Of a stretch of 57,931 nt of DNA, positions 1 to 57,931 are shown in pieces (the stretch's first letter is position 1; every line of letters starts with the position of its first letter). Where the stretch lies: NCBI GenBank assembly GCA_040902655.1, contig JBBDWV010000062.1, positions 1 through 57,931 of the forward strand, read 5' to 3'. The position numbers and the translations under genes were made by a program. Under the pieces are notes generated by a model. It worked only from the letters and a program-made list of their open reading frames with translations. It ran no database searches and was not told the origin of the DNA. The stretch is from Mycobacteriales bacterium. GTDB lineage: Bacteria > Actinomycetota > Actinomycetes > Mycobacteriales > SCTD01.

Positions 1-328
1 GCAGGATGTGCTCGGTGCCGATGTAGTTGTGGCCGAGCTGCAGCGCCTCGCGCAGCGACAGCTCCAGCACCTTCTTGGCACGCGGAGTGAAGGGGATGTG
101 ACCGCTCGGCGCCTGCTGCCCCTGGCCGATGATCTCCTCGACCTGGTTGCGGACGCCCTCCAGCGAGATGCCGAGGGACTCCAGCGCCTTCGCGGCGACG
201 CCCTCGCCCTCGTGGATCAGGCCGAGCAGGATGTGCTCGGTCCCGATGTAGTTGTGGTTGAGCATCCGGGCCTCTTCCTGGGCCAGGACGACCACCCGAC
301 GGGCTCGGTCGGTGAAACGCTCGAACAT
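1..328 (-). CDS. clpC: ATP-dependent Clp protease ATP-binding subunit ClpC (5' part, runs off the window)
   Basis: Only the first 109 codons are present. The protein begins [20 protein letters not shown], the classic ClpC N-terminus, and holds the two Clp_N repeats: the phrase [10 protein letters not shown] occurs near residues 24-33 and again near residue 100. ClpC is a cytoplasmic AAA+ unfoldase that feeds substrates to ClpP; the AAA modules lie outside the window. An AGGAG sequence sits about 7 bases before the ATG at 328. A ClgR-like operator lies about 140 bases upstream, which fits known ClgR control of clp genes in actinobacteria. Confidence 0.97.
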
Positions 329-470
329 GGCTCGCTCCTCACGGGGCGGGGACGACGACGCCTCGTCCTCCGCACACTAGCCCCGGTGGCTCGGGGCCGT
401 ACCTATCGTTCTCCTCTGCCGCGCTCCCGGTTCAACCGCTGTACCCCGGTGCCCGTTCCCCTGCCGCGTA

Positions 471-481
471 CGCCGCCAGCG
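471..481 (-). promoter_or_regulatory. Candidate ClgR operator upstream of clpC
   Basis: On the minus strand this reads CGCTGGCGGCG preceded by TTT, matching the published ClgR pattern (GTTCGC, five bases, GCG) except for the first base. It is about 143 bases upstream of the clpC start. ClgR activates clp genes in Streptomyces and Corynebacterium. The match is short for a GC-rich genome, so this is a pattern match plus context. Confidence 0.45.
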
Positions 482-518
482 AAACACCGACCCGTGGTGA
501 CAGTCCGGCAACGGCGAG

Positions 519-547
519 GAGCCCGCCCGCGGCGGCGGGACGGGCTC
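519..547 (-). terminator. GC-rich hairpin after lsr2
   Basis: The arms GAGCCCG (519-525) and CGGGCTC (541-547) pair perfectly, with a second inner CCCGC/GCGGG pairing. It lies about 20 bases past the lsr2 stop codon and before the clpC promoter region. No U-tract follows, which is common for actinobacterial terminators. Confidence 0.5.
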
Positions 548-566
548 TACCTGGCGTGGCAGCGGG

Positions 567-929
567 CTAGTGCGCCGCGTCGTAGGCCGCGATCAGTGCC
601 GAGGACAGCCGGCCGCGCTCGCTGACCTGGTGCCCGTTCTGCCGGGCCCACTCACGGATGGCCTGCACCCGCTCCCGGTCGCTGCCGGAGGCGGCGGGGC
701 GGGACGAGCCGCGCGAGGACCGCCGGGCTCCGGAGCCGACGGCGGACCGGCCGGCGCGACGGGCGGAGCCGACATAGCGGGCGAAGGCGTCCCGCATCTC
801 GCCGGCGTGCTCCGCGCAGGCGTCGAGCTCATACGACGAGCCGTCGAGGCCGAAGGCCAGTGTCTCCACGCCCTCGACCTCGTCCTCGTGCAGATCACAC
901 ACGAGCAGGACCTGGACCTTCTGCGCCAT
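567..929 (-). CDS. lsr2: Nucleoid-associated protein Lsr2
   Basis: A 120-residue protein starting MAQKVQVLLVCDLHEDE, the conserved start of Lsr2. Residues 1-60 form the dimerisation domain. A basic Ser/Arg linker (about 60-85) leads to a C-terminal DNA-binding domain with the AT-hook-like RGR at about 105-107. Lsr2 is the functional counterpart of H-NS in actinobacteria: it bridges DNA and silences AT-rich, often foreign, genes. Its place between clpC and lysS is conserved in the phylum. The DNA between its start and the lysS stop (930-1079) is presumably its leader and promoter. Confidence 0.96.
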   Translation of the reverse strand: MAQKVQVLLVCDLHEDEVEGVETLAFGLDGSSYELDACAEHAGEMRDAFARYVGSARRAGRSAVGSGARRSSRGSSRPAASGSDRERVQAIREWARQNGHQVSERGRLSSALIAAYDAAH

Positions 930-1079
930 TGCTTCTCTTCTCTCCCGGAATGGGCTGCCAGGAAAGCAGTAAACGACGCCCGAGGCAAACGCTTGAATGC
1001 CCTTAGGGTCACTTCTGTCCGCAGAAGCGGAAAACAGAGCGGAAAGCGGACCGCGGAGGTCGCGGCCGACGGCGAGACG

Positions 1080-2579
1080 TCAGAGCAGCGGTCGCACCAG
1101 CGGGAACAGGATCGTCTCCCGGATGGGGGCGCCGGTGAGCAGCATGACCAGCCGGTCGATCCCCATGCCCTGCCCACCCGTCGGCGGCATGCCGTGCTCC
1201 AGGGCGCGCAGGAAGTCCTCGTCCAGCTGCATCGCCTCCGGGTCGCCGCCGGCGGCCTTGCTGCTCTGCTCGGTCAACCGGCGGCGCTGCTCGACCGGGT
1301 CGACCAGCTCGGAGTAGCCGGTGGCCAGCTCGGTGCCGGCGACGACGAGGTCCCAGGCCTCCGCCAGCCGTGGGTCGTCACGGTGGTCACGGGCCAGCGG
1401 GCGGGCACTGACGGGGTAGTCACGCACGAAGGTCGGCTGCAGCAGGGTGTGCTCGACCAGCTTCTCGTACAGCTCGAGCACCACCTCGCCGGCGTCCCAG
1501 CCGTCCTGCAGCGCCACGTCGTGCTCGGCGGCCAGCGCCGTGACGTCCTCCAGGCTGGTGCCGGCGTCCACCGTCTCACCCACCGCCTCGGACACCAGCT
1601 CGTGCAGCGTGGCCCTGCGCCAGGGCTGCTCCAGGTCGATCTCGCCCCCCGCGCCGTCCGGCACCGTCGTGCGCCCGATGCGGCGGGCCGCCTCGAGCAC
1701 CATCTCGCGGGTGAGGTCGGCGACGGTGTCGTAGTCGCCGTACGCCTGGTAGAACTCGAGCATCGTGAACTCGGGCGAGTGCGTGCTGTCCACGCCCTCG
1801 TTGCGGAAGATGCGGCCGATCTCGAAGACCCGGTCGACGCCGCCCACGACCAGTCGCTTGAGGTAGAGTTCGAGCGCGATGCGCAGCGTCATGTCGAGGT
1901 CGAGCGCGTTGAGGTGGGTCGCGAACGGCCGTGCCGCCGCACCCCCGTGCACCGTCTGCAGCACCGGCGTCTCGACCTCGACGAAGCCGGCGTCGTGCAG
2001 CACGTCACGCACCGCCCGGACCACCGTCGCCCGGTCGTGCACCATGCACCGGCTGTCGGGGTTGACCACGAGATCGAGGTAGCGCTGCCGGATCCGCAGC
2101 TCCGGGTCGGTCAGCCCGTGGTGCTTGTCCGGCAGCGGGCGCAGCGCCTTGCTCGTGAGCAGCCAGCCGCTGGCCAGGACGCTGAGCTCTCCCCGCCGGC
2201 TGCTGATCACCTCGCCCGTCACGCCGACGTGGTCGCCGAGGTCGACGTCGGCCTTCCACGCCGCGAGTCGCTGCTCGCCGACCCCGTCGAGGCTCACCAT
2301 CACCTGCAGCTGCGCGTCGCCCTCCTGCACGGTCGCGAAGCAGAGCTTGCCGCCGGTCCGGGACAGCACGACCCGACCGGTGACGCTCACGACGTCGCCG
2401 CTGGCGGTGTCGGTCTCCAGGCCGCTGTAGCGCTCCCGTACGTCGGCGAGAGAGGCGGTACGCGGGGCGCCCAGCGGGTAGGGCGGACTCCCGCCCGCGA
2501 GCAGCCGGTCGTACTTCTCGCGGCGGACGCGGACCTGTTCGGGCAGGTCGTCGACGGGGGGCTGCGGCGCGGCGGACAC
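1080..2579 (-). CDS. lysS: Lysyl-tRNA synthetase, class II
   Basis: A 499-residue protein of usual length that charges tRNA-Lys in the cytoplasm. Residues about 60-155 form the OB-fold anticodon-binding domain (VVSVTGRVVLSRTGGKL). The class II catalytic core follows: motif 1 near FVEVETPVL, motif 2 FRNEGVDSTHSPEFTMLEFY and motif 3 GMGIDRLVMLLTG near the C-terminus. The start is GTG at 2579. In the opposite direction the next 115 bases (2580-2694) separate it from brxHI; I see nothing defined in that gap, but the lysS promoter should lie there. Confidence 0.96.
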   Translation of the reverse strand: MSAAPQPPVDDLPEQVRVRREKYDRLLAGGSPPYPLGAPRTASLADVRERYSGLETDTASGDVVSVTGRVVLSRTGGKLCFATVQEGDAQLQVMVSLDGVGEQRLAAWKADVDLGDHVGVTGEVISSRRGELSVLASGWLLTSKALRPLPDKHHGLTDPELRIRQRYLDLVVNPDSRCMVHDRATVVRAVRDVLHDAGFVEVETPVLQTVHGGAAARPFATHLNALDLDMTLRIALELYLKRLVVGGVDRVFEIGRIFRNEGVDSTHSPEFTMLEFYQAYGDYDTVADLTREMVLEAARRIGRTTVPDGAGGEIDLEQPWRRATLHELVSEAVGETVDAGTSLEDVTALAAEHDVALQDGWDAGEVVLELYEKLVEHTLLQPTFVRDYPVSARPLARDHRDDPRLAEAWDLVVAGTELATGYSELVDPVEQRRRLTEQSSKAAGGDPEAMQLDEDFLRALEHGMPPTGGQGMGIDRLVMLLTGAPIRETILFPLVRPLL

Positions 2580-2694
2580 GACACCAGCCTAGTTTCCGCG
2601 GCGTGGGCAACCAGAACTCACATCGGTCCTGCTCGACCTCGGCCACGACGCCGTCGCGCGTGGTCAGCGGTTGCGCTGGTGGCGCTGGTAGCGC

Positions 2695-4749
2695 TCACTG
2701 CGCCGCCAGGACGAGGCGCCGTCGCGTGAGTGTTCGCACGGCGGGCGCGTCGACCGAGCGGCTGGCGACGACCCGGCGCGCCAGCGCGTCCGGAAGGAGG
2801 TCGGCGAACTTCAGCCCCTCCAGCGCTGCGGCGGACGGCTCGGGCAGGATGTCGTGGTCGCCGCGCAGGGCGTCGAGGACAGCCGGCGCCGAAGCGTCGG
2901 GGAACAGCCGAACGTAGCGGTTGTCGAGTCGGTCGGCCGCCGGCGCGAGACCTCGTCGCTGCAGCAGCTCCGCGGCCAGCGCGTTGCCGCGCGCACCGAT
3001 CCAGGTCCACAGCCGCACCTCCTCGCCCGACCGGGTCAGGACCGTCCCGCCCGGGTCGACGAGCCCGCCCTGCTCCGCCCGCACCGCGGCGAGCTGCGCC
3101 GCGGCCCGCCTCGTGAGGGCCGCCTCCCCGAGATCCGCGCCGAGCAGTACCCGACGGATGGCGTTGGTCAGGTCGTACGACTGCGGAGTAGGCGTTCCGG
3201 CCCAGCGGACCTGACCCGGGGCGTCGCTGGGCTCGACCCACACCCGGTGCCGCGGCCAGTCGACGTGCGTGACCCGCCAGTCGCGGCCGGCGAGTACGAG
3301 CACCCGCGGGCCGGTGACCTTGCGCGTCATGACGAGCGGGTCGACGGTGCCGATCTCACTGCGGCCGTGCAGGACGGTGAAGACCGGATCGGCGGTGAAC
3401 ACCGACAGCAGCTCCAGGAAGTGCTTGCGGCCGTAGCGCCGCTCTCCCTCCGGGCCGACGAAGAGCAGCCCGCCGTCGGCGTCGAGCGACGCTGTCGCGA
3501 GCAGGTGGTCGAGGACGACCGCCCGGTCGGCGACCGGCACCCCGCCGGTCGGTGCGGCGAGCACGTCCTCCCGGGTAACGGAGCCCCTCTCCAGCGCCAG
3601 CGCCAGCGCCTGTTGCGCCACCAGGTGCAGCGGTGACGGCGGCGGCACGACGTCCTCGACGAAGCCGTCGGCGTACAACCGGAGGAGGCCGGCGGCGCGC
3701 AGCAGCTCCTCGTCGTCGCGGCACAGGAAGAGCGTGTTGCGCGATGAGCCCGGACGACGGCCCGTACGCCCGAGTCGCTGCAGGAAGGAGGCGACGGTGC
3801 GCGGCGCGCCGATCTGGACGACCCGGTCCAGGTCGCCGACGTCGATGCCGAGCTCAAGGGTGGAGGTCGCGACGATGACGCAGTCGCGTGCCTCGGCGAA
3901 CGCCTGCTCGGAGCGGTGCCGCTCGTCGCGGGACAGCGAGGAGTGCGACACGAACGTCTGGGTTCCGCGGGCCTGCAGCCTGGTGGCGAGTTCCTCGCAG
4001 GTGCGCCGGGAGTCTGCGAAGACCAGGCGCTTCTCGCCGCGGTGCAGCGCCGACAGAACCGTCGCCGCACCGTCGAGCGAGCCGACGGCGTCGAGCTCGA
4101 GGTCAGCCGTGACCGCCCCCTCGGACGGGGGTGCGACGACGGTGGAGTCCCGGTCGGTCGCCGCGCCCTGCAGCCACCGCAGCAGCTCGTGCGGGTTGCC
4201 GACGGTCGCGGACAGCCCGATGCGCTGCAGCGGTCGGCCGGTCACCGCAGCAACCCGGTCGAGCACGGCGAGCAGGTGCCACCCGCGGTCGTCCCCGGCG
4301 AAGGCATGCACCTCGTCGACGACGACGGCCCGCACCTGGCCGAGCAGCCGGCGCTCGTCGACGGACGCCGAGACCAGCACCGCTTCCAACGACTCGGGCG
4401 TGGTGAGCAGCAGGTCCGGTGGCTGCTCGACCATGCGGCGTCGCGCGCCTGCGGCCACGTCGCCGTGCCACAGCTCGGCCGAGCGTCCGAGCCAGCCGGC
4501 GTACGACGCGAGCCGGGGTTGCAGGTTGTTGAGCAGCGCGCGCAACGGGCAGACGTACAGCACCGACGTGCCGCGCCAGTCCTCGACCAGCATCCGCGAC
4601 AGCAGCGGGAAGACCGCCGCCTCGGTCTTGCCGCCCGCGGTCGGGGCGAGCAGCAGCGCGTCGGACCCGGCGAGCAGTGGACGCACCGCTTCGGTCTGCA
4701 GCGGGCGCAGCGACGCCCAGCCCAGGTCGTTGACGACGTGGTGCAGCAC
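2695..4749 (-). CDS. brxHI: BREX type 2 helicase BrxHI
   Basis: A 684-residue superfamily 2 helicase. Motif I is APTAGGKT (residues 35-42), motif II is DEVH (145-148), motif III is LSAT (about 180), and motif VI is QRLGRTGRR (about 325-333). A long C-terminal region follows. BrxHI is the Lhr-like helicase that completes type 2 BREX loci. It is the last gene of the BREX run and starts 23 bases after the brxD stop. GTG at 4749 is the best usable start; upstream codons stay open to the brxD stop, but no ATG or GTG is among them. The general helicase call is firm; BrxHI rests on its neighbours. Confidence 0.88.
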   Translation of the reverse strand: MLHHVVNDLGWASLRPLQTEAVRPLLAGSDALLLAPTAGGKTEAAVFPLLSRMLVEDWRGTSVLYVCPLRALLNNLQPRLASYAGWLGRSAELWHGDVAAGARRRMVEQPPDLLLTTPESLEAVLVSASVDERRLLGQVRAVVVDEVHAFAGDDRGWHLLAVLDRVAAVTGRPLQRIGLSATVGNPHELLRWLQGAATDRDSTVVAPPSEGAVTADLELDAVGSLDGAATVLSALHRGEKRLVFADSRRTCEELATRLQARGTQTFVSHSSLSRDERHRSEQAFAEARDCVIVATSTLELGIDVGDLDRVVQIGAPRTVASFLQRLGRTGRRPGSSRNTLFLCRDDEELLRAAGLLRLYADGFVEDVVPPPSPLHLVAQQALALALERGSVTREDVLAAPTGGVPVADRAVVLDHLLATASLDADGGLLFVGPEGERRYGRKHFLELLSVFTADPVFTVLHGRSEIGTVDPLVMTRKVTGPRVLVLAGRDWRVTHVDWPRHRVWVEPSDAPGQVRWAGTPTPQSYDLTNAIRRVLLGADLGEAALTRRAAAQLAAVRAEQGGLVDPGGTVLTRSGEEVRLWTWIGARGNALAAELLQRRGLAPAADRLDNRYVRLFPDASAPAVLDALRGDHDILPEPSAAALEGLKFADLLPDALARRVVASRSVDAPAVRTLTRRRLVLAAQ

Positions 4750-4772
4750 CGCGGGGTGCAGCAGATCGGCGC

Positions 4773-6098
4773 TCAGAGCTCGAGCTCCACGTCGTCGGCG
4801 CGGCTCGCGGGCAGCCGGGCCGCTGCGCGCTCGGCCGGTGACAGCTCGTCGGCCGACAGGCTCGGTGTCCAGACCTTCGGGTCGAAGTCGTCGAAGAGGT
4901 CGACCCGGTCGAGGACCTCACCGACCAGCTTCTTGAGGAAGATGCGGGGGGCGACGCCGACCGAGCCGCCGAGCTGCCCGGTGACCTCGGCGGCGAGCGC
5001 TGCGATATAGGCGTCGTCGACGCGGTCCCGGAGGCGGTCGGCGGCGTCCGACCCGGCGGCGTACAGGTCGCGCACCGTGACCCCGAGCCGCTGCAGGGCC
5101 TGCGCGTCGAAGCTGGGCAGCCGGACCTGCGCGGCCCGCGGGTTGTCGAAGCGCGGCTCGAGGGTGAAGTCGGTCGCGAGGCGCTGAGTCAGGGGCGGCA
5201 GCCGGCGGACGCCCGAGGGTCCGTCGAAGAAGGCGGGCGTGCCGGTGATGAGGAGGTACAGGCCGGGGAAGCGTCCGGTGTCGACCTCGTCGAGCAGCTG
5301 GCGCAGGGCGTTGAGCGCCTTGTCGCGCACGTCACCCCGCACGCGCTGGAGCGTCTCGACCTCGTCGAGGACGAGCAGCAGCCCGGGGTGGCCGGAGTCG
5401 CGCAACACGACGAGCAGTCCCTGCAGGAAGCCCAGGGCGCCGAAGTGGTCGAGGTCGCCCCGCACGCCGGCGGCCCGCTTGGCGGCGGCGGCGACGTGCG
5501 GCTGCCCGCCGAGCCAGGCCGCGACGGCCTCGGCGCCGGCGAGGTCGCCCTCGCTGCTGAGCCGGCGGAAGCCGCGCAGGGCAGCGGCGAACAGCGGCGT
5601 GCGTGCGGAGACGGCGGCGAGCCGGCGTTCGAGCAGCGCGTCGGCGGCGGCGACGGCGCGCGGATCGGACGGGCCGGACAGCGACGGGTCGGCAGCGAGG
5701 GCGTCCTGCTCGACGGTGTAAAGCCAGCCGTCGAGCACCTCGCGGAACGCCGACGGCGGGAAGCTGCTGGTGCGCAGGCTCTCGGTCGTGCGCCGGTAGA
5801 CGGTCTCCAGGCGGTGCAGCGGCGTTTCCGTCTCGGAGATCTGCACCTCGGCTGCCGCGAACCCTCGCCGCAGAGCCCGCTCGGTGAGCCAGCGGGTGAA
5901 GAACGTCTTGCCGGCCCCGTACTCGCCGCGCACCGCCTTGAAGACGCCGCCCCCGGACGCGGCGGTGTCCAGCTCGACCTCGGTGGCGGCCTCGAACCTG
6001 CCCAGACCGACAGCCAGCAGGTCGAGGCCGTTGGCGGGCACGGTGCCGCGGCGCAGCGCGTCGAGGACCTCCCGACGTCGTCGCGGCGAGACCTCCAC
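4773..6098 (-). CDS. brxD: BREX system ATP-binding protein BrxD (DUF2791)
   Basis: A 441-residue P-loop ATPase. Walker A is GEYGAGKT (58-65) and Walker B is LLLVLDEVETL (240-250). The spacing and flanking sequence (SETETPLHRLETVYR; VAPRIFLKKLVGEVLDRVD near the C-terminus) match the BrxD family. The GTG start at 6098 shares one base with the TAG stop of pglZ, so the two are translationally coupled. BrxD is specific to type 2 BREX. The frame stays open for another 1.8 kb upstream inside pglZ, but that part has low-complexity Arg/Ala/Pro composition and is a shadow. Confidence 0.93.
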   Translation of the reverse strand: MEVSPRRRREVLDALRRGTVPANGLDLLAVGLGRFEAATEVELDTAASGGGVFKAVRGEYGAGKTFFTRWLTERALRRGFAAAEVQISETETPLHRLETVYRRTTESLRTSSFPPSAFREVLDGWLYTVEQDALAADPSLSGPSDPRAVAAADALLERRLAAVSARTPLFAAALRGFRRLSSEGDLAGAEAVAAWLGGQPHVAAAAKRAAGVRGDLDHFGALGFLQGLLVVLRDSGHPGLLLVLDEVETLQRVRGDVRDKALNALRQLLDEVDTGRFPGLYLLITGTPAFFDGPSGVRRLPPLTQRLATDFTLEPRFDNPRAAQVRLPSFDAQALQRLGVTVRDLYAAGSDAADRLRDRVDDAYIAALAAEVTGQLGGSVGVAPRIFLKKLVGEVLDRVDLFDDFDPKVWTPSLSADELSPAERAAARLPASRADDVELEL

Positions 6099-8740
6099 TA
6101 GGCGCCGAACTCGAACTGCTCGCGCAGCAGCGCGACATCGAGCACGTATGCCGCGCCGCCCGCGTCGAGCGACAGGACGGGGTAGCCCTCGACGTTCAGC
6201 AGCCGCTGCACGGAGGACACCGCCCCGCGTACGCGCGCGGGCGGCTCGCCCAGCGCCTGCGCGACCGCGGGGACGGTGAGCCGGGAGTCGGGAACGTCGA
6301 GCAGCGCGAGCAGCAGGCGGTGCACTGCGTCGTCGGTGACCGGCACCCGCGCCGCGGCGGCCCGGGCGGCTCGGTAGGTCGCGGAGTCGAGCACGCGCGT
6401 GGCCATCGAGGCGGCCGCGGACGGCTCGGGGACGGGGTGGTCGAACAGCGTGGGGACGGCCGCCGGTTCGGGAACGACCTGCGGTGCGGCAGCGTCGCTG
6501 ACCGGCCCCCACCACCACGCGGGTTCCTGGGGCGGCGCGGCGCGCAGCGGCGTGGCTGCCGGGACGACCCCCGGGACGAGGACGACGACCGGGACGACGA
6601 CCTCGGCGGGGCTCCCACCCCCGTGGTAGCCGGCCTTGAGCGGGCCGTAGCGCAGCGCCTCGTCGACGGCGAGCACCGCGCGGCCGCCGTGGGCGAGCAC
6701 CCGCGGTCCGTCGACGAGCACCTCGTCGTCCCGGGCCTCGCCCTCGGCCGGTCGGGACCGGCCGCTGGACATGCCGGCCGCGGGCCGCAACGTCCCCTGC
6801 CGCCGCTCGACGACGTGGCCGTGGTCCGAGGTGAGGACCACCGTGCGCCCGACGGCGCGGGCGCGCTCGAGCAGCGGGCGCAGGTGCTTGACCGCGTCGG
6901 CGTCCCACACCGTGCCGGCAGGGTTCGAGCGGTCCAGGGCGTCGTCGACCGAGTTGAGGACGGCGGTGACCAGGGGCCGTCCGGTGACGTCGTCGAGCGC
7001 AGCCGCGACGTCCGGGGCGAGAGTCGCGCCGAGCGCGCCCTGCTCGAGCGGCTTCTTGTGGAACAGCTCGCCTTTCAGCCCCGCCGCCCGGAGCAGCTCC
7101 GCGTAGCCGGCCCGCTCGGCGTCCTGCGCCCCGCTGCGCAATCCGCCGGTGAGCAGTGACGTGCGGCTGTGGGTGGTCAGTGTCGGCAGCACCGCGAGGG
7201 CGGCGGCGCGGCCCGGGGAGGCCTCTGCGAGCGCCTCCACCCAGTCCTGGGCGGTGGCGCCGGCGACGTCGCCGACGATCTCGGCAGCCACGGCGCAGCT
7301 CATGCCGTCCAGGACGAGCAGCAGGACCGGGGTGCGTCGGGCCAGCGGCAGCACCACGTCGGGCAGGAGGCGCTCCAGCCCGGGGACGGGCGGCTCGGCC
7401 TGCGCTCCCTCCCGGGCGAGGGCGACCGCGAAGGCCCGGTCGTGTGCGGCACGACGGGTCTGGGCGAGGGTGCACACCCGCCCGAGCGAGTCGGCGAGAC
7501 CGGCCTCGCCGACGCCGCCCGCGGCGTCGTTGATCGCCACGTCGACGTAGGCGTCGGTCTCGAGGTGACGACGTACGCTCTCGGCCAGCGACGGCAGCTC
7601 CGGGTCGGGCAGGGCGAGCCAGCGCTGCAGGCGTACGGCCGCCTCGAAGACGGGCACGCGCCGGTCGCCGTCGGCGAGCCGGTGGGAACGAACGGCGCCC
7701 CAGGCGGCCTCGACGCCCACGGGCGAGGCGCCGCGCAGATCCTCCGCGAGCTGCTCCAGGCGGTCGGTGAGGCCGGCGCGGAGCAAGCCGGAGCGGGCGG
7801 CCAGCGACTGGGCCTGCACGGCCGCGAGGAGCTCGTCGCCGCGGGCGAGGGCGGTGCGGGCGCCTCCGTCGGCGAGCAGGCCGAGCGTCACGGTCGTCGC
7901 CTCGCGCTCCCACGCCACGGCCACGGACGCGGGCACGGGTCCACCGGTGCGCGGCTCCAGACGGATCAGGGCGTCACGGGCGACGGAGCTGTCAACGGCG
8001 TGGGCGCTCAGCAGTCCGAGCACCAGGCCGAGGGGGACCGCGTCGCCGAGCGCCCCCGCGGCGAACAGCGTGCGTAGGGCCGGGGCGATCGGGCCGGCCC
8101 GCTCGGCGAGCCAGTCGAGCAGGACGCCGACGAGGGCGTCGCCGGCGGCGGCCCGGAGCGCCGCGAGGCGACTCGGGACCTGGGGGTCGCAGCTCCACAG
8201 GAGCACGGTGACGGCGTCGACCTCGTCGTCCGGTGGGAGGCCGAGATGGGTGCGTGCGACGGCGCGCAGGGCGTGCGCGCGGGTGAGCGTCCCGGCCGGT
8301 GCGGGGGGCCAGCCGGCGGCCGGTGTGACGGCGAGCAGGCCGTGCGCGAGGTCGCGGTGACCGGCGACGGTCGTCAGCGCAGGGTCCAGCGTGCGGGCGG
8401 CGAAGCGGCTCCGAACCGCGTCCCACGGGTCGGCGCGGCGCACGCGGCAGTCGGTGAAGTGCGCGAGCAGGCTGGCGCCGAGGTCCTCGTCGGGCCGATC
8501 GGTCAGCACGACGAGCCAGTCGGCGTTCCCGCGCCGGCGCAGGGCGGAGCGGACGGCGAGCGACGAGGCGCAGGCCACGACCTGCACGGTCTGGTCGCCG
8601 TGCCGCAGGGTGTCCGGGCCGTCCCACTGGGGGTGGGCGCGTACGGCGATGACGCCTCGGCGGTACGCCTGGTTGCGGGCGTCGTCGACGAGCGAGCGCA
8701 GCACGTGCACGCTGACGCCCGCGGCGGCGTCCGTGGTCAC
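6098..8740 (-). CDS. pglZ: BREX-2 alkaline-phosphatase-superfamily protein PglZ
   Basis: An 880-residue protein with the PglZ core in its second half. VLDGMS (476-481) carries the first metal-binding Asp, LPTLTTHSRTS (518-528) the nucleophile region, and TSDHGH (637-642) the distal metal ligands, followed by GGGSPAEV near 693. PglZ is the signature protein of all BREX systems; in Streptomyces it counteracts toxicity of PglX. The N-terminal 450 residues are helical and poorly conserved. Its GTG start overlaps the pglY stop (GTGA). All expected metal-site residues appear present, so the gene looks intact. Confidence 0.95.
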   Translation of the reverse strand: MTTDAAAGVSVHVLRSLVDDARNQAYRRGVIAVRAHPQWDGPDTLRHGDQTVQVVACASSLAVRSALRRRGNADWLVVLTDRPDEDLGASLLAHFTDCRVRRADPWDAVRSRFAARTLDPALTTVAGHRDLAHGLLAVTPAAGWPPAPAGTLTRAHALRAVARTHLGLPPDDEVDAVTVLLWSCDPQVPSRLAALRAAAGDALVGVLLDWLAERAGPIAPALRTLFAAGALGDAVPLGLVLGLLSAHAVDSSVARDALIRLEPRTGGPVPASVAVAWEREATTVTLGLLADGGARTALARGDELLAAVQAQSLAARSGLLRAGLTDRLEQLAEDLRGASPVGVEAAWGAVRSHRLADGDRRVPVFEAAVRLQRWLALPDPELPSLAESVRRHLETDAYVDVAINDAAGGVGEAGLADSLGRVCTLAQTRRAAHDRAFAVALAREGAQAEPPVPGLERLLPDVVLPLARRTPVLLLVLDGMSCAVAAEIVGDVAGATAQDWVEALAEASPGRAAALAVLPTLTTHSRTSLLTGGLRSGAQDAERAGYAELLRAAGLKGELFHKKPLEQGALGATLAPDVAAALDDVTGRPLVTAVLNSVDDALDRSNPAGTVWDADAVKHLRPLLERARAVGRTVVLTSDHGHVVERRQGTLRPAAGMSSGRSRPAEGEARDDEVLVDGPRVLAHGGRAVLAVDEALRYGPLKAGYHGGGSPAEVVVPVVVLVPGVVPAATPLRAAPPQEPAWWWGPVSDAAAPQVVPEPAAVPTLFDHPVPEPSAAASMATRVLDSATYRAARAAAARVPVTDDAVHRLLLALLDVPDSRLTVPAVAQALGEPPARVRGAVSSVQRLLNVEGYPVLSLDAGGAAYVLDVALLREQFEFGA

Positions 8741-11700
8741 GGCGTTCCGCCGGACCGCGTCCAGGTGATGTCGTACGCCGCATCCGGGTGCGCGGCGAGC
8801 TCGGCCTGCAGCGCCTCGAGCACCACGGCGGCGCTCTGGCCCGCTGCGCGGCGGAGGCGTCCGGTGGCAGACCCGGGCGGCGGCGGCGGCGGTGGGGTCG
8901 GTGACGTGCGGCCGTTCAGCCAGGCGAACAGCCCGTCCTCGGCGACGCCCAGAGCGCCCGGCAGGGACTGCACGAGCTCGTCGACGGCGAGCGCCGCGCG
9001 GAGCGGGTCCAGGACGGCCCTCGCTGTGAGGTCCTCCGACTCGCTGTCCAGCAGCGGCCGGTAGCGGTCCAGGCGCGCACCACGCAGGGCGCTCAGCACG
9101 GCCGGCGCGGCGCTGATCGAGCGGGCCACGGCCGCCTCGGTCGCAGGCAACGAGGTGGTGGCGACCAGCCGAACGAGGGCCACCCGGTCGCCGGTGGTGC
9201 CGAGCGCCTGCAGCAGGTCGGCGGCGGCGCGGGCGGTGGCGAGCCGGGCGGGGAACCCGGCCACGCCGAGACGGGTCGCCATGTCCTGCACAGCGCCCGG
9301 CAGCTCGGCGGGCGCGGGACCGGCCGACTGCACGGCGACACGGAGCAGCTCGCAGAAGCGTCCGAGCGAGCCGGCGGTCAGGTGTGGCGGCGCGACGATG
9401 CCGAACAGCGTCTGGGCGCGGGCCGTCGCGGTGCGGAACTCCTCGGCGGTCGGCAGCGGCTCGGGGCGCAGCTCGACCGCGTCGGCCAGCGCCCCGGGCT
9501 TGGGCTGCACGGGACCGCCGTGCAGGTAACAGGCCCGCTGCCGCAGGGCGGCCCAGGCGAGCACGACGACGTCCTCGACCTCGGGGCGCAGGCCGAGGGC
9601 CGGCGTGACGGCGCGGATCCAGCCGCGCACGGCGGTCACCGACACGGGCGAGGACGGGTCAACGCCCTCCCGCGCCTGGGCCTTCTCGAACTCCGCAGCC
9701 CAAGGCGTGAGCTGGTCGTCGCCGAACAGGAAGTGCGTCTCGCCGGAGCGGCCGACACCCAGCGGGCCGGCGAGCCGGCGCACCGCAGCCCGGTCGGCGG
9801 TCTCGACGAGCACGCGCGCCTCCGGATCGCCGAGCGCCAGGTCGACGTAGCGCAAGAGGGTCACGAGCTCCTTGGCGGTCACCTCGCTGGCGACCGGCTC
9901 GAAGCGCGGGTGTCCCGGGGCGGAGCTCGCGAAGGCCCGGTCGACGATGTCGGCGAAGGCCGAGCGGAGGTCGGCGCCCACGGGCTTGGCGGCGTCGAAG
10001 GACCGATCGAGGCTGACGAACACCCGGTCGTGGGCGGGGTCGTCGACGAGGGTGCCCGGGGTGACGGCGGCCGCGCCGTACGCCTGCTGCACGACGGCGC
10101 GCAGGCGCTCGCGCAGGGCGCCGCGCTGAGACTCGAGGATCGCCCGGGCAGCGACGCGGTCGCCTTCGGACAGGTGCTGGGCGGCGGCCGTCCAGCGGTC
10201 ACCGGCGCCGCCGAGGACCCACTCGAGCTTGACGAGCCGGCTGAGCTCCTGCATCCGGTCGGGTGCGAGGAAGCGCGGCAGCCACACGACCGTCGACGTG
10301 CTCAGACCGCCGTCGCGCAGGTCGTCGACGCGGCGCAGGTCCTCGCTCGCCGAGTGGCCGCTGTCGTCGAAGGGGTGGTCGACGACGAAGCGCCAGGTGC
10401 CGGGCCGGGCCCGGAAGTGGTCCTCGGTCAGCCATGCTCCGTCGCGCACGTTGCCGAAGACGAGGTCGACCTCGCGGCGGGAGCCGCGCCAGACGACGGT
10501 GTGCGCGATCGCGCCGTACATGTCGGGTGTCCGGTCGGCCACGCCGAACGCGTCGCGGACGAGCTCGCGCAGCAGCTCACGCCGGCGACCGTCGTTGTCC
10601 TCGCCGCGCACCTTGTCGACGACGGACTCGTAGTCGACGTCGGCGAGGCGCACCCGGATGACGGGGTTGCGGGGGTCGTCGCCGACGGAGATCTCCGGGA
10701 CCGAGCCGGCCCACTCACGGACGGTGCCCAGCACGAGCGCGGCCTCCCGCCCGGCGATCGGCGCCGTGATGGTGCCGTGGTTGAGCGAGGCCAGCCGACT
10801 GGCGGTGAGCTCCTTGAGCGCGGGCACCTCGGGGGCGATACCGGACAGCAGCAGCGTCTTGGCCAGTCGCGCGTCGGTGAGGTAGCCGGGCGGCGGCTCA
10901 GTGCCGGGCGCCAGCCCGTGCTTGCGGGCGACGAGCGGCTCCAGCTTGTTGGTCCACAGCCCGGTCGCCGCTCGGAACCGGCTGGTCACGACCTCGTCGA
11001 GCGCCTGCTTGCCCTGCACCACATAGTCGAAGGCGTCACCGACGGGGATGACGTCGTCGACGGTGAGCTGGTCACGCCGGTCGACGAGCATCTGCTGCAT
11101 GACCTTGAGCGCGGTGCGCTCGCGCTGCATGTAGCCGGCGAGCGAGCGCAGCGTCGACACCAGCGCGGGGCTGAAGGGGTACGTCAGCCGGAACGCGGCC
11201 TCGTCGGCCCCGCGGTGCTGCTCGTTGGTGTGCACGCCGTCGAGCAGGACGTCCCAGACGTCGGGGCGGCGCTCGAGACCGGCGAAGGCGTCCGCGAGCC
11301 GGGCGGCGGCGGCTTCGGTGCGTGGGCGCAGCAGCCGCTGGTGCGCGACGTACGGCAGGTTGTCGTCGCCGAGCACGATCGTGGTGAAGCGGCCCTCCTG
11401 GTGGCGGAAGGCGCGGTCGAGGGCCTCCTGCTCGGCGCCGCTCGCGCCGGCGTCGGCGAACCAGCGGCTGAGGTCGAGCTGGCGGGCGATGAACGAGATG
11501 AGCGGGATGCTGCGGGGCACGGCCGACTCGACGAGCTTGGTGAGCTTGGGCGCCTCCTTGCGGAAGAACTCGCGGTCCTGCACCCCGAAGGCCAGCCACA
11601 GCACCAGCTCGTCCAGAAACATGACGACGGCGTCGTAGCCGAGGCTCTGGGCGTGGGCGGTGATCGCCGCGAGACCCCGGTCGAGGTCGAGGTAGCCCGC

Positions 11701-12405
11701 CTGGTCGGTGTAGCTGGTGAAGAAGCGGTCGACGAGCACGGACACGAGCTGCTGGCGCGCGGCGGTGCCGGGCTCGGCGGCACGCGCCTCGTCGTAGCGC
11801 AGGACGTCCCACGAGCCGGCACCGAGCACCTTCGACCACGGGTCGCTCGACGCGCCGGCATTGAGCTCGGCGAAGAAGCGCTCGTCGCCGAGCACCTGGC
11901 GCTGGCGCTCGCCGTCGGCGAGCAGCCGCTGGTCCTCGTGCACCGACGGCAGGGGCGCCTCGGGGTGCAGCGTGCGGATGGTGCGTACGTAGCCGCCGAG
12001 CAGCGCCTCCTCCATGGAGGGCGCGCCGAGCAGGTGGTAGGCCAGCGGCAACACCTTCTTGCCCTGCAAACCCGGGTCGTGCGCGGCGACGACGCCCTGC
12101 AGCTCGGTGAGCGCCCGGGCGTCGGGCTGGCCGCGCAGCAGCGCGTGGAGCACGGCCATGAAGTGGCTCTTGCCGGAGCCGAAGGAACCGGACAGGAACG
12201 CCCCGCGGCTGGTGCGGTCGCGCAGCGCACCGGAGACGAGGTCGAGCGCACGGTCGAAGGAGTCGACGAGGGCCGGCGTGACAACGTAGTCGTCCAGTGT
12301 GCGGCGGATGTTGCTGTCGTCGATGCCCTCGGTGAGCCGCAGGACGTAGTCCTCGGCCCCGGTGCGCTCGGGGATGTCGATGACGTCGCGCAGCAGGTCA
12401 CTCAT
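8737..12405 (-). CDS. pglY: BREX-2 system large ATPase PglY
   Basis: A 1222-residue ATPase, the type 2 counterpart of BrxC. Walker A is GSFGSGKS (73-80) with the phrase GAFLSGSFGSGKSHFMAVLH around it; Walker B is VVMFLDEL (260-267). A proline run of seven residues near the C-terminus is encoded by in-frame CGG repeats (8878-8889). The ATG at 12405 has an AGGAA ribosome site about 7 bases upstream. pglY leads the coupled run pglY-pglZ-brxD-brxHI. Upstream lies a Fic remnant on the other strand, so the pglY promoter must sit within or beside that remnant. Confidence 0.95.
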   Translation of the reverse strand: MSDLLRDVIDIPERTGAEDYVLRLTEGIDDSNIRRTLDDYVVTPALVDSFDRALDLVSGALRDRTSRGAFLSGSFGSGKSHFMAVLHALLRGQPDARALTELQGVVAAHDPGLQGKKVLPLAYHLLGAPSMEEALLGGYVRTIRTLHPEAPLPSVHEDQRLLADGERQRQVLGDERFFAELNAGASSDPWSKVLGAGSWDVLRYDEARAAEPGTAARQQLVSVLVDRFFTSYTDQAGYLDLDRGLAAITAHAQSLGYDAVVMFLDELVLWLAFGVQDREFFRKEAPKLTKLVESAVPRSIPLISFIARQLDLSRWFADAGASGAEQEALDRAFRHQEGRFTTIVLGDDNLPYVAHQRLLRPRTEAAAARLADAFAGLERRPDVWDVLLDGVHTNEQHRGADEAAFRLTYPFSPALVSTLRSLAGYMQRERTALKVMQQMLVDRRDQLTVDDVIPVGDAFDYVVQGKQALDEVVTSRFRAATGLWTNKLEPLVARKHGLAPGTEPPPGYLTDARLAKTLLLSGIAPEVPALKELTASRLASLNHGTITAPIAGREAALVLGTVREWAGSVPEISVGDDPRNPVIRVRLADVDYESVVDKVRGEDNDGRRRELLRELVRDAFGVADRTPDMYGAIAHTVVWRGSRREVDLVFGNVRDGAWLTEDHFRARPGTWRFVVDHPFDDSGHSASEDLRRVDDLRDGGLSTSTVVWLPRFLAPDRMQELSRLVKLEWVLGGAGDRWTAAAQHLSEGDRVAARAILESQRGALRERLRAVVQQAYGAAAVTPGTLVDDPAHDRVFVSLDRSFDAAKPVGADLRSAFADIVDRAFASSAPGHPRFEPVASEVTAKELVTLLRYVDLALGDPEARVLVETADRAAVRRLAGPLGVGRSGETHFLFGDDQLTPWAAEFEKAQAREGVDPSSPVSVTAVRGWIRAVTPALGLRPEVEDVVVLAWAALRQRACYLHGGPVQPKPGALADAVELRPEPLPTAEEFRTATARAQTLFGIVAPPHLTAGSLGRFCELLRVAVQSAGPAPAELPGAVQDMATRLGVAGFPARLATARAAADLLQALGTTGDRVALVRLVATTSLPATEAAVARSISAAPAVLSALRGARLDRYRPLLDSESEDLTARAVLDPLRAALAVDELVQSLPGALGVAEDGLFAWLNGRTSPTPPPPPPPGSATGRLRRAAGQSAAVVLEALQAELAAHPDAAYDITWTRSGGTP

Positions 12406-12510
12406 GCCGGTTCCTGTCCCACCCGTCCCACTCTGTCAGAGAGGAGCGACCGAGAAGGCTGCTCCGGGCAGCGATCACAGCCCTCTTGCTTTCCTTTTGC
12501 TTCCCCCACG

Positions 12511-13290
12511 GTGAAGCAACCTTGTCTGGAACGCTTCCTGCTGCGCTCGGAGGCGATCGCCTCGTCCCGTATCGAAGGCCTCCAGGTCTCGCCGCAACAG
12601 GTCGGACTGGCCGAGGTGGCCGACGAGGAGAAGCTGACAGCGGAGAACGTCAACCGCACGGCTCGTCGTGTGTCGGCCAAAATCACCGCGCTGCGCCACG
12701 CCACGCCACCGTGGGCCGGCGGGGCCTGACCCGACAGGCGGTGCTGCCGATCAGCCCGGTCCTACTGACCCGGTCCGACGAGTACGTGGCGGCGCTGACC
12801 ACCTACCGCTACTCCGGGGCGCCTGGCAGCGAGGCGGGCGTAGCGGGCGTGTCCGGGTGGCTGCGCGTGTTCCTGCAGGCGGTCGGGATCGCGGTGCACC
12901 AGGCACGAGCCTTCGCGACGAGCCTGGACGAGCTGCGAAGCCTCTGGGAGGAGTCCATCGCCACCCACCGGCGCGCTGTGAGCCTGCGAGAGATCCCGCG
13001 CGCAGACTCGGCGACATCTCGGGTCCTCGAGACGCTGCAGGAGCACCCGGTCCTGACGGCCGCGTCATGCGCCTCCTGAACGTCAGCCGGCCTGCGGCGG
13101 GCGCGGCGCTGGACTAGCTGGCATCGGCCGGCGTGCTCTCGACCCGGCGGCTCGACCGGCGTACCCGCGCCTACCTGGCGATAGACGTCTTCGAGCTCAT
13201 CACGTTCGCCGAGCGACAGCTCGCCAGCACCCGCTGGGACACCCGCGCGTCGTCGCCTGAGCGGCCGGTGCCGTATGCGCCGCCGCCCGC
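12511..13290 (+). pseudogene. Fic-family protein gene remnant (catalytic core deleted)
   Basis: Two pieces of a Fic protein read in different frames. From 12511 the N-terminal segment includes LRSEAIASSRIEGLQVS, the typical helix before the Fic fold. It hits a stop at 12727. From about 12727 another frame gives RRGLTRQAVLPISPVLL and the C-terminal helices. A frameshift near 13068 and a TAG at 13115 follow, and the last piece contains RTRAYLAIDVFELITFAERQ. The catalytic HPFxxGNGR motif, which should lie between the first two pieces, is absent. The gene is also short at its 5' end. It lies on the strand opposite to pglX and pglY and separates them. Confidence 0.85.
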
Positions 13291-13315
13291 GGCGGACGGA
13301 GACGAGCGGAGGCGA

Positions 13316-16300
13316 TCAGGTTCTGGGCGTGCGGCCGCGGGTCGGTGCAGCCGGGCGCCAGGCGCGGAGCTGATCGTCGGTGCGGCTGACCTGGGCGCGG
13401 CGGGCGGCGAGCTCCTCTCGCAGGAACGCCGCGACGTCGTAGCCGAGCGCCGGGTCCAGGCCGCCGTGCCACTGGTCGACCCACGGCTGCCGCTCCACCA
13501 GCCCGGCGACCAGGGGGACGAGCCGCTCGTCGTCCCACCCCTCGCCCTCCCGCTCGCCGATCACGGTGTGCAGCGCAAGGCCCTGCTGCGCGTCGTCCCA
13601 GCCGGCCCAGCCGAGCAGCGGCGTCGGGTCGGTGTCACGGCCGGCGTCCGGGTAGAGCACGAACCGCTCCTTGGGCACGTCGAGCTTGCCGCGGTGCAAC
13701 CAGTACGACGTCTTGCGGAAGTCGGCGGAGGTGTACTTCGGCGGCACCGGGATGACGCCGACCTGCTCACCGGCGTCCTCACGCCGCTGCAGCGCCCAGC
13801 TCTCCTTCCACGCCTCGCGCTTGCGCAGCCCGCTGTCCTTGTAGCGGTGCGCAGCGAGGTACGGCACCACCTCGTCGGCCAGCAGCTCGAGGAGCGCCGC
13901 AGCGACCGAAGTGTCCGGCCGGCCCTCCCACAGCGCCAGCACCGAGGCCAGGTCGGCGTCACGGGCGACCTCGTCGGCGAGCTGCGCGACCGACCGCGGG
14001 CTCGGGCGTCCCTGCCGGTCGAACCAAAAGCGCCGGTCCTCCAGCCGGTCTAGCAGCCAGCCGCGCAGCGCCTGCTCCGACTGCCTGTCCCACGGCACGC
14101 TCGCCCACCGGCGCTTGTGCTCCGGCTTCTCCAGCAGCCGCAGCCCCGGGTCGCTCGCGATCAGGTCGAGCCGCCGCTGCACGAGGTCGCGGTACGCCGG
14201 CGGCCAGTGCGCAGGCAGCTCCGTGATCGGCGTGCTGCCGTGCCGGGCGAACCAGGCCGTCTGCTCCTCACCCGCCGCGACCTTGCGGGCGAGGACGATC
14301 TCGAACGCCCGCTCGCCCAGCGCCAGCGGCGGCAGGTCGTCGCCCGGATAGGTTAGGTCCTCGTCGACGAGGCCGTAGAGGCGGTACACCTCCCAGTCGA
14401 GCTCCTCCTGCTGCGCGACCATCTCGGCACGGAGGCGGTCGTAGGAGTCGCGGGCGTCGGCGAGGGTGGCTGTGGTCGGGACGCTGGTGGCGCAGACGGA
14501 CGCGGGGGTGGTCGCGGAGAGGCGCTGGGCGAGGGCGTCGAGGGCGATGCCACGCTTTCGCGGAAGCGTCGCCGGCAGCGGGAAGTCCTGCAGCGTCGTG
14601 CCGGTGAATTCATAACGTGGTTCCCATGCTTCATCGCCGATGCCCCCGCCGATGCCGCCATTGCCCTTGTTCTGACTGTTCTGCTTGAGCCAGAAGCAGG
14701 CAGCCGAGGAGTTGAGCACGCCGAGCAAGGCCAGGTGCTCGTCCTCGGACGCCACCTCGGGGAGACGGATGACTGGCGCCCAGCGATTGAGGACGCTTTC
14801 CCCTCGGGCGAGTGAGAAGTGGTTGTGGGTAGAAAGGCCCGAGAATACGAGGAGCTGTGATGCCTCGAGTCGCGGCCAGTTCGGCAGGATGTACTCGAAC
14901 CAAGCTTTCCCCGCGTCCTCACGAGTCCGTCCGAAGGCCAGACCAGTCCGAAGGCGGGAACGGAAGGGCCAGAACGACTGGCTCGTAGCCAGCGCCTGCA
15001 GTGGGCGGCCATGCTCGTATGGGAAGGCCGCAGAACCTGCGCTACGAAGTTCGTAATCGCGGACACCGTCACCCTCGACGAAGCGCCGCAGCGGGACCGC
15101 ATCTCGACGCCAGGCTGCAGGGGGTGCACCACCAGCTATGAAGACCGCGTCGTCACCGGTCACCGCCATGAATCCAATCGACGCGGTCAGCCCGCCCAGC
15201 CTTTGGCGGCCTTCAACGTCTATGGCCGCAAGGAGGGACGACGCACCGCCGCCGGAGAGACTCCACGGGTGCTGTGCCAAGGCAGCAAGCGGCAACTCCG
15301 TCACCGAGAGCCATCCGTCGCTCCACCCAGGCTGGTCGACATGCTCGACGATGCTGCGCCACACGAGCCCGTTGGCGGGGTCGTCCGGCCGGCCGGGCTC
15401 GCCTCGGACCCCGAGCACCGCCCGAACGGTGTCGCCTACGGGTGCGGACGGTCGGCCGACCACGATTACCGTCGGCGTGCCGTGCCCGGGGATGTAGGTG
15501 CCAGAAGTGTCCGCGACCAGCCGCAGGTCCTGCCGGACGAGGAACTCCTCGATCAGCTTGGACCCGAACTCCCGCTTCATGAAGCTGTTGCTGGTGATCT
15601 GCCCGACCCAACCGGGCGTCTCTCCCCGCCGTGCGAGCCCGAAGAAGCGCTCCATGAACGGCACGCTCAGCGCGTACTTGCCCTTGCAGGTCGCGTACCG
15701 CTGGCGGTAGGCCGCGTTGAGCGTCGCGTCCTTGACCGTGATGTAGGGCGGATTGCCGACCACGCAGTCGTACCGGCCACTCTGCAGGATCTCCCGCAGC
15801 TGCACGAGATCCTCTGTCGCGTAGACGAAATCGGACAGCCCGGCGTCCGCGTCGTACGCCGCGCCGAAGTCGAGCGACGTCTGCCCGCCCTCGTGCAGCA
15901 GCGAGTCGCCGACGGCCAGGTGCAGCCGGAACGCCGGTGCGTCCTCCAGGGACGTCAGCGCGCACTCGCGCAGCGCCGCGACGGTCAACCGGAAGCGCGC
16001 GATCGCGACCGCGAACGGGTTGAGGTCGACGCCGTGCACCGCGTCCAGTGCGGTCTGCACCCGCGCCTGCACCTCGAGCGCCGGCGCCTCCTTGTGCCAG
16101 CGGTCGAGCAGCCGGGCGAACGCCCCGAGCAGGAAGTGGCCCGACCCGCAGGTCGGGTCGATCATCCGGAAGCCCTCCAGCGGCCGCTCGCGCAGCGCGG
16201 GCTCCAGCGTCCGGTCGAGGATGAACTCCTCGACGAACTCGGGCGTCTGCAGCAGCGCGTAGGTCGCCTTCGCGTGCTCGGACAGGTCCTGGTAGAGGTC

Positions 16301-16849
16301 GCCCAGGAAGCGGGTGTCCCACGACGGGTCGGCCAGGTCGTGCACCAGCCGGCCGTCGTCACCGCGCGCCTGCCAGAACGCCAGCAGGGCGGAGGCCGCA
16401 TCGCCGGACGGCGCGACCAGGTGCAGCGCGGCGTGCTCGTCCACCAGCGCCCGGGTGCTCGGCAGCGACGCCAGGTGGGCGACCGCCTGCTGCAGCCACT
16501 CGCGGTCGGTGTCCTCCGGGTGAGTCCGGAAGTAGGCGAGTCGGGCGTCCAGCGCCTCCTGCCGGCGCGACTCCGGACCCGCCAGGAAGACGGGGGCGAG
16601 GAGCCCGTTGTCCTCGGCGAAGCGCACGAACACCGTCGTCAGCACCCAGCCGACCGCCGCCTGCGTCACCCGGTCGTCGCGCCAGGTCTGCCAGGCCGCG
16701 CTCGTTCGCCCGCGCTCCAGCGCCCGCGCATGCTCGACGACCCACCGGCCGCGCACTTCCTCATGGCCCTCGACCCGCTCCCGCAGGTCGTCCTGCAGCC
16801 GCAGCACCAGTTCTCGCAGCGCACCGGTCAGCGCTGGCATGGCACTCAT
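13316..16849 (-). CDS. pglX: BREX-2 adenine-specific DNA methyltransferase PglX
   Basis: A 1177-residue N6-adenine methyltransferase. Motif I is DPTCGSGHFL (231-240) and motif IV is NPPY (366-369); target recognition and C-terminal regions follow. In BREX, PglX methylates host DNA and is also needed for phage exclusion. The frame is open upstream to 16990, but the ATG at 16849 has a strong GGAGG four bases before it and gives the family-like start MSAMPALTGALRELV. I found no long homopolymer of the kind reported for phase-variable Streptomyces pglX. A Gly/Asn-rich stretch (NKGNGGIGGGIG) occurs around residue 710. Confidence 0.95.
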   Translation of the reverse strand: MSAMPALTGALRELVLRLQDDLRERVEGHEEVRGRWVVEHARALERGRTSAAWQTWRDDRVTQAAVGWVLTTVFVRFAEDNGLLAPVFLAGPESRRQEALDARLAYFRTHPEDTDREWLQQAVAHLASLPSTRALVDEHAALHLVAPSGDAASALLAFWQARGDDGRLVHDLADPSWDTRFLGDLYQDLSEHAKATYALLQTPEFVEEFILDRTLEPALRERPLEGFRMIDPTCGSGHFLLGAFARLLDRWHKEAPALEVQARVQTALDAVHGVDLNPFAVAIARFRLTVAALRECALTSLEDAPAFRLHLAVGDSLLHEGGQTSLDFGAAYDADAGLSDFVYATEDLVQLREILQSGRYDCVVGNPPYITVKDATLNAAYRQRYATCKGKYALSVPFMERFFGLARRGETPGWVGQITSNSFMKREFGSKLIEEFLVRQDLRLVADTSGTYIPGHGTPTVIVVGRPSAPVGDTVRAVLGVRGEPGRPDDPANGLVWRSIVEHVDQPGWSDGWLSVTELPLAALAQHPWSLSGGGASSLLAAIDVEGRQRLGGLTASIGFMAVTGDDAVFIAGGAPPAAWRRDAVPLRRFVEGDGVRDYELRSAGSAAFPYEHGRPLQALATSQSFWPFRSRLRTGLAFGRTREDAGKAWFEYILPNWPRLEASQLLVFSGLSTHNHFSLARGESVLNRWAPVIRLPEVASEDEHLALLGVLNSSAACFWLKQNSQNKGNGGIGGGIGDEAWEPRYEFTGTTLQDFPLPATLPRKRGIALDALAQRLSATTPASVCATSVPTTATLADARDSYDRLRAEMVAQQEELDWEVYRLYGLVDEDLTYPGDDLPPLALGERAFEIVLARKVAAGEEQTAWFARHGSTPITELPAHWPPAYRDLVQRRLDLIASDPGLRLLEKPEHKRRWASVPWDRQSEQALRGWLLDRLEDRRFWFDRQGRPSPRSVAQLADEVARDADLASVLALWEGRPDTSVAAALLELLADEVVPYLAAHRYKDSGLRKREAWKESWALQRREDAGEQVGVIPVPPKYTSADFRKTSYWLHRGKLDVPKERFVLYPDAGRDTDPTPLLGWAGWDDAQQGLALHTVIGEREGEGWDDERLVPLVAGLVERQPWVDQWHGGLDPALGYDVAAFLREELAARRAQVSRTDDQLRAWRPAAPTRGRTPRT

Positions 16850-17030
16850 GTGACCTCCGGGTCCGTCTGTCAGCAGGAAGAGCGTGCGCAGCCTGGGGAC
16901 GACGGCCGCTCCCTGTCGGTGCACCTTCGTACCGTGCGCCTGCCAAGGACGGGGCTGTCTCGCTGTTACGGTCCCTCCAGCTCGCCGCACACGCGGCGGG
17001 CTGGATGTGCTGGATCCGGGGGTGCCGACG
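16850..17030. promoter_or_regulatory. Divergent promoter region, pglX / second methyltransferase
   Basis: This 181-base gap separates the start codons of two divergently read methyltransferase genes and must hold both promoters. GGAGG for pglX is at its left edge and a GGGGGTG for the plus-strand gene is at its right edge. I could not settle on convincing -35/-10 pairs. Confidence 0.5.
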
Positions 17031-19739
17031 ATGACGAGTCAGCAGGCGCTCGATCATGCGCTGCTGTCGGCGGACTCGTTCGAAGGCTTGTTCACCTTGG
17101 CGACCACTCTGGGGTGGCCGGACAGTGCCCTGCAGCCCGTGGGCCGGCGGACGGACAGGTCCTTGCTGCTCGTCCACCTCGCGGGCACCCCGGCCATCTT
17201 GCTGACCGCAACGGAGGCGGAGGAATCACCCGAGGACCAGCTGCAGACAGCGAGTCTCGGCTACAGCTCCGAGGCTCCCCTTGCCCTCGCGGTCACACTG
17301 TCGACCATGACACTGCACCGTCCGGTGCAGTGGGCGGAGACACCCGGTGATTCCCCCGTGGCAACGGCCAAGCGCGTCGCGGCTGCCTCTGCCCGGAGCC
17401 TGCTGACTCTGCTCTCGCCAGCCGCTGTCTCCACCGGGACGGCCGTCAGCGGACGTAAAGGACTGCATCCTCCGCTGCACACGCACCTCGCTCGAGCGCT
17501 GGCGTCTCTGCGCGCCGCCGTTCTACAGGAGGCACTGCTCGCAGGGGGCGACCCGGTCTCCGACCTCGGCCTGTTGGGCCTGTTCCACAAGCTGCTCTTC
17601 GTCCGCGTCTCCGAGGACCGTCATGACGCGCCCGACAACGCAGCGCGCGTCTCCGAGCTCCTGGCAGATCGTGACCCGCGAGCGGGTCTGACACTGCTGC
17701 TCCAGGCCTACGAGCGCCATTACGACAGCGAGCTCTTCGAGTCCCCCTCACCACGTCCGCAGGACCTGCCAGCCACTCCCGTCCGTGAGCTCCTGACATC
17801 CATGGTCGAGCCGTGGGAGCGGCTCCGGCTCGACTTCTCGCTCACGCGCAGCGACCTGTCCGGACGCCTGTACGAGTCCTACCTCGGCCTGCGACCTGGA
17901 AAGGCGGCGCAGACCGAGACCCTTTTCGACGGCGTGGACCTGTCCGATCAGCGGGCGCGAACGAGTGCGTACTACACGCCCGCGCCCCTGGCGCGCCGCG
18001 TCGTTGAGGAGGCCTTGCGTCCCTGGCTGGAGCAGCGCCGGCCGCAGCAGCCACAGGACGTCGGGGTCCTCGACCCCGCCTGCGGCAGCGGCGCCTTCCT
18101 GCTCGCCGCATTTCGGGAGCTGCGCGACTACTTCGAGCGGCTCCACGGACGCAGCCTCAGCGCAGACGAGCGGCGTCAGCTCTTGACGACCAGCATCCAC
18201 GGCGCGGACATCGACATGGCCGCGCTGATGCTGGCACGGGTGCATCTGCTCGAGGAGGCCGACCTCGGCAGCGTCCGGCTACCGGACCTGTCAGTGAACC
18301 TCCTCTGGGGCGACAGCCTGGCGTCTCCGCCGTGGGCGCCCGCGACCGTCTCCACCCAGGGCGACGCCAGCGCCCTCCCCCTGGACTGGCGGTCCTGGCT
18401 GGCCGCGTCGGGTGGCGTCGACGTCGTCCTGATGAACCCGCCGTTCGGCGCGCAACGCGGCTACGGCCAGCGAGCGGACGCCGCGCAGCGCGCCACGCTG
18501 CGCGAGCTCTACCCGCGCACGCGCCAGTGGGGAACGGATCTGGCCGCCCGCTTCATCGAGCTCGTGCCCGGTCTGCTGCGACCCGGCGGCGCAGCCGGTT
18601 TCGTCCTGCCGAGGACGCTGCTGCACGGTCCGAGCGGCAGCGGAGCACGTGAGCTGCTCCTCGAGCTCGGCGTGCAGCGACTCCTGGACCTGCGAGGTGC
18701 GCCTGTCTTCCCGTCAGCCGCTGCCCAGGTGTGCGTGGTCGCCACGATGCAAGGGCTCGACAGCCCTGAGGTCCAGTGCGAGTTCGTCCTTGACTCCCGA
18801 GGCCCGACGCTGCAGTTGCTCGACCAGTCGCTGCCCGACACGCGACAGCTCACCGCAGCGGTCACCCCCTCGCGAGCCGAGCTCCGCTCCAACGACAGCT
18901 GGGCACCCTTCGCGCTCCGCTGGCGTACGGAACTGAGCCAGGACGTGCGCGCCGCACTCGCGCCCTTGGGCGACACCGACGTACGCGTCGTTCAGGGGAC
19001 ACAGACGGGAGCCAACGACCGCTTCCTGTTGTCGCCGGACCGGTTGGCTGAACTCGCTGAGCTCACCGATCCGGAGCGTCTGCACGCGCAGGCACCGCTG
19101 CTGCTGCGCGGCCGGGAGATCCGGCCTTACCGCGCGGTGGCATCGGGCGACCGGCTGCTTCTGCCGACGCCCGTACGCAGCCTGGACCGGGCGGAACTCG
19201 ACCTGGTCGTGGAGGTGTGCGGCGGCTATCCGAAGAACGTGCAGCCGGGGGCGCTCGACGTGTTGCTCGGCCCCAAGGTGCTGCTCGCCGGCTTCCGCCG
19301 AGAGCCCGCGGCCGTCGCCGACCTCGCCGGCGACTACATCATCGTCAAGGGTGCCGGTGGCGGAGTTGCGTTCGGCGCTCCGTCCATGCCCGCACGAGCA
19401 CGTGCGCAGTGGCTGCTCGGCGTGGAGGTCCTCCTCAACAGTGCGCTCTACCAGTGGTGGCTGCGCGGCACCGGGGCCCCGCGCCACGACGAGACCATCG
19501 AGCTGAGCATTGAGCAGCTACGCACCATGCCGTGGCCGCAGCTCGCTCCGACCGACTGGTCGACGCTCGCACGTGCGGGGACAGCCGTACGACGAGCACT
19601 GACGCTGGAGTCGCCGCGCGGTCGCACCGAGGCGTACTGGGCAGCTCGCGCCGAGGCCGACGCGCTCGTCGACGCGGTGCTGGACGTGCAGCCACGGCTG
19701 TCCGAGCTCGTGCGCGACGAGCTGCTGCGCGAGGGGTAG
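17031..19739 (+). CDS. N6-adenine DNA methyltransferase, Eco57I/type IIG-like, embedded in the BREX locus
   Basis: A 902-residue methyltransferase distinct from PglX. The phrase RTSAYYTPAPLARRVVEEAL (310-329) precedes motif I DPACGSGAFL (348-357); motif IV is NPPF (469-472). The C-terminal 300 residues look like a target-recognition domain (LLLRGREIRPY; PKVLLAGFRRE). The N-terminal 110 residues resemble the nuclease-like domain of type IIG enzymes but lack a recognisable E-x-K. ATG at 17031 has a GGGGG four bases upstream with a plausible spacing; an upstream in-frame start at 16884 would overlap the pglX leader. It forms a two-gene unit with the next gene, three bases away. A stand-alone or BREX-accessory modifier are both possible. 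Confidence 0.85.
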   Translation: MTSQQALDHALLSADSFEGLFTLATTLGWPDSALQPVGRRTDRSLLLVHLAGTPAILLTATEAEESPEDQLQTASLGYSSEAPLALAVTLSTMTLHRPVQWAETPGDSPVATAKRVAAASARSLLTLLSPAAVSTGTAVSGRKGLHPPLHTHLARALASLRAAVLQEALLAGGDPVSDLGLLGLFHKLLFVRVSEDRHDAPDNAARVSELLADRDPRAGLTLLLQAYERHYDSELFESPSPRPQDLPATPVRELLTSMVEPWERLRLDFSLTRSDLSGRLYESYLGLRPGKAAQTETLFDGVDLSDQRARTSAYYTPAPLARRVVEEALRPWLEQRRPQQPQDVGVLDPACGSGAFLLAAFRELRDYFERLHGRSLSADERRQLLTTSIHGADIDMAALMLARVHLLEEADLGSVRLPDLSVNLLWGDSLASPPWAPATVSTQGDASALPLDWRSWLAASGGVDVVLMNPPFGAQRGYGQRADAAQRATLRELYPRTRQWGTDLAARFIELVPGLLRPGGAAGFVLPRTLLHGPSGSGARELLLELGVQRLLDLRGAPVFPSAAAQVCVVATMQGLDSPEVQCEFVLDSRGPTLQLLDQSLPDTRQLTAAVTPSRAELRSNDSWAPFALRWRTELSQDVRAALAPLGDTDVRVVQGTQTGANDRFLLSPDRLAELAELTDPERLHAQAPLLLRGREIRPYRAVASGDRLLLPTPVRSLDRAELDLVVEVCGGYPKNVQPGALDVLLGPKVLLAGFRREPAAVADLAGDYIIVKGAGGGVAFGAPSMPARARAQWLLGVEVLLNSALYQWWLRGTGAPRHDETIELSIEQLRTMPWPQLAPTDWSTLARAGTAVRRALTLESPRGRTEAYWAARAEADALVDAVLDVQPRLSELVRDELLREG

Positions 19740-19742
19740 CGA

Positions 19743-20273
19743 GTGGCGAAGAGCGCGGCGCAACGCGCGGCGGAAGCGGTGGCCCGTCAGCTCCGGGAAC
19801 TCCTTCGAGCGCGGTTGCTCTTCGCGCATGTCGACGTCCGTCGCTCTCCCGTCGGCGGTCGAGACCACTGGGAGGCCGTCCTCGTCCCTCGCCTGCCTTT
19901 GGACATCCCGCTGCACGGCAGCTGGACGATCTCAGCCAGCTGGACCTTCACGAACGTCGTCGACGCCGATGAGGCCTACCTGGTCCTGAGCAGCATGGGC
20001 CTCAACGTCACCGAGATCGTGGACCCGGTCCTGTCGGCATACTCAGGTCGCGAGGAGCTGAACGTCGTCCGCTACGACTTCGACATCCGGCCTCCACGTC
20101 GAGGAGCACACGTGCAGGTGCACCAGCCGACGCCGTTGGCCAGTCGCGTGCACTGGGAGCTGCCAGACGGTCGGGCGCCTGAGGATCAGGAGTGGCCGCT
20201 CGAGCTCCTGCTCGAGTGGCTGCTGTCGCCAGACCTCCACGCTGATCTGGCCGCCCGCGGCTGGCCGGCCTGA
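19743..20273 (+). CDS. Hypothetical protein paired with the embedded methyltransferase
   Basis: A 176-residue protein that I do not recognise. GTG at 19743 comes three bases after the methyltransferase stop, so the two are surely co-translated. The N-terminus is a basic amphipathic helix (AAQRAAEAVARQLRELLRAR). The middle is beta-rich (WTISASWTFTN), followed by VVRYDFDIRP, HVQVHQ and VHWELPDGR. The clustered His/Asp residues could form a catalytic or binding site, but no known nuclease motif is evident. Its stop is 11 bases from the convergent pglW stop. It could be a restriction partner, a specificity factor or an inhibitor; nothing in the sequence decides. Confidence 0.7.
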   Translation: MAKSAAQRAAEAVARQLRELLRARLLFAHVDVRRSPVGGRDHWEAVLVPRLPLDIPLHGSWTISASWTFTNVVDADEAYLVLSSMGLNVTEIVDPVLSAYSGREELNVVRYDFDIRPPRRGAHVQVHQPTPLASRVHWELPDGRAPEDQEWPLELLLEWLLSPDLHADLAARGWPA

Positions 20274-20284
20274 CAGCTCGTGGG

Positions 20285-23200
20285 TCAGGTCGGGACGTCG
20301 TCGGTCACGGCGACCAGCCAGTCGGAGTCGAGCCGCAGCAGCTGCCCCGGAGCGGCCAGCGGAACGGGGCGCCCGTCGACGACCGCACCCAGGTCGGCGC
20401 CGAGCTGCGGCAGCAGCGCCCACACCGCGGAGGGCCGCCGGGCCGCGAGGTCGGTCCAGGTCGACAGCATCCCGAGGGCGCCGTAGCGGGCGAGCGCCCC
20501 CAGCTCGGTCAGCACCACCGGAGCACCCGTGGCGGCAGACTCGGCGAGCGCGGCCTCCACCGCGGCGCGCACCTCGGGCAGCGCGTCAGCGACCAGCTTG
20601 GCCAGGCCTTGTGCCGCGGTCGTCCCCGGAGCCGCGGCGTCCGCGGCGACGACCTGCTCCCAGGCGATCGGGAAGGATGCGGCCGTGCGCTCCACCGCGT
20701 CGAGCAGCACGCCGGTCACGTCGACGGTGCGGGCCTCGAAGCGCTGCGCCAGCGCGCGCTGCGCCCGGTCGAGGTCGCGGGCGCCGACGGCCAGCGCCAG
20801 GAAGCTGCGCGTACGCAGGCTCTCCTCGAGCCGCACCCCCAGCTCGCCGGTCGCCAGCAGTCGCGCCGCCTCGGGCGACAGGTGTCGCGTCGGCACCCGA
20901 GACCGGAAACCCGTCGTGTCGGTCGGGAGCGCCCGCGCACGGTAGGCCGTGCGCGCCTCGTCGTAGACCAGGGCGAGCCCTGCCTCCTCCAGCAGCACGT
21001 CGAGCTGCGGGCGGCCGGGCAGCGGCGGCAGGGAGGGGAAGCGCGCGCGTACACGCTCGCGCACCTCACCGGCCGCGAGCGGCTCGGCCTGGGACAGGCC
21101 GTCCAGCGCCAGGCGCAGCGCCGCCGCCGACGGCAGGTCGGCGCGGTGCACCTCGCCGCGCCCCGACAGCCGCGCCCCCACGGCGGCGGCGACGACCAGC
21201 GGCACGACCGCCGCGTCGTCCAGCGGCTGCAGGACCGGGGCGGTCAGGCCCGCAAGGTCGCCGACCCGCGAGGCGCCCAGCAGCACGTCCGGGCCGGAGG
21301 CCGCCAGCGCCTCGTCGAGCGCGGCGCCCGCCGCACCGATCGCGTCGAGCAGCGCCGGCTCCCGGCCGAACAGCACGACGTCGTCGCCGCGCCGGCGCAA
21401 GGCCAGGGCGTCCGTCGCCACGGGGTCCAGCGCCGCCGCGAGCAGGCCGCGCAGCCGGCGCCGATCAGCCTCGACCGGGGCGACCGAACCCCCGACCGCA
21501 CCCGCGGCCGCGGCCAGCGCGGTCGCCGTGGCGACGACGCCGACCTCACCCAGGGCGTCGTCGACCGCGGCGCGCACCCGCTCCAGCAGCGCCGCGGCGT
21601 CGGCATCCGCGCGCCACGCCGCCCGCGCTGCAACGAGGTCAGCGGTCACGCGCACCCGCTTGCGCCCCAGCGCGGCGGCGACCCTCCCGGCGGGCGCGAA
21701 GGCATCGACGTCCGCCTCGGTGCCGTGGCCGAGCACCGCGGCCGCCGTCGCACGCTGCCCTTCGGGCACGGCACGCAGCAGCAGGTCCAGCGCCCGCTCG
21801 ACCTCCGACACGCTGACGTCTTCGGCAGGGGCGGCGAAGGCCTCCCGCCACAGCCGTGCGCGCTCGCGCAGCTCCTTGCGCGTCGCCTCGGCGACACCGG
21901 CCAGACGGCTGAGGCGTACGGGGTCGATCGCGGCAAGATCACCTGCGGTGACGACCTTCAGCGGCTCGACCGCCGACAGCGCCCGTGCTGACAGGCCCGC
22001 CTCCACCAGCGGCGTTCCCGGGACGGCCGCGGCCGCGAGAGCCCCCGCATCGTCCGGGGCGCCGGTGTCGGTCGTGTCGAAGACCGCCGCCCAGGCGGCC
22101 CGCATGTCTCCGGCGGTGCCGTGGCGGGCCGCGGCGTTCCGCGCGAGCGCCGTCCGGAAGAACGGCACGAGCCGCGGCGCGAGCACCGGGTCGAACAGCC
22201 CCTCGTGGACCGTCGCCTCCTCGCGCACCATCGCCGGGTCGCTCTGCCCGTCGCCGAAGGCCGGCGGCGCACCGGTCGCCATCTCGAACAGCACGACCGC
22301 GGCGGCGTACCGCTCAGCGGCGGAGTCGTACTGCGTCCGCGCGCCGGTGCCGAGGAACGGGTCGAGGTACGGGGCCGTACCCGCCGTCAGGGCGTCGGCC
22401 CGGGCCCGCGCCAACGAGAAGTCGAACAGCACCAGGTGGGCCTGCCGGTCGCCGCGACCCTCCAGCAACCCGAGGTTGGCGGGCTTGACGTCCCGGTGGC
22501 TCAGCCCGAGGCGCTCCAGCGCCGACATGGCCTCCAGCAGCTCCCGGCCCCAGCGCTCCAGCCGGTCCAGCGACAGCCGCCCCGCCCGCGCCTGCAGCGC
22601 CTCCGCCAGCGTCGACTCGCCGGCGCTCGTCAGCACCAGCGCCCGCCGGCCCCCGACGTCGACCGGCCCGTCGAGCAGCCGGACCAGGCGCGGGTGGTCG
22701 AGAGTCGCCAGCACCGCAGCCTCGTCGTCGAGTCGCGCGGCCGCGGCGTCGTCGAGCGCGCACTTCAGGACCACCGGCTGGTCGCCGTCGCCGCCCGTGG
22801 TGTCCCGCACGAGCAGCGCCAAGGCGGTCGAGCCCTTGCCGAGCCGCCGCTGCACCTCCCAGCGACCGTCGAGCAGCCCCCCGGGCACGGCCTCGAGCGG
22901 GTCGACGATCTCGTCGGTGCCAGCCAGCTGCGCGCGCACCCCGTCGAGCAGCTCCAGGAAGGCCCGCACGTCGGCCAGCCGCTCCGACACGACCGGACGC
23001 GTCGCCTGCAGCACCAGCGCCCGCAGCGCAGACGGGACCTGCGACATGTCGGCCGCGAGGTCGAGCCCGCCCTCGGCCGTCAGCCGATCCCGCAGCGCCA
23101 GCCGGTCGGCCGCCGGGTGCCGGCCCGACACGAGGTAGTAGGTCAGGGCGCCGAGCGCGAAGACGTCGAGCCGCACCCGGTCGGCAGCCGCCCCGGTCGA

Positions 23201-24469
23201 CTCGGGAGCCGCGTACGCCTGCGCCAGCCGCCGCGCGTCGTCCGCCCCCGCTCCGAGCACCCCCGCCAGGCGCTGCGCGGCCTCCGAGCCGGCCAGCCCC
23301 GTCACGCCCGCCACCGACGAGCCCGCCACCGACGAGCCTCCCGGCACCATCCCGGAGGACTGCCAGTCGCCGACGACCACGCGCAGCATCGTGCCGTCGA
23401 CCTCCCGTACCGCCACCGCCGACGGCTGCAGACCGCGGTGCACCACCCGGTGCCGGTGGGCGTACGCCAGCGTCTCCGCCACCTGCTGCACCACGTCGAG
23501 CCGCCGCTCGGTGCTCAGCGCGTCGGCGCGATCCGACAGCCAGAGGTCCAGCCGCCGCAGCCGCTCGTCGTACGGGAAGACCAGTCCGACCCCGAGCTCG
23601 TGCTCCACCAGGTCGAGCGGCCGCAGCAGCCCCTCGGCGTGCAGCCGGCTCAGGATGCGGTACTCGTGCTCGGCGACCGCCTTCGTGATGCGCGCCTGGT
23701 CGGCGCCGGCCCCTGGTGGGGTGAGGAAGAAGCGGATGCGGCGCCGGTCGGTCGTCGCGACCCGGTGGTGGGCCGGCCAGTCCTGATAGCCGTCGCCGTC
23801 GCCCATCGGCTCGTCGTCGATGATCCACGAACCGACTTCGCGCTGGCGCCGCTGCACCAGGCCGATGCGCGACAGCAGCGCGACAACGACCTCCTCGGTG
23901 CGCACGTCCACTTGCTGACCGGGCCGGCCGCTCTCGAGCAGCCGCTCGTCGATGCCGTCCAGCCCGATGCGTGCCGTGTCGCCCCGCAACCCGAACAGAT
24001 CGGCCTGGCTCGCCATCGGCAGGCCGGAACGGAAGGTCGGGTGGTGCAGGTAGACCGACTCCTGGACGTACGGCAGCGCGTCGCGGACGGCGCCGACCGG
24101 CTGGCGGGTCTCCCGCGCGTAGCGCTCGGCCTCGTCGCGCAGCCGGCTCGCCAGGCGCTGGGCCTTCCGCCGAGCCAGCTTCAGGGGCGAGTCCTCCGCC
24201 GGCCGGCCGTCGCGCTGCCAGGTCAGGTCGTTGCCGCGCAGGACGCCGCTGTAGTACTTCATCTCGACCAGGTGCAGCCGGCGGCGACCGAGCACCAGCA
24301 GGTCGACCTCCGACCAGCGGCCCGACGAGTCGCGGAACTCGACGTTCGACCAGGCCCGGAACGGCGGCGCCATCGGCAGCATCGCCTTGACCTGCGCGAG
24401 GCCCTCAGCCTCGTGGGGGAACGGCGAGGCGGTCACCTCCACCCAGCGGGACCCGTCCATCGCGGACAT
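20285..24469 (-). CDS. pglW: BREX system serine/threonine kinase PglW
   Basis: A 1394-residue protein. Residues about 20-130 are a NERD nuclease-related domain (EVDLLVLGRRRLHLVEMKYY). A first kinase-like domain (about 245-510) has HRG at 344-346 in place of HRD, so it is probably a pseudokinase. A second domain (about 540-770) has LGKGSTALALLV, the Lys of VVLKCAL, HRDVKPAN from 658, and DFS (683-685) where DFG is usual. The C-terminal 600 residues are helical with a helix-hairpin-helix-like stretch near 800. PglW is the kinase of type 2 BREX and can autophosphorylate in Streptomyces. It begins only 24 bases past coaX. Confidence 0.94.
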   Translation of the reverse strand: MSAMDGSRWVEVTASPFPHEAEGLAQVKAMLPMAPPFRAWSNVEFRDSSGRWSEVDLLVLGRRRLHLVEMKYYSGVLRGNDLTWQRDGRPAEDSPLKLARRKAQRLASRLRDEAERYARETRQPVGAVRDALPYVQESVYLHHPTFRSGLPMASQADLFGLRGDTARIGLDGIDERLLESGRPGQQVDVRTEEVVVALLSRIGLVQRRQREVGSWIIDDEPMGDGDGYQDWPAHHRVATTDRRRIRFFLTPPGAGADQARITKAVAEHEYRILSRLHAEGLLRPLDLVEHELGVGLVFPYDERLRRLDLWLSDRADALSTERRLDVVQQVAETLAYAHRHRVVHRGLQPSAVAVREVDGTMLRVVVGDWQSSGMVPGGSSVAGSSVAGVTGLAGSEAAQRLAGVLGAGADDARRLAQAYAAPESTGAAADRVRLDVFALGALTYYLVSGRHPAADRLALRDRLTAEGGLDLAADMSQVPSALRALVLQATRPVVSERLADVRAFLELLDGVRAQLAGTDEIVDPLEAVPGGLLDGRWEVQRRLGKGSTALALLVRDTTGGDGDQPVVLKCALDDAAAARLDDEAAVLATLDHPRLVRLLDGPVDVGGRRALVLTSAGESTLAEALQARAGRLSLDRLERWGRELLEAMSALERLGLSHRDVKPANLGLLEGRGDRQAHLVLFDFSLARARADALTAGTAPYLDPFLGTGARTQYDSAAERYAAAVVLFEMATGAPPAFGDGQSDPAMVREEATVHEGLFDPVLAPRLVPFFRTALARNAAARHGTAGDMRAAWAAVFDTTDTGAPDDAGALAAAAVPGTPLVEAGLSARALSAVEPLKVVTAGDLAAIDPVRLSRLAGVAEATRKELRERARLWREAFAAPAEDVSVSEVERALDLLLRAVPEGQRATAAAVLGHGTEADVDAFAPAGRVAAALGRKRVRVTADLVAARAAWRADADAAALLERVRAAVDDALGEVGVVATATALAAAAGAVGGSVAPVEADRRRLRGLLAAALDPVATDALALRRRGDDVVLFGREPALLDAIGAAGAALDEALAASGPDVLLGASRVGDLAGLTAPVLQPLDDAAVVPLVVAAAVGARLSGRGEVHRADLPSAAALRLALDGLSQAEPLAAGEVRERVRARFPSLPPLPGRPQLDVLLEEAGLALVYDEARTAYRARALPTDTTGFRSRVPTRHLSPEAARLLATGELGVRLEESLRTRSFLALAVGARDLDRAQRALAQRFEARTVDVTGVLLDAVERTAASFPIAWEQVVAADAAAPGTTAAQGLAKLVADALPEVRAAVEAALAESAATGAPVVLTELGALARYGALGMLSTWTDLAARRPSAVWALLPQLGADLGAVVDGRPVPLAAPGQLLRLDSDWLVAVTDDVPT

Positions 24470-24493
24470 CCTGCCCCAGGAGGCAGATGACGG

Positions 24494-25249
24494 TCAGCCG
24501 TTGCGCTCGTAGACCAGCCGCAGGCCGATCAGGGTGAGGTCGGGCTCGTGATGGTCGAGGGTGTCGCAGACGGTGAACATCAGGTGCGACAGCCCGCCCG
24601 TGGCCAGCACCACCGGCTCCTCGCCGAGCTCGTCGGCGATCCGCCGGACCATGCCGTCCACCTGCCCGGCGAAGCCGTAGAGCAGGCCGGACTGCAGCGC
24701 CTCCCCGGTCGTCTTGCCGATGACCGAGCGCGGCTCGACGAGCTCCACCTTGAACAGCCGCGCGGCCCGGGAGGCCAGCGCGTCGACGCTGATCTCGATC
24801 CCCGGCGCGAGCGCCCCCCCGAGGAACTCCCCCTTGGCGGACACCACGTCGAAGTTGGTCGACGTGCCGAAGTCCACGACCACCGCCGGGCCGCCGTAGA
24901 GGGTGTGCGCGGCGAGGGTGTTGACGACCCGGTCGGGGCCGACCTCGCGCGGGTTGTCGTAAAGCAGCGGCACGCCGGTCCGGATCCCCGGGCCGACGAC
25001 GACGGTCGGCACGTCGGCGAAGTACCGCTCGAACATCCGGCGCAGCTCGTCCAGCACACTCGGCACCGTCGAGCAGACGGCGACGCCGTCCGGCTCCGGG
25101 TGTGCCGACAGCAGCCCACGGAACATCAGCGCCAGCTCGTCGGCGGTGACCCGCGGGTCGGACTTGATGCGGTAGCTCTCGAACAGATGGTCCCCGTCGA
25201 ACAGGCCGAGCACGGTGTTGGTGTTGCCGACGTCGACGGTGAGAAGCAC
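24494..25249 (-). CDS. coaX: Type III pantothenate kinase
   Basis: A 251-residue enzyme that phosphorylates pantothenate, the first step to coenzyme A. The N-terminal phosphate loop DVGNTNT (6-12) is diagnostic for type III; VVVDFGTSTNFDVV (about 121-134) and ATGGLSHL follow. I chose GTG at 25249 because AGGAG lies five bases upstream and overlaps the nadB stop codon (TAGGAG); a longer frame exists but is shadow sequence. It is the last gene of the pantothenate/NAD operon and is followed at 24 bases by pglW. Confidence 0.95.
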   Translation of the reverse strand: MLLTVDVGNTNTVLGLFDGDHLFESYRIKSDPRVTADELALMFRGLLSAHPEPDGVAVCSTVPSVLDELRRMFERYFADVPTVVVGPGIRTGVPLLYDNPREVGPDRVVNTLAAHTLYGGPAVVVDFGTSTNFDVVSAKGEFLGGALAPGIEISVDALASRAARLFKVELVEPRSVIGKTTGEALQSGLLYGFAGQVDGMVRRIADELGEEPVVLATGGLSHLMFTVCDTLDHHEPDLTLIGLRLVYERNG

Positions 25250-25257
25250 GAGAACTC

Positions 25258-26865
25258 CTACAGGGGCTCGAAGGCGGTGCCGGACAGGGTGGTGACCAGG
25301 TGCCCGCGCCAGGCGTCGGAGACGTCGGGATGATCCTCGCGCCAGTGCGCGCCCCGGGTCTCGGCACGCTGGGCGGCGGCCGCGACCAGCGCCACGGCGA
25401 CCTGGTGCAGGCTCGTCGCCTCCCACGCCGCCGGCCCGGGCGCGTCGGTCGTGCGGCGGGCGAGATCGTCCAGCCGGCAGGCCGTCGCGGCCAACGACGC
25501 CTTGCTGCGGAGCACGCCGGCCCCCTCAATCATCGTGCGGCCGAGCTCGAGGCGGATGGCCGGGTCGAGCAGCACGCCGGGGCCGGACGGCGGCACCGGC
25601 TGCCCCTGCGGCGGGAGCGCGCGCTCGAGGTCGGCGCCGATGCGGGCGGCGAAGACCAGCCCCTCCAGCAGGCTGTTGGAAGCGAGCCGGTTCGCACCGT
25701 GCGCGCCGGTACAGGCCAGCTCGCCGCAGGCGTACAACCCCGGGACGTCGGTGCGCCCGGACAGGTCGGTGCGTACGCCACCGCTGGCGTGATGCGCGGC
25801 CGGCGCCACCGGAACCAGCTCGCGCACCGGGTCGATGCCGGCCTCGCGGCAACGGGCGACGATCGTCGGGAAGCGCTGCAGCAGCAGGTCCTCCCCCAGG
25901 TGGCGGGCGTCGAGCAGGACGTGGTCGACGCCCTGCTCCAGCATCCGGCGGGTGATCGCCTTCGCGACCACGTCGCGCGGCGCGAGGTCGGCCAGCGGAT
26001 GGTCCTGCGAAGAGAGGATCCGCCGTCCGGCGGCATCAACCAGAACCGCGCCCTCGCCACGCATCGCCTCCGACACCAGCGGTTGCTGTCCCGTCCGACC
26101 CGGTCCCAGGAACAGCGCCGTCGGGTGGAACTGCACGAACTCCACATCCATCACCGCCGCCCCCGCCCGCAGCGCGAGCGCCACGCCGTCGCCGGTGGCG
26201 ACCGAAGGGTTGGTGGTGCTCGAGAACACCTGGCCCAGGCCGCCGGTGGCGAGCACGACGGCACGGGCATGCACGGACCCGACACCGTCCTCGGTGCCCG
26301 CCCCGAGCACGTGCAGGGTCACGCCTGCGGCCCGGCCGCCCGCCGTCCGCAGCAGGTCCAGCACGAGGGCGTTCTCGACCACGCGGATCCGGGGATGCGC
26401 CTGAACCGCGGCGACCAGCGCGCGCTGCACCTCGACCCCGGTGGCGTCACCGCCCGCGTGCACGATCCGGTCCCGGGAGTGACCTCCCTCGCGAGTGAGG
26501 GCCAGCTCACCGGAGTTCCCCCTGTCGAAGGCGGCACCGAGGGTGATCAGCTCGCGCAGCCGCGTCGGGCCCTCCTCGCACAGCACCTGCACGGCCGGCA
26601 CGTGACACAGCCCGGCGCCCGCGGCGAGGGTGTCGCGCAGGTGCTGCTCGGGACTGTCCCCCGGACCAAGGGCGGCGGCGACGCCGCCCTGCGCCCAGCG
26701 CGTGGACCCGTCGCCGACGAGGACCTTGGTGACCAGCAGGACCGATCCTGCGCGGGTGGCGTGCAGCGCGGCGGTCAGCCCGGCCACGCCCGAGCCCACC
26801 ACGACCACGTCGGCGGTCGTGGTCCAGCCGGCCTCTGGCGCCAGCAGCCGCCGCGCAACCGTCAC
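25258..26865 (-). CDS. nadB: L-aspartate oxidase
   Basis: A 535-residue flavoprotein that oxidises L-aspartate to iminoaspartate in de novo NAD synthesis. The FAD dinucleotide fold [13 protein letters not shown] is at residues 21-33; [13 protein letters not shown] (about 54-66), [12 protein letters not shown] and the phrase [20 protein letters not shown] are family hallmarks. Its GTG start overlaps the panD stop (GTGA). In many actinobacteria nadC sits between nadB and coaX; here the two genes are only eight bases apart, so nadC must be elsewhere or absent. Confidence 0.96.
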
Positions 26866-27323
26866 CCGAGCAGCGACGGGTCGTCGTCGTACGGCCCGGT
26901 ACGCGGGCCGGCGTGGACCACGTCACCGCGGGACAGCCCGCTGCCGGGCAGCGCCTCGGCCGGGTCGTGACCGGTCCCGACGATGCGGTTGGCGGCGTCG
27001 ACGAACACCACGCGCGGCTCGTAGCGGCGGGCCTCGGCGTCCTCCATCTGCCCGTAGGCGATGAGGATGACCAGGTCGCCGGGGTGCACGAGACGCGCTG
27101 CGGCACCGTTGATCCCGATCACCCCGCTGCCGCGGGCTCCGGCGATGACGTAGGTCTCGAGGCGCGCGCCGTTGGTGACGTCCACGATGGCGACCTGCTC
27201 GCCGGCCAGCAGGTCGGCGGCGTCCATCAGGTCCTCGTCGACGGTGACGGACCCGACATAGTGCAGGTCGGCCTGCGTGACCGTCGCGCGGTGGATCTTG
27301 CTCTTGAGCATGGTGCGGTACAC
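26862..27323 (-). CDS. panD: Aspartate 1-decarboxylase (pyruvoyl enzyme)
   Basis: A 153-residue proenzyme that makes beta-alanine for pantothenate. It self-cleaves between Gly24 and Ser25 in [10 protein letters not shown] to form the pyruvoyl group; [20 protein letters not shown] (about 67-86) is conserved. I took GTG at 27323 as start because it gives [16 protein letters not shown], matching the actinobacterial N-terminus, and GGAAGG precedes it; ATG at 27311 is the alternative. The C-terminal 25 residues beyond the fold are variable. It lies between panC and nadB in one operon. Confidence 0.96.
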
Positions 27324-27328
27324 GGCGG

Positions 27329-28123
27329 TCAGCCTTCCGGGACGGTGCGGTTGTCGATCAGGCGGGTGCGGCCCACGTACGCGGCGACCACGAGCAGGTC
27401 ACCGTCCGGGCAGGGGGAGAAGGTGGCGCTGTCGACCCGCGCCAGGTAGTCGGGCACGACACCGGGAGTGGCCGCGAGGACCGCCCGGCCGGCCTCCACG
27501 TCGCCGGTGGCGAGGGCCCGGGACAGGGCCAGGGCGCTGGTCCGCTGGTCGCCGGTCAGGTAGGCGTTGCGGCTCGACAGGGCCAGGCCGTCCGGCTCTC
27601 GGACCGTCGGCACGGCCACGACCTCCACCGGCAGGTCCAGGTCGCGCACCATCCGCCGGACACCGACCAGCTGCTGCGCGTCCTTCTGGCCGAACAGCGC
27701 CAGGTCGGGCCGGGTGAGGTGCAGCAGCTTCAGCACGACCGTCAGCACTCCGTCGAGATGGCCGGGTCGACTGGCGCCCTCGAGCACCTCGCCGAGCGAA
27801 CCCGCGCTGACCCGCACCAGCGGCGGACCGTCGGGATACACGACCTCCGCGGTCGGCGTGAAGACCAGATCGGCACCCTCGCGGCGACAGACCTCGAGAT
27901 CGGCGTCGAGGGTGCGCGGGTAGCGGCCGAGATCCTCGCCCCGGCCGAACTGCAGCGGGTTGACGAAGACGGTCACGAGCACCGAGTCGGCGCGCCGCCG
28001 GGCCTGCCGGACCAGCTCGGCGTGCCCCTCGTGCAGTGCGCCCATCGTCATGACGACGGCGACCCGGCCGGAGAGCGCGGCACGGGCGTCGGCCAGCTCC
28101 ACCCGCGTCGAGACGACCCTCAC
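27329..28123 (-). CDS. panC: Pantothenate synthetase
   Basis: A 264-residue enzyme that joins pantoate and beta-alanine using [18 protein letters not shown] holds the HIGH-like nucleotide site; [18 protein letters not shown] and [12 protein letters not shown] are the other family motifs. The GTG start at 28123 overlaps the stop of the upstream DUF2520 gene (GTGA). The frame is open well beyond this start but the upstream part is a shadow. A little shorter than typical, but all motifs are present. Confidence 0.96.
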
Positions 28124-29028
28124 CGCGGCACGCTGCCGGCCGGCGGGGTGGCGAGCACCCCGAGCAGGGCCGCGGCGCGGTCCGGGTCGAGCCGGCCGGA
28201 GGCGAGCAGGCGGTCCGCGGTCAGCCGCGCCATGGCCAGGTAGGACGGCAGGACCTCGGGAGCGACCTGCGCCAGCACCTCGAGGTGCGCCCGCACCGTG
28301 CCGGCGTCGCCGCGGGCGACCGGCCCGGTCAGGGCCGCGTCGCCGGAGCGCAGCGCGCCGTCCAGGGCGGCCCCGAGCAGCGGCGCGAGCACCTGTGCCG
28401 GAGCCTCGACACCGGCGGCCCGGAGCAGGTCGAGGGAGCTGCTGACCAGCGTGGTGAGGTGGTTGGCGGCGTGCGCCAGCGCGGCGTGCCAGAGCGGGCG
28501 CTGCTCCTCGCTGAGCCACACCGGCTCGCCACCCATCTCGACGACCAGCGCCTCCGCCGCCGGGCGCAGCGGCTCGGGTGCGGTGACGCCGAAGGCAGTG
28601 CCGGACAGGCGGTGCAGGTCGACCGGGCTGCCGGCGAAGGGCAGCACCGGGTGCAGCGCGAGCGGGAGGGCCCCGGCGCGGGTCGCGGGCTCGAGCACCT
28701 CGAGGCCGTGCCGGCCCGAGGTGTGCGCCACCAGCACGCCGCGCGGGAACGCGCCGGTCGCCGCGAGACCGGCGACCACCTCCGCGAGCACGTCGTCCGG
28801 GACGGTGAGCAGCACCAGGCCGGAGCGGCGTACGACCTCGTCCACCGGCAGCACCGGCACGCCGGGCAGCAGGTCGGCGGCGCGGGCCCGGGAGGCGGCG
28901 GAGACGGCGGAGGCGGCCACGACCTGGTGCCCGGCCTGGGCGAGGGCCGCCCCGAGGACGGCGCCGACCCGCCCGGCGCCGACGACACCGACACGCAGCC
29001 GCGCGGGACGTTCGGAGAGCGGATCCAT
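28120..29028 (-). CDS. Rossmann-like and DUF2520 domain protein
   Basis: A 302-residue protein with an N-terminal NAD(P)-binding fold ([20 protein letters not shown], about 13-32) and a C-terminal helical DUF2520 domain ([20 protein letters not shown]). The layout resembles ketopantoate reductase and 6-phosphogluconate-type dehydrogenases. It is a constant neighbour of panC in actinobacteria, which suggests a pantoate-related role, but its substrate is not known from sequence. First gene of the pan-nad-coaX operon; ATG at 29028 with GGAACGG upstream. Confidence 0.88.
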
Positions 29029-29070
29029 CAGCCGTTCCAGTCCTCGAGGGGGTACCGGACGTACAGGACA

Positions 29071-29098
29071 ACCGTAGCCCCGACCACGCAGGCGTCCA
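29071..29098 (-). promoter_or_regulatory. Possible sigma-70-type promoter for the DUF2520-panCD-nadB-coaX operon
   Basis: On the minus strand TGGACG (29098-29093) and TACGGT (29076-29071) are 16 bases apart, about 42 bases before the start codon. Pattern match only. Confidence 0.3.
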
Positions 29099-29147
29099 GC
29101 GACTGTGTCCGGGATCACCTCCCGGCGGGCCGGGGCATGCTGCCGGG

Positions 29148-30092
29148 GTGCAGACCACGACACCCTGGCGGTCGGCCTGGTCCCGGGCGCTCTACGGCGA
29201 GGGCGGCTTCTTCCTCCGGGAGGCGCCGGTCGCGCACTTCCGCACCTCCGTGGCCGCCTCGCCGCTGTTCGCCACGGCGGTCCGCCGGCTGGCCGGCCGG
29301 GTGGACGACGCGCTCGGCCGGCCGGACCCGTTCGACGTCGTCGACGTGGGCGCCGGCCGCGGGGAGCTGCTGAGCGCGCTGCCCGACGTGCCGGCACGCT
29401 GGCGCCTGACGGGGGTCGACCTCGCTCCGGACCCGCAGGTCGGGGTCGGCTGGCGGCGGGACGTGCCGCCACTGGAGGGGCTGCTGTTCTCCAACGAGTG
29501 GCTGGACGACGTACCGCTGGACGTGGTGTTCGACAACCGGCTGGTCGAGGTCGCGGCCGACGGCCAGGAGGTGCTGGGCGCTCCGGCACCTCCGGAGGCG
29601 CTGGAGTGGGCCACGCGCTGGTGGCCGCAGGGACGCCGCGTGGAGGTGGGGCTGTCGCGCGACCTGGCCTGGGCGGCCGCCGTGCAGCAGGTACGCCGGG
29701 GCCTGGCGGTCGCCGTCGACTACGGCCATGTGCTGGGCGACCGCGCGACCTGGGGCGACCGGCGGCCGACGCTGACCGGCTGGCGCGAGGGGCGCCCGGT
29801 GCACCCGATCCCGGACGGCGAGCGCGACATCACCGCCCACGTGGCACTGGACGCGCTGGTGGCCGCGGCCGGCGGGCGGCTGGTCGAGCAGACACAAGCC
29901 CTGGCCCTGTTGGGCATCCGGTCGGAGCCGCCGCCGCGCGAGCTCGCCACGACCGACCCGCACGGGTACCTGGCCCGGCTCGCGGCGGCGTCGTCCGCCG
30001 CCGAGCTGCTGGACCGGCGCGGCCTCGGGTCGTACGGCTGGGTCGTCGTCCCGGTGGGCATCGAGGACCTGCTCGTAGGCTCGGCGGAGTGA
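29148..30092 (+). CDS. MidA/NDUFAF7-family SAM-dependent methyltransferase (COG1565)
   Basis: A 314-residue methyltransferase. The AdoMet site is [16 protein letters not shown] (about 64-79); [14 protein letters not shown] (about 113-126) and VDYGH (about 190) are typical of the COG1565/MidA family. The mitochondrial member, NDUFAF7, dimethylates an arginine of complex I subunit NDUFS2 during assembly. Here the next gene, 28 bases on, encodes a homologue of NDUFS2 (NuoD), so this protein probably acts on it. GTG at 29148 has only a weak ribosome site. It is divergent from the DUF2520-pan operon. Confidence 0.85.
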
Positions 30093-30120
30093 CGGAGCAG
30101 TGCGTGCCCGCGGAGGCGGG

Positions 30121-31215
30121 GTGAGCGAACTGCTCGTGGCCGTGGGAGCGGCCGCGCACGCGACCGACGCGGTGGTGCTGCCACTCGGACCGCACCACCC
30201 CTCCTCGCACGGCGTGCTGCAGGTCGCGCTGACCCTCTCCGACGACGTGATCCGCACCGCCGAGCCGGTCGTCGGCTTCATGCACCGCGGCGCGGAGAAG
30301 CTGTTCGAGGTCCGCGACTACCGCCAGCTGGTGATGCTGGCGAACCGGCACGACTGGCTCTCGGCCTTCAGCAACGAGCTCGGCATCTGCCTGGCGGTCG
30401 AGCGGATGCTGGGGATGCAGGTCCCGGACCGTGCCGTGTGGCTGCGCACGCTGCTCGCGGAGCTGAACCGGGTGCTCAACCACCTCGCGTTCCTGGGCGC
30501 GTCCGACGTCGCCGTCCAGCTGGGCTTCCGCGAGCGCGAGGGGCTGCAGGGGGTGATGGAGGAGGCGACCGGCGGGCGGATGCACTACATGTTCAACCGG
30601 ATCGGCGGGCTGGCCGCCGACGTGCCGGCGGGGTGGGCGGATCGGGCGCGGGCCGCGGTCGACGGTGTGCGCACGGTGCTGCCCGCACTCGCCTCGGTGG
30701 TGGACGCGGAGCCGCGCGGGGTCGGCGTGCTGCCCGCCGATGTCGTGCTGTCGCACGGCGTCTCCGGGCCACTGGCGCGCGCGAGCGGCGTCGACCTCGA
30801 CCTGCGGCGGGACGAGCCGTACCTCGCCTACGGCTCGCTGGACGTGCCGGTGGTGTCGCGGTCGGCGGGCGACGCGCACGCGCGGTTCTCGTGCGTGCTC
30901 GACCAGGTGGCGGTGTCGCTGGACCTGGCCGTCGCCTGCCTGGACCGGCTGCCGGCCGGCGCGGTGGCCCTGCGGCTGCGCAAGACGGTGAAGGCGCCGG
31001 AGGGCTCCACCTACGCCTGGACGGAGAACCCGCTCGGCATCCAGGGCTACTACCTGGTGTCCCGCGGCGAGCGGACGCCGTGGCGCCTGGCGATGCGCAC
31101 CGCGTCGTTCAACAACGTGTCGGCGCTCGGGACGGTGCTGCCGGGGTGTCGGATCGGCGACCTGCTGACCGTCCTGAGGTCCTTCTTCTTCGTGATCGGC
31201 GACATCGACAAGTAG
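30121..31215 (+). CDS. Stand-alone NADH-quinone oxidoreductase subunit D (NuoD) homologue
   Basis: A 364-residue NuoD/49-kDa-family protein without other nuo genes around it. [14 protein letters not shown] (about 21-34) keeps the quinone-site His (His30). [11 protein letters not shown] (53-63) contains Arg56, aligned with the NDUFS2 arginine methylated by NDUFAF7. The position of the quinone-binding Tyr (bovine Tyr108) is Trp79, in [11 protein letters not shown]. The C-terminus ends VIGDIDK as in true NuoD. GTG at 30121 was chosen for the GGAGG four bases upstream. It may act in a separate membrane oxidoreductase or have lost quinone chemistry. Confidence 0.9.
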
Positions 31216-31261
31216 GGGGCTGCCGCCGTGCGGCCCACGCCGCCTCGACCCGGCCCCCGCC

Positions 31262-31303
31262 GCCCCGCCCCCCGTTCTCGGTGCCCCGCCCCCCGTTCTC
31301 GGT
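31262..31303. repeat. Tandem 21-bp duplication
   Basis: Positions 31262-31282 and 31283-31303 are identical 21-base units ending GTTCTCGGT, so the left arm of the 51-bp palindromic element next to it has been duplicated. Confidence 0.9.
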
Positions 31304-31345
31304 GCCGCCACGGGGCCGACGCCGCGTGAGGCCGGCACCGAGAAC
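31295..31345. repeat. 51-bp palindromic element, copy 1
   Basis: Left arm GTTCTCGGTGCCG (31295-31307) pairs perfectly with CGGCACCGAGAAC (31333-31345). The loop begins CCACGGGG, as in copy 2. It lies 80 bases after the NuoD-like gene in a 311-base gap (31216-31526) that otherwise shows only repeats. Confidence 0.9.
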
Positions 31346-31390
31346 AGCCCAGCCGGCGGGGCGATCAGCCGAAGGCGCCTCTGCCCACCC

Positions 31391-31441
31391 GTTCTGGGTG
31401 CCGCCACGGGGTCAGGCCCGCGAGAGCCCGGCACCGAGAAC
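31391..31441. repeat. 51-bp palindromic element, copy 2
   Basis: Left arm GTTCTGGGTGCCG and right arm CGGCACCGAGAAC pair with one mismatch. Loop sequence and flanking CAGCCCAG resemble copy 1. Confidence 0.88.
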
Positions 31442-31490
31442 AGCCCAGCGGGAGCAGCCCGGCGGGAGCAGCCCGGCGGGAACAGCCCGG
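31440..31490. repeat. 14-bp tandem repeat
   Basis: Unit GCAGCCCGGCGGGA occurs three times with slight variation, plus a partial copy, directly after palindrome copy 2. Confidence 0.85.
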
Positions 31491-31526
31491 CCCGCCGCGA
31501 CGCTCGCGTGGGCCCGCGGTGTGGTC

Positions 31527-32420
31527 TCAGGCCGACTGCTGGTTCAGCGTGCGGCGGTGCAGGATCAGATCAGCGAGCTCGTCCGCCAGCGCGTCGAGGT
31601 CGTCGGTCGTCTCGGCCGCGTCCACTCGTACCGTCACCATGGCGTGCTGGCGATGCAGCCACCGGTCGCGCCGCCGGTCCGCCCGGAATCGCGCACGCTC
31701 GGTGTGCGAGAGGTAACCGTCCACCTCCACCAGCGTCAGGCTCTGCTCGTCGACTAGATCGCCGTACGCCGAGGCGCCCTCAACGCTGAGGAAGTGCAGC
31801 TCGGGCTCGAGGCCCAGCACTCCGCGCGCCTCGAGTGCCTCGCGCAGACGGCGCACTGCCGCGTCGAGGCTGGTGCCGGACAGTTCGTCCAGCGCCCGAC
31901 GGACCGCTGCCGAACCAGTCAGTCCCCGGCGGCAGCGGCGCCGTAGCCGCGAGACGGTCGTCCGCCGGTCGCGCAGCACGGACTCGACGATGGCCAGGGC
32001 GGCGGCCGCACCGATCAGTCCCTGGCAGGCCTGGATCACCGCGATCTCGAGGGCCACCACGCGGCAGCCGTTGATCGTCCTGCTGCCGCGCAGCACCTCG
32101 CTGCAGACCCGGCTGACCTCACTCGGCGGTCGCACGCGGTAGCGCGTGCCGTGCGGCACCCCGACGCACACCTTTGTCGGGGCCTCCCCGGCCCCGTACA
32201 ACCACAGCGCCGTCTGTCCGAGGAAGGCGTACTCGTCCGTGACGCTGAGCCGCACCGCCGCCACCTGCTCGGGTGCTCCGACGGGCTGCGTCGACGCCAC
32301 GTACACCCGGGGCTGGCACAGCTCCAGGCCACGCCGCCCAGCTGCGCGGGCCGGATGGTCACCGAGTGCGGCGCTAGGCACCATCCCGGCGTCGGCGCGG
32401 GCCTGTCGGATCATGTCCAT
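31527..32420 (-). CDS. DUF559-type (Vsr-like) nuclease-fold protein with N-terminal AbiEi-like region
   Basis: About 297 residues. The C-terminal part has LVEVDGYLSHTERARF and RADRRRDRWLHRQ, the E..DG..H / D..RD pattern of DUF559 proteins related to Vsr endonuclease. The N-terminus resembles the winged-helix region common to actinobacterial AbiEi-like proteins (QPRVYVAS; RVRPPSEVSR). Function unknown; such genes are frequent, often lineage-specific accessory genes. I chose ATG at 32420 because the longer frame runs into a palindromic repeat at 32500-32550; ATG at 32414 is equally possible. Palindromes flank it on both sides. Confidence 0.7.
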   Translation of the reverse strand: MDMIRQARADAGMVPSAALGDHPARAAGRRGLELCQPRVYVASTQPVGAPEQVAAVRLSVTDEYAFLGQTALWLYGAGEAPTKVCVGVPHGTRYRVRPPSEVSRVCSEVLRGSRTINGCRVVALEIAVIQACQGLIGAAAALAIVESVLRDRRTTVSRLRRRCRRGLTGSAAVRRALDELSGTSLDAAVRRLREALEARGVLGLEPELHFLSVEGASAYGDLVDEQSLTLVEVDGYLSHTERARFRADRRRDRWLHRQHAMVTVRVDAAETTDDLDALADELADLILHRRTLNQQSA

Positions 32421-32499
32421 GCGCCCGGACGCTGCCGCTGGAAGAACACCTGCGCAGCCAGGCACGGCAAACTTGTGGACAGCCCCTCCCTGTAGCTCC

Positions 32500-32550
32500 G
32501 ATCTCGGTGCCGGGGACACGCTCACCGCACCCGCTGATGGCACCGAGAAC
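32500..32550. repeat. 51-bp palindromic element, copy 3
   Basis: GATCTCGGTGCC (32500-32511) pairs with GGCACCGAGAAC (32539-32550) with one mismatch and a 27-base loop. It sits in the divergent gap between the DUF559 gene and the DUF1684 gene, where their promoters should be. Confidence 0.88.
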
Positions 32551-32577
32551 GGACGTGGGACGGGCAGGATGAGGCGT

Positions 32578-33174
32578 ATGACCGCGCCCGTGCTCGAGCT
32601 GCTCGACTGGCGGCGCCAGATCTTCGAGCTGTACGAGAACGTGCGCGCCGAGCTCTACCCGCACGTCGCGCACGCCGGTTGGGCGGCGGAACGGGACCGG
32701 CTGTTCGCCGACCACCCCTGCTCCCCGGTTGCGGACCGGAAGGCCTTCCGCGGACTCGCCGTCGCGGACTATGACAGCGGCTGGCGCATGACCGCTCGGC
32801 TGGAACCTGCTCCTGCGCAACGCATCACGGTGCTCACGGACAGCGGCGAAGAGGTGCCGTTCGAGCGGGCGGGAGTGCTGCGGACGCCATGGGGACAGCT
32901 CGACGCCTGGCAGCTCATGTCGTACGGCAGCGGCTTGTGGATCCCGGTGCGCGACGCCGGCAGCGGCACGCTGTCCTACGGCGGCGGCCGCTACCTCTAC
33001 GACACCGTCACGGGCGCGGACCTCGGCAGCACGCCGGACGGGGAGCTGGTCCTGGATTTCAACTTCCTCTACGCCCCGAGCTTCGCGTACGACCCGCACT
33101 GGAGTGGTCCGCTGCCACCGGAGGGGAACGTGCTGGACGTGGAGGTGCCGGTGGGGGAGCTTCTGGACAGGTGA
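32578..33174 (+). CDS. DUF1684 domain protein
   Basis: A 198-residue protein. The C-terminal phrase SYGGGRYLYDT, then LVLDFNFLYAPSFAYDP and LPPEGNVLDVEVPVGE matches the conserved end of DUF1684. No biochemical role is firmly assigned to the family. ATG at 32578 is preceded by GAGG; ATG at 32569 in the same frame would add three residues. It is a monocistronic gene between two palindromic repeats. Confidence 0.8.
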   Translation: MTAPVLELLDWRRQIFELYENVRAELYPHVAHAGWAAERDRLFADHPCSPVADRKAFRGLAVADYDSGWRMTARLEPAPAQRITVLTDSGEEVPFERAGVLRTPWGQLDAWQLMSYGSGLWIPVRDAGSGTLSYGGGRYLYDTVTGADLGSTPDGELVLDFNFLYAPSFAYDPHWSGPLPPEGNVLDVEVPVGELLDR

Positions 33175-33210
33175 GCTTCTCGACCGGTGAGTGGCGCGTC
33201 AGCCGGGATC

Positions 33211-33262
33211 GCCGGGCTGGGCCGCCGGCCTGGGCCGCCGGGCTGGACCGCCGGCCTGGACC
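33211..33262. repeat. 13-bp tandem repeat, four units
   Basis: Four 13-base units alternate between GCCGGGCTGG(G/A)CC and GCCGGCCTGG(G/A)CC, in the 212-base gap after the DUF1684 gene. Confidence 0.85.
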
Positions 33263-33280
33263 GAGCCTGCCCCCTGGTAG

Positions 33281-33335
33281 CCGTTCTCGGTGCCGAACTC
33301 CTGCGCACCCACGCCCCTGGTGGCACCGAGAACGG
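33281..33335. repeat. 51-bp palindromic element, copy 4
   Basis: CCGTTCTCGGTGCC (33281-33294) and GGCACCGAGAACGG (33322-33335) form a perfect 14-bp stem with a 27-base loop; the GTTC...GAAC core again spans 51 bases. It lies between convergent genes and could end transcription from either side. Confidence 0.9.
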
Positions 33336-33386
33336 AAGGTCCGGCGCTCATGCGACACCTGCCCGGGCGTCGAGCAGCGCCAGCCG

Positions 33387-33656
33387 CTAGCGCAGATACT
33401 GGAGGAACCTGGCGCGCAGCAGCGGCTCGTCCTCGCCGAACGGCTGCCGGCCCATCAGCTCGCGGACCAGGTGGACCAGCTCGCTGATGCTGCCGGTGAT
33501 GGCACCGGAGGAGCCGTCCTCGCCGGCGATGGCCTGCGAGGCACGCATGTGCTTCACGAGATCCCAGAAGAAGCCGACGTCGTGGCTCCGCTCGGCCTTT
33601 TCGAAGGCCCGCTGGCGCAACTCGTCGGTGGACAGGGTGTCGAGGTCGGCGCTCAC
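33387..33656 (-). CDS. Conserved small actinobacterial protein (unknown function)
   Basis: An 89-residue acidic helical protein (TLSTDELRQRAFEKAERSHD; FFWDLVKHM). Proteins like it follow DUF3180 in other actinobacteria. Its GTG start overlaps the DUF3180 stop (GTGA), so it is the last cistron of the folate operon. No catalytic motif seen. Confidence 0.75.
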   Translation of the reverse strand: MSADLDTLSTDELRQRAFEKAERSHDVGFFWDLVKHMRASQAIAGEDGSSGAITGSISELVHLVRELMGRQPFGEDEPLLRARFLQYLR

Positions 33657-34129
33657 GACGGCGACTCTAGGCCGCGGTCGTCCGGCCGCCGGCAGGCCCG
33701 CTCCAGCAGCAGCGCCGCCACCACCAGGCCCAGGCAGGCCAGGGCCGACAGGCCGGACACCAGCGCGTCCTCACCGCTCGCGGCGAGCCGGCCGCCGCGC
33801 GGCAGCGTCCACGCCAGCAGGCCGCTGTACATCCCGAGCAGGATCGAGCCGCCGGCGCTGGAGGCCTTGGCCAGCACCGCGGCCCGGGCAACCTGCATCG
33901 GGTGCAGCGGGCGGCCCCTCGGCTGGCCATGCGCGTCAAGCCGGTGCGCCAGCCGGTCGCGCACCACCTTGGCCATGCCCAGTTCGGCGACGGCGAGCAG
34001 CACGACCGTCACCGGCGCGTAGCGGGGCAGGGCGGGCAGCACGCCGTACGCCACGGCAGCCAGGGCGTAGCCGAGGACACCGAAGCCGAGCACCAGGCCG
34101 GCGAGCGTGCCGTAGCGGGTCGGTGTCAC
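33653..34129 (-). CDS. DUF3180 membrane protein
   Basis: A 158-residue membrane protein with about four hydrophobic segments (LAGLVLGFGVLGYALAAVAY; VTVVLLAVAELGMA; a third near SAGGSILLGMYSGLL; a fourth near LACLGLVVAALLLE). DUF3180 is a constant neighbour of folK in actinobacteria. GTG at 34129 overlaps the folK stop. Function unknown. Confidence 0.85.
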   Translation of the reverse strand: MTPTRYGTLAGLVLGFGVLGYALAAVAYGVLPALPRYAPVTVVLLAVAELGMAKVVRDRLAHRLDAHGQPRGRPLHPMQVARAAVLAKASSAGGSILLGMYSGLLAWTLPRGGRLAASGEDALVSGLSALACLGLVVAALLLERACRRPDDRGLESPS

Positions 34130-34590
34130 GGGAGCAGCACCAGGTCGTTCCGCCGTCGCACCCCGCGCAGGTCCAGGCCCGCGAGCAGGGCGGACACGGG
34201 GCCACACCCGGGCAGGACGGCGGCCGGGTCCACGTCGCCCCACGGCACCAGGACGAAGGCACGCTCGTGGGCGCGCGGATGGGGCAGTACCAGCCCCTCG
34301 GGGACCGGACCACCCGCGACGACGATGTCCACGTCGAGGGTCCGCGGCCCACCGCGCAGGGTCCGCTGGCGCGCGGCCGCCCGCTCGGCGGCCTGCGCGC
34401 GCCTCCAGGCAGCCTCGGCGTCCAGGTCGCACAGCAGGACGGCGTTGAGGAAGTCGTCCTGCTCCACCCCACCGACGGGTGCCGTCTGGTAGACCGGCGA
34501 AACCCGTAGTGGGGCAAGCATCTCCACCGCGAGCCGGAGGTGGGCGAGCCGGTCCCCGACGTTGCTGCCGACCGACAGCACCGCGGTCAC
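34126..34590 (-). CDS. folK: 6-hydroxymethyl-7,8-dihydropterin pyrophosphokinase
   Basis: A 154-residue enzyme that transfers pyrophosphate from ATP to the pterin in folate synthesis. SVGSNVGDRLAHL, the phrase VYQTAPVGGVEQDDFLNAV and the signature RGGPRTLDVDIV (about 79-90), then LPHPRAHERAFVLVP, are all present. Its GTG start overlaps the folB stop. Confidence 0.97.
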   Translation of the reverse strand: MTAVLSVGSNVGDRLAHLRLAVEMLAPLRVSPVYQTAPVGGVEQDDFLNAVLLCDLDAEAAWRRAQAAERAAARQRTLRGGPRTLDVDIVVAGGPVPEGLVLPHPRAHERAFVLVPWGDVDPAAVLPGCGPVSALLAGLDLRGVRRRNDLVLLP

Positions 34591-34943
34591 GGCCGGACCA
34601 CCGTCACCGACACGTTCGCCAACTCCAGCGGGACCGGCGCCGACGGCTTGTGCACCGTGACCTCCGCCCGCTGGACCAGGCGGTCGGCAAGGCAGACGTC
34701 CGCCAGCCGCTGGGCGAGCGTCTCGATCAGCGCCACGGGCTCCCCCGCGACCACCGCCGCCAGCCGCTCGGCCAGCGCGCCGTAGTGCACCGTGTCTGCG
34801 AGGTCGTCGCTGCGCGCCGCGGCGGACAGATCGAGGTGCAGCACGACGTCGACGAGGAAGTCCTGGCCGTTCCGGCGCTCCTCGGGCAGCACGCCGTGGA
34901 AGCCGCGCACCCGTAGGCCGGTGAGCCGGATCGCGTCACTCAT
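34587..34943 (-). CDS. folB: Dihydroneopterin aldolase
   Basis: A 118-residue enzyme that splits dihydroneopterin. LRVRGFHGVLPEER holds the family start, and TVHYGALAERL and LIETLAQRLADVCL follow. Its ATG overlaps the last eight bases of the upstream NTF2-like gene. Confidence 0.96.
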   Translation of the reverse strand: MSDAIRLTGLRVRGFHGVLPEERRNGQDFLVDVVLHLDLSAAARSDDLADTVHYGALAERLAAVVAGEPVALIETLAQRLADVCLADRLVQRAEVTVHKPSAPVPLELANVSVTVVRP

Positions 34944-35343
34944 CGACCAGCCGCCCGAGCACGGGCGAGCCGTGGTGCACCTGGACCCGCCAGCCGTCCG
35001 CCCGGCGCACCAGGACGTTCGTCGCCACCACCTGGCCGTTCGAGCCGGTCTCGCTCACCTCGGTGAGCACGTTCTCGGTGCAGGTGACGACGGCGGTGTC
35101 ACCGTTGACGCAGATGCGGACGTCGGTGAGGAAGAACTGGATGTAGTCGGTACCGGCCATGACCGCCGACCAGGAACGCAACACGTGGTCGCGACGGCGC
35201 AGCATCGGCCAGCCGGGATGCACGCAGACGACGGCATCGGGGTCCACGTCGTCCCACACCCGCGCCATCCGGTCGACGTCGGCGGACTCGAACGCCTCGT
35301 ACATCGCGCTGTTGGCCGACTCGACGTCCTCGAGATCGCTCAC
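34936..35343 (-). CDS. NTF2-like (SnoaL-type) protein in the folate operon
   Basis: A 135-residue alpha+beta protein: MYEAFESADVDRMARVWDDV, CVHPGWPMLRRRDHVLRSW and a C-terminal sheet ending VHHGSPVL. It resembles SgcJ/SnoaL-type NTF2 folds. Similar genes sit between folP and folB in actinobacteria; the role is unproven. GTG at 35343 overlaps the folP stop. Confidence 0.85.
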   Translation of the reverse strand: MSDLEDVESANSAMYEAFESADVDRMARVWDDVDPDAVVCVHPGWPMLRRRDHVLRSWSAVMAGTDYIQFFLTDVRICVNGDTAVVTCTENVLTEVSETGSNGQVVATNVLVRRADGWRVQVHHGSPVLGRLVDE

Positions 35344-36185
35344 TGCTGCACCGCCGCGACGACGTGCACGGCGTCGGCGCTGGCGCGTACCGCGTGCACC
35401 CGCACGGCCCACGCGCCGGCCTGCGCGGCGAGCACGGTGACCGCTGCCGTCGCGTCGTCCCGCCCGGCCGACGGACGGGGCGTGCCGTCCGCGTCGGCGA
35501 GCAGGCTGCCGAGGAAACCCTTGCGGGAGGCACCGACCAGCAGCGGCGTACCCAGTCCCGCCAACCGGGGAAGCGCCCGCAGCAGCGCCCAGCTGTGGAC
35601 GGCGGTCTTGGCGAAGCCGAGCCCGGGATCGAGCAACAGCCGCGCGGGATCGACACCGGCCGCGACCGCCGCGTCGCGGCGCGCGGTCAGCTCGGCGCAT
35701 ACCTCGGACACCACGTCGGCGTAGACGGCGCGGGCGGCCATGTCGGTGCTGTGGCCGCGCCAGTGCATGGCGATGTAGCCGACCTGCGCCTCGGCGACCA
35801 GCGGCAGCATCCGGGGATCGGCCAGCCCGCCGGAGACGTCGTTGACCAGCTGCGCACCGGCGGCCAGCGCCGCCTCGGCGACCGACGCGCGCATCGTGTC
35901 GACCGACACGACCGCGCCGGCAGCGGCCAGCCCGTCGACGACGGGCAGCACCCGCCGCAGCTCCTCGGCCTCGGGCACCCGTCCGGCGCCGGGCCGGGTG
36001 GACTCGCCGCCGACGTCGAGCAGGTCGGCGCCGTCGTTCAGCAGCCGTAGCCCGTGGCGTACGGCGCTCGCGGCGTCGGTGTGCTCCCCGCCGTCGCTGA
36101 AGGAGTCGGGCGTGACGTTGACGACCCCCATCACCCGGGCGCGGCCGAGTCCGGGGAAGCCACGGAGCTCGGGAGGGGCCGGCAC
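35340..36185 (-). CDS. folP: Dihydropteroate synthase
   Basis: A 281-residue enzyme that condenses the pterin diphosphate with p-aminobenzoate; the sulfonamide target. GVVNVTPDSFSDGG (about 20-33), DVGGESTRPGA and LVNDVSGG are diagnostic; the end of the barrel has LLVGASRKGF. GTG at 36185 follows the folE stop by two bases. The frame continues upstream as a shadow of folE. Confidence 0.96.
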   Translation of the reverse strand: MPAPPELRGFPGLGRARVMGVVNVTPDSFSDGGEHTDAASAVRHGLRLLNDGADLLDVGGESTRPGAGRVPEAEELRRVLPVVDGLAAAGAVVSVDTMRASVAEAALAAGAQLVNDVSGGLADPRMLPLVAEAQVGYIAMHWRGHSTDMAARAVYADVVSEVCAELTARRDAAVAAGVDPARLLLDPGLGFAKTAVHSWALLRALPRLAGLGTPLLVGASRKGFLGSLLADADGTPRPSAGRDDATAAVTVLAAQAGAWAVRVHAVRASADAVHVVAAVQQ

Positions 36186-36187
36186 GG

Positions 36188-36763
36188 TCAGCGCCCGAGG
36201 ATCAGGCTCATCGCCTCGGCCCGGGTGACCGCGGAGTTCTTCAGCGAGCCGCGTACGGCCGAGGTGACGGTGCGGGCCCCCGGCTTCTGCACGCCGCGCA
36301 TCGACATGCACAGGTGCTCTGCCTCGACGACGACGATCGCGCCGCGCGGCTCCAGCCGCTCCATCAGCGCGTCGGCGACCTGGGCGGTGACCCGCTCCTG
36401 CACCGACGGGCGCTTGGCGTAGAGGTCGACCAGCCGGGCCAGCTTGGACAGGCCGGTGATCCGGCCGTCCCTGCCCGGCAGGTAGCCGACCGCCGCGTGC
36501 CCCGTCCACGGGATGAGGTGGTGCTCGCAGAAGGAGGACAGCGGGATGTCCTTGACGATGATCAGCTCGTCGTGCCGCTCGTCGAACAGCGGGAGGACCA
36601 GGTCCTCCGGCCGGGTGTGCAGGCCGGCGAACACCTCGGCGTACATCCGCGCGACCCGGGCGGGGGTGTCGACCAGGCCCTCGCGGTCGGGATCGTCGCC
36701 GACAGCCGCGAGCAGCTCGCGAACGGCGGCCTCGACCCGGGCGGCGTCGTACGGGGTGGGCAC
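36188..36763 (-). CDS. folE: GTP cyclohydrolase I
   Basis: A 191-residue enzyme that opens the purine ring of GTP, first step of folate synthesis. Zinc ligands lie in [10 protein letters not shown] and [32 protein letters not shown] is the signature segment. It lies eight bases after ftsH and begins the fol part of the operon. Confidence 0.97.
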
Positions 36764-36771
36764 TGCTCCGC

Positions 36772-38958
<2,187 letters not shown>

Positions 38959-38988
38959 CCGATGGGGGGCGAGCCGCCCCGTCCCTCC
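38959..38988 (-). promoter_or_regulatory. ftsH ribosome site separated from the start by a hairpin
   Basis: On the minus strand GGAGG (38988-38984) is followed by a perfect 6-bp stem, three-base-loop hairpin (38980-38966: GGGGCG, loop, CGCCCC) and then the ATG at 38958. Folding the hairpin would shorten the spacing from 25 to about 10 bases. Confidence 0.45.
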
Positions 38989-39079
38989 TGGAGAAGATGG
39001 TCACGAAGGTACACCGGGGCTATTGCCCGTCTGCAGTCCAACGGACCAGGTGCACAGGGTGTTCCGGGGCCATTCTCGC

Positions 39080-39664
39080 TCAGGAACGCCGGCCGTGCCC
39101 ACCGTCCAGGTGCCCGCCGTCGATGGCCTCGGGCCGCAGCAGCCCCACGAAGGGCAGGTCGCGATACCGCTCGGCGTAGTCCAGGCCGTAGCCGACGACG
39201 AACTCGCTGGGGATGTCGAATCCGACGTACCTCACCGCGACGTCCACCTTCGCCGCCTCCGGTTTGCGCAGCAGCGCGACCACCTCGACCGACGCCGGAC
39301 CGCGCGAACGCATGTTGCGCAGCAGCCACGACAGCGTCAGGCCGGAGTCGATGACGTCCTCGACGATCAGGATGTGCTCGTCGGCGATGTCGCGGTCGAG
39401 GTCTTTGAGGATCCGGACGACGCCGCTGCTGCTCGTTGCCGACCCGTAGGACGAGACCGCCATGAACTCCATCGACACCGGTGTACGCAGGGCCCGCGCG
39501 AAGTCGGCCATGAACATGACCGCGCCCTTGAGGACCCCGACCAGCAGGATCTCCCTGCCCGCGTAGTCGGCGTCGACCTGCGCCGCCAACTCGCGGACCT
39601 TGGCCGCGATGTCCCGCTCCGAGATGATGACCCGCTCGATCTCCTTCGGCACGTCATCGGTCAC
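39080..39664 (-). CDS. hpt: Hypoxanthine phosphoribosyltransferase
   Basis: A 194-residue purine-salvage enzyme. The PRPP-binding motif is [33 protein letters not shown] and [19 protein letters not shown] are family features. GTG at 39664 overlaps the tilS stop (GTGA), giving translational coupling. The 120 bases to ftsH (38959-39079) hold the ftsH leader and promoter. Confidence 0.96.
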
Positions 39665-40623
39665 GGGAGCGAGGCTAGCCGCCCGCCGCGACGGGCCACC
39701 CGCTGCCCGCCGGGCAGCGCGACCGGACCCTGGCCGCGCCAGTCCTCGACCAGCGCACGCAGGGCCTCGAGGTGGGCGGTGGTCACCGCTGCACCGCACT
39801 GCTGTTCGGCCCACCGCTTGAGCGCGCGGACGCGCAGCGCGGCCGGCAGCCCGGCCAGCGTCGCCACGTCGTCGGTCAGCGGGGTGAGCGCGTCGAGGGC
39901 GTCGACGTCCTCCCGCAGCTGCGCGGCGGTGCGGGCCAGGGCAGCGGCGATCCCCGGCCCGAGCTCGACCTCCAGGACCGGCAGCACCCGCTGGCGGACC
40001 CGTACCCGGGTGTAGGCGGGGTCGCGGTTGTGCGGGTCCTCCCACGGGTCGAGGCCGGCCTCGGCGCAGGCCTGGCCCGTGGTGGCGCGGGGCAGTCCGA
40101 GCAGCGGGCGGAGGTACGGCGGGCGGTCCGTCATGCCGGCCAGCGCACGGGCGCCGGCCCCCCGGGCGAGCCCCAGCAGCACCGTCTCCGCCTGGTCGTC
40201 CAGCGTGTGGCCGAGCAGGACCGCGGTCAGCCCGTGCTCGGAGACGGCAGCATCCAGCGCGGCATAGCGGGCGGTGCGCGCAGAGGCTTCGGGTCCTTTC
40301 AAGATCTTCGGAGGATCCACAGCAGCAGAGCCCTGTGCATCCTCCGAAGATCTTGAAGCAGGTGGCGCGGTGAGCACGTGCGCCTGCAGCCGCATCCCCC
40401 CGCACTGCTCGGCCGCACGCGCGGCGACGGCGGCCGAGCCCGTCTGCAGACCGTGGTCCACCACCAGCGCGAGCGAGCCGGGTCGCTCGAAGGCCAGCGC
40501 GGCGGCCAGCGCCAGTGAGTCGGCGCCCCCCGAGACGGCCGCGGCCACGGGGCCGGCGAGCCCGGCGAGCGAGCGGCGTACGGCGACCCGGACCGCGGCG
40601 GTGGCCGGAGGCGGACCGGTCAC
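39661..40623 (-). CDS. tilS: tRNA(Ile)-lysidine synthase, with an in-frame palindromic insertion
   Basis: A 320-residue enzyme that converts C34 of a tRNA-Ile to lysidine so that it reads AUA. The PP-loop is SGGADS (31-36); [31 protein letters not shown] and [13 protein letters not shown] follow. Residues about 89-109 ([18 protein letters not shown] and neighbours) are encoded by a 60-bp palindrome and have no place in the usual family alignment between the second strand and [12 protein letters not shown]. The frame is kept, so the protein is probably active with an extra surface loop. Confidence 0.93.
40298..40357. repeat. 60-bp palindrome inside tilS
   Basis: TTCAAGATCTTCGGAGGAT (40298-40316) is repeated perfectly in inverted form at 40339-40357. 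The 22-base loop has its own CACAG/CTGTG pairing. The 60 bases are a multiple of three and contain no stop in the tilS frame. Confidence 0.93.
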
Positions 40624-40629
40624 CGTGCG

Positions 40630-41688
40630 TCAGGCGGTGAGGGCCGGGGTGCCGTCGATGCGGCGCACCCAGGCCAGCGGCTCGCGGATCTCCTGTCGGG
40701 TGGGCAGCGTGGCCGGGGACTCCCACACCCGGTTGAAGCCCTGCATCCCGAGCTCGCGCACGGCGGTGTCGACGAAGACCTTTCCCTCGGCGTACTGCAG
40801 CGCCTTGAGGTCCAGGCCGAGGGCCTTGCGCAGCAGCCGGTCGAGCAGCCCGCCGGACTCCTTGCGGCGCTCGTCGAACTTGGTGCGGATGTGCGTGACG
40901 CTCGGCACGACGACCGGACCGACGCCGTCCATCACGTGCTCGGCGTGACCCTCGAGCAGGCTCATGAAGGCCGTGACCCGGTCCAGGACGACCCGCTGCT
41001 CCGGCGTCTGGAGCAACTCGATCAACGAGCTACCGCGCGGCAGGCCCGTCGCGACCGCCTTGATCCGGTCGACCAGCTGCGCCGGGTCGTCCAGGGACGT
41101 GGCCTCGAGCAGGGCAGTGATCTCCGCACGCACGTGGTCGTGCATCCACGGCACCGCGGTGAACTGGGTGCGGTGGGTGACCTCGTGCAGCGCGACCCAC
41201 AGCCGGAAGTCGTGCGGGTCGACGCCGAGCCGGCGTTCGGTCTCGACCAGGTTCGGCGCCACCAGGATCAGCCGACCGGGAGTGCCGGCGGCGGTGAAGG
41301 CTTCGTACTGCCCCAGGACCTTGCCCGAGAGCCAGGCCAGCACCGAGCCCATCTGCACGCCGGCGACCTTTGCGGTCATGGCGGTGGCCGTGGCGCTGGT
41401 CTGTCGATCCGCGAGCTTGCGGGTCAGCGGCTCGAGGACGATCCGGAAGCCCTCGACGTTCACCGCGGCCCAGCCGGGGCGGTCGACGACGGTGGCCTGC
41501 AGCACCGGGCCCGGCGGCACCAGGCCGGTGACGGCACGCACGTGCTCCTCCGCCTGCACCGCGAGGCCACGCAGCTCGGCCACGACCTCCCCGGCCTCGG
41601 CCCAGCTGACCTGTGGAGGCGCGGGAGCGAGGCGGCGCGCGGTGGCGACCGCCAGGTCGTAGTCGATCGGGCTCGGCATTCTCGCCAC
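40630..41688 (-). CDS. Zinc-dependent metalloprotease, DUF2342 family
   Basis: A 352-residue protein. The zinc motif HEVTH is at 168-172, with EGHAEH near 250 as a likely third ligand region. [20 protein letters not shown] and the C-terminal [16 protein letters not shown] are family features. This actinobacterial family is often annotated as coenzyme F420 biosynthesis-associated or zincin-like; its substrate is unknown. It is the upstream neighbour of tilS, as in other actinobacteria. Confidence 0.88.
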
Positions 41689-41708
41689 GCTACGCCCGCT
41701 CCTGCCCC

Positions 41709-41761
41709 CCTTGCGTCCTGCGCTGCGGAGCAGTCTGCGCCGACGCCAGCAGGACGCAAGG
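41709..41761. repeat. Palindromic element of the same geometry, different stem
   Basis: CCTTGCGTCCTGC (41709-41721) pairs perfectly with GCAGGACGCAAGG (41749-41761) around a 27-base loop. It fills the gap between dacB and the metalloprotease gene. The 12-27-12 layout is the same as in the GTTCTCGGTGCC family. Confidence 0.9.
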
Positions 41762-41772
41762 AAGTACGGGGG

Positions 41773-43164
41773 TCAGCGGCAGCCGCAGGCGGCCAGCGCC
41801 GCGGCCAGCCGGTCCAGCGCCTCCTCGGCGCGCCGGGTCGCACCGAGCGGCACCCCGTCGGCGGTGAGGTCGAAGGCCAGCAGCCGCCCGTCGGCGGTGC
41901 GGACCAGCCCCGCGAGCGCGCTGACGCCGTTGAGCGTCCCGGTCTTGGCACGCACCACCCCGGCCGCGGGCAGGCCGCCGCCCGCCCGGTAGCGGTCGGA
42001 CAGCGTGCCCGAGAAGCCGGCCACCGGCAGTCCGGTCAGAACCGGCGCCAGCCGCTCGGCGGTCGACGAGCCGTCGTCGGAGGCGACCCGGGCGAGCAGC
42101 CGGGTGAGGGCGGCGGGCTCGATCCGGTCCAGCCGGGACAGGCCGCTGCCGTCGACCAGCGCGACCGACTCGCGGCCCACGCCGACCTCGTCGAGGAAGG
42201 GACCCAGAACGTCCCGAACGGCGGCGGCGGCACCCGCGAACGACGCCGGCTGCCCCTGCGCGATCGCCACCTGACGCAGCAGCGCCTCGGCCAGGTCGTT
42301 GTCGCTACGGGCCAGCATCCGCTCCACCAGCTGCGGCACCGGGGGGCTGCTGACCTCCCCGAGCTCGGCGGCGCCCGCGGCAGCGCGACCACGCGCGACC
42401 TCCACGGGTGCGCCCGGCTGCAGCAGCGCACCCAGCGCCCGGCCGGCCGCGACGGCGGGGTCCGGGTGCCGGCGGATCCGGTCGGGTCGCACCCGGCCGT
42501 GATCGACCATCAGCGGGCCGACGGGGGCGACGGCTCCCTGGGTGACGTAGCTGTCCTTCCAGCCGGGCCCCAGCCGCGGTCCGGAGTAGAGCGACTCGTC
42601 GACCAGGATCCGGGTCACGGTCGCGGCCCCCAGCGTCGCGCGCACCCGTGCAGCGAGGTCGGTCAGCCGGGCCGCGCCCGGGTAGCCGGGTCTGTCCTTC
42701 GGGCCGGCCAGCGTCGGGTCGCCGCCGCCGACCAGCACCACCTCATCGGGTGCCGTACCGGCAACGACGCGCGTGGACAGCCGGCTGCCGGGAGGCAGCG
42801 CGGTCAGGGCGGCCACCGCCGTCGCGATCTTCGCGGTGGACGCGGGCAGCAGCGGCCGGTCCGCGCCACGCTCGAGCAGCGGCCGACCGGTCGTCGCGTC
42901 CACCACCGACACAGCCAGTCGGCCGGCGAGGGCCGGATCCGCCAGCGCCGTCGCCACCGCGGCCTGCAGACCGGCGGCGGTGGGCGCGGGCGCGGCGCCG
43001 GGGACCTCCGGCAGCAGCGCCCCGCGCACCGGCGGAGCCGTCGGCGCCGGCGGCCGGACGCTGATCTCCTGGGAGCTCCGCAGCGACACGGCGGTGCTCG
43101 CGCCGACAGCCAGGGTGGCCGCCACGAGCAGCCCGACCAGGCCACGTACGCGCGCCGTACCCAC
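41773..43164 (-). CDS. dacB: D-alanyl-D-alanine carboxypeptidase/endopeptidase (PBP4, peptidase S13)
   Basis: A 463-residue exported enzyme that trims peptidoglycan. A signal anchor covers about residues 8-28. The active-site motifs are STAK (109-112), SDN (288-290) and KTG (408-410). GTG at 43164 follows GGAGGG at about 10 bases; upstream codons are shadow sequence. It ends in a CGCR tail. It is divergent from ppa, and the 102-base gap must hold both promoters. Confidence 0.94.
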
Positions 43165-43266
43165 CCCGAACCGCCCTCCGCGAGCCGCTTCCCGCCCGTA
43201 GGGGAGACTAGGTGGACATCCGCCCGCCGCCTCAGGAGGCCGGCATACGAGGAGGTACCGCCCGCC

Positions 43267-43884
43267 GTGGAGTTCGACGTCACCATCGAGATCCCCAAGG
43301 GGCAGCGCAACAAGTACGAGATGGACCACCACACCGGGCGTATCCGGCTCGACCGGCGGCTGTTCACGAGCACGAGCTACCCGGCGGACTACGGCTTCGT
43401 GGAGTGCACGCTCGGTGGTGACGGCGACCCGCTCGACGCGCTGGTGCTGCTCGAGGAGCCGACCTTCCCCGGCTGCCTGATCACCTGCCGCACGATCGGC
43501 ATGTTCCGGATGACCGACGAGGCCGGGCCGGACGAGAAGCTGCTCTGCGTGGTGGCCGGCGACCCGCGGCAGGCGCACCTGAAGGACATCGGTGACATCG
43601 GCGAGTTCGACAAGCTGGAGATCCAGCACTTCTTCGAGGTCTACAAGGACCTCGAGCCCGGCAAGTCGGTGGAGGGCGCGGCCTGGGTGGGCCGCACGGA
43701 GGCCGAGGCGGAGGTCATCGCGAGCCGCGAGCGCTACGCCGCCGACCCGCACGCCGTCGACCACGTCGGGGAGCCCAAGGCGTCCAGGGAGCACCTCGAC
43801 GTGCTCATGCCGGTCCGGCCGGCGCAGACCCCGGTGCACACCAACCAGGCGCCGCCGAGGACGTCCCAGCCCGAACAGGCCTGA
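43267..43884 (+). CDS. ppa: Inorganic pyrophosphatase
   Basis: A 205-residue family I pyrophosphatase. [15 protein letters not shown], the signature [12 protein letters not shown] and [20 protein letters not shown] carry the metal and substrate residues. GTG at 43267 follows GAGGAGG at a somewhat long spacing of about 11 bases. The last 35 residues ([14 protein letters not shown] and on) extend past the usual bacterial length of about 165-170. Its stop codon directly abuts the convergent VOC gene. Confidence 0.95.
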
Positions 43885-44382
43885 CTACAGGACCTTGTCT
43901 CCGTACATCTCACCCAGCGGGTCGCAGATCAGCTCGAGCCGCTCACCGTCCGGGCCGGTGAAGTAGAGCGAGGTCCCGCTGTGACGGACGTACTCCACGC
44001 CCGCCGCGTCGAGCTTGGCCTCGAGGTGCTGCCAACGGGACGGCTCGACCGAGATGGCGATGTGGTGCAGGCCGCCGAGCACCTCGGCGTACGGGCCGCT
44101 GTCCAGGCCGGGGAAGTCGAAGAACGCCAGCAGGTTCTCGTGGCCGATGTCGAAGAAGAAGTGCGTCGAGCCCGGGTAGTCCCGGTTGTCGATCATCTCG
44201 GTGAGCGGGAACTCGAGCAGCTCGCTGTAGAAGCGGGTGGTGCGCTCGACGTCGCCGCTGACCAGCGCGGTGTGGTGCAGCCCGCGGGCGGAGGACGCCG
44301 GTCGCTCCCCCGCCGGCCTGAGGTAGGTCTCGCGCAGCCGGCTGCGGGTCTCGGCCAGGGCGGCGGGGTCCGGTGCACTCAT
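43885..44382 (-). CDS. VOC-family (glyoxalase/bleomycin-resistance fold) protein
   Basis: A 165-residue protein with two beta-alpha-beta-beta-beta modules. LHHTALVSGDVERTTRFY opens the first and LHHIAISVEPSRWQHLEAKL the second; YFTGPDGERLELICDP supplies the last metal ligand. Probably a metal-dependent dioxygenase or isomerase; substrate not predictable. The ATG at 44382 overlaps the first possible ATG of the divergent TSUP gene (CATG). Confidence 0.85.
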   Translation of the reverse strand: MSAPDPAALAETRSRLRETYLRPAGERPASSARGLHHTALVSGDVERTTRFYSELLEFPLTEMIDNRDYPGSTHFFFDIGHENLLAFFDFPGLDSGPYAEVLGGLHHIAISVEPSRWQHLEAKLDAAGVEYVRHSGTSLYFTGPDGERLELICDPLGEMYGDKVL

Positions 44383-45202
44383 GCCGGTGACGGTACGGAA
44401 GGGTGCGCCGAGCGGCCAGAGGAGGTGCGGCATCGACGTCGGGACCGGCGAGCTGCTGGTGCTCTGCGCGTTCGCCTTCCTCGCCGGGGGGCTGGACGCC
44501 ATCGTCGGCGGCGGCGGGCTGGTGCAGCTGCCGGCGCTGCTCGTCGTGCTGCCCCAGGCACCCGTCGTGGCGCTGCTCGGCACCAACAAGCTGGCCTCGG
44601 TGGTGGGCACGGCCAGTGCAGCGGTGACCTACAACCGGCGGATCGCGGTGGACCGGCGGACGGCGGGGTGGATGGCGGCCGCGGCCTTCGTCGGCTCCGC
44701 CGGCGGCGCTCTCCTCGCGACGCAGGTCGGCAGCGAGGTGCTCGAGCCGGTGATCCTGGTCGCGCTGGTGGCGGTCCTGCTCCACACGCTGCGCCGGCCG
44801 TCGCTCGGCGAGGTGGAGTTGCTGCGGATGCGGGCCCGGGCGCAGCGGGCCACTGCGGTCGTCGGTGGGGCCGTCATCGGCTTCTACGACGGCTTCGTCG
44901 GCCCCGGCACCGGGAGTTTCCTGGTCTTCCTGCTGGTGGGGGCGGTCGGGTTGTCGTTCCTGCACGCCAGCGCGACCGCCAAGGTCGTCAACACCGCGAC
45001 CAACCTGGCGGCGCTCGCGTTGTTCGCCTACGGCGGGCACGTGCTGTGGCTGCTGGGTGCGGCGATGGCCGCCAGCAACCTGGCCGGCAGCCAGATCGGC
45101 ACCCGGCTGGCGATCCGCCGGGGCAGCACCTGGGTCCGCCGGGTCTTCCTCGTCGTCGTCGGCGCGCTGGTGTTGCGGCTGGCGTACGACGTCCTGACCT
45201 GA
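44381..45202 (+). CDS. TSUP-family sulfite/organosulfonate permease-like protein
   Basis: Up to 273 residues with about eight membrane helices. FLAGGLDAIVGGGGLVQLPA (about 34-53) and the second-half copy GFYDGFVGPGTGSF are the TSUP repeat motifs. Family members export sulfite, sulfoacetate or similar anions. ATG at 44381 overlaps the VOC start. A much stronger ribosome site, AGAGGAGG, lies six bases before an in-frame ATC at 44432, which would give the usual family N-terminus, so the true start is unclear. Confidence 0.85.
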   Translation: MPVTVRKGAPSGQRRCGIDVGTGELLVLCAFAFLAGGLDAIVGGGGLVQLPALLVVLPQAPVVALLGTNKLASVVGTASAAVTYNRRIAVDRRTAGWMAAAAFVGSAGGALLATQVGSEVLEPVILVALVAVLLHTLRRPSLGEVELLRMRARAQRATAVVGGAVIGFYDGFVGPGTGSFLVFLLVGAVGLSFLHASATAKVVNTATNLAALALFAYGGHVLWLLGAAMAASNLAGSQIGTRLAIRRGSTWVRRVFLVVVGALVLRLAYDVLT

Positions 45203-45223
45203 CAGCGACGTCCTGACGTAGAG

Positions 45224-45252
45224 GAGCGGCCGCGGGGTCGTGGCGGCCGCTC
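45224..45252. terminator. Hairpin between convergent genes
   Basis: GAGCGGCCGC (45224-45233) and GCGGCCGCTC (45243-45252) form a perfect 10-bp stem with a 9-base loop, located between the TSUP stop and the convergent small membrane-protein gene. It can serve both strands; no long U-tract. Confidence 0.65.
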
Positions 45253-45269
45253 TCCCTACCTTCGTGCGA

Positions 45270-45599
45270 CTAGGCCGCGCGGATGGTCCGGTGCGGCGCG
45301 ACCTCGACCGGAGGCTCGCCGGCCCGGTGGCCGAGCGCGTGCACCAGGCTGCGGACGAACTCCCCGCCACCGACCAGCGCGAGGCCGGTCACGGCCGGGT
45401 GCATCCAGGCGGTGCGCAGCTCCTGGCCGAAGGCCGCGAAGACGGAGTAGTCCAGGCCCCAGGCGAATCCGGCGGCGAGCACCACAGCGATGGTCCGGCT
45501 CAGGGCGGCGGGAGCCTTGACCGGCAGCAACTCGTCGATGACCTGCAGGACGACGACGAGCCCGAGAGCGAGAGCGAGGAAGACGACGAAGGGGTACAT
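45270..45599 (-). CDS. Small membrane protein of unknown function
   Basis: A 109-residue protein with helices at about 2-20 (PFVVFLALALGLVVVLQVID) and about 35-55, and a third weaker one near LALVGGGEFVRS. ATG at 45599 has AGGAG eight bases upstream. It is divergent from the sigma-factor gene. No known domain recognised. Confidence 0.6.
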   Translation of the reverse strand: MYPFVVFLALALGLVVVLQVIDELLPVKAPAALSRTIAVVLAAGFAWGLDYSVFAAFGQELRTAWMHPAVTGLALVGGGEFVRSLVHALGHRAGEPPVEVAPHRTIRAA

Positions 45600-45705
45600 G
45601 GCCACCACTCCTGTGGTGAGGTCGGCGGGACGCCTTGCCCCGCTCACACTGTTGGACTGCGCGCGTCGCGGTCGGTTACAGGCAGGAAGCTGGGACGGTG
45701 GACAG

Positions 45706-46257
45706 GTGGACGTCGACCCCTCCCTCGTGCGGGCCGTGCAGCGCGGGGAACCCGGGGCGATGGACCTGCTCATCCGGGCGACCTACGCCGACGTCTACGC
45801 CCTGGCCCGCCGCCTGCTGGGCGACCCGAGTGACGCGGCCGACGCGACGCAGGAGGTCTACCTGCGGGTCGTCCGCTCGGTGCTCGGCTTCCGCGGCGAG
45901 TCCGCCTTCGGCACCTGGCTGCACCGGGTGACGGTGAACGTCTGCCTGACGGCGCTGCGAGCCCGCGGCGACGTGCGTGCCCGCGGCCAGTCGGCGGGCG
46001 CCGAGGAGCTGTCCGTGGAGTTGGCCGATCCCGCGCCGGACCCGGCAGCGCGGGCCGAGACGGCCGACCTGGCCGCGCGTGCCGCCCTCGCGCTGACCAC
46101 CCTGCCGGACGACGCGCGCGAGGTCGTCGAGCTGCGGGACGTGCAGGGCCTGTCGACCAGGCAGGCGGCCCAGGTGCTGGGTATCAGCGAAGGGGCGGTC
46201 AAGGTGCGGCTGCACCGGGCCCACACGAGGTTGAGGGAGCTGGTCGGGCATGACTGA
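45706..46257 (+). CDS. ECF-type RNA polymerase sigma factor
   Basis: A 183-residue sigma-70 family protein. Region 2 is at about 20-85 (RLLGDPSDAADATQEVYLRV; SAFGTWLHRVTVNVCL) and region 4 at about 125-180 (LPDDAREVVELRDVQGLS; QAAQVLGISEGAVKVRLHRA). GTG at 45706 fits the usual length; the longer open frame upstream is a shadow. It overlaps the next gene by eight bases, so sigma and anti-sigma are made together. The gap 45600-45705 holds its promoter; no clear pair found. Confidence 0.92.
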   Translation: MDVDPSLVRAVQRGEPGAMDLLIRATYADVYALARRLLGDPSDAADATQEVYLRVVRSVLGFRGESAFGTWLHRVTVNVCLTALRARGDVRARGQSAGAEELSVELADPAPDPAARAETADLAARAALALTTLPDDAREVVELRDVQGLSTRQAAQVLGISEGAVKVRLHRAHTRLRELVGHD

Positions 46258-46666
46258 TCGGGACATGACGGGTGGGGCCGCGAGCAGCCGGCTCTGCCGC
46301 GAGGTCACGTCCCAGCTGCCGGCGTACGTCGACCGGTCGTTGCCGCGGCTGCGCCGCCGGCTGGTCGGCCTGCACCTGCGCCGCTGCCCCGACTGCCAGC
46401 GGGCCTTCTCCGCCGAGCGGGAGCTCGCGGCCGGCCTGCGCGGCCTGGCCGTCCCCACCGAGCCCCCGCCACCCGGCCTGCTCGAGGAGCTGCTCTCGCA
46501 GGCCGCGCGTCCGGGTGTCAAGGCCCGCGCCGCCGTACCGGCGCGCGGCGCGGTCAGCGGTGCCCGGCCGGCGCTGTCGGTGGTGTTCCTGCTGGCGGGT
46601 GCCGCAGCAGGCACCGGCGTCGGCTACGCCGGGTGGCGGGGAGTGCGCCGGCTGCGCCGGCGCTGA
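46250..46666 (+). CDS. Zinc-finger (ZAS) anti-sigma factor with one membrane helix
   Basis: A 138-residue protein. CREVTSQLPAYVDRSLP and HLRRCPDC (H-x3-C-x2-C) form the zinc-binding anti-sigma domain at about 16-50. One membrane helix (ALSVVFLLAGAAAGTGVGYA) lies near the C-terminus, followed by a basic cytoplasmic or external tail. It should hold the upstream ECF sigma factor inactive until a signal, perhaps thiol-oxidative, releases it. Confidence 0.88.
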   Translation: MTDRDMTGGAASSRLCREVTSQLPAYVDRSLPRLRRRLVGLHLRRCPDCQRAFSAERELAAGLRGLAVPTEPPPPGLLEELLSQAARPGVKARAAVPARGAVSGARPALSVVFLLAGAAAGTGVGYAGWRGVRRLRRR

Positions 46667-46668
46667 CC

Positions 46669-47571
46669 TCATGACCGGTGCGGGCCACCGGCGCTCAGAA
46701 AGTCCCAGACGGCCTGCGTCGCGTCCACCGCCCCGTTGACCGGGCCGAAGCCCGGGGCGAACCAGGTGTGGCCCCCGCCCTCGATCGTGATGAGCCGCAC
46801 CGCCGTGTCCTGCGAGCAACCGGTCCAGGTCATCGTGACGACCACCCCCTCGGGCACCGTCGTGGACTCCGGTGGGCACCCGTTGAGCTCGGCCCAGCGC
46901 CGCACCACCTCCGGCGCCGGCGGTGACGGCTGGGTGGCGCCGCCGGCGGTGGGCCCTCCCTCGTACGGCACGAGCTCGTCGACCGTGCCGTTGATCGCGA
47001 TCACCGACACCGGTTCCGACGGGCGGCAGTCGTCCAGGACCATCGACCCGGACACGGCGGCAACGCCGGCGATCCGTGCGGCGAGGTCGCAGCCCAGCCG
47101 GTGAGCCATGATCGCCCCGCCGGAGAAGCCGACGGCGAAGACGCGGGTGGGATCGATCTGCTCGACGGCCTCGACGTCGTCGAGCACCGCGTCGATGAAG
47201 GCGACGTCATCGGGTTGGGAGGTCGCTCCGTTGGGGCAGCAGTAGCCGCCGTTCCACGTCCTGTCGACTCCCTCGGGGTAGGCGACGACGATGTTCTCCT
47301 TCTCGGCCAGCCGGTCGAACTGCGTCACGCCCACCATCTGCTCCCCGGTGTTGCCGACGCCGGCCAGGACCAGCACCAGCGGCACCGGCGCCCGCCGGTC
47401 GAGGGTGGCCGGAGCGAACAGGCGGTAGGTCCGGGGCAGACCGTCGACCGTGAGCTGCTGCTGGCGCACCGAGGGGCCGGCCGGGGCTGCAGCGGGCTCG
47501 GAGCCTGTGCAGCCGGCCAGCAGGATAAGCGCCGCCAGCCCGAGGGCGATGTCGGCTCGGGCGCGGCGCAT
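46669..47571 (-). CDS. Lipoprotein esterase of the PHB depolymerase/LpqC type
   Basis: A 300-residue alpha/beta hydrolase with a lipobox LLAGC (Cys21). The nucleophile is in GFSGGA, the acid in NGTVDELVPY and the His in GGGHTW. A YCCPNG segment probably forms a disulfide near the active site. Related to mycobacterial LpqC and secreted feruloyl/PHB esterases; substrate unknown. Convergent with the anti-sigma gene, two bases apart. Confidence 0.85.
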   Translation of the reverse strand: MRRARADIALGLAALILLAGCTGSEPAAAPAGPSVRQQQLTVDGLPRTYRLFAPATLDRRAPVPLVLVLAGVGNTGEQMVGVTQFDRLAEKENIVVAYPEGVDRTWNGGYCCPNGATSQPDDVAFIDAVLDDVEAVEQIDPTRVFAVGFSGGAIMAHRLGCDLAARIAGVAAVSGSMVLDDCRPSEPVSVIAINGTVDELVPYEGGPTAGGATQPSPPAPEVVRRWAELNGCPPESTTVPEGVVVTMTWTGCSQDTAVRLITIEGGGHTWFAPGFGPVNGAVDATQAVWDFLSAGGPHRS

Positions 47572-47605
47572 GCGCTGAAGCTACTGCGCGGGTGCCCGGC
47601 CGGAC

Positions 47606-48643
47606 CTACCGTCGCGGCGGTCCGGTCACGGTCGCGGCGGTCCGCGCGAAGACCTCCCGCACCTGTTCGGCCGCCAGTCCTGCTGCCAGGGCGAGGGACA
47701 GCAGGACGCGTGCCTTGACGCCGTCGAGGAAGCCGGCCGGGACGAGCCCCCGGCCGATCAGATCCTGCTCCGCCCCCGGAAAGCCGTAGGTGTCGGTCAG
47801 CACCTCGCCGGCGCCCGTGCGCGAGGCGAGGACGACCGGGATCGTGTGGGCCAGCCGCTCCAGCGCCGGGACCGTCCGGTGCGGCACATGGCCGCCACCG
47901 AAGGCCTGCACCACCAGACCGGCGTACCCGAGGGACAGCACCTGTTCGGCGAGGCGCCCGTCGTCCCCGAGCGACATCGTGAGCAGGGCGACCGGAGGGA
48001 CGGCTGCCCCCGGCAGCGGGGTGATCAACGGGAGCGGGGCCGGCCGGACGGCGATCCGGGGCCGCCCCTCGGTCAGCCAACCGAGCGGGCCCGTCGGCCC
48101 GGAGCGAAACGCGCCGGTGCTCGAGGTGTGCGTCTTGCGGACGAACCGGCTGCCGTGGATCTCGTCGTCGAGCACGACCAGGCAACCGAGTCCCGCAGCC
48201 TGCGGGCAGGCGGCGACCTGCACCGCCGCCAGGAGATTCGCGGGGCCGTCCGGGCCGGCGAGCGTGGGGTTGCGCATGGCGCCGGTGACGACGACCGGCC
48301 GCGACGGCGGCAGCAGGAGGTCCAGGGCGAACGCCGTCTCCTCGAGGGTGTCGGTGCCCTGGGTGACGACGACGCCGTCCGCCCCCGCCTCGACGCGTGC
48401 CGTCACCTCGGCAGCCAGCTCGACGAGGTCGGTCATCGTCAGGTCGCCCGACGGGCACTGGCGGAAGCTGACCGAATCCACCTCGGCGGCCTCCCGTACC
48501 GCGGGGACGGCGGCGACCAGGTCCGCCGCGGTCAGCCGTGGCGTCACGCCCCGGCCCTGCCCCTCGGCGGCGGCACGGGTCGACGCGATGGTCCCTCCGA
48601 GGGAGAGGACCACCACGCGGCGACGTCCGTCCTCGACCTGCAT
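47606..48643 (-). CDS. L-asparaginase (type I/II family)
   Basis: A 345-residue enzyme that hydrolyses asparagine. The first catalytic Thr is in LSLGGTIAST (Thr18) and the second in VVTQGTDTLEE; DGPANLLAAVQVA and GFGGGHVP-like AFGGGHVP follow. No signal peptide, so cytoplasmic. AGGAG six bases before the ATG at 48643. It is divergent from the reductase operon. Confidence 0.92.
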   Translation of the reverse strand: MQVEDGRRRVVVLSLGGTIASTRAAAEGQGRGVTPRLTAADLVAAVPAVREAAEVDSVSFRQCPSGDLTMTDLVELAAEVTARVEAGADGVVVTQGTDTLEETAFALDLLLPPSRPVVVTGAMRNPTLAGPDGPANLLAAVQVAACPQAAGLGCLVVLDDEIHGSRFVRKTHTSSTGAFRSGPTGPLGWLTEGRPRIAVRPAPLPLITPLPGAAVPPVALLTMSLGDDGRLAEQVLSLGYAGLVVQAFGGGHVPHRTVPALERLAHTIPVVLASRTGAGEVLTDTYGFPGAEQDLIGRGLVPAGFLDGVKARVLLSLALAAGLAAEQVREVFARTAATVTGPPRR

Positions 48644-48699
48644 CGTCAGCTCCTGTCCTTTCCCCGCATCCGATCACACCCGCTGCCCGGTCCCTCCGG

Positions 48700-48753
48700 C
48701 GAGCCGGCACTGGCTCTCGGCCGAGCCGGCACGGGTCGTGCGGACCGACCCGT
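48700..48753. promoter_or_regulatory. Operator-like repeats between the asparaginase gene and the reductase operon
   Basis: The 159-base divergent gap holds two direct copies of CGAGCCGGCAC (48700-48710 and 48722-48732), 22 bases apart, and an inverted repeat ACGGGTCG (48731-48738) with CGACCCGT (48746-48753) around seven bases. The layout suits a dimeric repressor, but GC-rich chance matches are possible. Confidence 0.4.
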
Positions 48754-48802
48754 CCGGCCGGCCCACTCGTCCCCGGCCGCCGGAGCATGGTTCGATTCCG
48801 CG

Positions 48803-51106
48803 ATGGCCGACCCTCGAGCCGCGGAGGCTGCGTGGCCCGGCGTCCGGGCGTCGCTCGCGGGGCGCCGGCTGCTGCTGACCGGATCCACCGGCTTCGTCGG
48901 TGAGGCGCTGCTCGAACGGGTGCTGTCGGACCTCCCGGACACCCGACTGGTGCTGCTGGTGCGCGGCCGGACCGGCATCAGCGCGTACGACCGGGTCCTG
49001 CAGCTGCTGGACAAACCGGCGTTCGCCGTCCTGCGTGAGCGCCTCGGCGGCGCCGGCATGACGCGCCTGCTCGACGAGCGGATCGAGGTGCTGGACGGTG
49101 ATCTCGCGCGCTGGCCGGCGCTGCCGGGCGACGTCGACGTCGTCGTGCACTGCGCCGGCGAGGTGTCCTTCGACCCGCCCGTCGACGAAGGCTTCGCAAC
49201 GAACGCCCTCGGTGTGGACGGGCTGCTCCGGGCCCTGCGCGACAGCGGCAGCCGTCCGCACGTCGTCCACGTCTCGACCGCCTACGTCAGCGCCGTGCAC
49301 CAGGGCCCGGTGCCCGAGGGACGGCTCGGGCACGACGTGGACTGGCGGGCGGAGGCGGCAGCGGCGGTGCGGCAGCGGGCGGCGGTCGAGGATGCCAGCC
49401 GGAGCCCGCACGAGCTGTCCCGGCGGCTCGCCGATGCCCGCAGTGAACTCGGTCGACAGGGTCCGCAGGCGGTGGCCGCCGACGCCGAGCGGCGCCGCCG
49501 GGACTGGGTCACCGAGCAGCTCGTGGCGGCCGGCCGCGAGCGGGCCCGCTCACTGGGTTTCACCGATTGCTACACCTTCACCAAGGCGATGGGTGAGCGG
49601 GTCGTCGAGGAGCTCGCCGCGGACCTGCCGGTCACCGTCGTCCGGCCGTCGATCATCGAGAGCGCCCTGCTGCGGCCCTATCCGGGGTGGATCGAGGGCT
49701 ACAAGATGGCCGAACCGATCATCCTCGCGTACGGCCGGGGCGTGCTGCCGGAGTTTCCCGGCGTGCCCGACGGCGTCGTGGACATCATCCCCGTCGACCT
49801 CGTGGTCTCCACGATGCTCGCGGCCGCCGCGCAGCCCCCGCCGGCGGGCGCACCTCGCTACCTGCACCTGTGCTCCGGCGCCCGGAACCCGCTGCTGTTC
49901 GCCGACCTGTTCCGGATCGTCCGCGACTACTTCCGCCGGCATCCGCTCGAGGCCCGCGGCCGGGGGACGATCGGCGTCCCCGACTGGCGGTTCCCCGGCA
50001 CCGGCCGGGTCGAGCGCCGGCTGCGCGCCGGCGAGCGTGCCGTCGACGTCGCGGACCGGGTGCTCGGTGTGCTGCCGCGCGGCAACCGGGTGCGCGGCGC
50101 GGCCCTCGCGGTGGACCGGCAGCGCGCGCAGCTGGAGTTCCTACGCCGGTACTTCGACCTCTACCGCGCCTACACCGGAGCCGAGGTCGTCTACCTCGAC
50201 GACAACGTCGCCGCGCTCGGGTCGCAGCTGCCACCCGAGGAGCGCGAACTGTTCGCCTTCGACCCGCGGCAGATCGACTGGGAGCACTACCTGGGTGAGG
50301 TGCACTGCCCGAGCATCACCGCGCTGGTGCGGACGATCACGGCGACGCCGAAGGGGCCGCGGAACCGGGTCGACACGGACCTGCCGTCCCAGGGCGAGCA
50401 CGGCGCGCAGCTGGTTGCCGTCTTCGACCTGGACGGCACGCTGCTGCCGTCCAACGTCGTCGAGTCCTACCTGCGGCTGCGGCTGGTCGGCCTCGCCACG
50501 CACGCCCGGACCCGCGAGCTCGCCGCGGCCGCACGCCAGCTGCCCGGTTGGCTGCTGACCGAGCGCCGCGACCGCGGGTCTTTCCTGCGCGACGTCTACC
50601 GGCAGTACGCCGGGGTCCCGCTGGCCGAGCTCGACGATCTGGTCGACCACGAGATCGGGCACGACCTGCTCGCCCGGGTCAGCGGCGCCGCCCTGCGCCG
50701 GGTCCGCGAGCACCGCGACGCCGGCCACCGGACCGTGCTCGTCACCGGCGCGATCACCGCGCTGACCCGCCCGTTCGCCCCGCTGTTCGACGACGTCGCC
50801 TCGGCTGTCCTGGAGGTCGACGGGTGCGGCTGCGCCACCGGGCGGCTCGCGCTGCCCCCGCTGGTCGGCGAGGCCCGGGCGACCTGGCTGCGCCGCTACG
50901 CCGCCGACCACGCGATCGACCTCACCGGCTCCTACGCCTACGCCGACTCGGCCAGCGACCTGCCGCTGCTGCGCGCCGTCGGACGGCCGGTCGCCGTGAA
51001 CCCCGACGCGACGACGCTGCGCGCCGCACACGCCGGTCGGTGGCCGGTGCAGGAGTGGCGGTCCTCGGGCCGTCCGGGGCGGCCGCTGGCCGGAGCCCGA
51101 TTATGA
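48803..51106 (+). CDS. Fatty acyl reductase-like (NAD_binding_4) protein fused to a HAD-IB phosphatase
   Basis: A 767-residue fusion. Residues 20-400 are an extended SDR/male-sterility-type reductase with TGSTGFVG (26-33) and the catalytic YxxxK (Tyr257, Lys261 in YTFTKAMGE). From about 535 a HAD-IB phosphatase begins: DLDGT (542-546), motif II VLVTGA, and DSASDLPLL (715-723). Such reductases convert acyl-CoA or acyl-thioester to aldehyde or alcohol; HAD-IB proteins remove phosphate. ATG at 48803 has no clear ribosome site, so the transcript may be leaderless. It leads a four-gene operon whose cistrons overlap. Confidence 0.88.
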   Translation: MADPRAAEAAWPGVRASLAGRRLLLTGSTGFVGEALLERVLSDLPDTRLVLLVRGRTGISAYDRVLQLLDKPAFAVLRERLGGAGMTRLLDERIEVLDGDLARWPALPGDVDVVVHCAGEVSFDPPVDEGFATNALGVDGLLRALRDSGSRPHVVHVSTAYVSAVHQGPVPEGRLGHDVDWRAEAAAAVRQRAAVEDASRSPHELSRRLADARSELGRQGPQAVAADAERRRRDWVTEQLVAAGRERARSLGFTDCYTFTKAMGERVVEELAADLPVTVVRPSIIESALLRPYPGWIEGYKMAEPIILAYGRGVLPEFPGVPDGVVDIIPVDLVVSTMLAAAAQPPPAGAPRYLHLCSGARNPLLFADLFRIVRDYFRRHPLEARGRGTIGVPDWRFPGTGRVERRLRAGERAVDVADRVLGVLPRGNRVRGAALAVDRQRAQLEFLRRYFDLYRAYTGAEVVYLDDNVAALGSQLPPEERELFAFDPRQIDWEHYLGEVHCPSITALVRTITATPKGPRNRVDTDLPSQGEHGAQLVAVFDLDGTLLPSNVVESYLRLRLVGLATHARTRELAAAARQLPGWLLTERRDRGSFLRDVYRQYAGVPLAELDDLVDHEIGHDLLARVSGAALRRVREHRDAGHRTVLVTGAITALTRPFAPLFDDVASAVLEVDGCGCATGRLALPPLVGEARATWLRRYAADHAIDLTGSYAYADSASDLPLLRAVGRPVAVNPDATTLRAAHAGRWPVQEWRSSGRPGRPLAGARL

Positions 51107-52347
51107 GCACCGGAGCGGGCGTGGGCACGGGTACGGGCACCGTGCGGTCGGTCGAGGTCTACCGGTCGGTCCCGCGATACCTCGCCACCCGCGTGCTGTC
51201 CACGGCGCTGCCGCGGGTGAGCAGCACGTCCGCGGCGCCGCTGCGACTCACCCGCGGCCGGGGCCCCCGGCGACCCGGCCCGCGCTGGGGACGGGTGCGG
51301 CCGCGGCTCGCCGGGATCTGCGGGTCGGACCTGTCGACGATCGCCGGGACCTCCTCGCTCTACTTCTCGCCGCTGGTCTCGCTGCCGTTCACGCCCGGCC
51401 ACGAGGTCGTCGGCGACCTGCTCGACGACGTCGAGGACCTGCCCGCCGGCACCCGCGTGGTCCTCGACCCGCTGCTGACCTGCATCCCCCGCGGGCTCGA
51501 CCCGTGCGGTGCGTGCCGCGACGGCTCCCGCGGCCGCTGCGACCGGATCACCGTGGGTCACCTGTCTCCCGGGCTGCAGACCGGCTTCTGCGCCGACACC
51601 GGCGGCGGCTGGAGCGACCGGCTGGTCGCGCACCGCAGCCAGCTGCACCCGGTGCCCGACGACCTGCCGGACGAGCGCGCCGTGCTGGTCGAGCCGCTCG
51701 CCTGCGCGATCCACACCGCGCTGCGGCTGGCGCCCCGGCAGGGCGACCACGTGCTCGTCGTCGGCGCCGGCGCCGTCGGGCTGTTCACGGTGCTGGCGCT
51801 GCGGGCCTTCACCCAGGCGGCCCGGGTCACCGTGGTCGCCAAGCACCCGCGGCAGGCCACGCTGGCGACCGCTCTCGGTGCGACGGATGTCGTGTCGCCG
51901 CGGGACGCGCTGACTGGCGTGCGGCGCAGCACCCGGGCGCTGCGGGTCCAGCCGGAGCAGGGCTCCGCGTACCTGCTCGGCGGGGTCGATGCGGCGGTCG
52001 ACTGCGCAGGCAGCCGGGCCGCGCTGGACACCGCGCTGCGGCTGACCCGCGCCGGCGGTCGCGTCGTGCTGAGCGCCATGCCGCCCGCCGGCGTCGACCT
52101 CTCGCCCGTGTGGTTCCGGGAGCTGGAGGTGGTCGGCTCCTATGCGACCGGGCAGGCGCGGGTCGAGGGCGACGAGCCGCGAAGTTCCTTCGACCTGGCG
52201 ATGGGACTGGCCCGTGACGCGCCGCTGGACGAGGTGGCGCAGAGCGGGTATCCCCTCGAGCGCTGGCGTGAGGCGCTCGAGCACGCGGGCAGTGCCGGCA
52301 GCCTCGGCACGGTGAAGGTGCACTTCGATCTCAGGGAGACCCGTTGA
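51103..52347 (+). CDS. Zinc-dependent alcohol dehydrogenase (MDR family)
   Basis: A 414-residue dehydrogenase. The catalytic zinc region has CGSD and GHE (His100-Glu101); structural zinc cysteines are in CGACRDGSRGRC; the NAD fold is VLVVGAGAVGLFTVLAL. The N-terminal 65 residues are longer and more basic than usual (GTVRSVEVYRSVPRY). ATG at 51103 overlaps the upstream stop (ATGA). It could oxidise or reduce a fatty alcohol or hydroxy acid made by its neighbours. Confidence 0.88.
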   Translation: MSTGAGVGTGTGTVRSVEVYRSVPRYLATRVLSTALPRVSSTSAAPLRLTRGRGPRRPGPRWGRVRPRLAGICGSDLSTIAGTSSLYFSPLVSLPFTPGHEVVGDLLDDVEDLPAGTRVVLDPLLTCIPRGLDPCGACRDGSRGRCDRITVGHLSPGLQTGFCADTGGGWSDRLVAHRSQLHPVPDDLPDERAVLVEPLACAIHTALRLAPRQGDHVLVVGAGAVGLFTVLALRAFTQAARVTVVAKHPRQATLATALGATDVVSPRDALTGVRRSTRALRVQPEQGSAYLLGGVDAAVDCAGSRAALDTALRLTRAGGRVVLSAMPPAGVDLSPVWFRELEVVGSYATGQARVEGDEPRSSFDLAMGLARDAPLDEVAQSGYPLERWREALEHAGSAGSLGTVKVHFDLRETR

Positions 52348-53921
52348 CCCGGCCAGGATTCGTGCTCGAGGTCGACGAGCGCACGCCGCCGCTGCTCGTC
52401 CACGAGGGCGAGAAGGTCCGACTGGAGACCTTCCCGCTGGGGACGCGGGTCGTCTACCCGCCCGAGTCGCTGCCGGGCCTGCACGACGTCGACGGCGCGA
52501 TCCGCTCCGCGCTGCTGGACCCGCACGGCAGCGATCCGTTGCCGACGCTGCTGTGGCCCGGCATGCGACTGACGATCGCCTTCGACGACATCTCGCTGCC
52601 GCTGCCGCCGATGCAGACCCCCGACGTCCGGCAGCGCATCGTCGAGGCTGTCCTGACGATGGCCGCGGCGGCAGGAGTCGACGACGTGCAGCTGGTGGCG
52701 GCCAACGCGCTGCACCGGCGGATGACGCCGGCCGAGCTACGCCGCTGCCTCGGGGAGCGGATCTTCCGCTCCTTCTTCCCCGACGCGCTGACCAACCACG
52801 ACGCCGAGGACCGCGACAACCTGCTGCACCTCGGAACGACGGACCACGGCGAGGACGTCGAGATCAACCGGCGCGCCGCCGAATCCGACCTGCTCGTCTA
52901 CGTGAACATCAACCTGGTCGCGATGGACGGCGGTCACAAGTCGGTCCCGATCGGCCTCGCCTCCTACAAGAGCCTGCGACACCACCACAACACGCACACG
53001 ATGCTGCACAGCAAGAGCTACATGGACCCGCCGAGGTCGGCGCTGCACGGCTCCGCCGCGCGGATGGGTGTGCTCGTCAACGAGCACGTGAAGATCTTCC
53101 ACATCGAGACGACGCTCAACAACGACGCCTTCCCCTCGCCGTACCGCTTCCTGACCCGCCGCGAGTGGGAGTGGTCGGCCAAGGACCAGGCGACCATGCT
53201 CGCCGTCAAGCGCGGCCTCGATCTCGCCCCGGCACGGGTACGGAGCCGCATCTTCCGCTCGATGGAGGCGCCGTACGGCGTGACGTCGGTGCAGGCGGGC
53301 GCGACCGACCCGGTGCACGAACTGACGCTGCAGAACGTGCACCGCCAGCAGCTGGTCGAGGTGCAGGGGCAGAGCGACGTGCTGGTCGTCGGCGTGCCCT
53401 ACGTCGGGCCGTACAACGTCAACAGCACGCTCAACCCGATCCTGGCGATGTGCCTGGGGATGGGCTACTTCTTCAACATGTACCGCGGCCGCCCACTGGT
53501 GCGGCCCGGCGGCGCGATGATCCTCTACCACCCGGTGCCGTGGGAGTTCTCGCAGCTGCACCACCCCAGCTACGTGGATTTCTTCGAGGAGGTGCTCGCC
53601 GAGTCGACGGACCCGGCGACCATCGAGAAGAAGTTCGAGCAGCAGTACGCGACCGACCCCTGGTACATCCACCTCTACCGGACGTCGTACGCCTACCACG
53701 GCGTCCACCCGTTCTACATGTGGTACTGGGGCGCCCACGCCATGGACCACCTCGGCGACGTGATCTGGGTCGGCGCCGATCCGCGCACCGTCGAGCGGAT
53801 GGGCTTCCGGTCGGCGTCCACCCTGCAGGACGCGCTCCAGATGGCGAGCGGGACGGTCGGGCAGTCGCCCTCGATCACCTACCTGCACTCACCGCCGTTC
53901 GCCCTCGCGGACGTACGGTGA
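52344..53921 (+). CDS. LarA-like (DUF2088) nickel-pincer-type racemase homologue
   Basis: A 525-residue protein. DDISLP (81-86) corresponds to the DDxxRP loop of LarA with Arg replaced by Leu. HRRMT (124-128), NHDAEDRDN (151-159), the GGHKSVPIG segment with Lys199 (the lysine that binds the pincer cofactor in LarA) and HHHN (213-216) are kept. LarA racemises lactate; relatives act on other 2-hydroxy acids. It starts with TTG at 52344 overlapping the upstream stop (TTGA). The C-terminal 200 residues are rich in aromatic residues. No larB/C/E genes for cofactor synthesis are in the window. Confidence 0.85.
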   Translation: MTRPGFVLEVDERTPPLLVHEGEKVRLETFPLGTRVVYPPESLPGLHDVDGAIRSALLDPHGSDPLPTLLWPGMRLTIAFDDISLPLPPMQTPDVRQRIVEAVLTMAAAAGVDDVQLVAANALHRRMTPAELRRCLGERIFRSFFPDALTNHDAEDRDNLLHLGTTDHGEDVEINRRAAESDLLVYVNINLVAMDGGHKSVPIGLASYKSLRHHHNTHTMLHSKSYMDPPRSALHGSAARMGVLVNEHVKIFHIETTLNNDAFPSPYRFLTRREWEWSAKDQATMLAVKRGLDLAPARVRSRIFRSMEAPYGVTSVQAGATDPVHELTLQNVHRQQLVEVQGQSDVLVVGVPYVGPYNVNSTLNPILAMCLGMGYFFNMYRGRPLVRPGGAMILYHPVPWEFSQLHHPSYVDFFEEVLAESTDPATIEKKFEQQYATDPWYIHLYRTSYAYHGVHPFYMWYWGAHAMDHLGDVIWVGADPRTVERMGFRSASTLQDALQMASGTVGQSPSITYLHSPPFALADVR

Positions 53922-53928
53922 TGCCGTC

Positions 53929-54852
53929 GTGAGCCTGCGCAGGGACGTACGCGACGTGTCGCGCGGCTGGCGCTGGGGCCGGACGCAGTTGGTGCCTGCG
54001 TCGGCCGAGCCGCACCGACCGGCGCCGGTGTCCCGGGCGTTCCCGACGGCGTGGGCGCGTACGCCGGCTGCCGTCGCGCTGCGCGGCGCGGTGCAGCGCT
54101 TCGGGCTGCGGCCTCTGGTGCACTCGCAGGTGGCCGTCGAGGTGAACGGGCGCGAGGCGCTCGACGCGCTGCGCGGCCCGGTCGTCTTCGTGGCCAACCA
54201 CTGCTCGCACCTCGACGCGCCGCTGGTCCTGACGACGCTTCCCGAGCGCTGGCGCCGGAACACCGTGGTCGCGGCCGCCGCCGACTACTTCTTCGACACC
54301 TGGCCCCGGGCGGTCGGCTCCACGATGGCCTTCTCGACCTTCCCGATCGAACGGCGGGGTGGCGACAGCGGCTCACAGGCAGTCGATCTGCTGTTCACGG
54401 GCTGGAGTGTGCTGGTCTTTCCCGAGGGCACCAGGTCGGCGGACGGGTGGACGGGGGAGTTCCGCCTCGGTGCGGCCCGGCTGGCACTGGACGCGGGTGT
54501 GCCCGTCGTGCCGGTGGCGATCCGCGGCTCCTTCCCCGCCATGCCGAGGGGGCGGTCGTGGCCGGTGCCCGGCCGGCGTCCGGTGCGGGTGCGCTACGGA
54601 ATGCCGGTGCATCCCGTACGGGGGGAGGACCCGGCGCTGCTCACCGAACGGCTACGGGGGGAGGTTGCACGGCTGCTCGACGAGGACGCGACGGACTGGT
54701 ACGGCGCGCTGCGCCGCAGTGCCGAGGGCGCGACGCCGTCCCCCGCCGGGCCGGAGGCGTCGCGCTGGCGGCGGGTGTGGGCGGCGACGGAGCCGCTGGA
54801 GGTGGACCGGGTGGCGGCTCGACGCTCGCCGTGGCGGTCGGGGCGCAGGTAA
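53929..54852 (+). CDS. 1-acyl-sn-glycerol-3-phosphate acyltransferase-like protein (PlsC family)
   Basis: A 307-residue acyltransferase. The catalytic H-x4-D is NHCSHLD (His91, Asp96); TFPIERRGG is block II and VFPEGTRS (163-170) block III; VPVVPVAIRG is block IV. The N-terminal 60 residues are basic and unrelated to typical PlsC. GTG at 53929 is eight bases after the LarA-like stop. As last gene of the operon it suggests the final product is an acylated glycerol-type or similar lipid. Confidence 0.9.
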   Translation: MSLRRDVRDVSRGWRWGRTQLVPASAEPHRPAPVSRAFPTAWARTPAAVALRGAVQRFGLRPLVHSQVAVEVNGREALDALRGPVVFVANHCSHLDAPLVLTTLPERWRRNTVVAAAADYFFDTWPRAVGSTMAFSTFPIERRGGDSGSQAVDLLFTGWSVLVFPEGTRSADGWTGEFRLGAARLALDAGVPVVPVAIRGSFPAMPRGRSWPVPGRRPVRVRYGMPVHPVRGEDPALLTERLRGEVARLLDEDATDWYGALRRSAEGATPSPAGPEASRWRRVWAATEPLEVDRVAARRSPWRSGRR

Positions 54853-54855
54853 GCG

Positions 54856-54905
54856 GTTCTCGGTGCCAGCAGCGCCCGCTTGTGCGGGCCGCTGGCACCG
54901 AGATC
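54856..54905. repeat. Palindromic element, copy 5
   Basis: GTTCTCGGTGCCAGC (54856-54870) pairs with GCTGGCACCGAGATC (54891-54905) with one mismatch. The loop has an inner GCCCGC/GCGGGC hairpin. It begins four bases after the acyltransferase stop and could act as its terminator. Confidence 0.88.
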
Positions 54906-54939
54906 AACCCGCCGGCCCGCCGCCGCCCCGGTGCCCGGC

Positions 54940-54990
54940 GTTCTCGGTGCCGGCACCGCCTGCTCCGAGCCCAGGCGTGGCACCGAGATG
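54940..54990. repeat. Palindromic element, copy 6
   Basis: GTTCTCGGTGCC (54940-54951) pairs with GGCACCGAGA (54979-54988); the last two positions are mismatched. Loop 27 bases, span 51. Confidence 0.82.
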
Positions 54991-55410
54991 GATCGAGCAG
55001 CCCAGCGGCAGCCCAGCGACCGCACCGAACGGCCGCTGATGCCGGCTCGCGGACGTGGCAGCACGTCGGGCGACCGGACAGCCGCTACCGGCGCGTGTGC
55101 CGTGCCGGGGCCCGGGCCGACACGAGGCCCAGGCTCGGCGGCACCCCGACGTCCACGACCGGCGGCACCCGGCCTCCGGCGAGAGGCAGGGACGCGACCA
55201 GCGGTGCAGCGCCGTGCCGTCACCGCTGACGAACAAGCGGCGGCCGTCAACAGCAGGCTCTCCCGCCTGCCAGGGGTCCTACGGCTCATGTCGATTCTCG
55301 TGATGAAGACGGTCGTCGACATGCGGCCGTTACCCACCTGACGGCAGGGAAGAAGGCAGCGACGGTTTCGCGTCGGCGTCCGAGCAGAAGCGTCGGTTCT
55401 GCTCGCCAGG
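54991..55410. other. Gene-poor stretch
   Basis: No frame here has convincing protein composition or a recognisable family. Open frames exist on both strands but are Arg/Pro/Gly-rich shadows. It follows two palindromes and precedes a pseudogene, so it is probably decayed DNA. Confidence 0.5.
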
Positions 55411-55950
55411 ATGTCGGACGGGCACAGGGCGCGGCGGGGCGCTCACAAGCGGAACGGTTCGGTCACCGCGGCCGGAGTCGGCTTGCCGTACGAAGCAGAC
55501 GTCGCCGGCGCCGGCGTGGCCGTGGTGGCGCTGGCCGGGGCAGCCGTCGCGCTGCCGGGAGGACCGGAGGACCGGGTGACCGCCGTGTACCCGGCCGCGC
55601 CCGCGGAGGAACGCGAGCCCGCCGTGTGGGAGATCGACGCTGCGGACCCGCCGCAGGCCGCCGCCGCGGGATTCTCCGTGCTGGTCACCCGGCTCGGCTG
55701 CAGCAGCGGCGAGACCGGCGAGGTGCTCCGCCCCGAGATCGGGGAGAGGCAGGAGACCCGTTGAGGTGACCTTCGCTGTCGTGCCCTGCCGGACGGTGAC
55801 TACTTGTGCTCCAGCAACAAGCCGGTGCCGTCCGCGGTGAAGCTCGATGGGCCCGTGGGCTTCCGTACGGTGATCGCCGGCGCGTGCGTCCGCAAACCCG
55901 CCAGCACGACGTCCTTCTGTCTCGACCGGGCCCGTTGGCCGCTGGCGAAC
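55411..55950 (+). pseudogene. Frameshifted remnant of a secreted hypothetical protein
   Basis: The first frame ends FSVLVTRLGCSSGETGEV and then PEIGERQETR with a stop at 55762. The frame just past it continues VTFAVVPC, and a further shift gives GDYLCSSNKPVPSAVKLDG, then GACVRKPASTTSFCLDRARW. Read together these match the paired-Cys pattern of small secreted actinobacterial proteins (C...GGVTG...PEI...VTF..P...GDY.C..N...P..V.L). Two frameshifts are needed, so the gene is not intact unless there are sequencing errors. Confidence 0.55.
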
Positions 55951-56268
55951 GCCACGACGGCGCCCTCGCCACCCGCTCAACCCATCCGCTCGCCCGAAAC
56001 GCGGCCGCCGACGGCCGCAAACCCTCAGCCGACGCCGCCGCCTGCGTCGCCGGCGCCACCTGCGACCTGCGGCGCAGGTCCGCAGCAGACCGGCGGGCCC
56101 ATCCGGCTCGCGCTGCGGTTCCCGGACACCGTGGACGAGTCGAGGCGCAAAGGGGTCCCCCGCTCCCTGCCTCGCTGTCGGTCGTGTGTGGTGTCAGCAC
56201 GGCGACGCCGAGAACCACGAACGCGACACCGGCGACGACCTCAAGAGGTGACTGGCACCCACTGGACG
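55951..56268. other. Unassigned stretch
   Basis: The plus strand reads into a Pro/Ala-rich run after the pseudogene. On the minus strand a short segment (VVAGVAFVVLGVAVL, near 56190-56240) looks like a membrane helix and may be the start of a small or broken gene. Nothing else is supportable. Confidence 0.35.
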
Positions 56269-56607
56269 TCAGACGGCGGGGCACGCGAAGGACCGCGGCG
56301 ACGGAGTGGGGCCGACGCGTGGGCTCGGCGGCGAGTAGGGACGCGCGTAGACCTCGAAGTCCTCCGCATCAGCGCACTGGTCCATCGGGTGCGGGACGAC
56401 CTGATCCACCGGGTCCGTCGAACGCGAACCAGGCGCAGGTGAGTCCGTCGGCTCTGCAGAGGGAATTGTCGCACTTGTAGAGGGAGCGGTGGCGGGAGCC
56501 TCTCCTTGCACGGCAAGCATGAGCCAGATCGCTAGGAGCACCAGCACCATGCAGCCGAAGAGCGCAGCCAGCGCGCGTGGGCTCCTGAACGCGCTCCGCA
56601 TGACCAT
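56269..56607 (-). CDS. Putative membrane-anchored protein with Ser/Thr/Pro linker
   Basis: About 112 residues: one membrane helix near 10-33 (LAALFGCMVLVLLAIWLMLA), a Ser/Thr/Pro linker, and a short C-terminal part with two Cys (MDQCADAEDFEVYARPY ... FACPAV). The start is uncertain (ATG at 56607 or 56601) and there is no strong ribosome site. No known family. Confidence 0.4.
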   Translation of the reverse strand: MVMRSAFRSPRALAALFGCMVLVLLAIWLMLAVQGEAPATAPSTSATIPSAEPTDSPAPGSRSTDPVDQVVPHPMDQCADAEDFEVYARPYSPPSPRVGPTPSPRSFACPAV

Positions 56608-56920
56608 GCGACGCGCGCAACGCGGGCGAGGTTCCCGCGGCGCGACCGGAGCCTGGTGTCGGTTCTGCGCTTGGTTGCCACCATGACTGGGCTGACTGCG
56701 GAGCCGTGGCGCCGCCGAGGACATCGCAATCGCCAGCGCTGCCCGCGACCACCTCGCAGGTGATCCCGAGTCGAGTGGCTGTGCCGGTCACCGCACAGCG
56801 GTGCAGCAGCCAGACACGCTCATCGACGGGCACGTGCGTCCCCCGCGCCTGCAGGCTGAAGCGACCAGCCCCGGCGGGCAGGTTCTGGCCCGCCTTCTTC
56901 CTCGATGGGACGCTGATGCT

Positions 56921-57682
56921 GTGACCAGCGCCCAGGGCTTGCGGCTGAGCGTCTTCGGCGGGTCCGTCGGAGAGCGAGGGCTGCGGGTCGCGACTGGGGG
57001 TGCGGTCGCCACGGCTGCCGTGACCGCCGGCTTTCTTGCGGCGGGGTTCGACTGGCGACTGATCCTGCTGCTGACCCTGAACGGCGTGATGGGAACAGCC
57101 GGCGTGCGGGTGCTTGAAGGGTCACGCCCGTCGGCCTGGCCGCAGGTGCGCTATGCGGCGCTCGGAGCACTGCTCGCGTGTGCGAGCGTGCTCTGGCTCT
57201 CGCGAGCAACCTGGGCCTGGCTGGCTGTGCTCTTGCCGATCGGCATGACGACCGGCGCTGCTTCCGGTGCGCTGGCAGTCCTGGTCGCGGCTCGCCTGCC
57301 GCGAGGACAACTTCCCTGGGTCCTCTGTGTCGGCGTTGCTGTCGTGGCTGCGTCGCTCGGCGGTGGCATCGTCCGTACGCTGCCTTGGCTGCCAGGGAGC
57401 TACCTGAAGGTGGAGGGGCCGTCGAACTGGACCTCTGCGGAGCAGCTGGCCGCGCGGCTGGCGGAAAGGCTGGAGGCACAGCCGGACCCCTTGTCAGATG
57501 AATCCTGGGGCAAGGTGGCCTTCGAGACGGTGACTCCGGACGAAGGCGGGAGTACAGCAGCTGGGTATGAGCGGGCAGCCAATGAACGCAAGATCACCGT
57601 CTGGTTGAACGGCGACCGCGCCTGCGTCCTGGTGCGTGCGACCTCGGTCGACTCCTACGCCGGAAACTGCCGGGACTCCTGA
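56921..57682 (+). CDS. Hypothetical membrane protein
   Basis: About 253 residues. Four or five hydrophobic segments lie in residues 20-165 (VATAAVTAGFLAAGF; LILLLTLNGVMGTAGV; ALGALLACASVLWLS; AWLAVLLPIGMTTGAASGAL; VLCVGVAVVAASLGGG). A soluble C-terminal domain of about 90 residues (KVEGPSNWTSAEQLAARL ... CVLVRATSVDSYAGNC) probably faces outside. GTG at 56921 is a guess; the frame is open from 56801. Function unknown. Confidence 0.55.
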   Translation: MTSAQGLRLSVFGGSVGERGLRVATGGAVATAAVTAGFLAAGFDWRLILLLTLNGVMGTAGVRVLEGSRPSAWPQVRYAALGALLACASVLWLSRATWAWLAVLLPIGMTTGAASGALAVLVAARLPRGQLPWVLCVGVAVVAASLGGGIVRTLPWLPGSYLKVEGPSNWTSAEQLAARLAERLEAQPDPLSDESWGKVAFETVTPDEGGSTAAGYERAANERKITVWLNGDRACVLVRATSVDSYAGNCRDS

Positions 57683-57931
57683 TCGCGGCTCCGTCGCCCC
57701 GCAGCTACCTGTCGGCTGCTGCAGAACGGCGCATTTTACCCTCGCCGGCGCCGAGGTGAAGAACGGCTTACGCTCGCAGGACACCGCGTCCAGGGCGGCA
57801 GAAGAGGCCCGTGGCTGGCCCTTCGCTCGCTCGCCACGCCCGGCCAGTCAGACCCTGATTTTGCAGCCTGGTCCGACCGCCGCCTGATTTCATGATCGTT
57901 TTGGTCGGGCGATGGTGTGTGGGGGCCGAAC
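57683..57931. other. Window end, no gene recognised
   Basis: GC drops slightly (CGCATTTTACC; GATTTCATGATCGTTTTGG). No convincing coding frame, hairpin or RNA gene is visible before the window ends. Confidence 0.4.

Follow-up and report, generated by a model that had tools for sequence, protein, structure and literature searches.

What could be made by an operon that joins a fatty acyl reductase and phosphatase fusion, a zinc-dependent dehydrogenase, a LarA-like protein and a PlsC-like acyltransferase? Such an operon is found in the 57,931-nucleotide stretch of Mycobacteriales DNA analyzed here (hereafter the window), and consists of the following four genes.

48803..51106, + strand: fatty acyl reductase-HAD phosphatase fusion, 767 aa (Pfam NAD_binding_4, 7.7e-46; HAD, 2.2e-30)
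51103..52347, + strand: zinc-dependent MDR dehydrogenase (ADH), 414 aa (Pfam ADH_N and ADH_zinc_N)
52344..53921, + strand: LarA-like nickel-pincer-nucleotide (NPN) enzyme of the LarAH14/15/16 family, 525 aa, TTG start (Lar_N; NF052592)
53929..54852, + strand: PlsC-like acyltransferase, 307 aa, GTG start (Pfam PF01553, 6.4e-23)

Gene layout and predicted enzymes

As read from the sequence, the fusion and dehydrogenase genes share an ATGA overlap (51103-51106), the dehydrogenase and LarA-like genes share a TTGA overlap (52344-52347), and 7 intergenic bases (53922-53928) separate the LarA-like gene from the acyltransferase gene. The first-pass annotation had assigned the same families to these positions as one unit and had described both overlaps correctly, but the last gap, which it gave as eight bases, is one base shorter. 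That the LarA-like gene starts with TTG is consistent with the consensus N-terminus of its relatives (M-S-R-P-G).

The residues expected of each partner enzyme are largely retained. In the fusion protein, which has the Pfam architecture NAD_binding_4 + Sterile + HAD, conservation among relatives was found for Y257 and K261, which we take to be the YxxxK residues of the reductase, and for DxDGT, presumably the nucleophile motif of the HAD domain. Residues 11-506 also match the fatty acyl-CoA reductase of PDB entry 7eoz (E 1.2e-53). From this match and the catalytic residues, the operon is predicted to include an alcohol-forming fatty acyl reductase. In the dehydrogenase, C73, H100, E101, E197 and a four-cysteine site are invariant where aligned among relatives outside one Frankia clade (g44, see below); we assume that C73 and H100, together with E101 and E197, are ligands of the catalytic zinc and that the four cysteines form the structural zinc site. 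The acyltransferase and its relatives conserve the HX4D (H91, D96) and PEGTRS motifs.

The LarA-like protein and its cofactor genes

The LarA-like protein scored 922.8 bits against NF052592, whose cut-off is 740, and is thus a member of the LarAH14/15/16 family. Its AlphaFold model had a pLDDT of 92.4, and a fold search with this model gave 9q3k as the best match; among the matches listed, clear scores were confined to the LarA family. When residue correspondences were mapped by profile alignment, the NPN lysine (K199) and the nickel ligand (H215) were present in 87/87 and 52/52 aligned relatives, and H124 was found to be the retained histidine of the canonical H108/H174 catalytic pair. The position of the second histidine, H174, is not occupied by His, and the invariant N188 is the likeliest counterpart in the alignment. 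The carboxylate arginine (R75), which in canonical LarA contacts both the substrate carboxylate and the NPN phosphate, corresponds to L85; this position is Leu, Ile or Val in 87/87 and Leu, Ile or Cys in 52/52 aligned relatives with the NPN lysine. Given that both H174 and R75 have been lost, an ordinary hydroxy-acid racemase is unlikely. In addition, a published study records none of seven tested isomerase activities for Frankia LarAH14 (PMC7583248). Hence the earlier description of this protein as hydroxy-acid racemase-like holds for its fold but not for these two residues or for the assays, and we rejected a racemase as the first choice. The NCBIfam name of NF052592, ‘hydroxyacid isomerase’, likewise finds no support in either the residues or the genomic neighbourhood.

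The genome contains larB, larC and larE, all three of which the first-pass annotation had proposed to look for, and the LarA-like protein is the only Lar_N protein found in it. Among the genomes of the class survey described below, LarB was present in 43 of the 46 with an intact LarAH, versus 44 of the 348 others.

Conservation of the operon and exchange with AGPS

We analyzed linkage in the best 80 named loci of at least 552 LarA-like relatives. Gene order and strand were identical in all 80, and the linked partners were the reductase (73/80), HAD (74/80), ADH (77/80) and PlsC (77/80) components, with all misses at contig ends except for one PlsC. The downstream DNA of that one locus was partly unreadable. 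For 60 further fusion loci outside the host's class, linkage to the LarA-like gene was seen in 52; in five a contig end removes this gene, and in three the fetched sequence does not contain it. The four-gene unit therefore recurs across Actinomycetota, beyond chance. This conserved order and co-occurrence support the earlier proposal of a single pathway: the homologues are linked, not dispersed, and searches of the open-licence literature brought up no published pathway made of these four genes. In the 80 loci, no fifth conserved pathway gene emerged at distances of up to 6.5 kb from the operon; the commonest neighbour families, annotated from one representative each, reached at most 14/80 and include larB-like (14), acyl-CoA ligase (12), larE-like (11) and larC-like (7) genes.

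We also searched 394 genomes of the host's class for the fusion, intact LarAH and alkyl-DHAP synthase (AGPS), the flavin enzyme of animal ether-lipid synthesis. The fusion was found in 77 genomes, of which 45 had an intact LarAH, 32 had a close AGPS homologue, and none had both or neither. Intact LarAH and close AGPS never occurred together in any of the 394 genomes; where the fusion was absent, one genome had an intact LarAH and four had a close AGPS, in fragmented assemblies. Close and distant AGPS homologues were separated by a gap in score (612 vs 388 bits), and the split was set after this gap had been seen. At AGPS-type loci outside the Frankia clade, an SDR, a PlsC relative and AGPS lie beside the fusion in 13 of the 14 loci retrieved, and in the remaining case they are elsewhere in the same genome. 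Together with the fusion, these correspond to the components of animal ether-lipid synthesis. The AGPS of these operons matches solved alkyl-DHAP synthases (2uuu, 6e-108; 4bby, 6e-87), and their SDR occupies the slot that is taken by the MDR ADH in the LarA-type operon. The present genome has no AGPS-like protein at E<=1e-60; its two FAD-oxidase_C proteins match AGPS at just 1e-18 and 6e-7.

A tree of the fusion protein (39 rows chosen by us, 200 bootstrap trees, rooted on the Rubrobacter family) requires three switches between LarA and AGPS (5-95% bootstrap range 3-3), and the AGPS-type rows are nested among the LarA-type rows. Plain linkage by descent was considered as an explanation of the operon and rejected, because the operon is found in many families and the parallel replacement argues for function. 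The Frankia clade has a distinct pattern of decay. Its LarA-like proteins lack the NPN lysine (9/9) and its ADH lacks the zinc ligands C73 and H100 (7/7 aligned), whereas the catalytic residues of the reductase (8), HAD domain (8) and PlsC (7) are intact in all aligned proteins, and a close AGPS is encoded elsewhere in the genome (9/9). Since the ADH of this clade is dead as well, and a search of 13 genomes at E<=1e-40 turned up no close SDR, the division of roles between ADH and LarA is unsure.

A putative ether-lipid pathway and known systems

Based on these results, we propose that the operon probably makes 1-O-alkyl (ether) glycerolipids, with the NPN-dependent LarA-like enzyme in place of AGPS. 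An ether-type lipid had been a guess in the first-pass annotation, and it is now the best-supported reading, given the gene sets of AGPS-type operons, the Rubrobacter data and the fusion tree. With somewhat less confidence, we favor the view that the NPN enzyme itself forms the glycerol ether bond, and that, on the fusion tree, this arrangement is ancestral in Actinomycetota and gave way to flavin-dependent AGPS on three or more occasions. As regards Rubrobacter, Sinninghe Damste and colleagues reportedly put forward, in 2023, an operon that may produce 1-O-alkyl glycerol phosphate, and this is perhaps the present one. Rubrobacter indicoceani (G463), identified by a contig that is 100% identical to the named plasmid over matching coordinates, has the fusion, ADH and LarAH, and no PlsC relative was found near the operon in loci of the Rubrobacter family. 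Among plasmid records, the reductase of locus L209 matched none from Rubrobacter (best match a Streptomyces plasmid, 1e-66), and the LarA-like protein gave a weak match to a LarA gene on the R. indicoceani plasmid (1e-6). Dominant mixed ether/ester lipids are reported for the Rubrobacterales (Sinninghe Damste et al. 2023, Syst Appl Microbiol 46:126404, as cited in PMC11150832 and PMC11129491).

The substrates, the order of steps and the LarA-like protein as bond-maker are inferred as follows. The reductase would convert an acyl thioester to a fatty alcohol, and the PlsC-like enzyme would use glycerone phosphate or a lyso-intermediate as its acyl acceptor. The LarA-like enzyme, carrying covalent NPN, would then exchange the C1 acyl ester for the fatty alcohol to give the ether bond (the AGPS step), the zinc dehydrogenase would carry out the ketone/alcohol redox reaction at C2 (the SDR step of AGPS-type operons), and the HAD domain would remove the phosphate. 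In AGPS, the substrate is held by flavin N5. By analogy, ring carbon C4 of NPN could hold the substrate by acting as an electrophile; alternatively, C4 might transiently accept the C2 hydride and so make the C1 substituent exchangeable. We know of no precedent for NPN-catalyzed ether formation.

We also considered the possibility that ether lipids are made but that LarA and ADH have a role next to the ether-bond step, such as supplying or inverting the glycerol-phosphate backbone, and that the bond itself is formed by a distant AGPS-family protein encoded elsewhere. Such proteins (<=388 bits) occur in 36 of the 46 intact-LarAH genomes; AGPS-like motifs are kept in 4/4 examined, and one matches 2uuu at 6.6e-81. 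Given that they are common and keep these motifs, a distant AGPS-family protein may provide AGPS-like chemistry in many LarA-type genomes, and the joint decay of ADH and LarA in the Frankia clade suggests a joint function. However, distant proteins are also common (130/313) in genomes with neither the fusion nor a close AGPS, 10 of the 46 LarAH genomes lack any AGPS-like protein at E<=1e-60, including the present one and four estimated to be 100% complete (G063, G158, G164 and G380), and the mutual exclusion of intact LarAH and close AGPS also argues against this idea, which we regard as unlikely.

Two other products seem much less probable. If LarA were an alpha-hydroxy-acid racemase or epimerase, then the operon could make a hydroxylated lipid (2-hydroxyacyl or 1,2-diol), in keeping with the fold, the NPN-site residues and the NCBIfam name; the substituted H174 and R75 positions and the seven negative assays make this very doubtful, and it leaves the exchange with AGPS unexplained. 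The reductase and acyltransferase are also wax-ester-like parts, so that wax esters or another fatty-alcohol ester might be made and the AGPS switch might be an unrelated change of lipid class. This is the least probable of the readings that we weighed, given that the same fusion and PlsC relative are retained in AGPS-type operons, that three parallel switches are seen on the fusion tree and that ether/ester lipids are reported, in the citing papers, for the Rubrobacterales.

If ether-bond formation by the NPN enzyme is true, then it would give a function to orphan LarA homologues without the second catalytic histidine and would be, as far as we know, the first role of the NPN cofactor outside hydroxy-acid isomerization, namely non-isomerase chemistry by a nickel organometallic cofactor in membrane-lipid synthesis. 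It would also explain how many actinobacteria, including the ether-rich Rubrobacter, could build ether lipids, and it makes bacterial ether-bond formation directly testable by swapping the LarA-like and ADH genes with those for AGPS and SDR.

Among LarA proteins, groups 14 and 15 of the family to which the operon protein belongs are described in PMC12611868 as being without H174. The closest solved structures are the single-histidine LarA proteins of Streptococcus plurextorum (9q3k, Z 40.3, 25% identity) and Blautia wexlerae (9q3j, Z 36.5, 23% identity). According to that report, both have the second His replaced by Asn and the carboxylate Arg by Lys, NPN was observed in the S. plurextorum protein, and their gene context is sugar metabolism, whereas that of the present protein is lipid-related. 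Myxobacterial ether-lipid operons combine FAR, AT, HAD, SDR and AGPS, as described in the available text of PMC9131029. The elb and MXAN_1676-1674 operons of Myxococcus xanthus, in which elbB is a HAD-type hydrolase and MXAN_1676 is AGPS, share FAR-like, acyltransferase and dehydrogenase parts with the present operon; however, their domain fusions differ, and this text names no LarA-like protein or MDR ADH in them. The animal peroxisomal pathway outlined there (FAR1, GNPAT, AGPS and acyl/alkyl-DHAP reductase) has in common with the operon a reductase, a PlsC-family acyltransferase and a dehydrogenase. The AGPS-type sister operon resembles this pathway further in having a true homologue of AGPS, together with an SDR, whereas in the LarA-type operon the places of AGPS and SDR are taken by an NPN enzyme and a zinc-dependent MDR dehydrogenase, and the HAD domain is fused to the reductase.

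The operon and its conservation

The first-pass annotation had proposed a four-gene unit at 48803-54852, and this is what the sequence holds, with all four genes co-directional:

48803-51106, plus strand: gene 1 of 4, fatty acyl reductase-HAD phosphatase fusion, 767 aa
51103-52347, plus strand: gene 2 of 4, zinc MDR dehydrogenase (ADH), 414 aa
52344-53921, plus strand: gene 3 of 4, LarA-like protein, 525 aa
53929-54852, plus strand: gene 4 of 4, PlsC-like acyltransferase, 307 aa

The junctions are, in order, an ATGA overlap and a TTGA overlap, both as annotated, and a gap of 7 bases rather than the annotated eight. The reductase has YxxxK and a glycine motif, the dehydrogenase its zinc ligands and the acyltransferase HX4D and PEGTRS; the HAD motifs are also present, with arginine at one position that is often lysine in HAD enzymes. 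Within the HAD domain (about 50417-50974), 22 of 79 relatives carry Glu in place of the second Asp in the nucleophile motif.

We scanned one genome per species for relatives of the LarA-like protein, of which there were at least 552, and analyzed the best 80 loci, whose hosts include Frankia, Kribbella, Nocardioides, Actinomadura, Actinopolymorpha, Streptomyces, Phytohabitans and Nitriliruptorales. Gene order and strand were identical in all 80; the reductase was detected at 73 loci, HAD at 74, and ADH and PlsC at 77 each. The missing genes all fell at contig ends, except for one PlsC at a locus with partly unreadable downstream sequence. Among the same best 80 loci, an AMP-binding acyl-CoA ligase (L098:3326-5002 and relatives), a possible supplier of acyl-CoA, lies near the operon in 12. 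The divergent upstream genes in the window, encoding an asparaginase (47606-48643) and a PHB-depolymerase-like esterase (46669-47571) on the minus strand, were not among the frequent neighbours in these 80.

The fusion was also searched for in genomes drawn evenly, one per species, from the class or the phylum, with E-value limits that we set (fusion, 1e-50 for the class search and 1e-80 for the phylum search; LarAH, the LarAH14/15/16-type protein, 1e-100; AGPS, alkyl-DHAP synthase, 1e-60; LarB, 1e-30). Beyond the class it occurred in 84 other genomes (366 searched), and among 60 fetched loci LarAH was linked to it in 52. The contig stops before LarAH in five (L183, L186, L187, L196, L206), and LarAH was missing from the fetched stretch in three (L215, L216, L221). 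Order and strand agreed in all 52 linked loci, with ADH in 51 and PlsC in 36; the 16 lacking PlsC comprised 11 from the Rubrobacter family (f59), four ending at the contig and one partly unreadable. At the contig-cut locus L196, a distant AGPS-like gene (34% identity) lies roughly 4.4 kb away from the fusion. The co-occurrence that the first-pass annotation had left to be checked thus proved to be linkage in conserved order, both in the best 80 of at least 552 loci and outside the class. No published pathway with this gene set was found among open-licence papers.

The LarA-like protein and its cofactor genes

The LarA-like protein belongs to NF052592 (LarAH14/15/16), scoring 922.8 bits against a cut-off of 740. 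Its AlphaFold model (pLDDT 92.4) matched best the single-histidine LarA 9q3k (Z 40.3, rmsd 2.5, 451 residues), followed by the single-histidine LarA 9q3j (Z 36.5) and then other LarA structures. Profile alignment to solved LarA identified K199 as the nickel-pincer nucleotide (NPN) lysine, H215 as the nickel ligand and H124 as the first catalytic histidine; the second catalytic histidine is missing, and Arg75 is replaced by Leu85. Judging from the alignment, the likeliest counterpart of the missing histidine would be the invariant N188, which lies 11 residues ahead of K199 versus 10 in LarA. These residue states hold in 87 of 87 and 52 of 52 relatives in two alignments, the former with the degenerate Frankia clade counted separately; the exception is position 85, where L, I, V or C occurs. 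A Frankia LarAH14 was reported to be inactive in seven assays, and the same authors remark that homologues without H174 or K298 may catalyze another hydride-mediated reaction (PMC7583248). LarA proteins with a single histidine have been described as well; one of them contained NPN together with a ligand of unassigned identity that seems to be covalently attached (PMC12611868).

The first-pass annotation had also suggested looking for larB, larC and larE, and the window's genome has all three, with larB adjoining larC and larE at another site; no further Lar_N proteins were found in this genome. An intact LarAH14-type protein occurs in 46 of 394 genomes of the class, and LarB (E<=1e-30) was detected in 43 of these 46 versus 44 of the 348 others. 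Near the operon, larB-, larE- and larC-like families were present at 14, 11 and 7 of the best 80 of at least 552 loci, their identity being judged from the scores of family representatives; the LarB-like representative scored 165.8 bits, slightly below the cut-off of 175.

Distribution of LarAH and alkyl-DHAP synthase

The fusion occurs in 77 of 394 class genomes, 32 of which lack intact LarAH: nine are from the Frankia clade g44 and 23 are others. We fetched loci for 15 of these 23. At 13 (L135-L142, L144-L147, L150), an SDR, a PlsC relative and a FAD_binding_4/FAD-oxidase_C protein adjoin the fusion. This FAD protein is an AGPS homologue (2uuu, 6.3e-108; 4bby, 6.4e-87; no other flavoprotein better than 1.5e-20). 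Six loci (L136-L138, L145-L147) have the single-strand order fusion, SDR, PlsC, AGPS; in six (L139-L142, L144, L150) the SDR, PlsC and AGPS genes are divergent beside the fusion, and L135 differs from both layouts. The genome G211 has the fusion alone at L143 and an AGPS-PlsC-SDR cluster at the separate locus L155, and G209 has the fusion and SDR near one contig's end and AGPS near another's (L157, L158).

Close AGPS, a tier that we set at >=612 bits after the scores had been seen (next match, 388), occurs in 36 class genomes. Among the 77 fusion genomes, 45 have LarAH only and 32 AGPS only, with none having both or neither (Fisher p 2e-22, a value that ignores the relatedness of genomes). Outside the 77, LarAH was found in one genome (G152, fragmented) and close AGPS in four (draft g44 genomes).

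A more distant AGPS-family protein (L159-L162; 35-39% identity, AGPS-like motifs in the four read) is widespread irrespective of the fusion and is the sole AGPS tier in 166 of 394 class genomes. We also noticed, in an AGPS-type operon (L140:6993-7808 and L140:10059-10913), a protein that lacks a Pfam match and in which ferritin-like ExxH motifs could be recognized by eye. Several AGPS-type operons have it next to the reductase-HAD gene, and it lies near several LarA-type ones (17 matching loci, with relatives at L091, L097, L100, L107, L108, L110, L112, L132 and others); speculatively, it might modify the alkyl chain, for example as a plasmalogen-type desaturase.

The g44 clade keeps the operon, with LarA-like proteins 46-57% identical to that of the window across its length. 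The NPN lysine is replaced by G or A and N188 is lost in 9 of 9, the first catalytic histidine is also lost in five of the nine, and ADH has lost the zinc ligands C73 and H100 in all seven sequences aligned there. Every aligned reductase (8), HAD (8) and PlsC (7) sequence keeps its catalytic residues. Close AGPS occurs at a separate site in all nine genomes with a degenerate LarA-like protein, and no operon genes lay beside it in the five loci read (L151-L154, L156). LarB was not detected at E<=1e-30 in 12 of the 13 g44 members that the fusion and AGPS searches had identified, the other (G162) giving only a partial match (2e-31). The degenerate LarA-like protein and ADH stand in otherwise intact operons (L119-L125, L148, L149), as though they had been kept for structural reasons.

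Three trees of the fusion were built from rows hand-picked among the fetched loci: one of the class, one with the wider phylum added, in which L184 lies on a long branch, and a careful search with bootstraps (39 rows). They imply that the operon type switched three times between LarA and AGPS (3-3 as the 5-95% range over 200 bootstrap trees). When rooted on the Rubrobacter family, which is assumed and not proven to lie outside, the LarA-type is basal and every AGPS lineage is nested inside.

A likely ether-lipid pathway

The operon likely works as follows: the reductase would supply fatty alcohol, PlsC and HAD would perform acylation and dephosphorylation, and LarA and ADH would fill the role held elsewhere by AGPS and SDR. 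From this replacement, the gene content and the shared decay, we infer that LarA forms the ether bond. Alternatively, LarA and ADH may jointly serve another redox or inversion step while a distant AGPS-like protein makes the bond. This alternative is kept because such proteins occur in 36 of the 46 LarAH genomes. It does not fit the window's own genome, which has no AGPS-like protein at E<=1e-60.

A possible link to phenotype comes from Rubrobacterales, whose lipids are reported to be predominantly mixed ether/ester lipids (Sinninghe Damste et al. 2023, as cited in PMC11150832 and PMC11129491). Contig 2 of G463, a genome of family f59, corresponds to a Rubrobacter indicoceani plasmid record (100%, identical coordinates). 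The fusion, ADH and LarAH are all present in this genome, where LarAH reaches 853.6 bits against NF052592, and in other f59 genomes. In f59, ADH and LarAH can be separated by other genes. No PlsC relative was seen near the f59 operons; one f59 locus has the reductase-HAD gene alone, and the gene upstream of it (L221:6390-7067) resembles plsY by eye. The abstract of Sinninghe Damste et al. 2023 reportedly mentions glycerol ethers of the 1-O-alkyl type, together with a putative operon for their synthesis. Should this operon be the gene set studied here, the ether-lipid assignment would be partly prior work.
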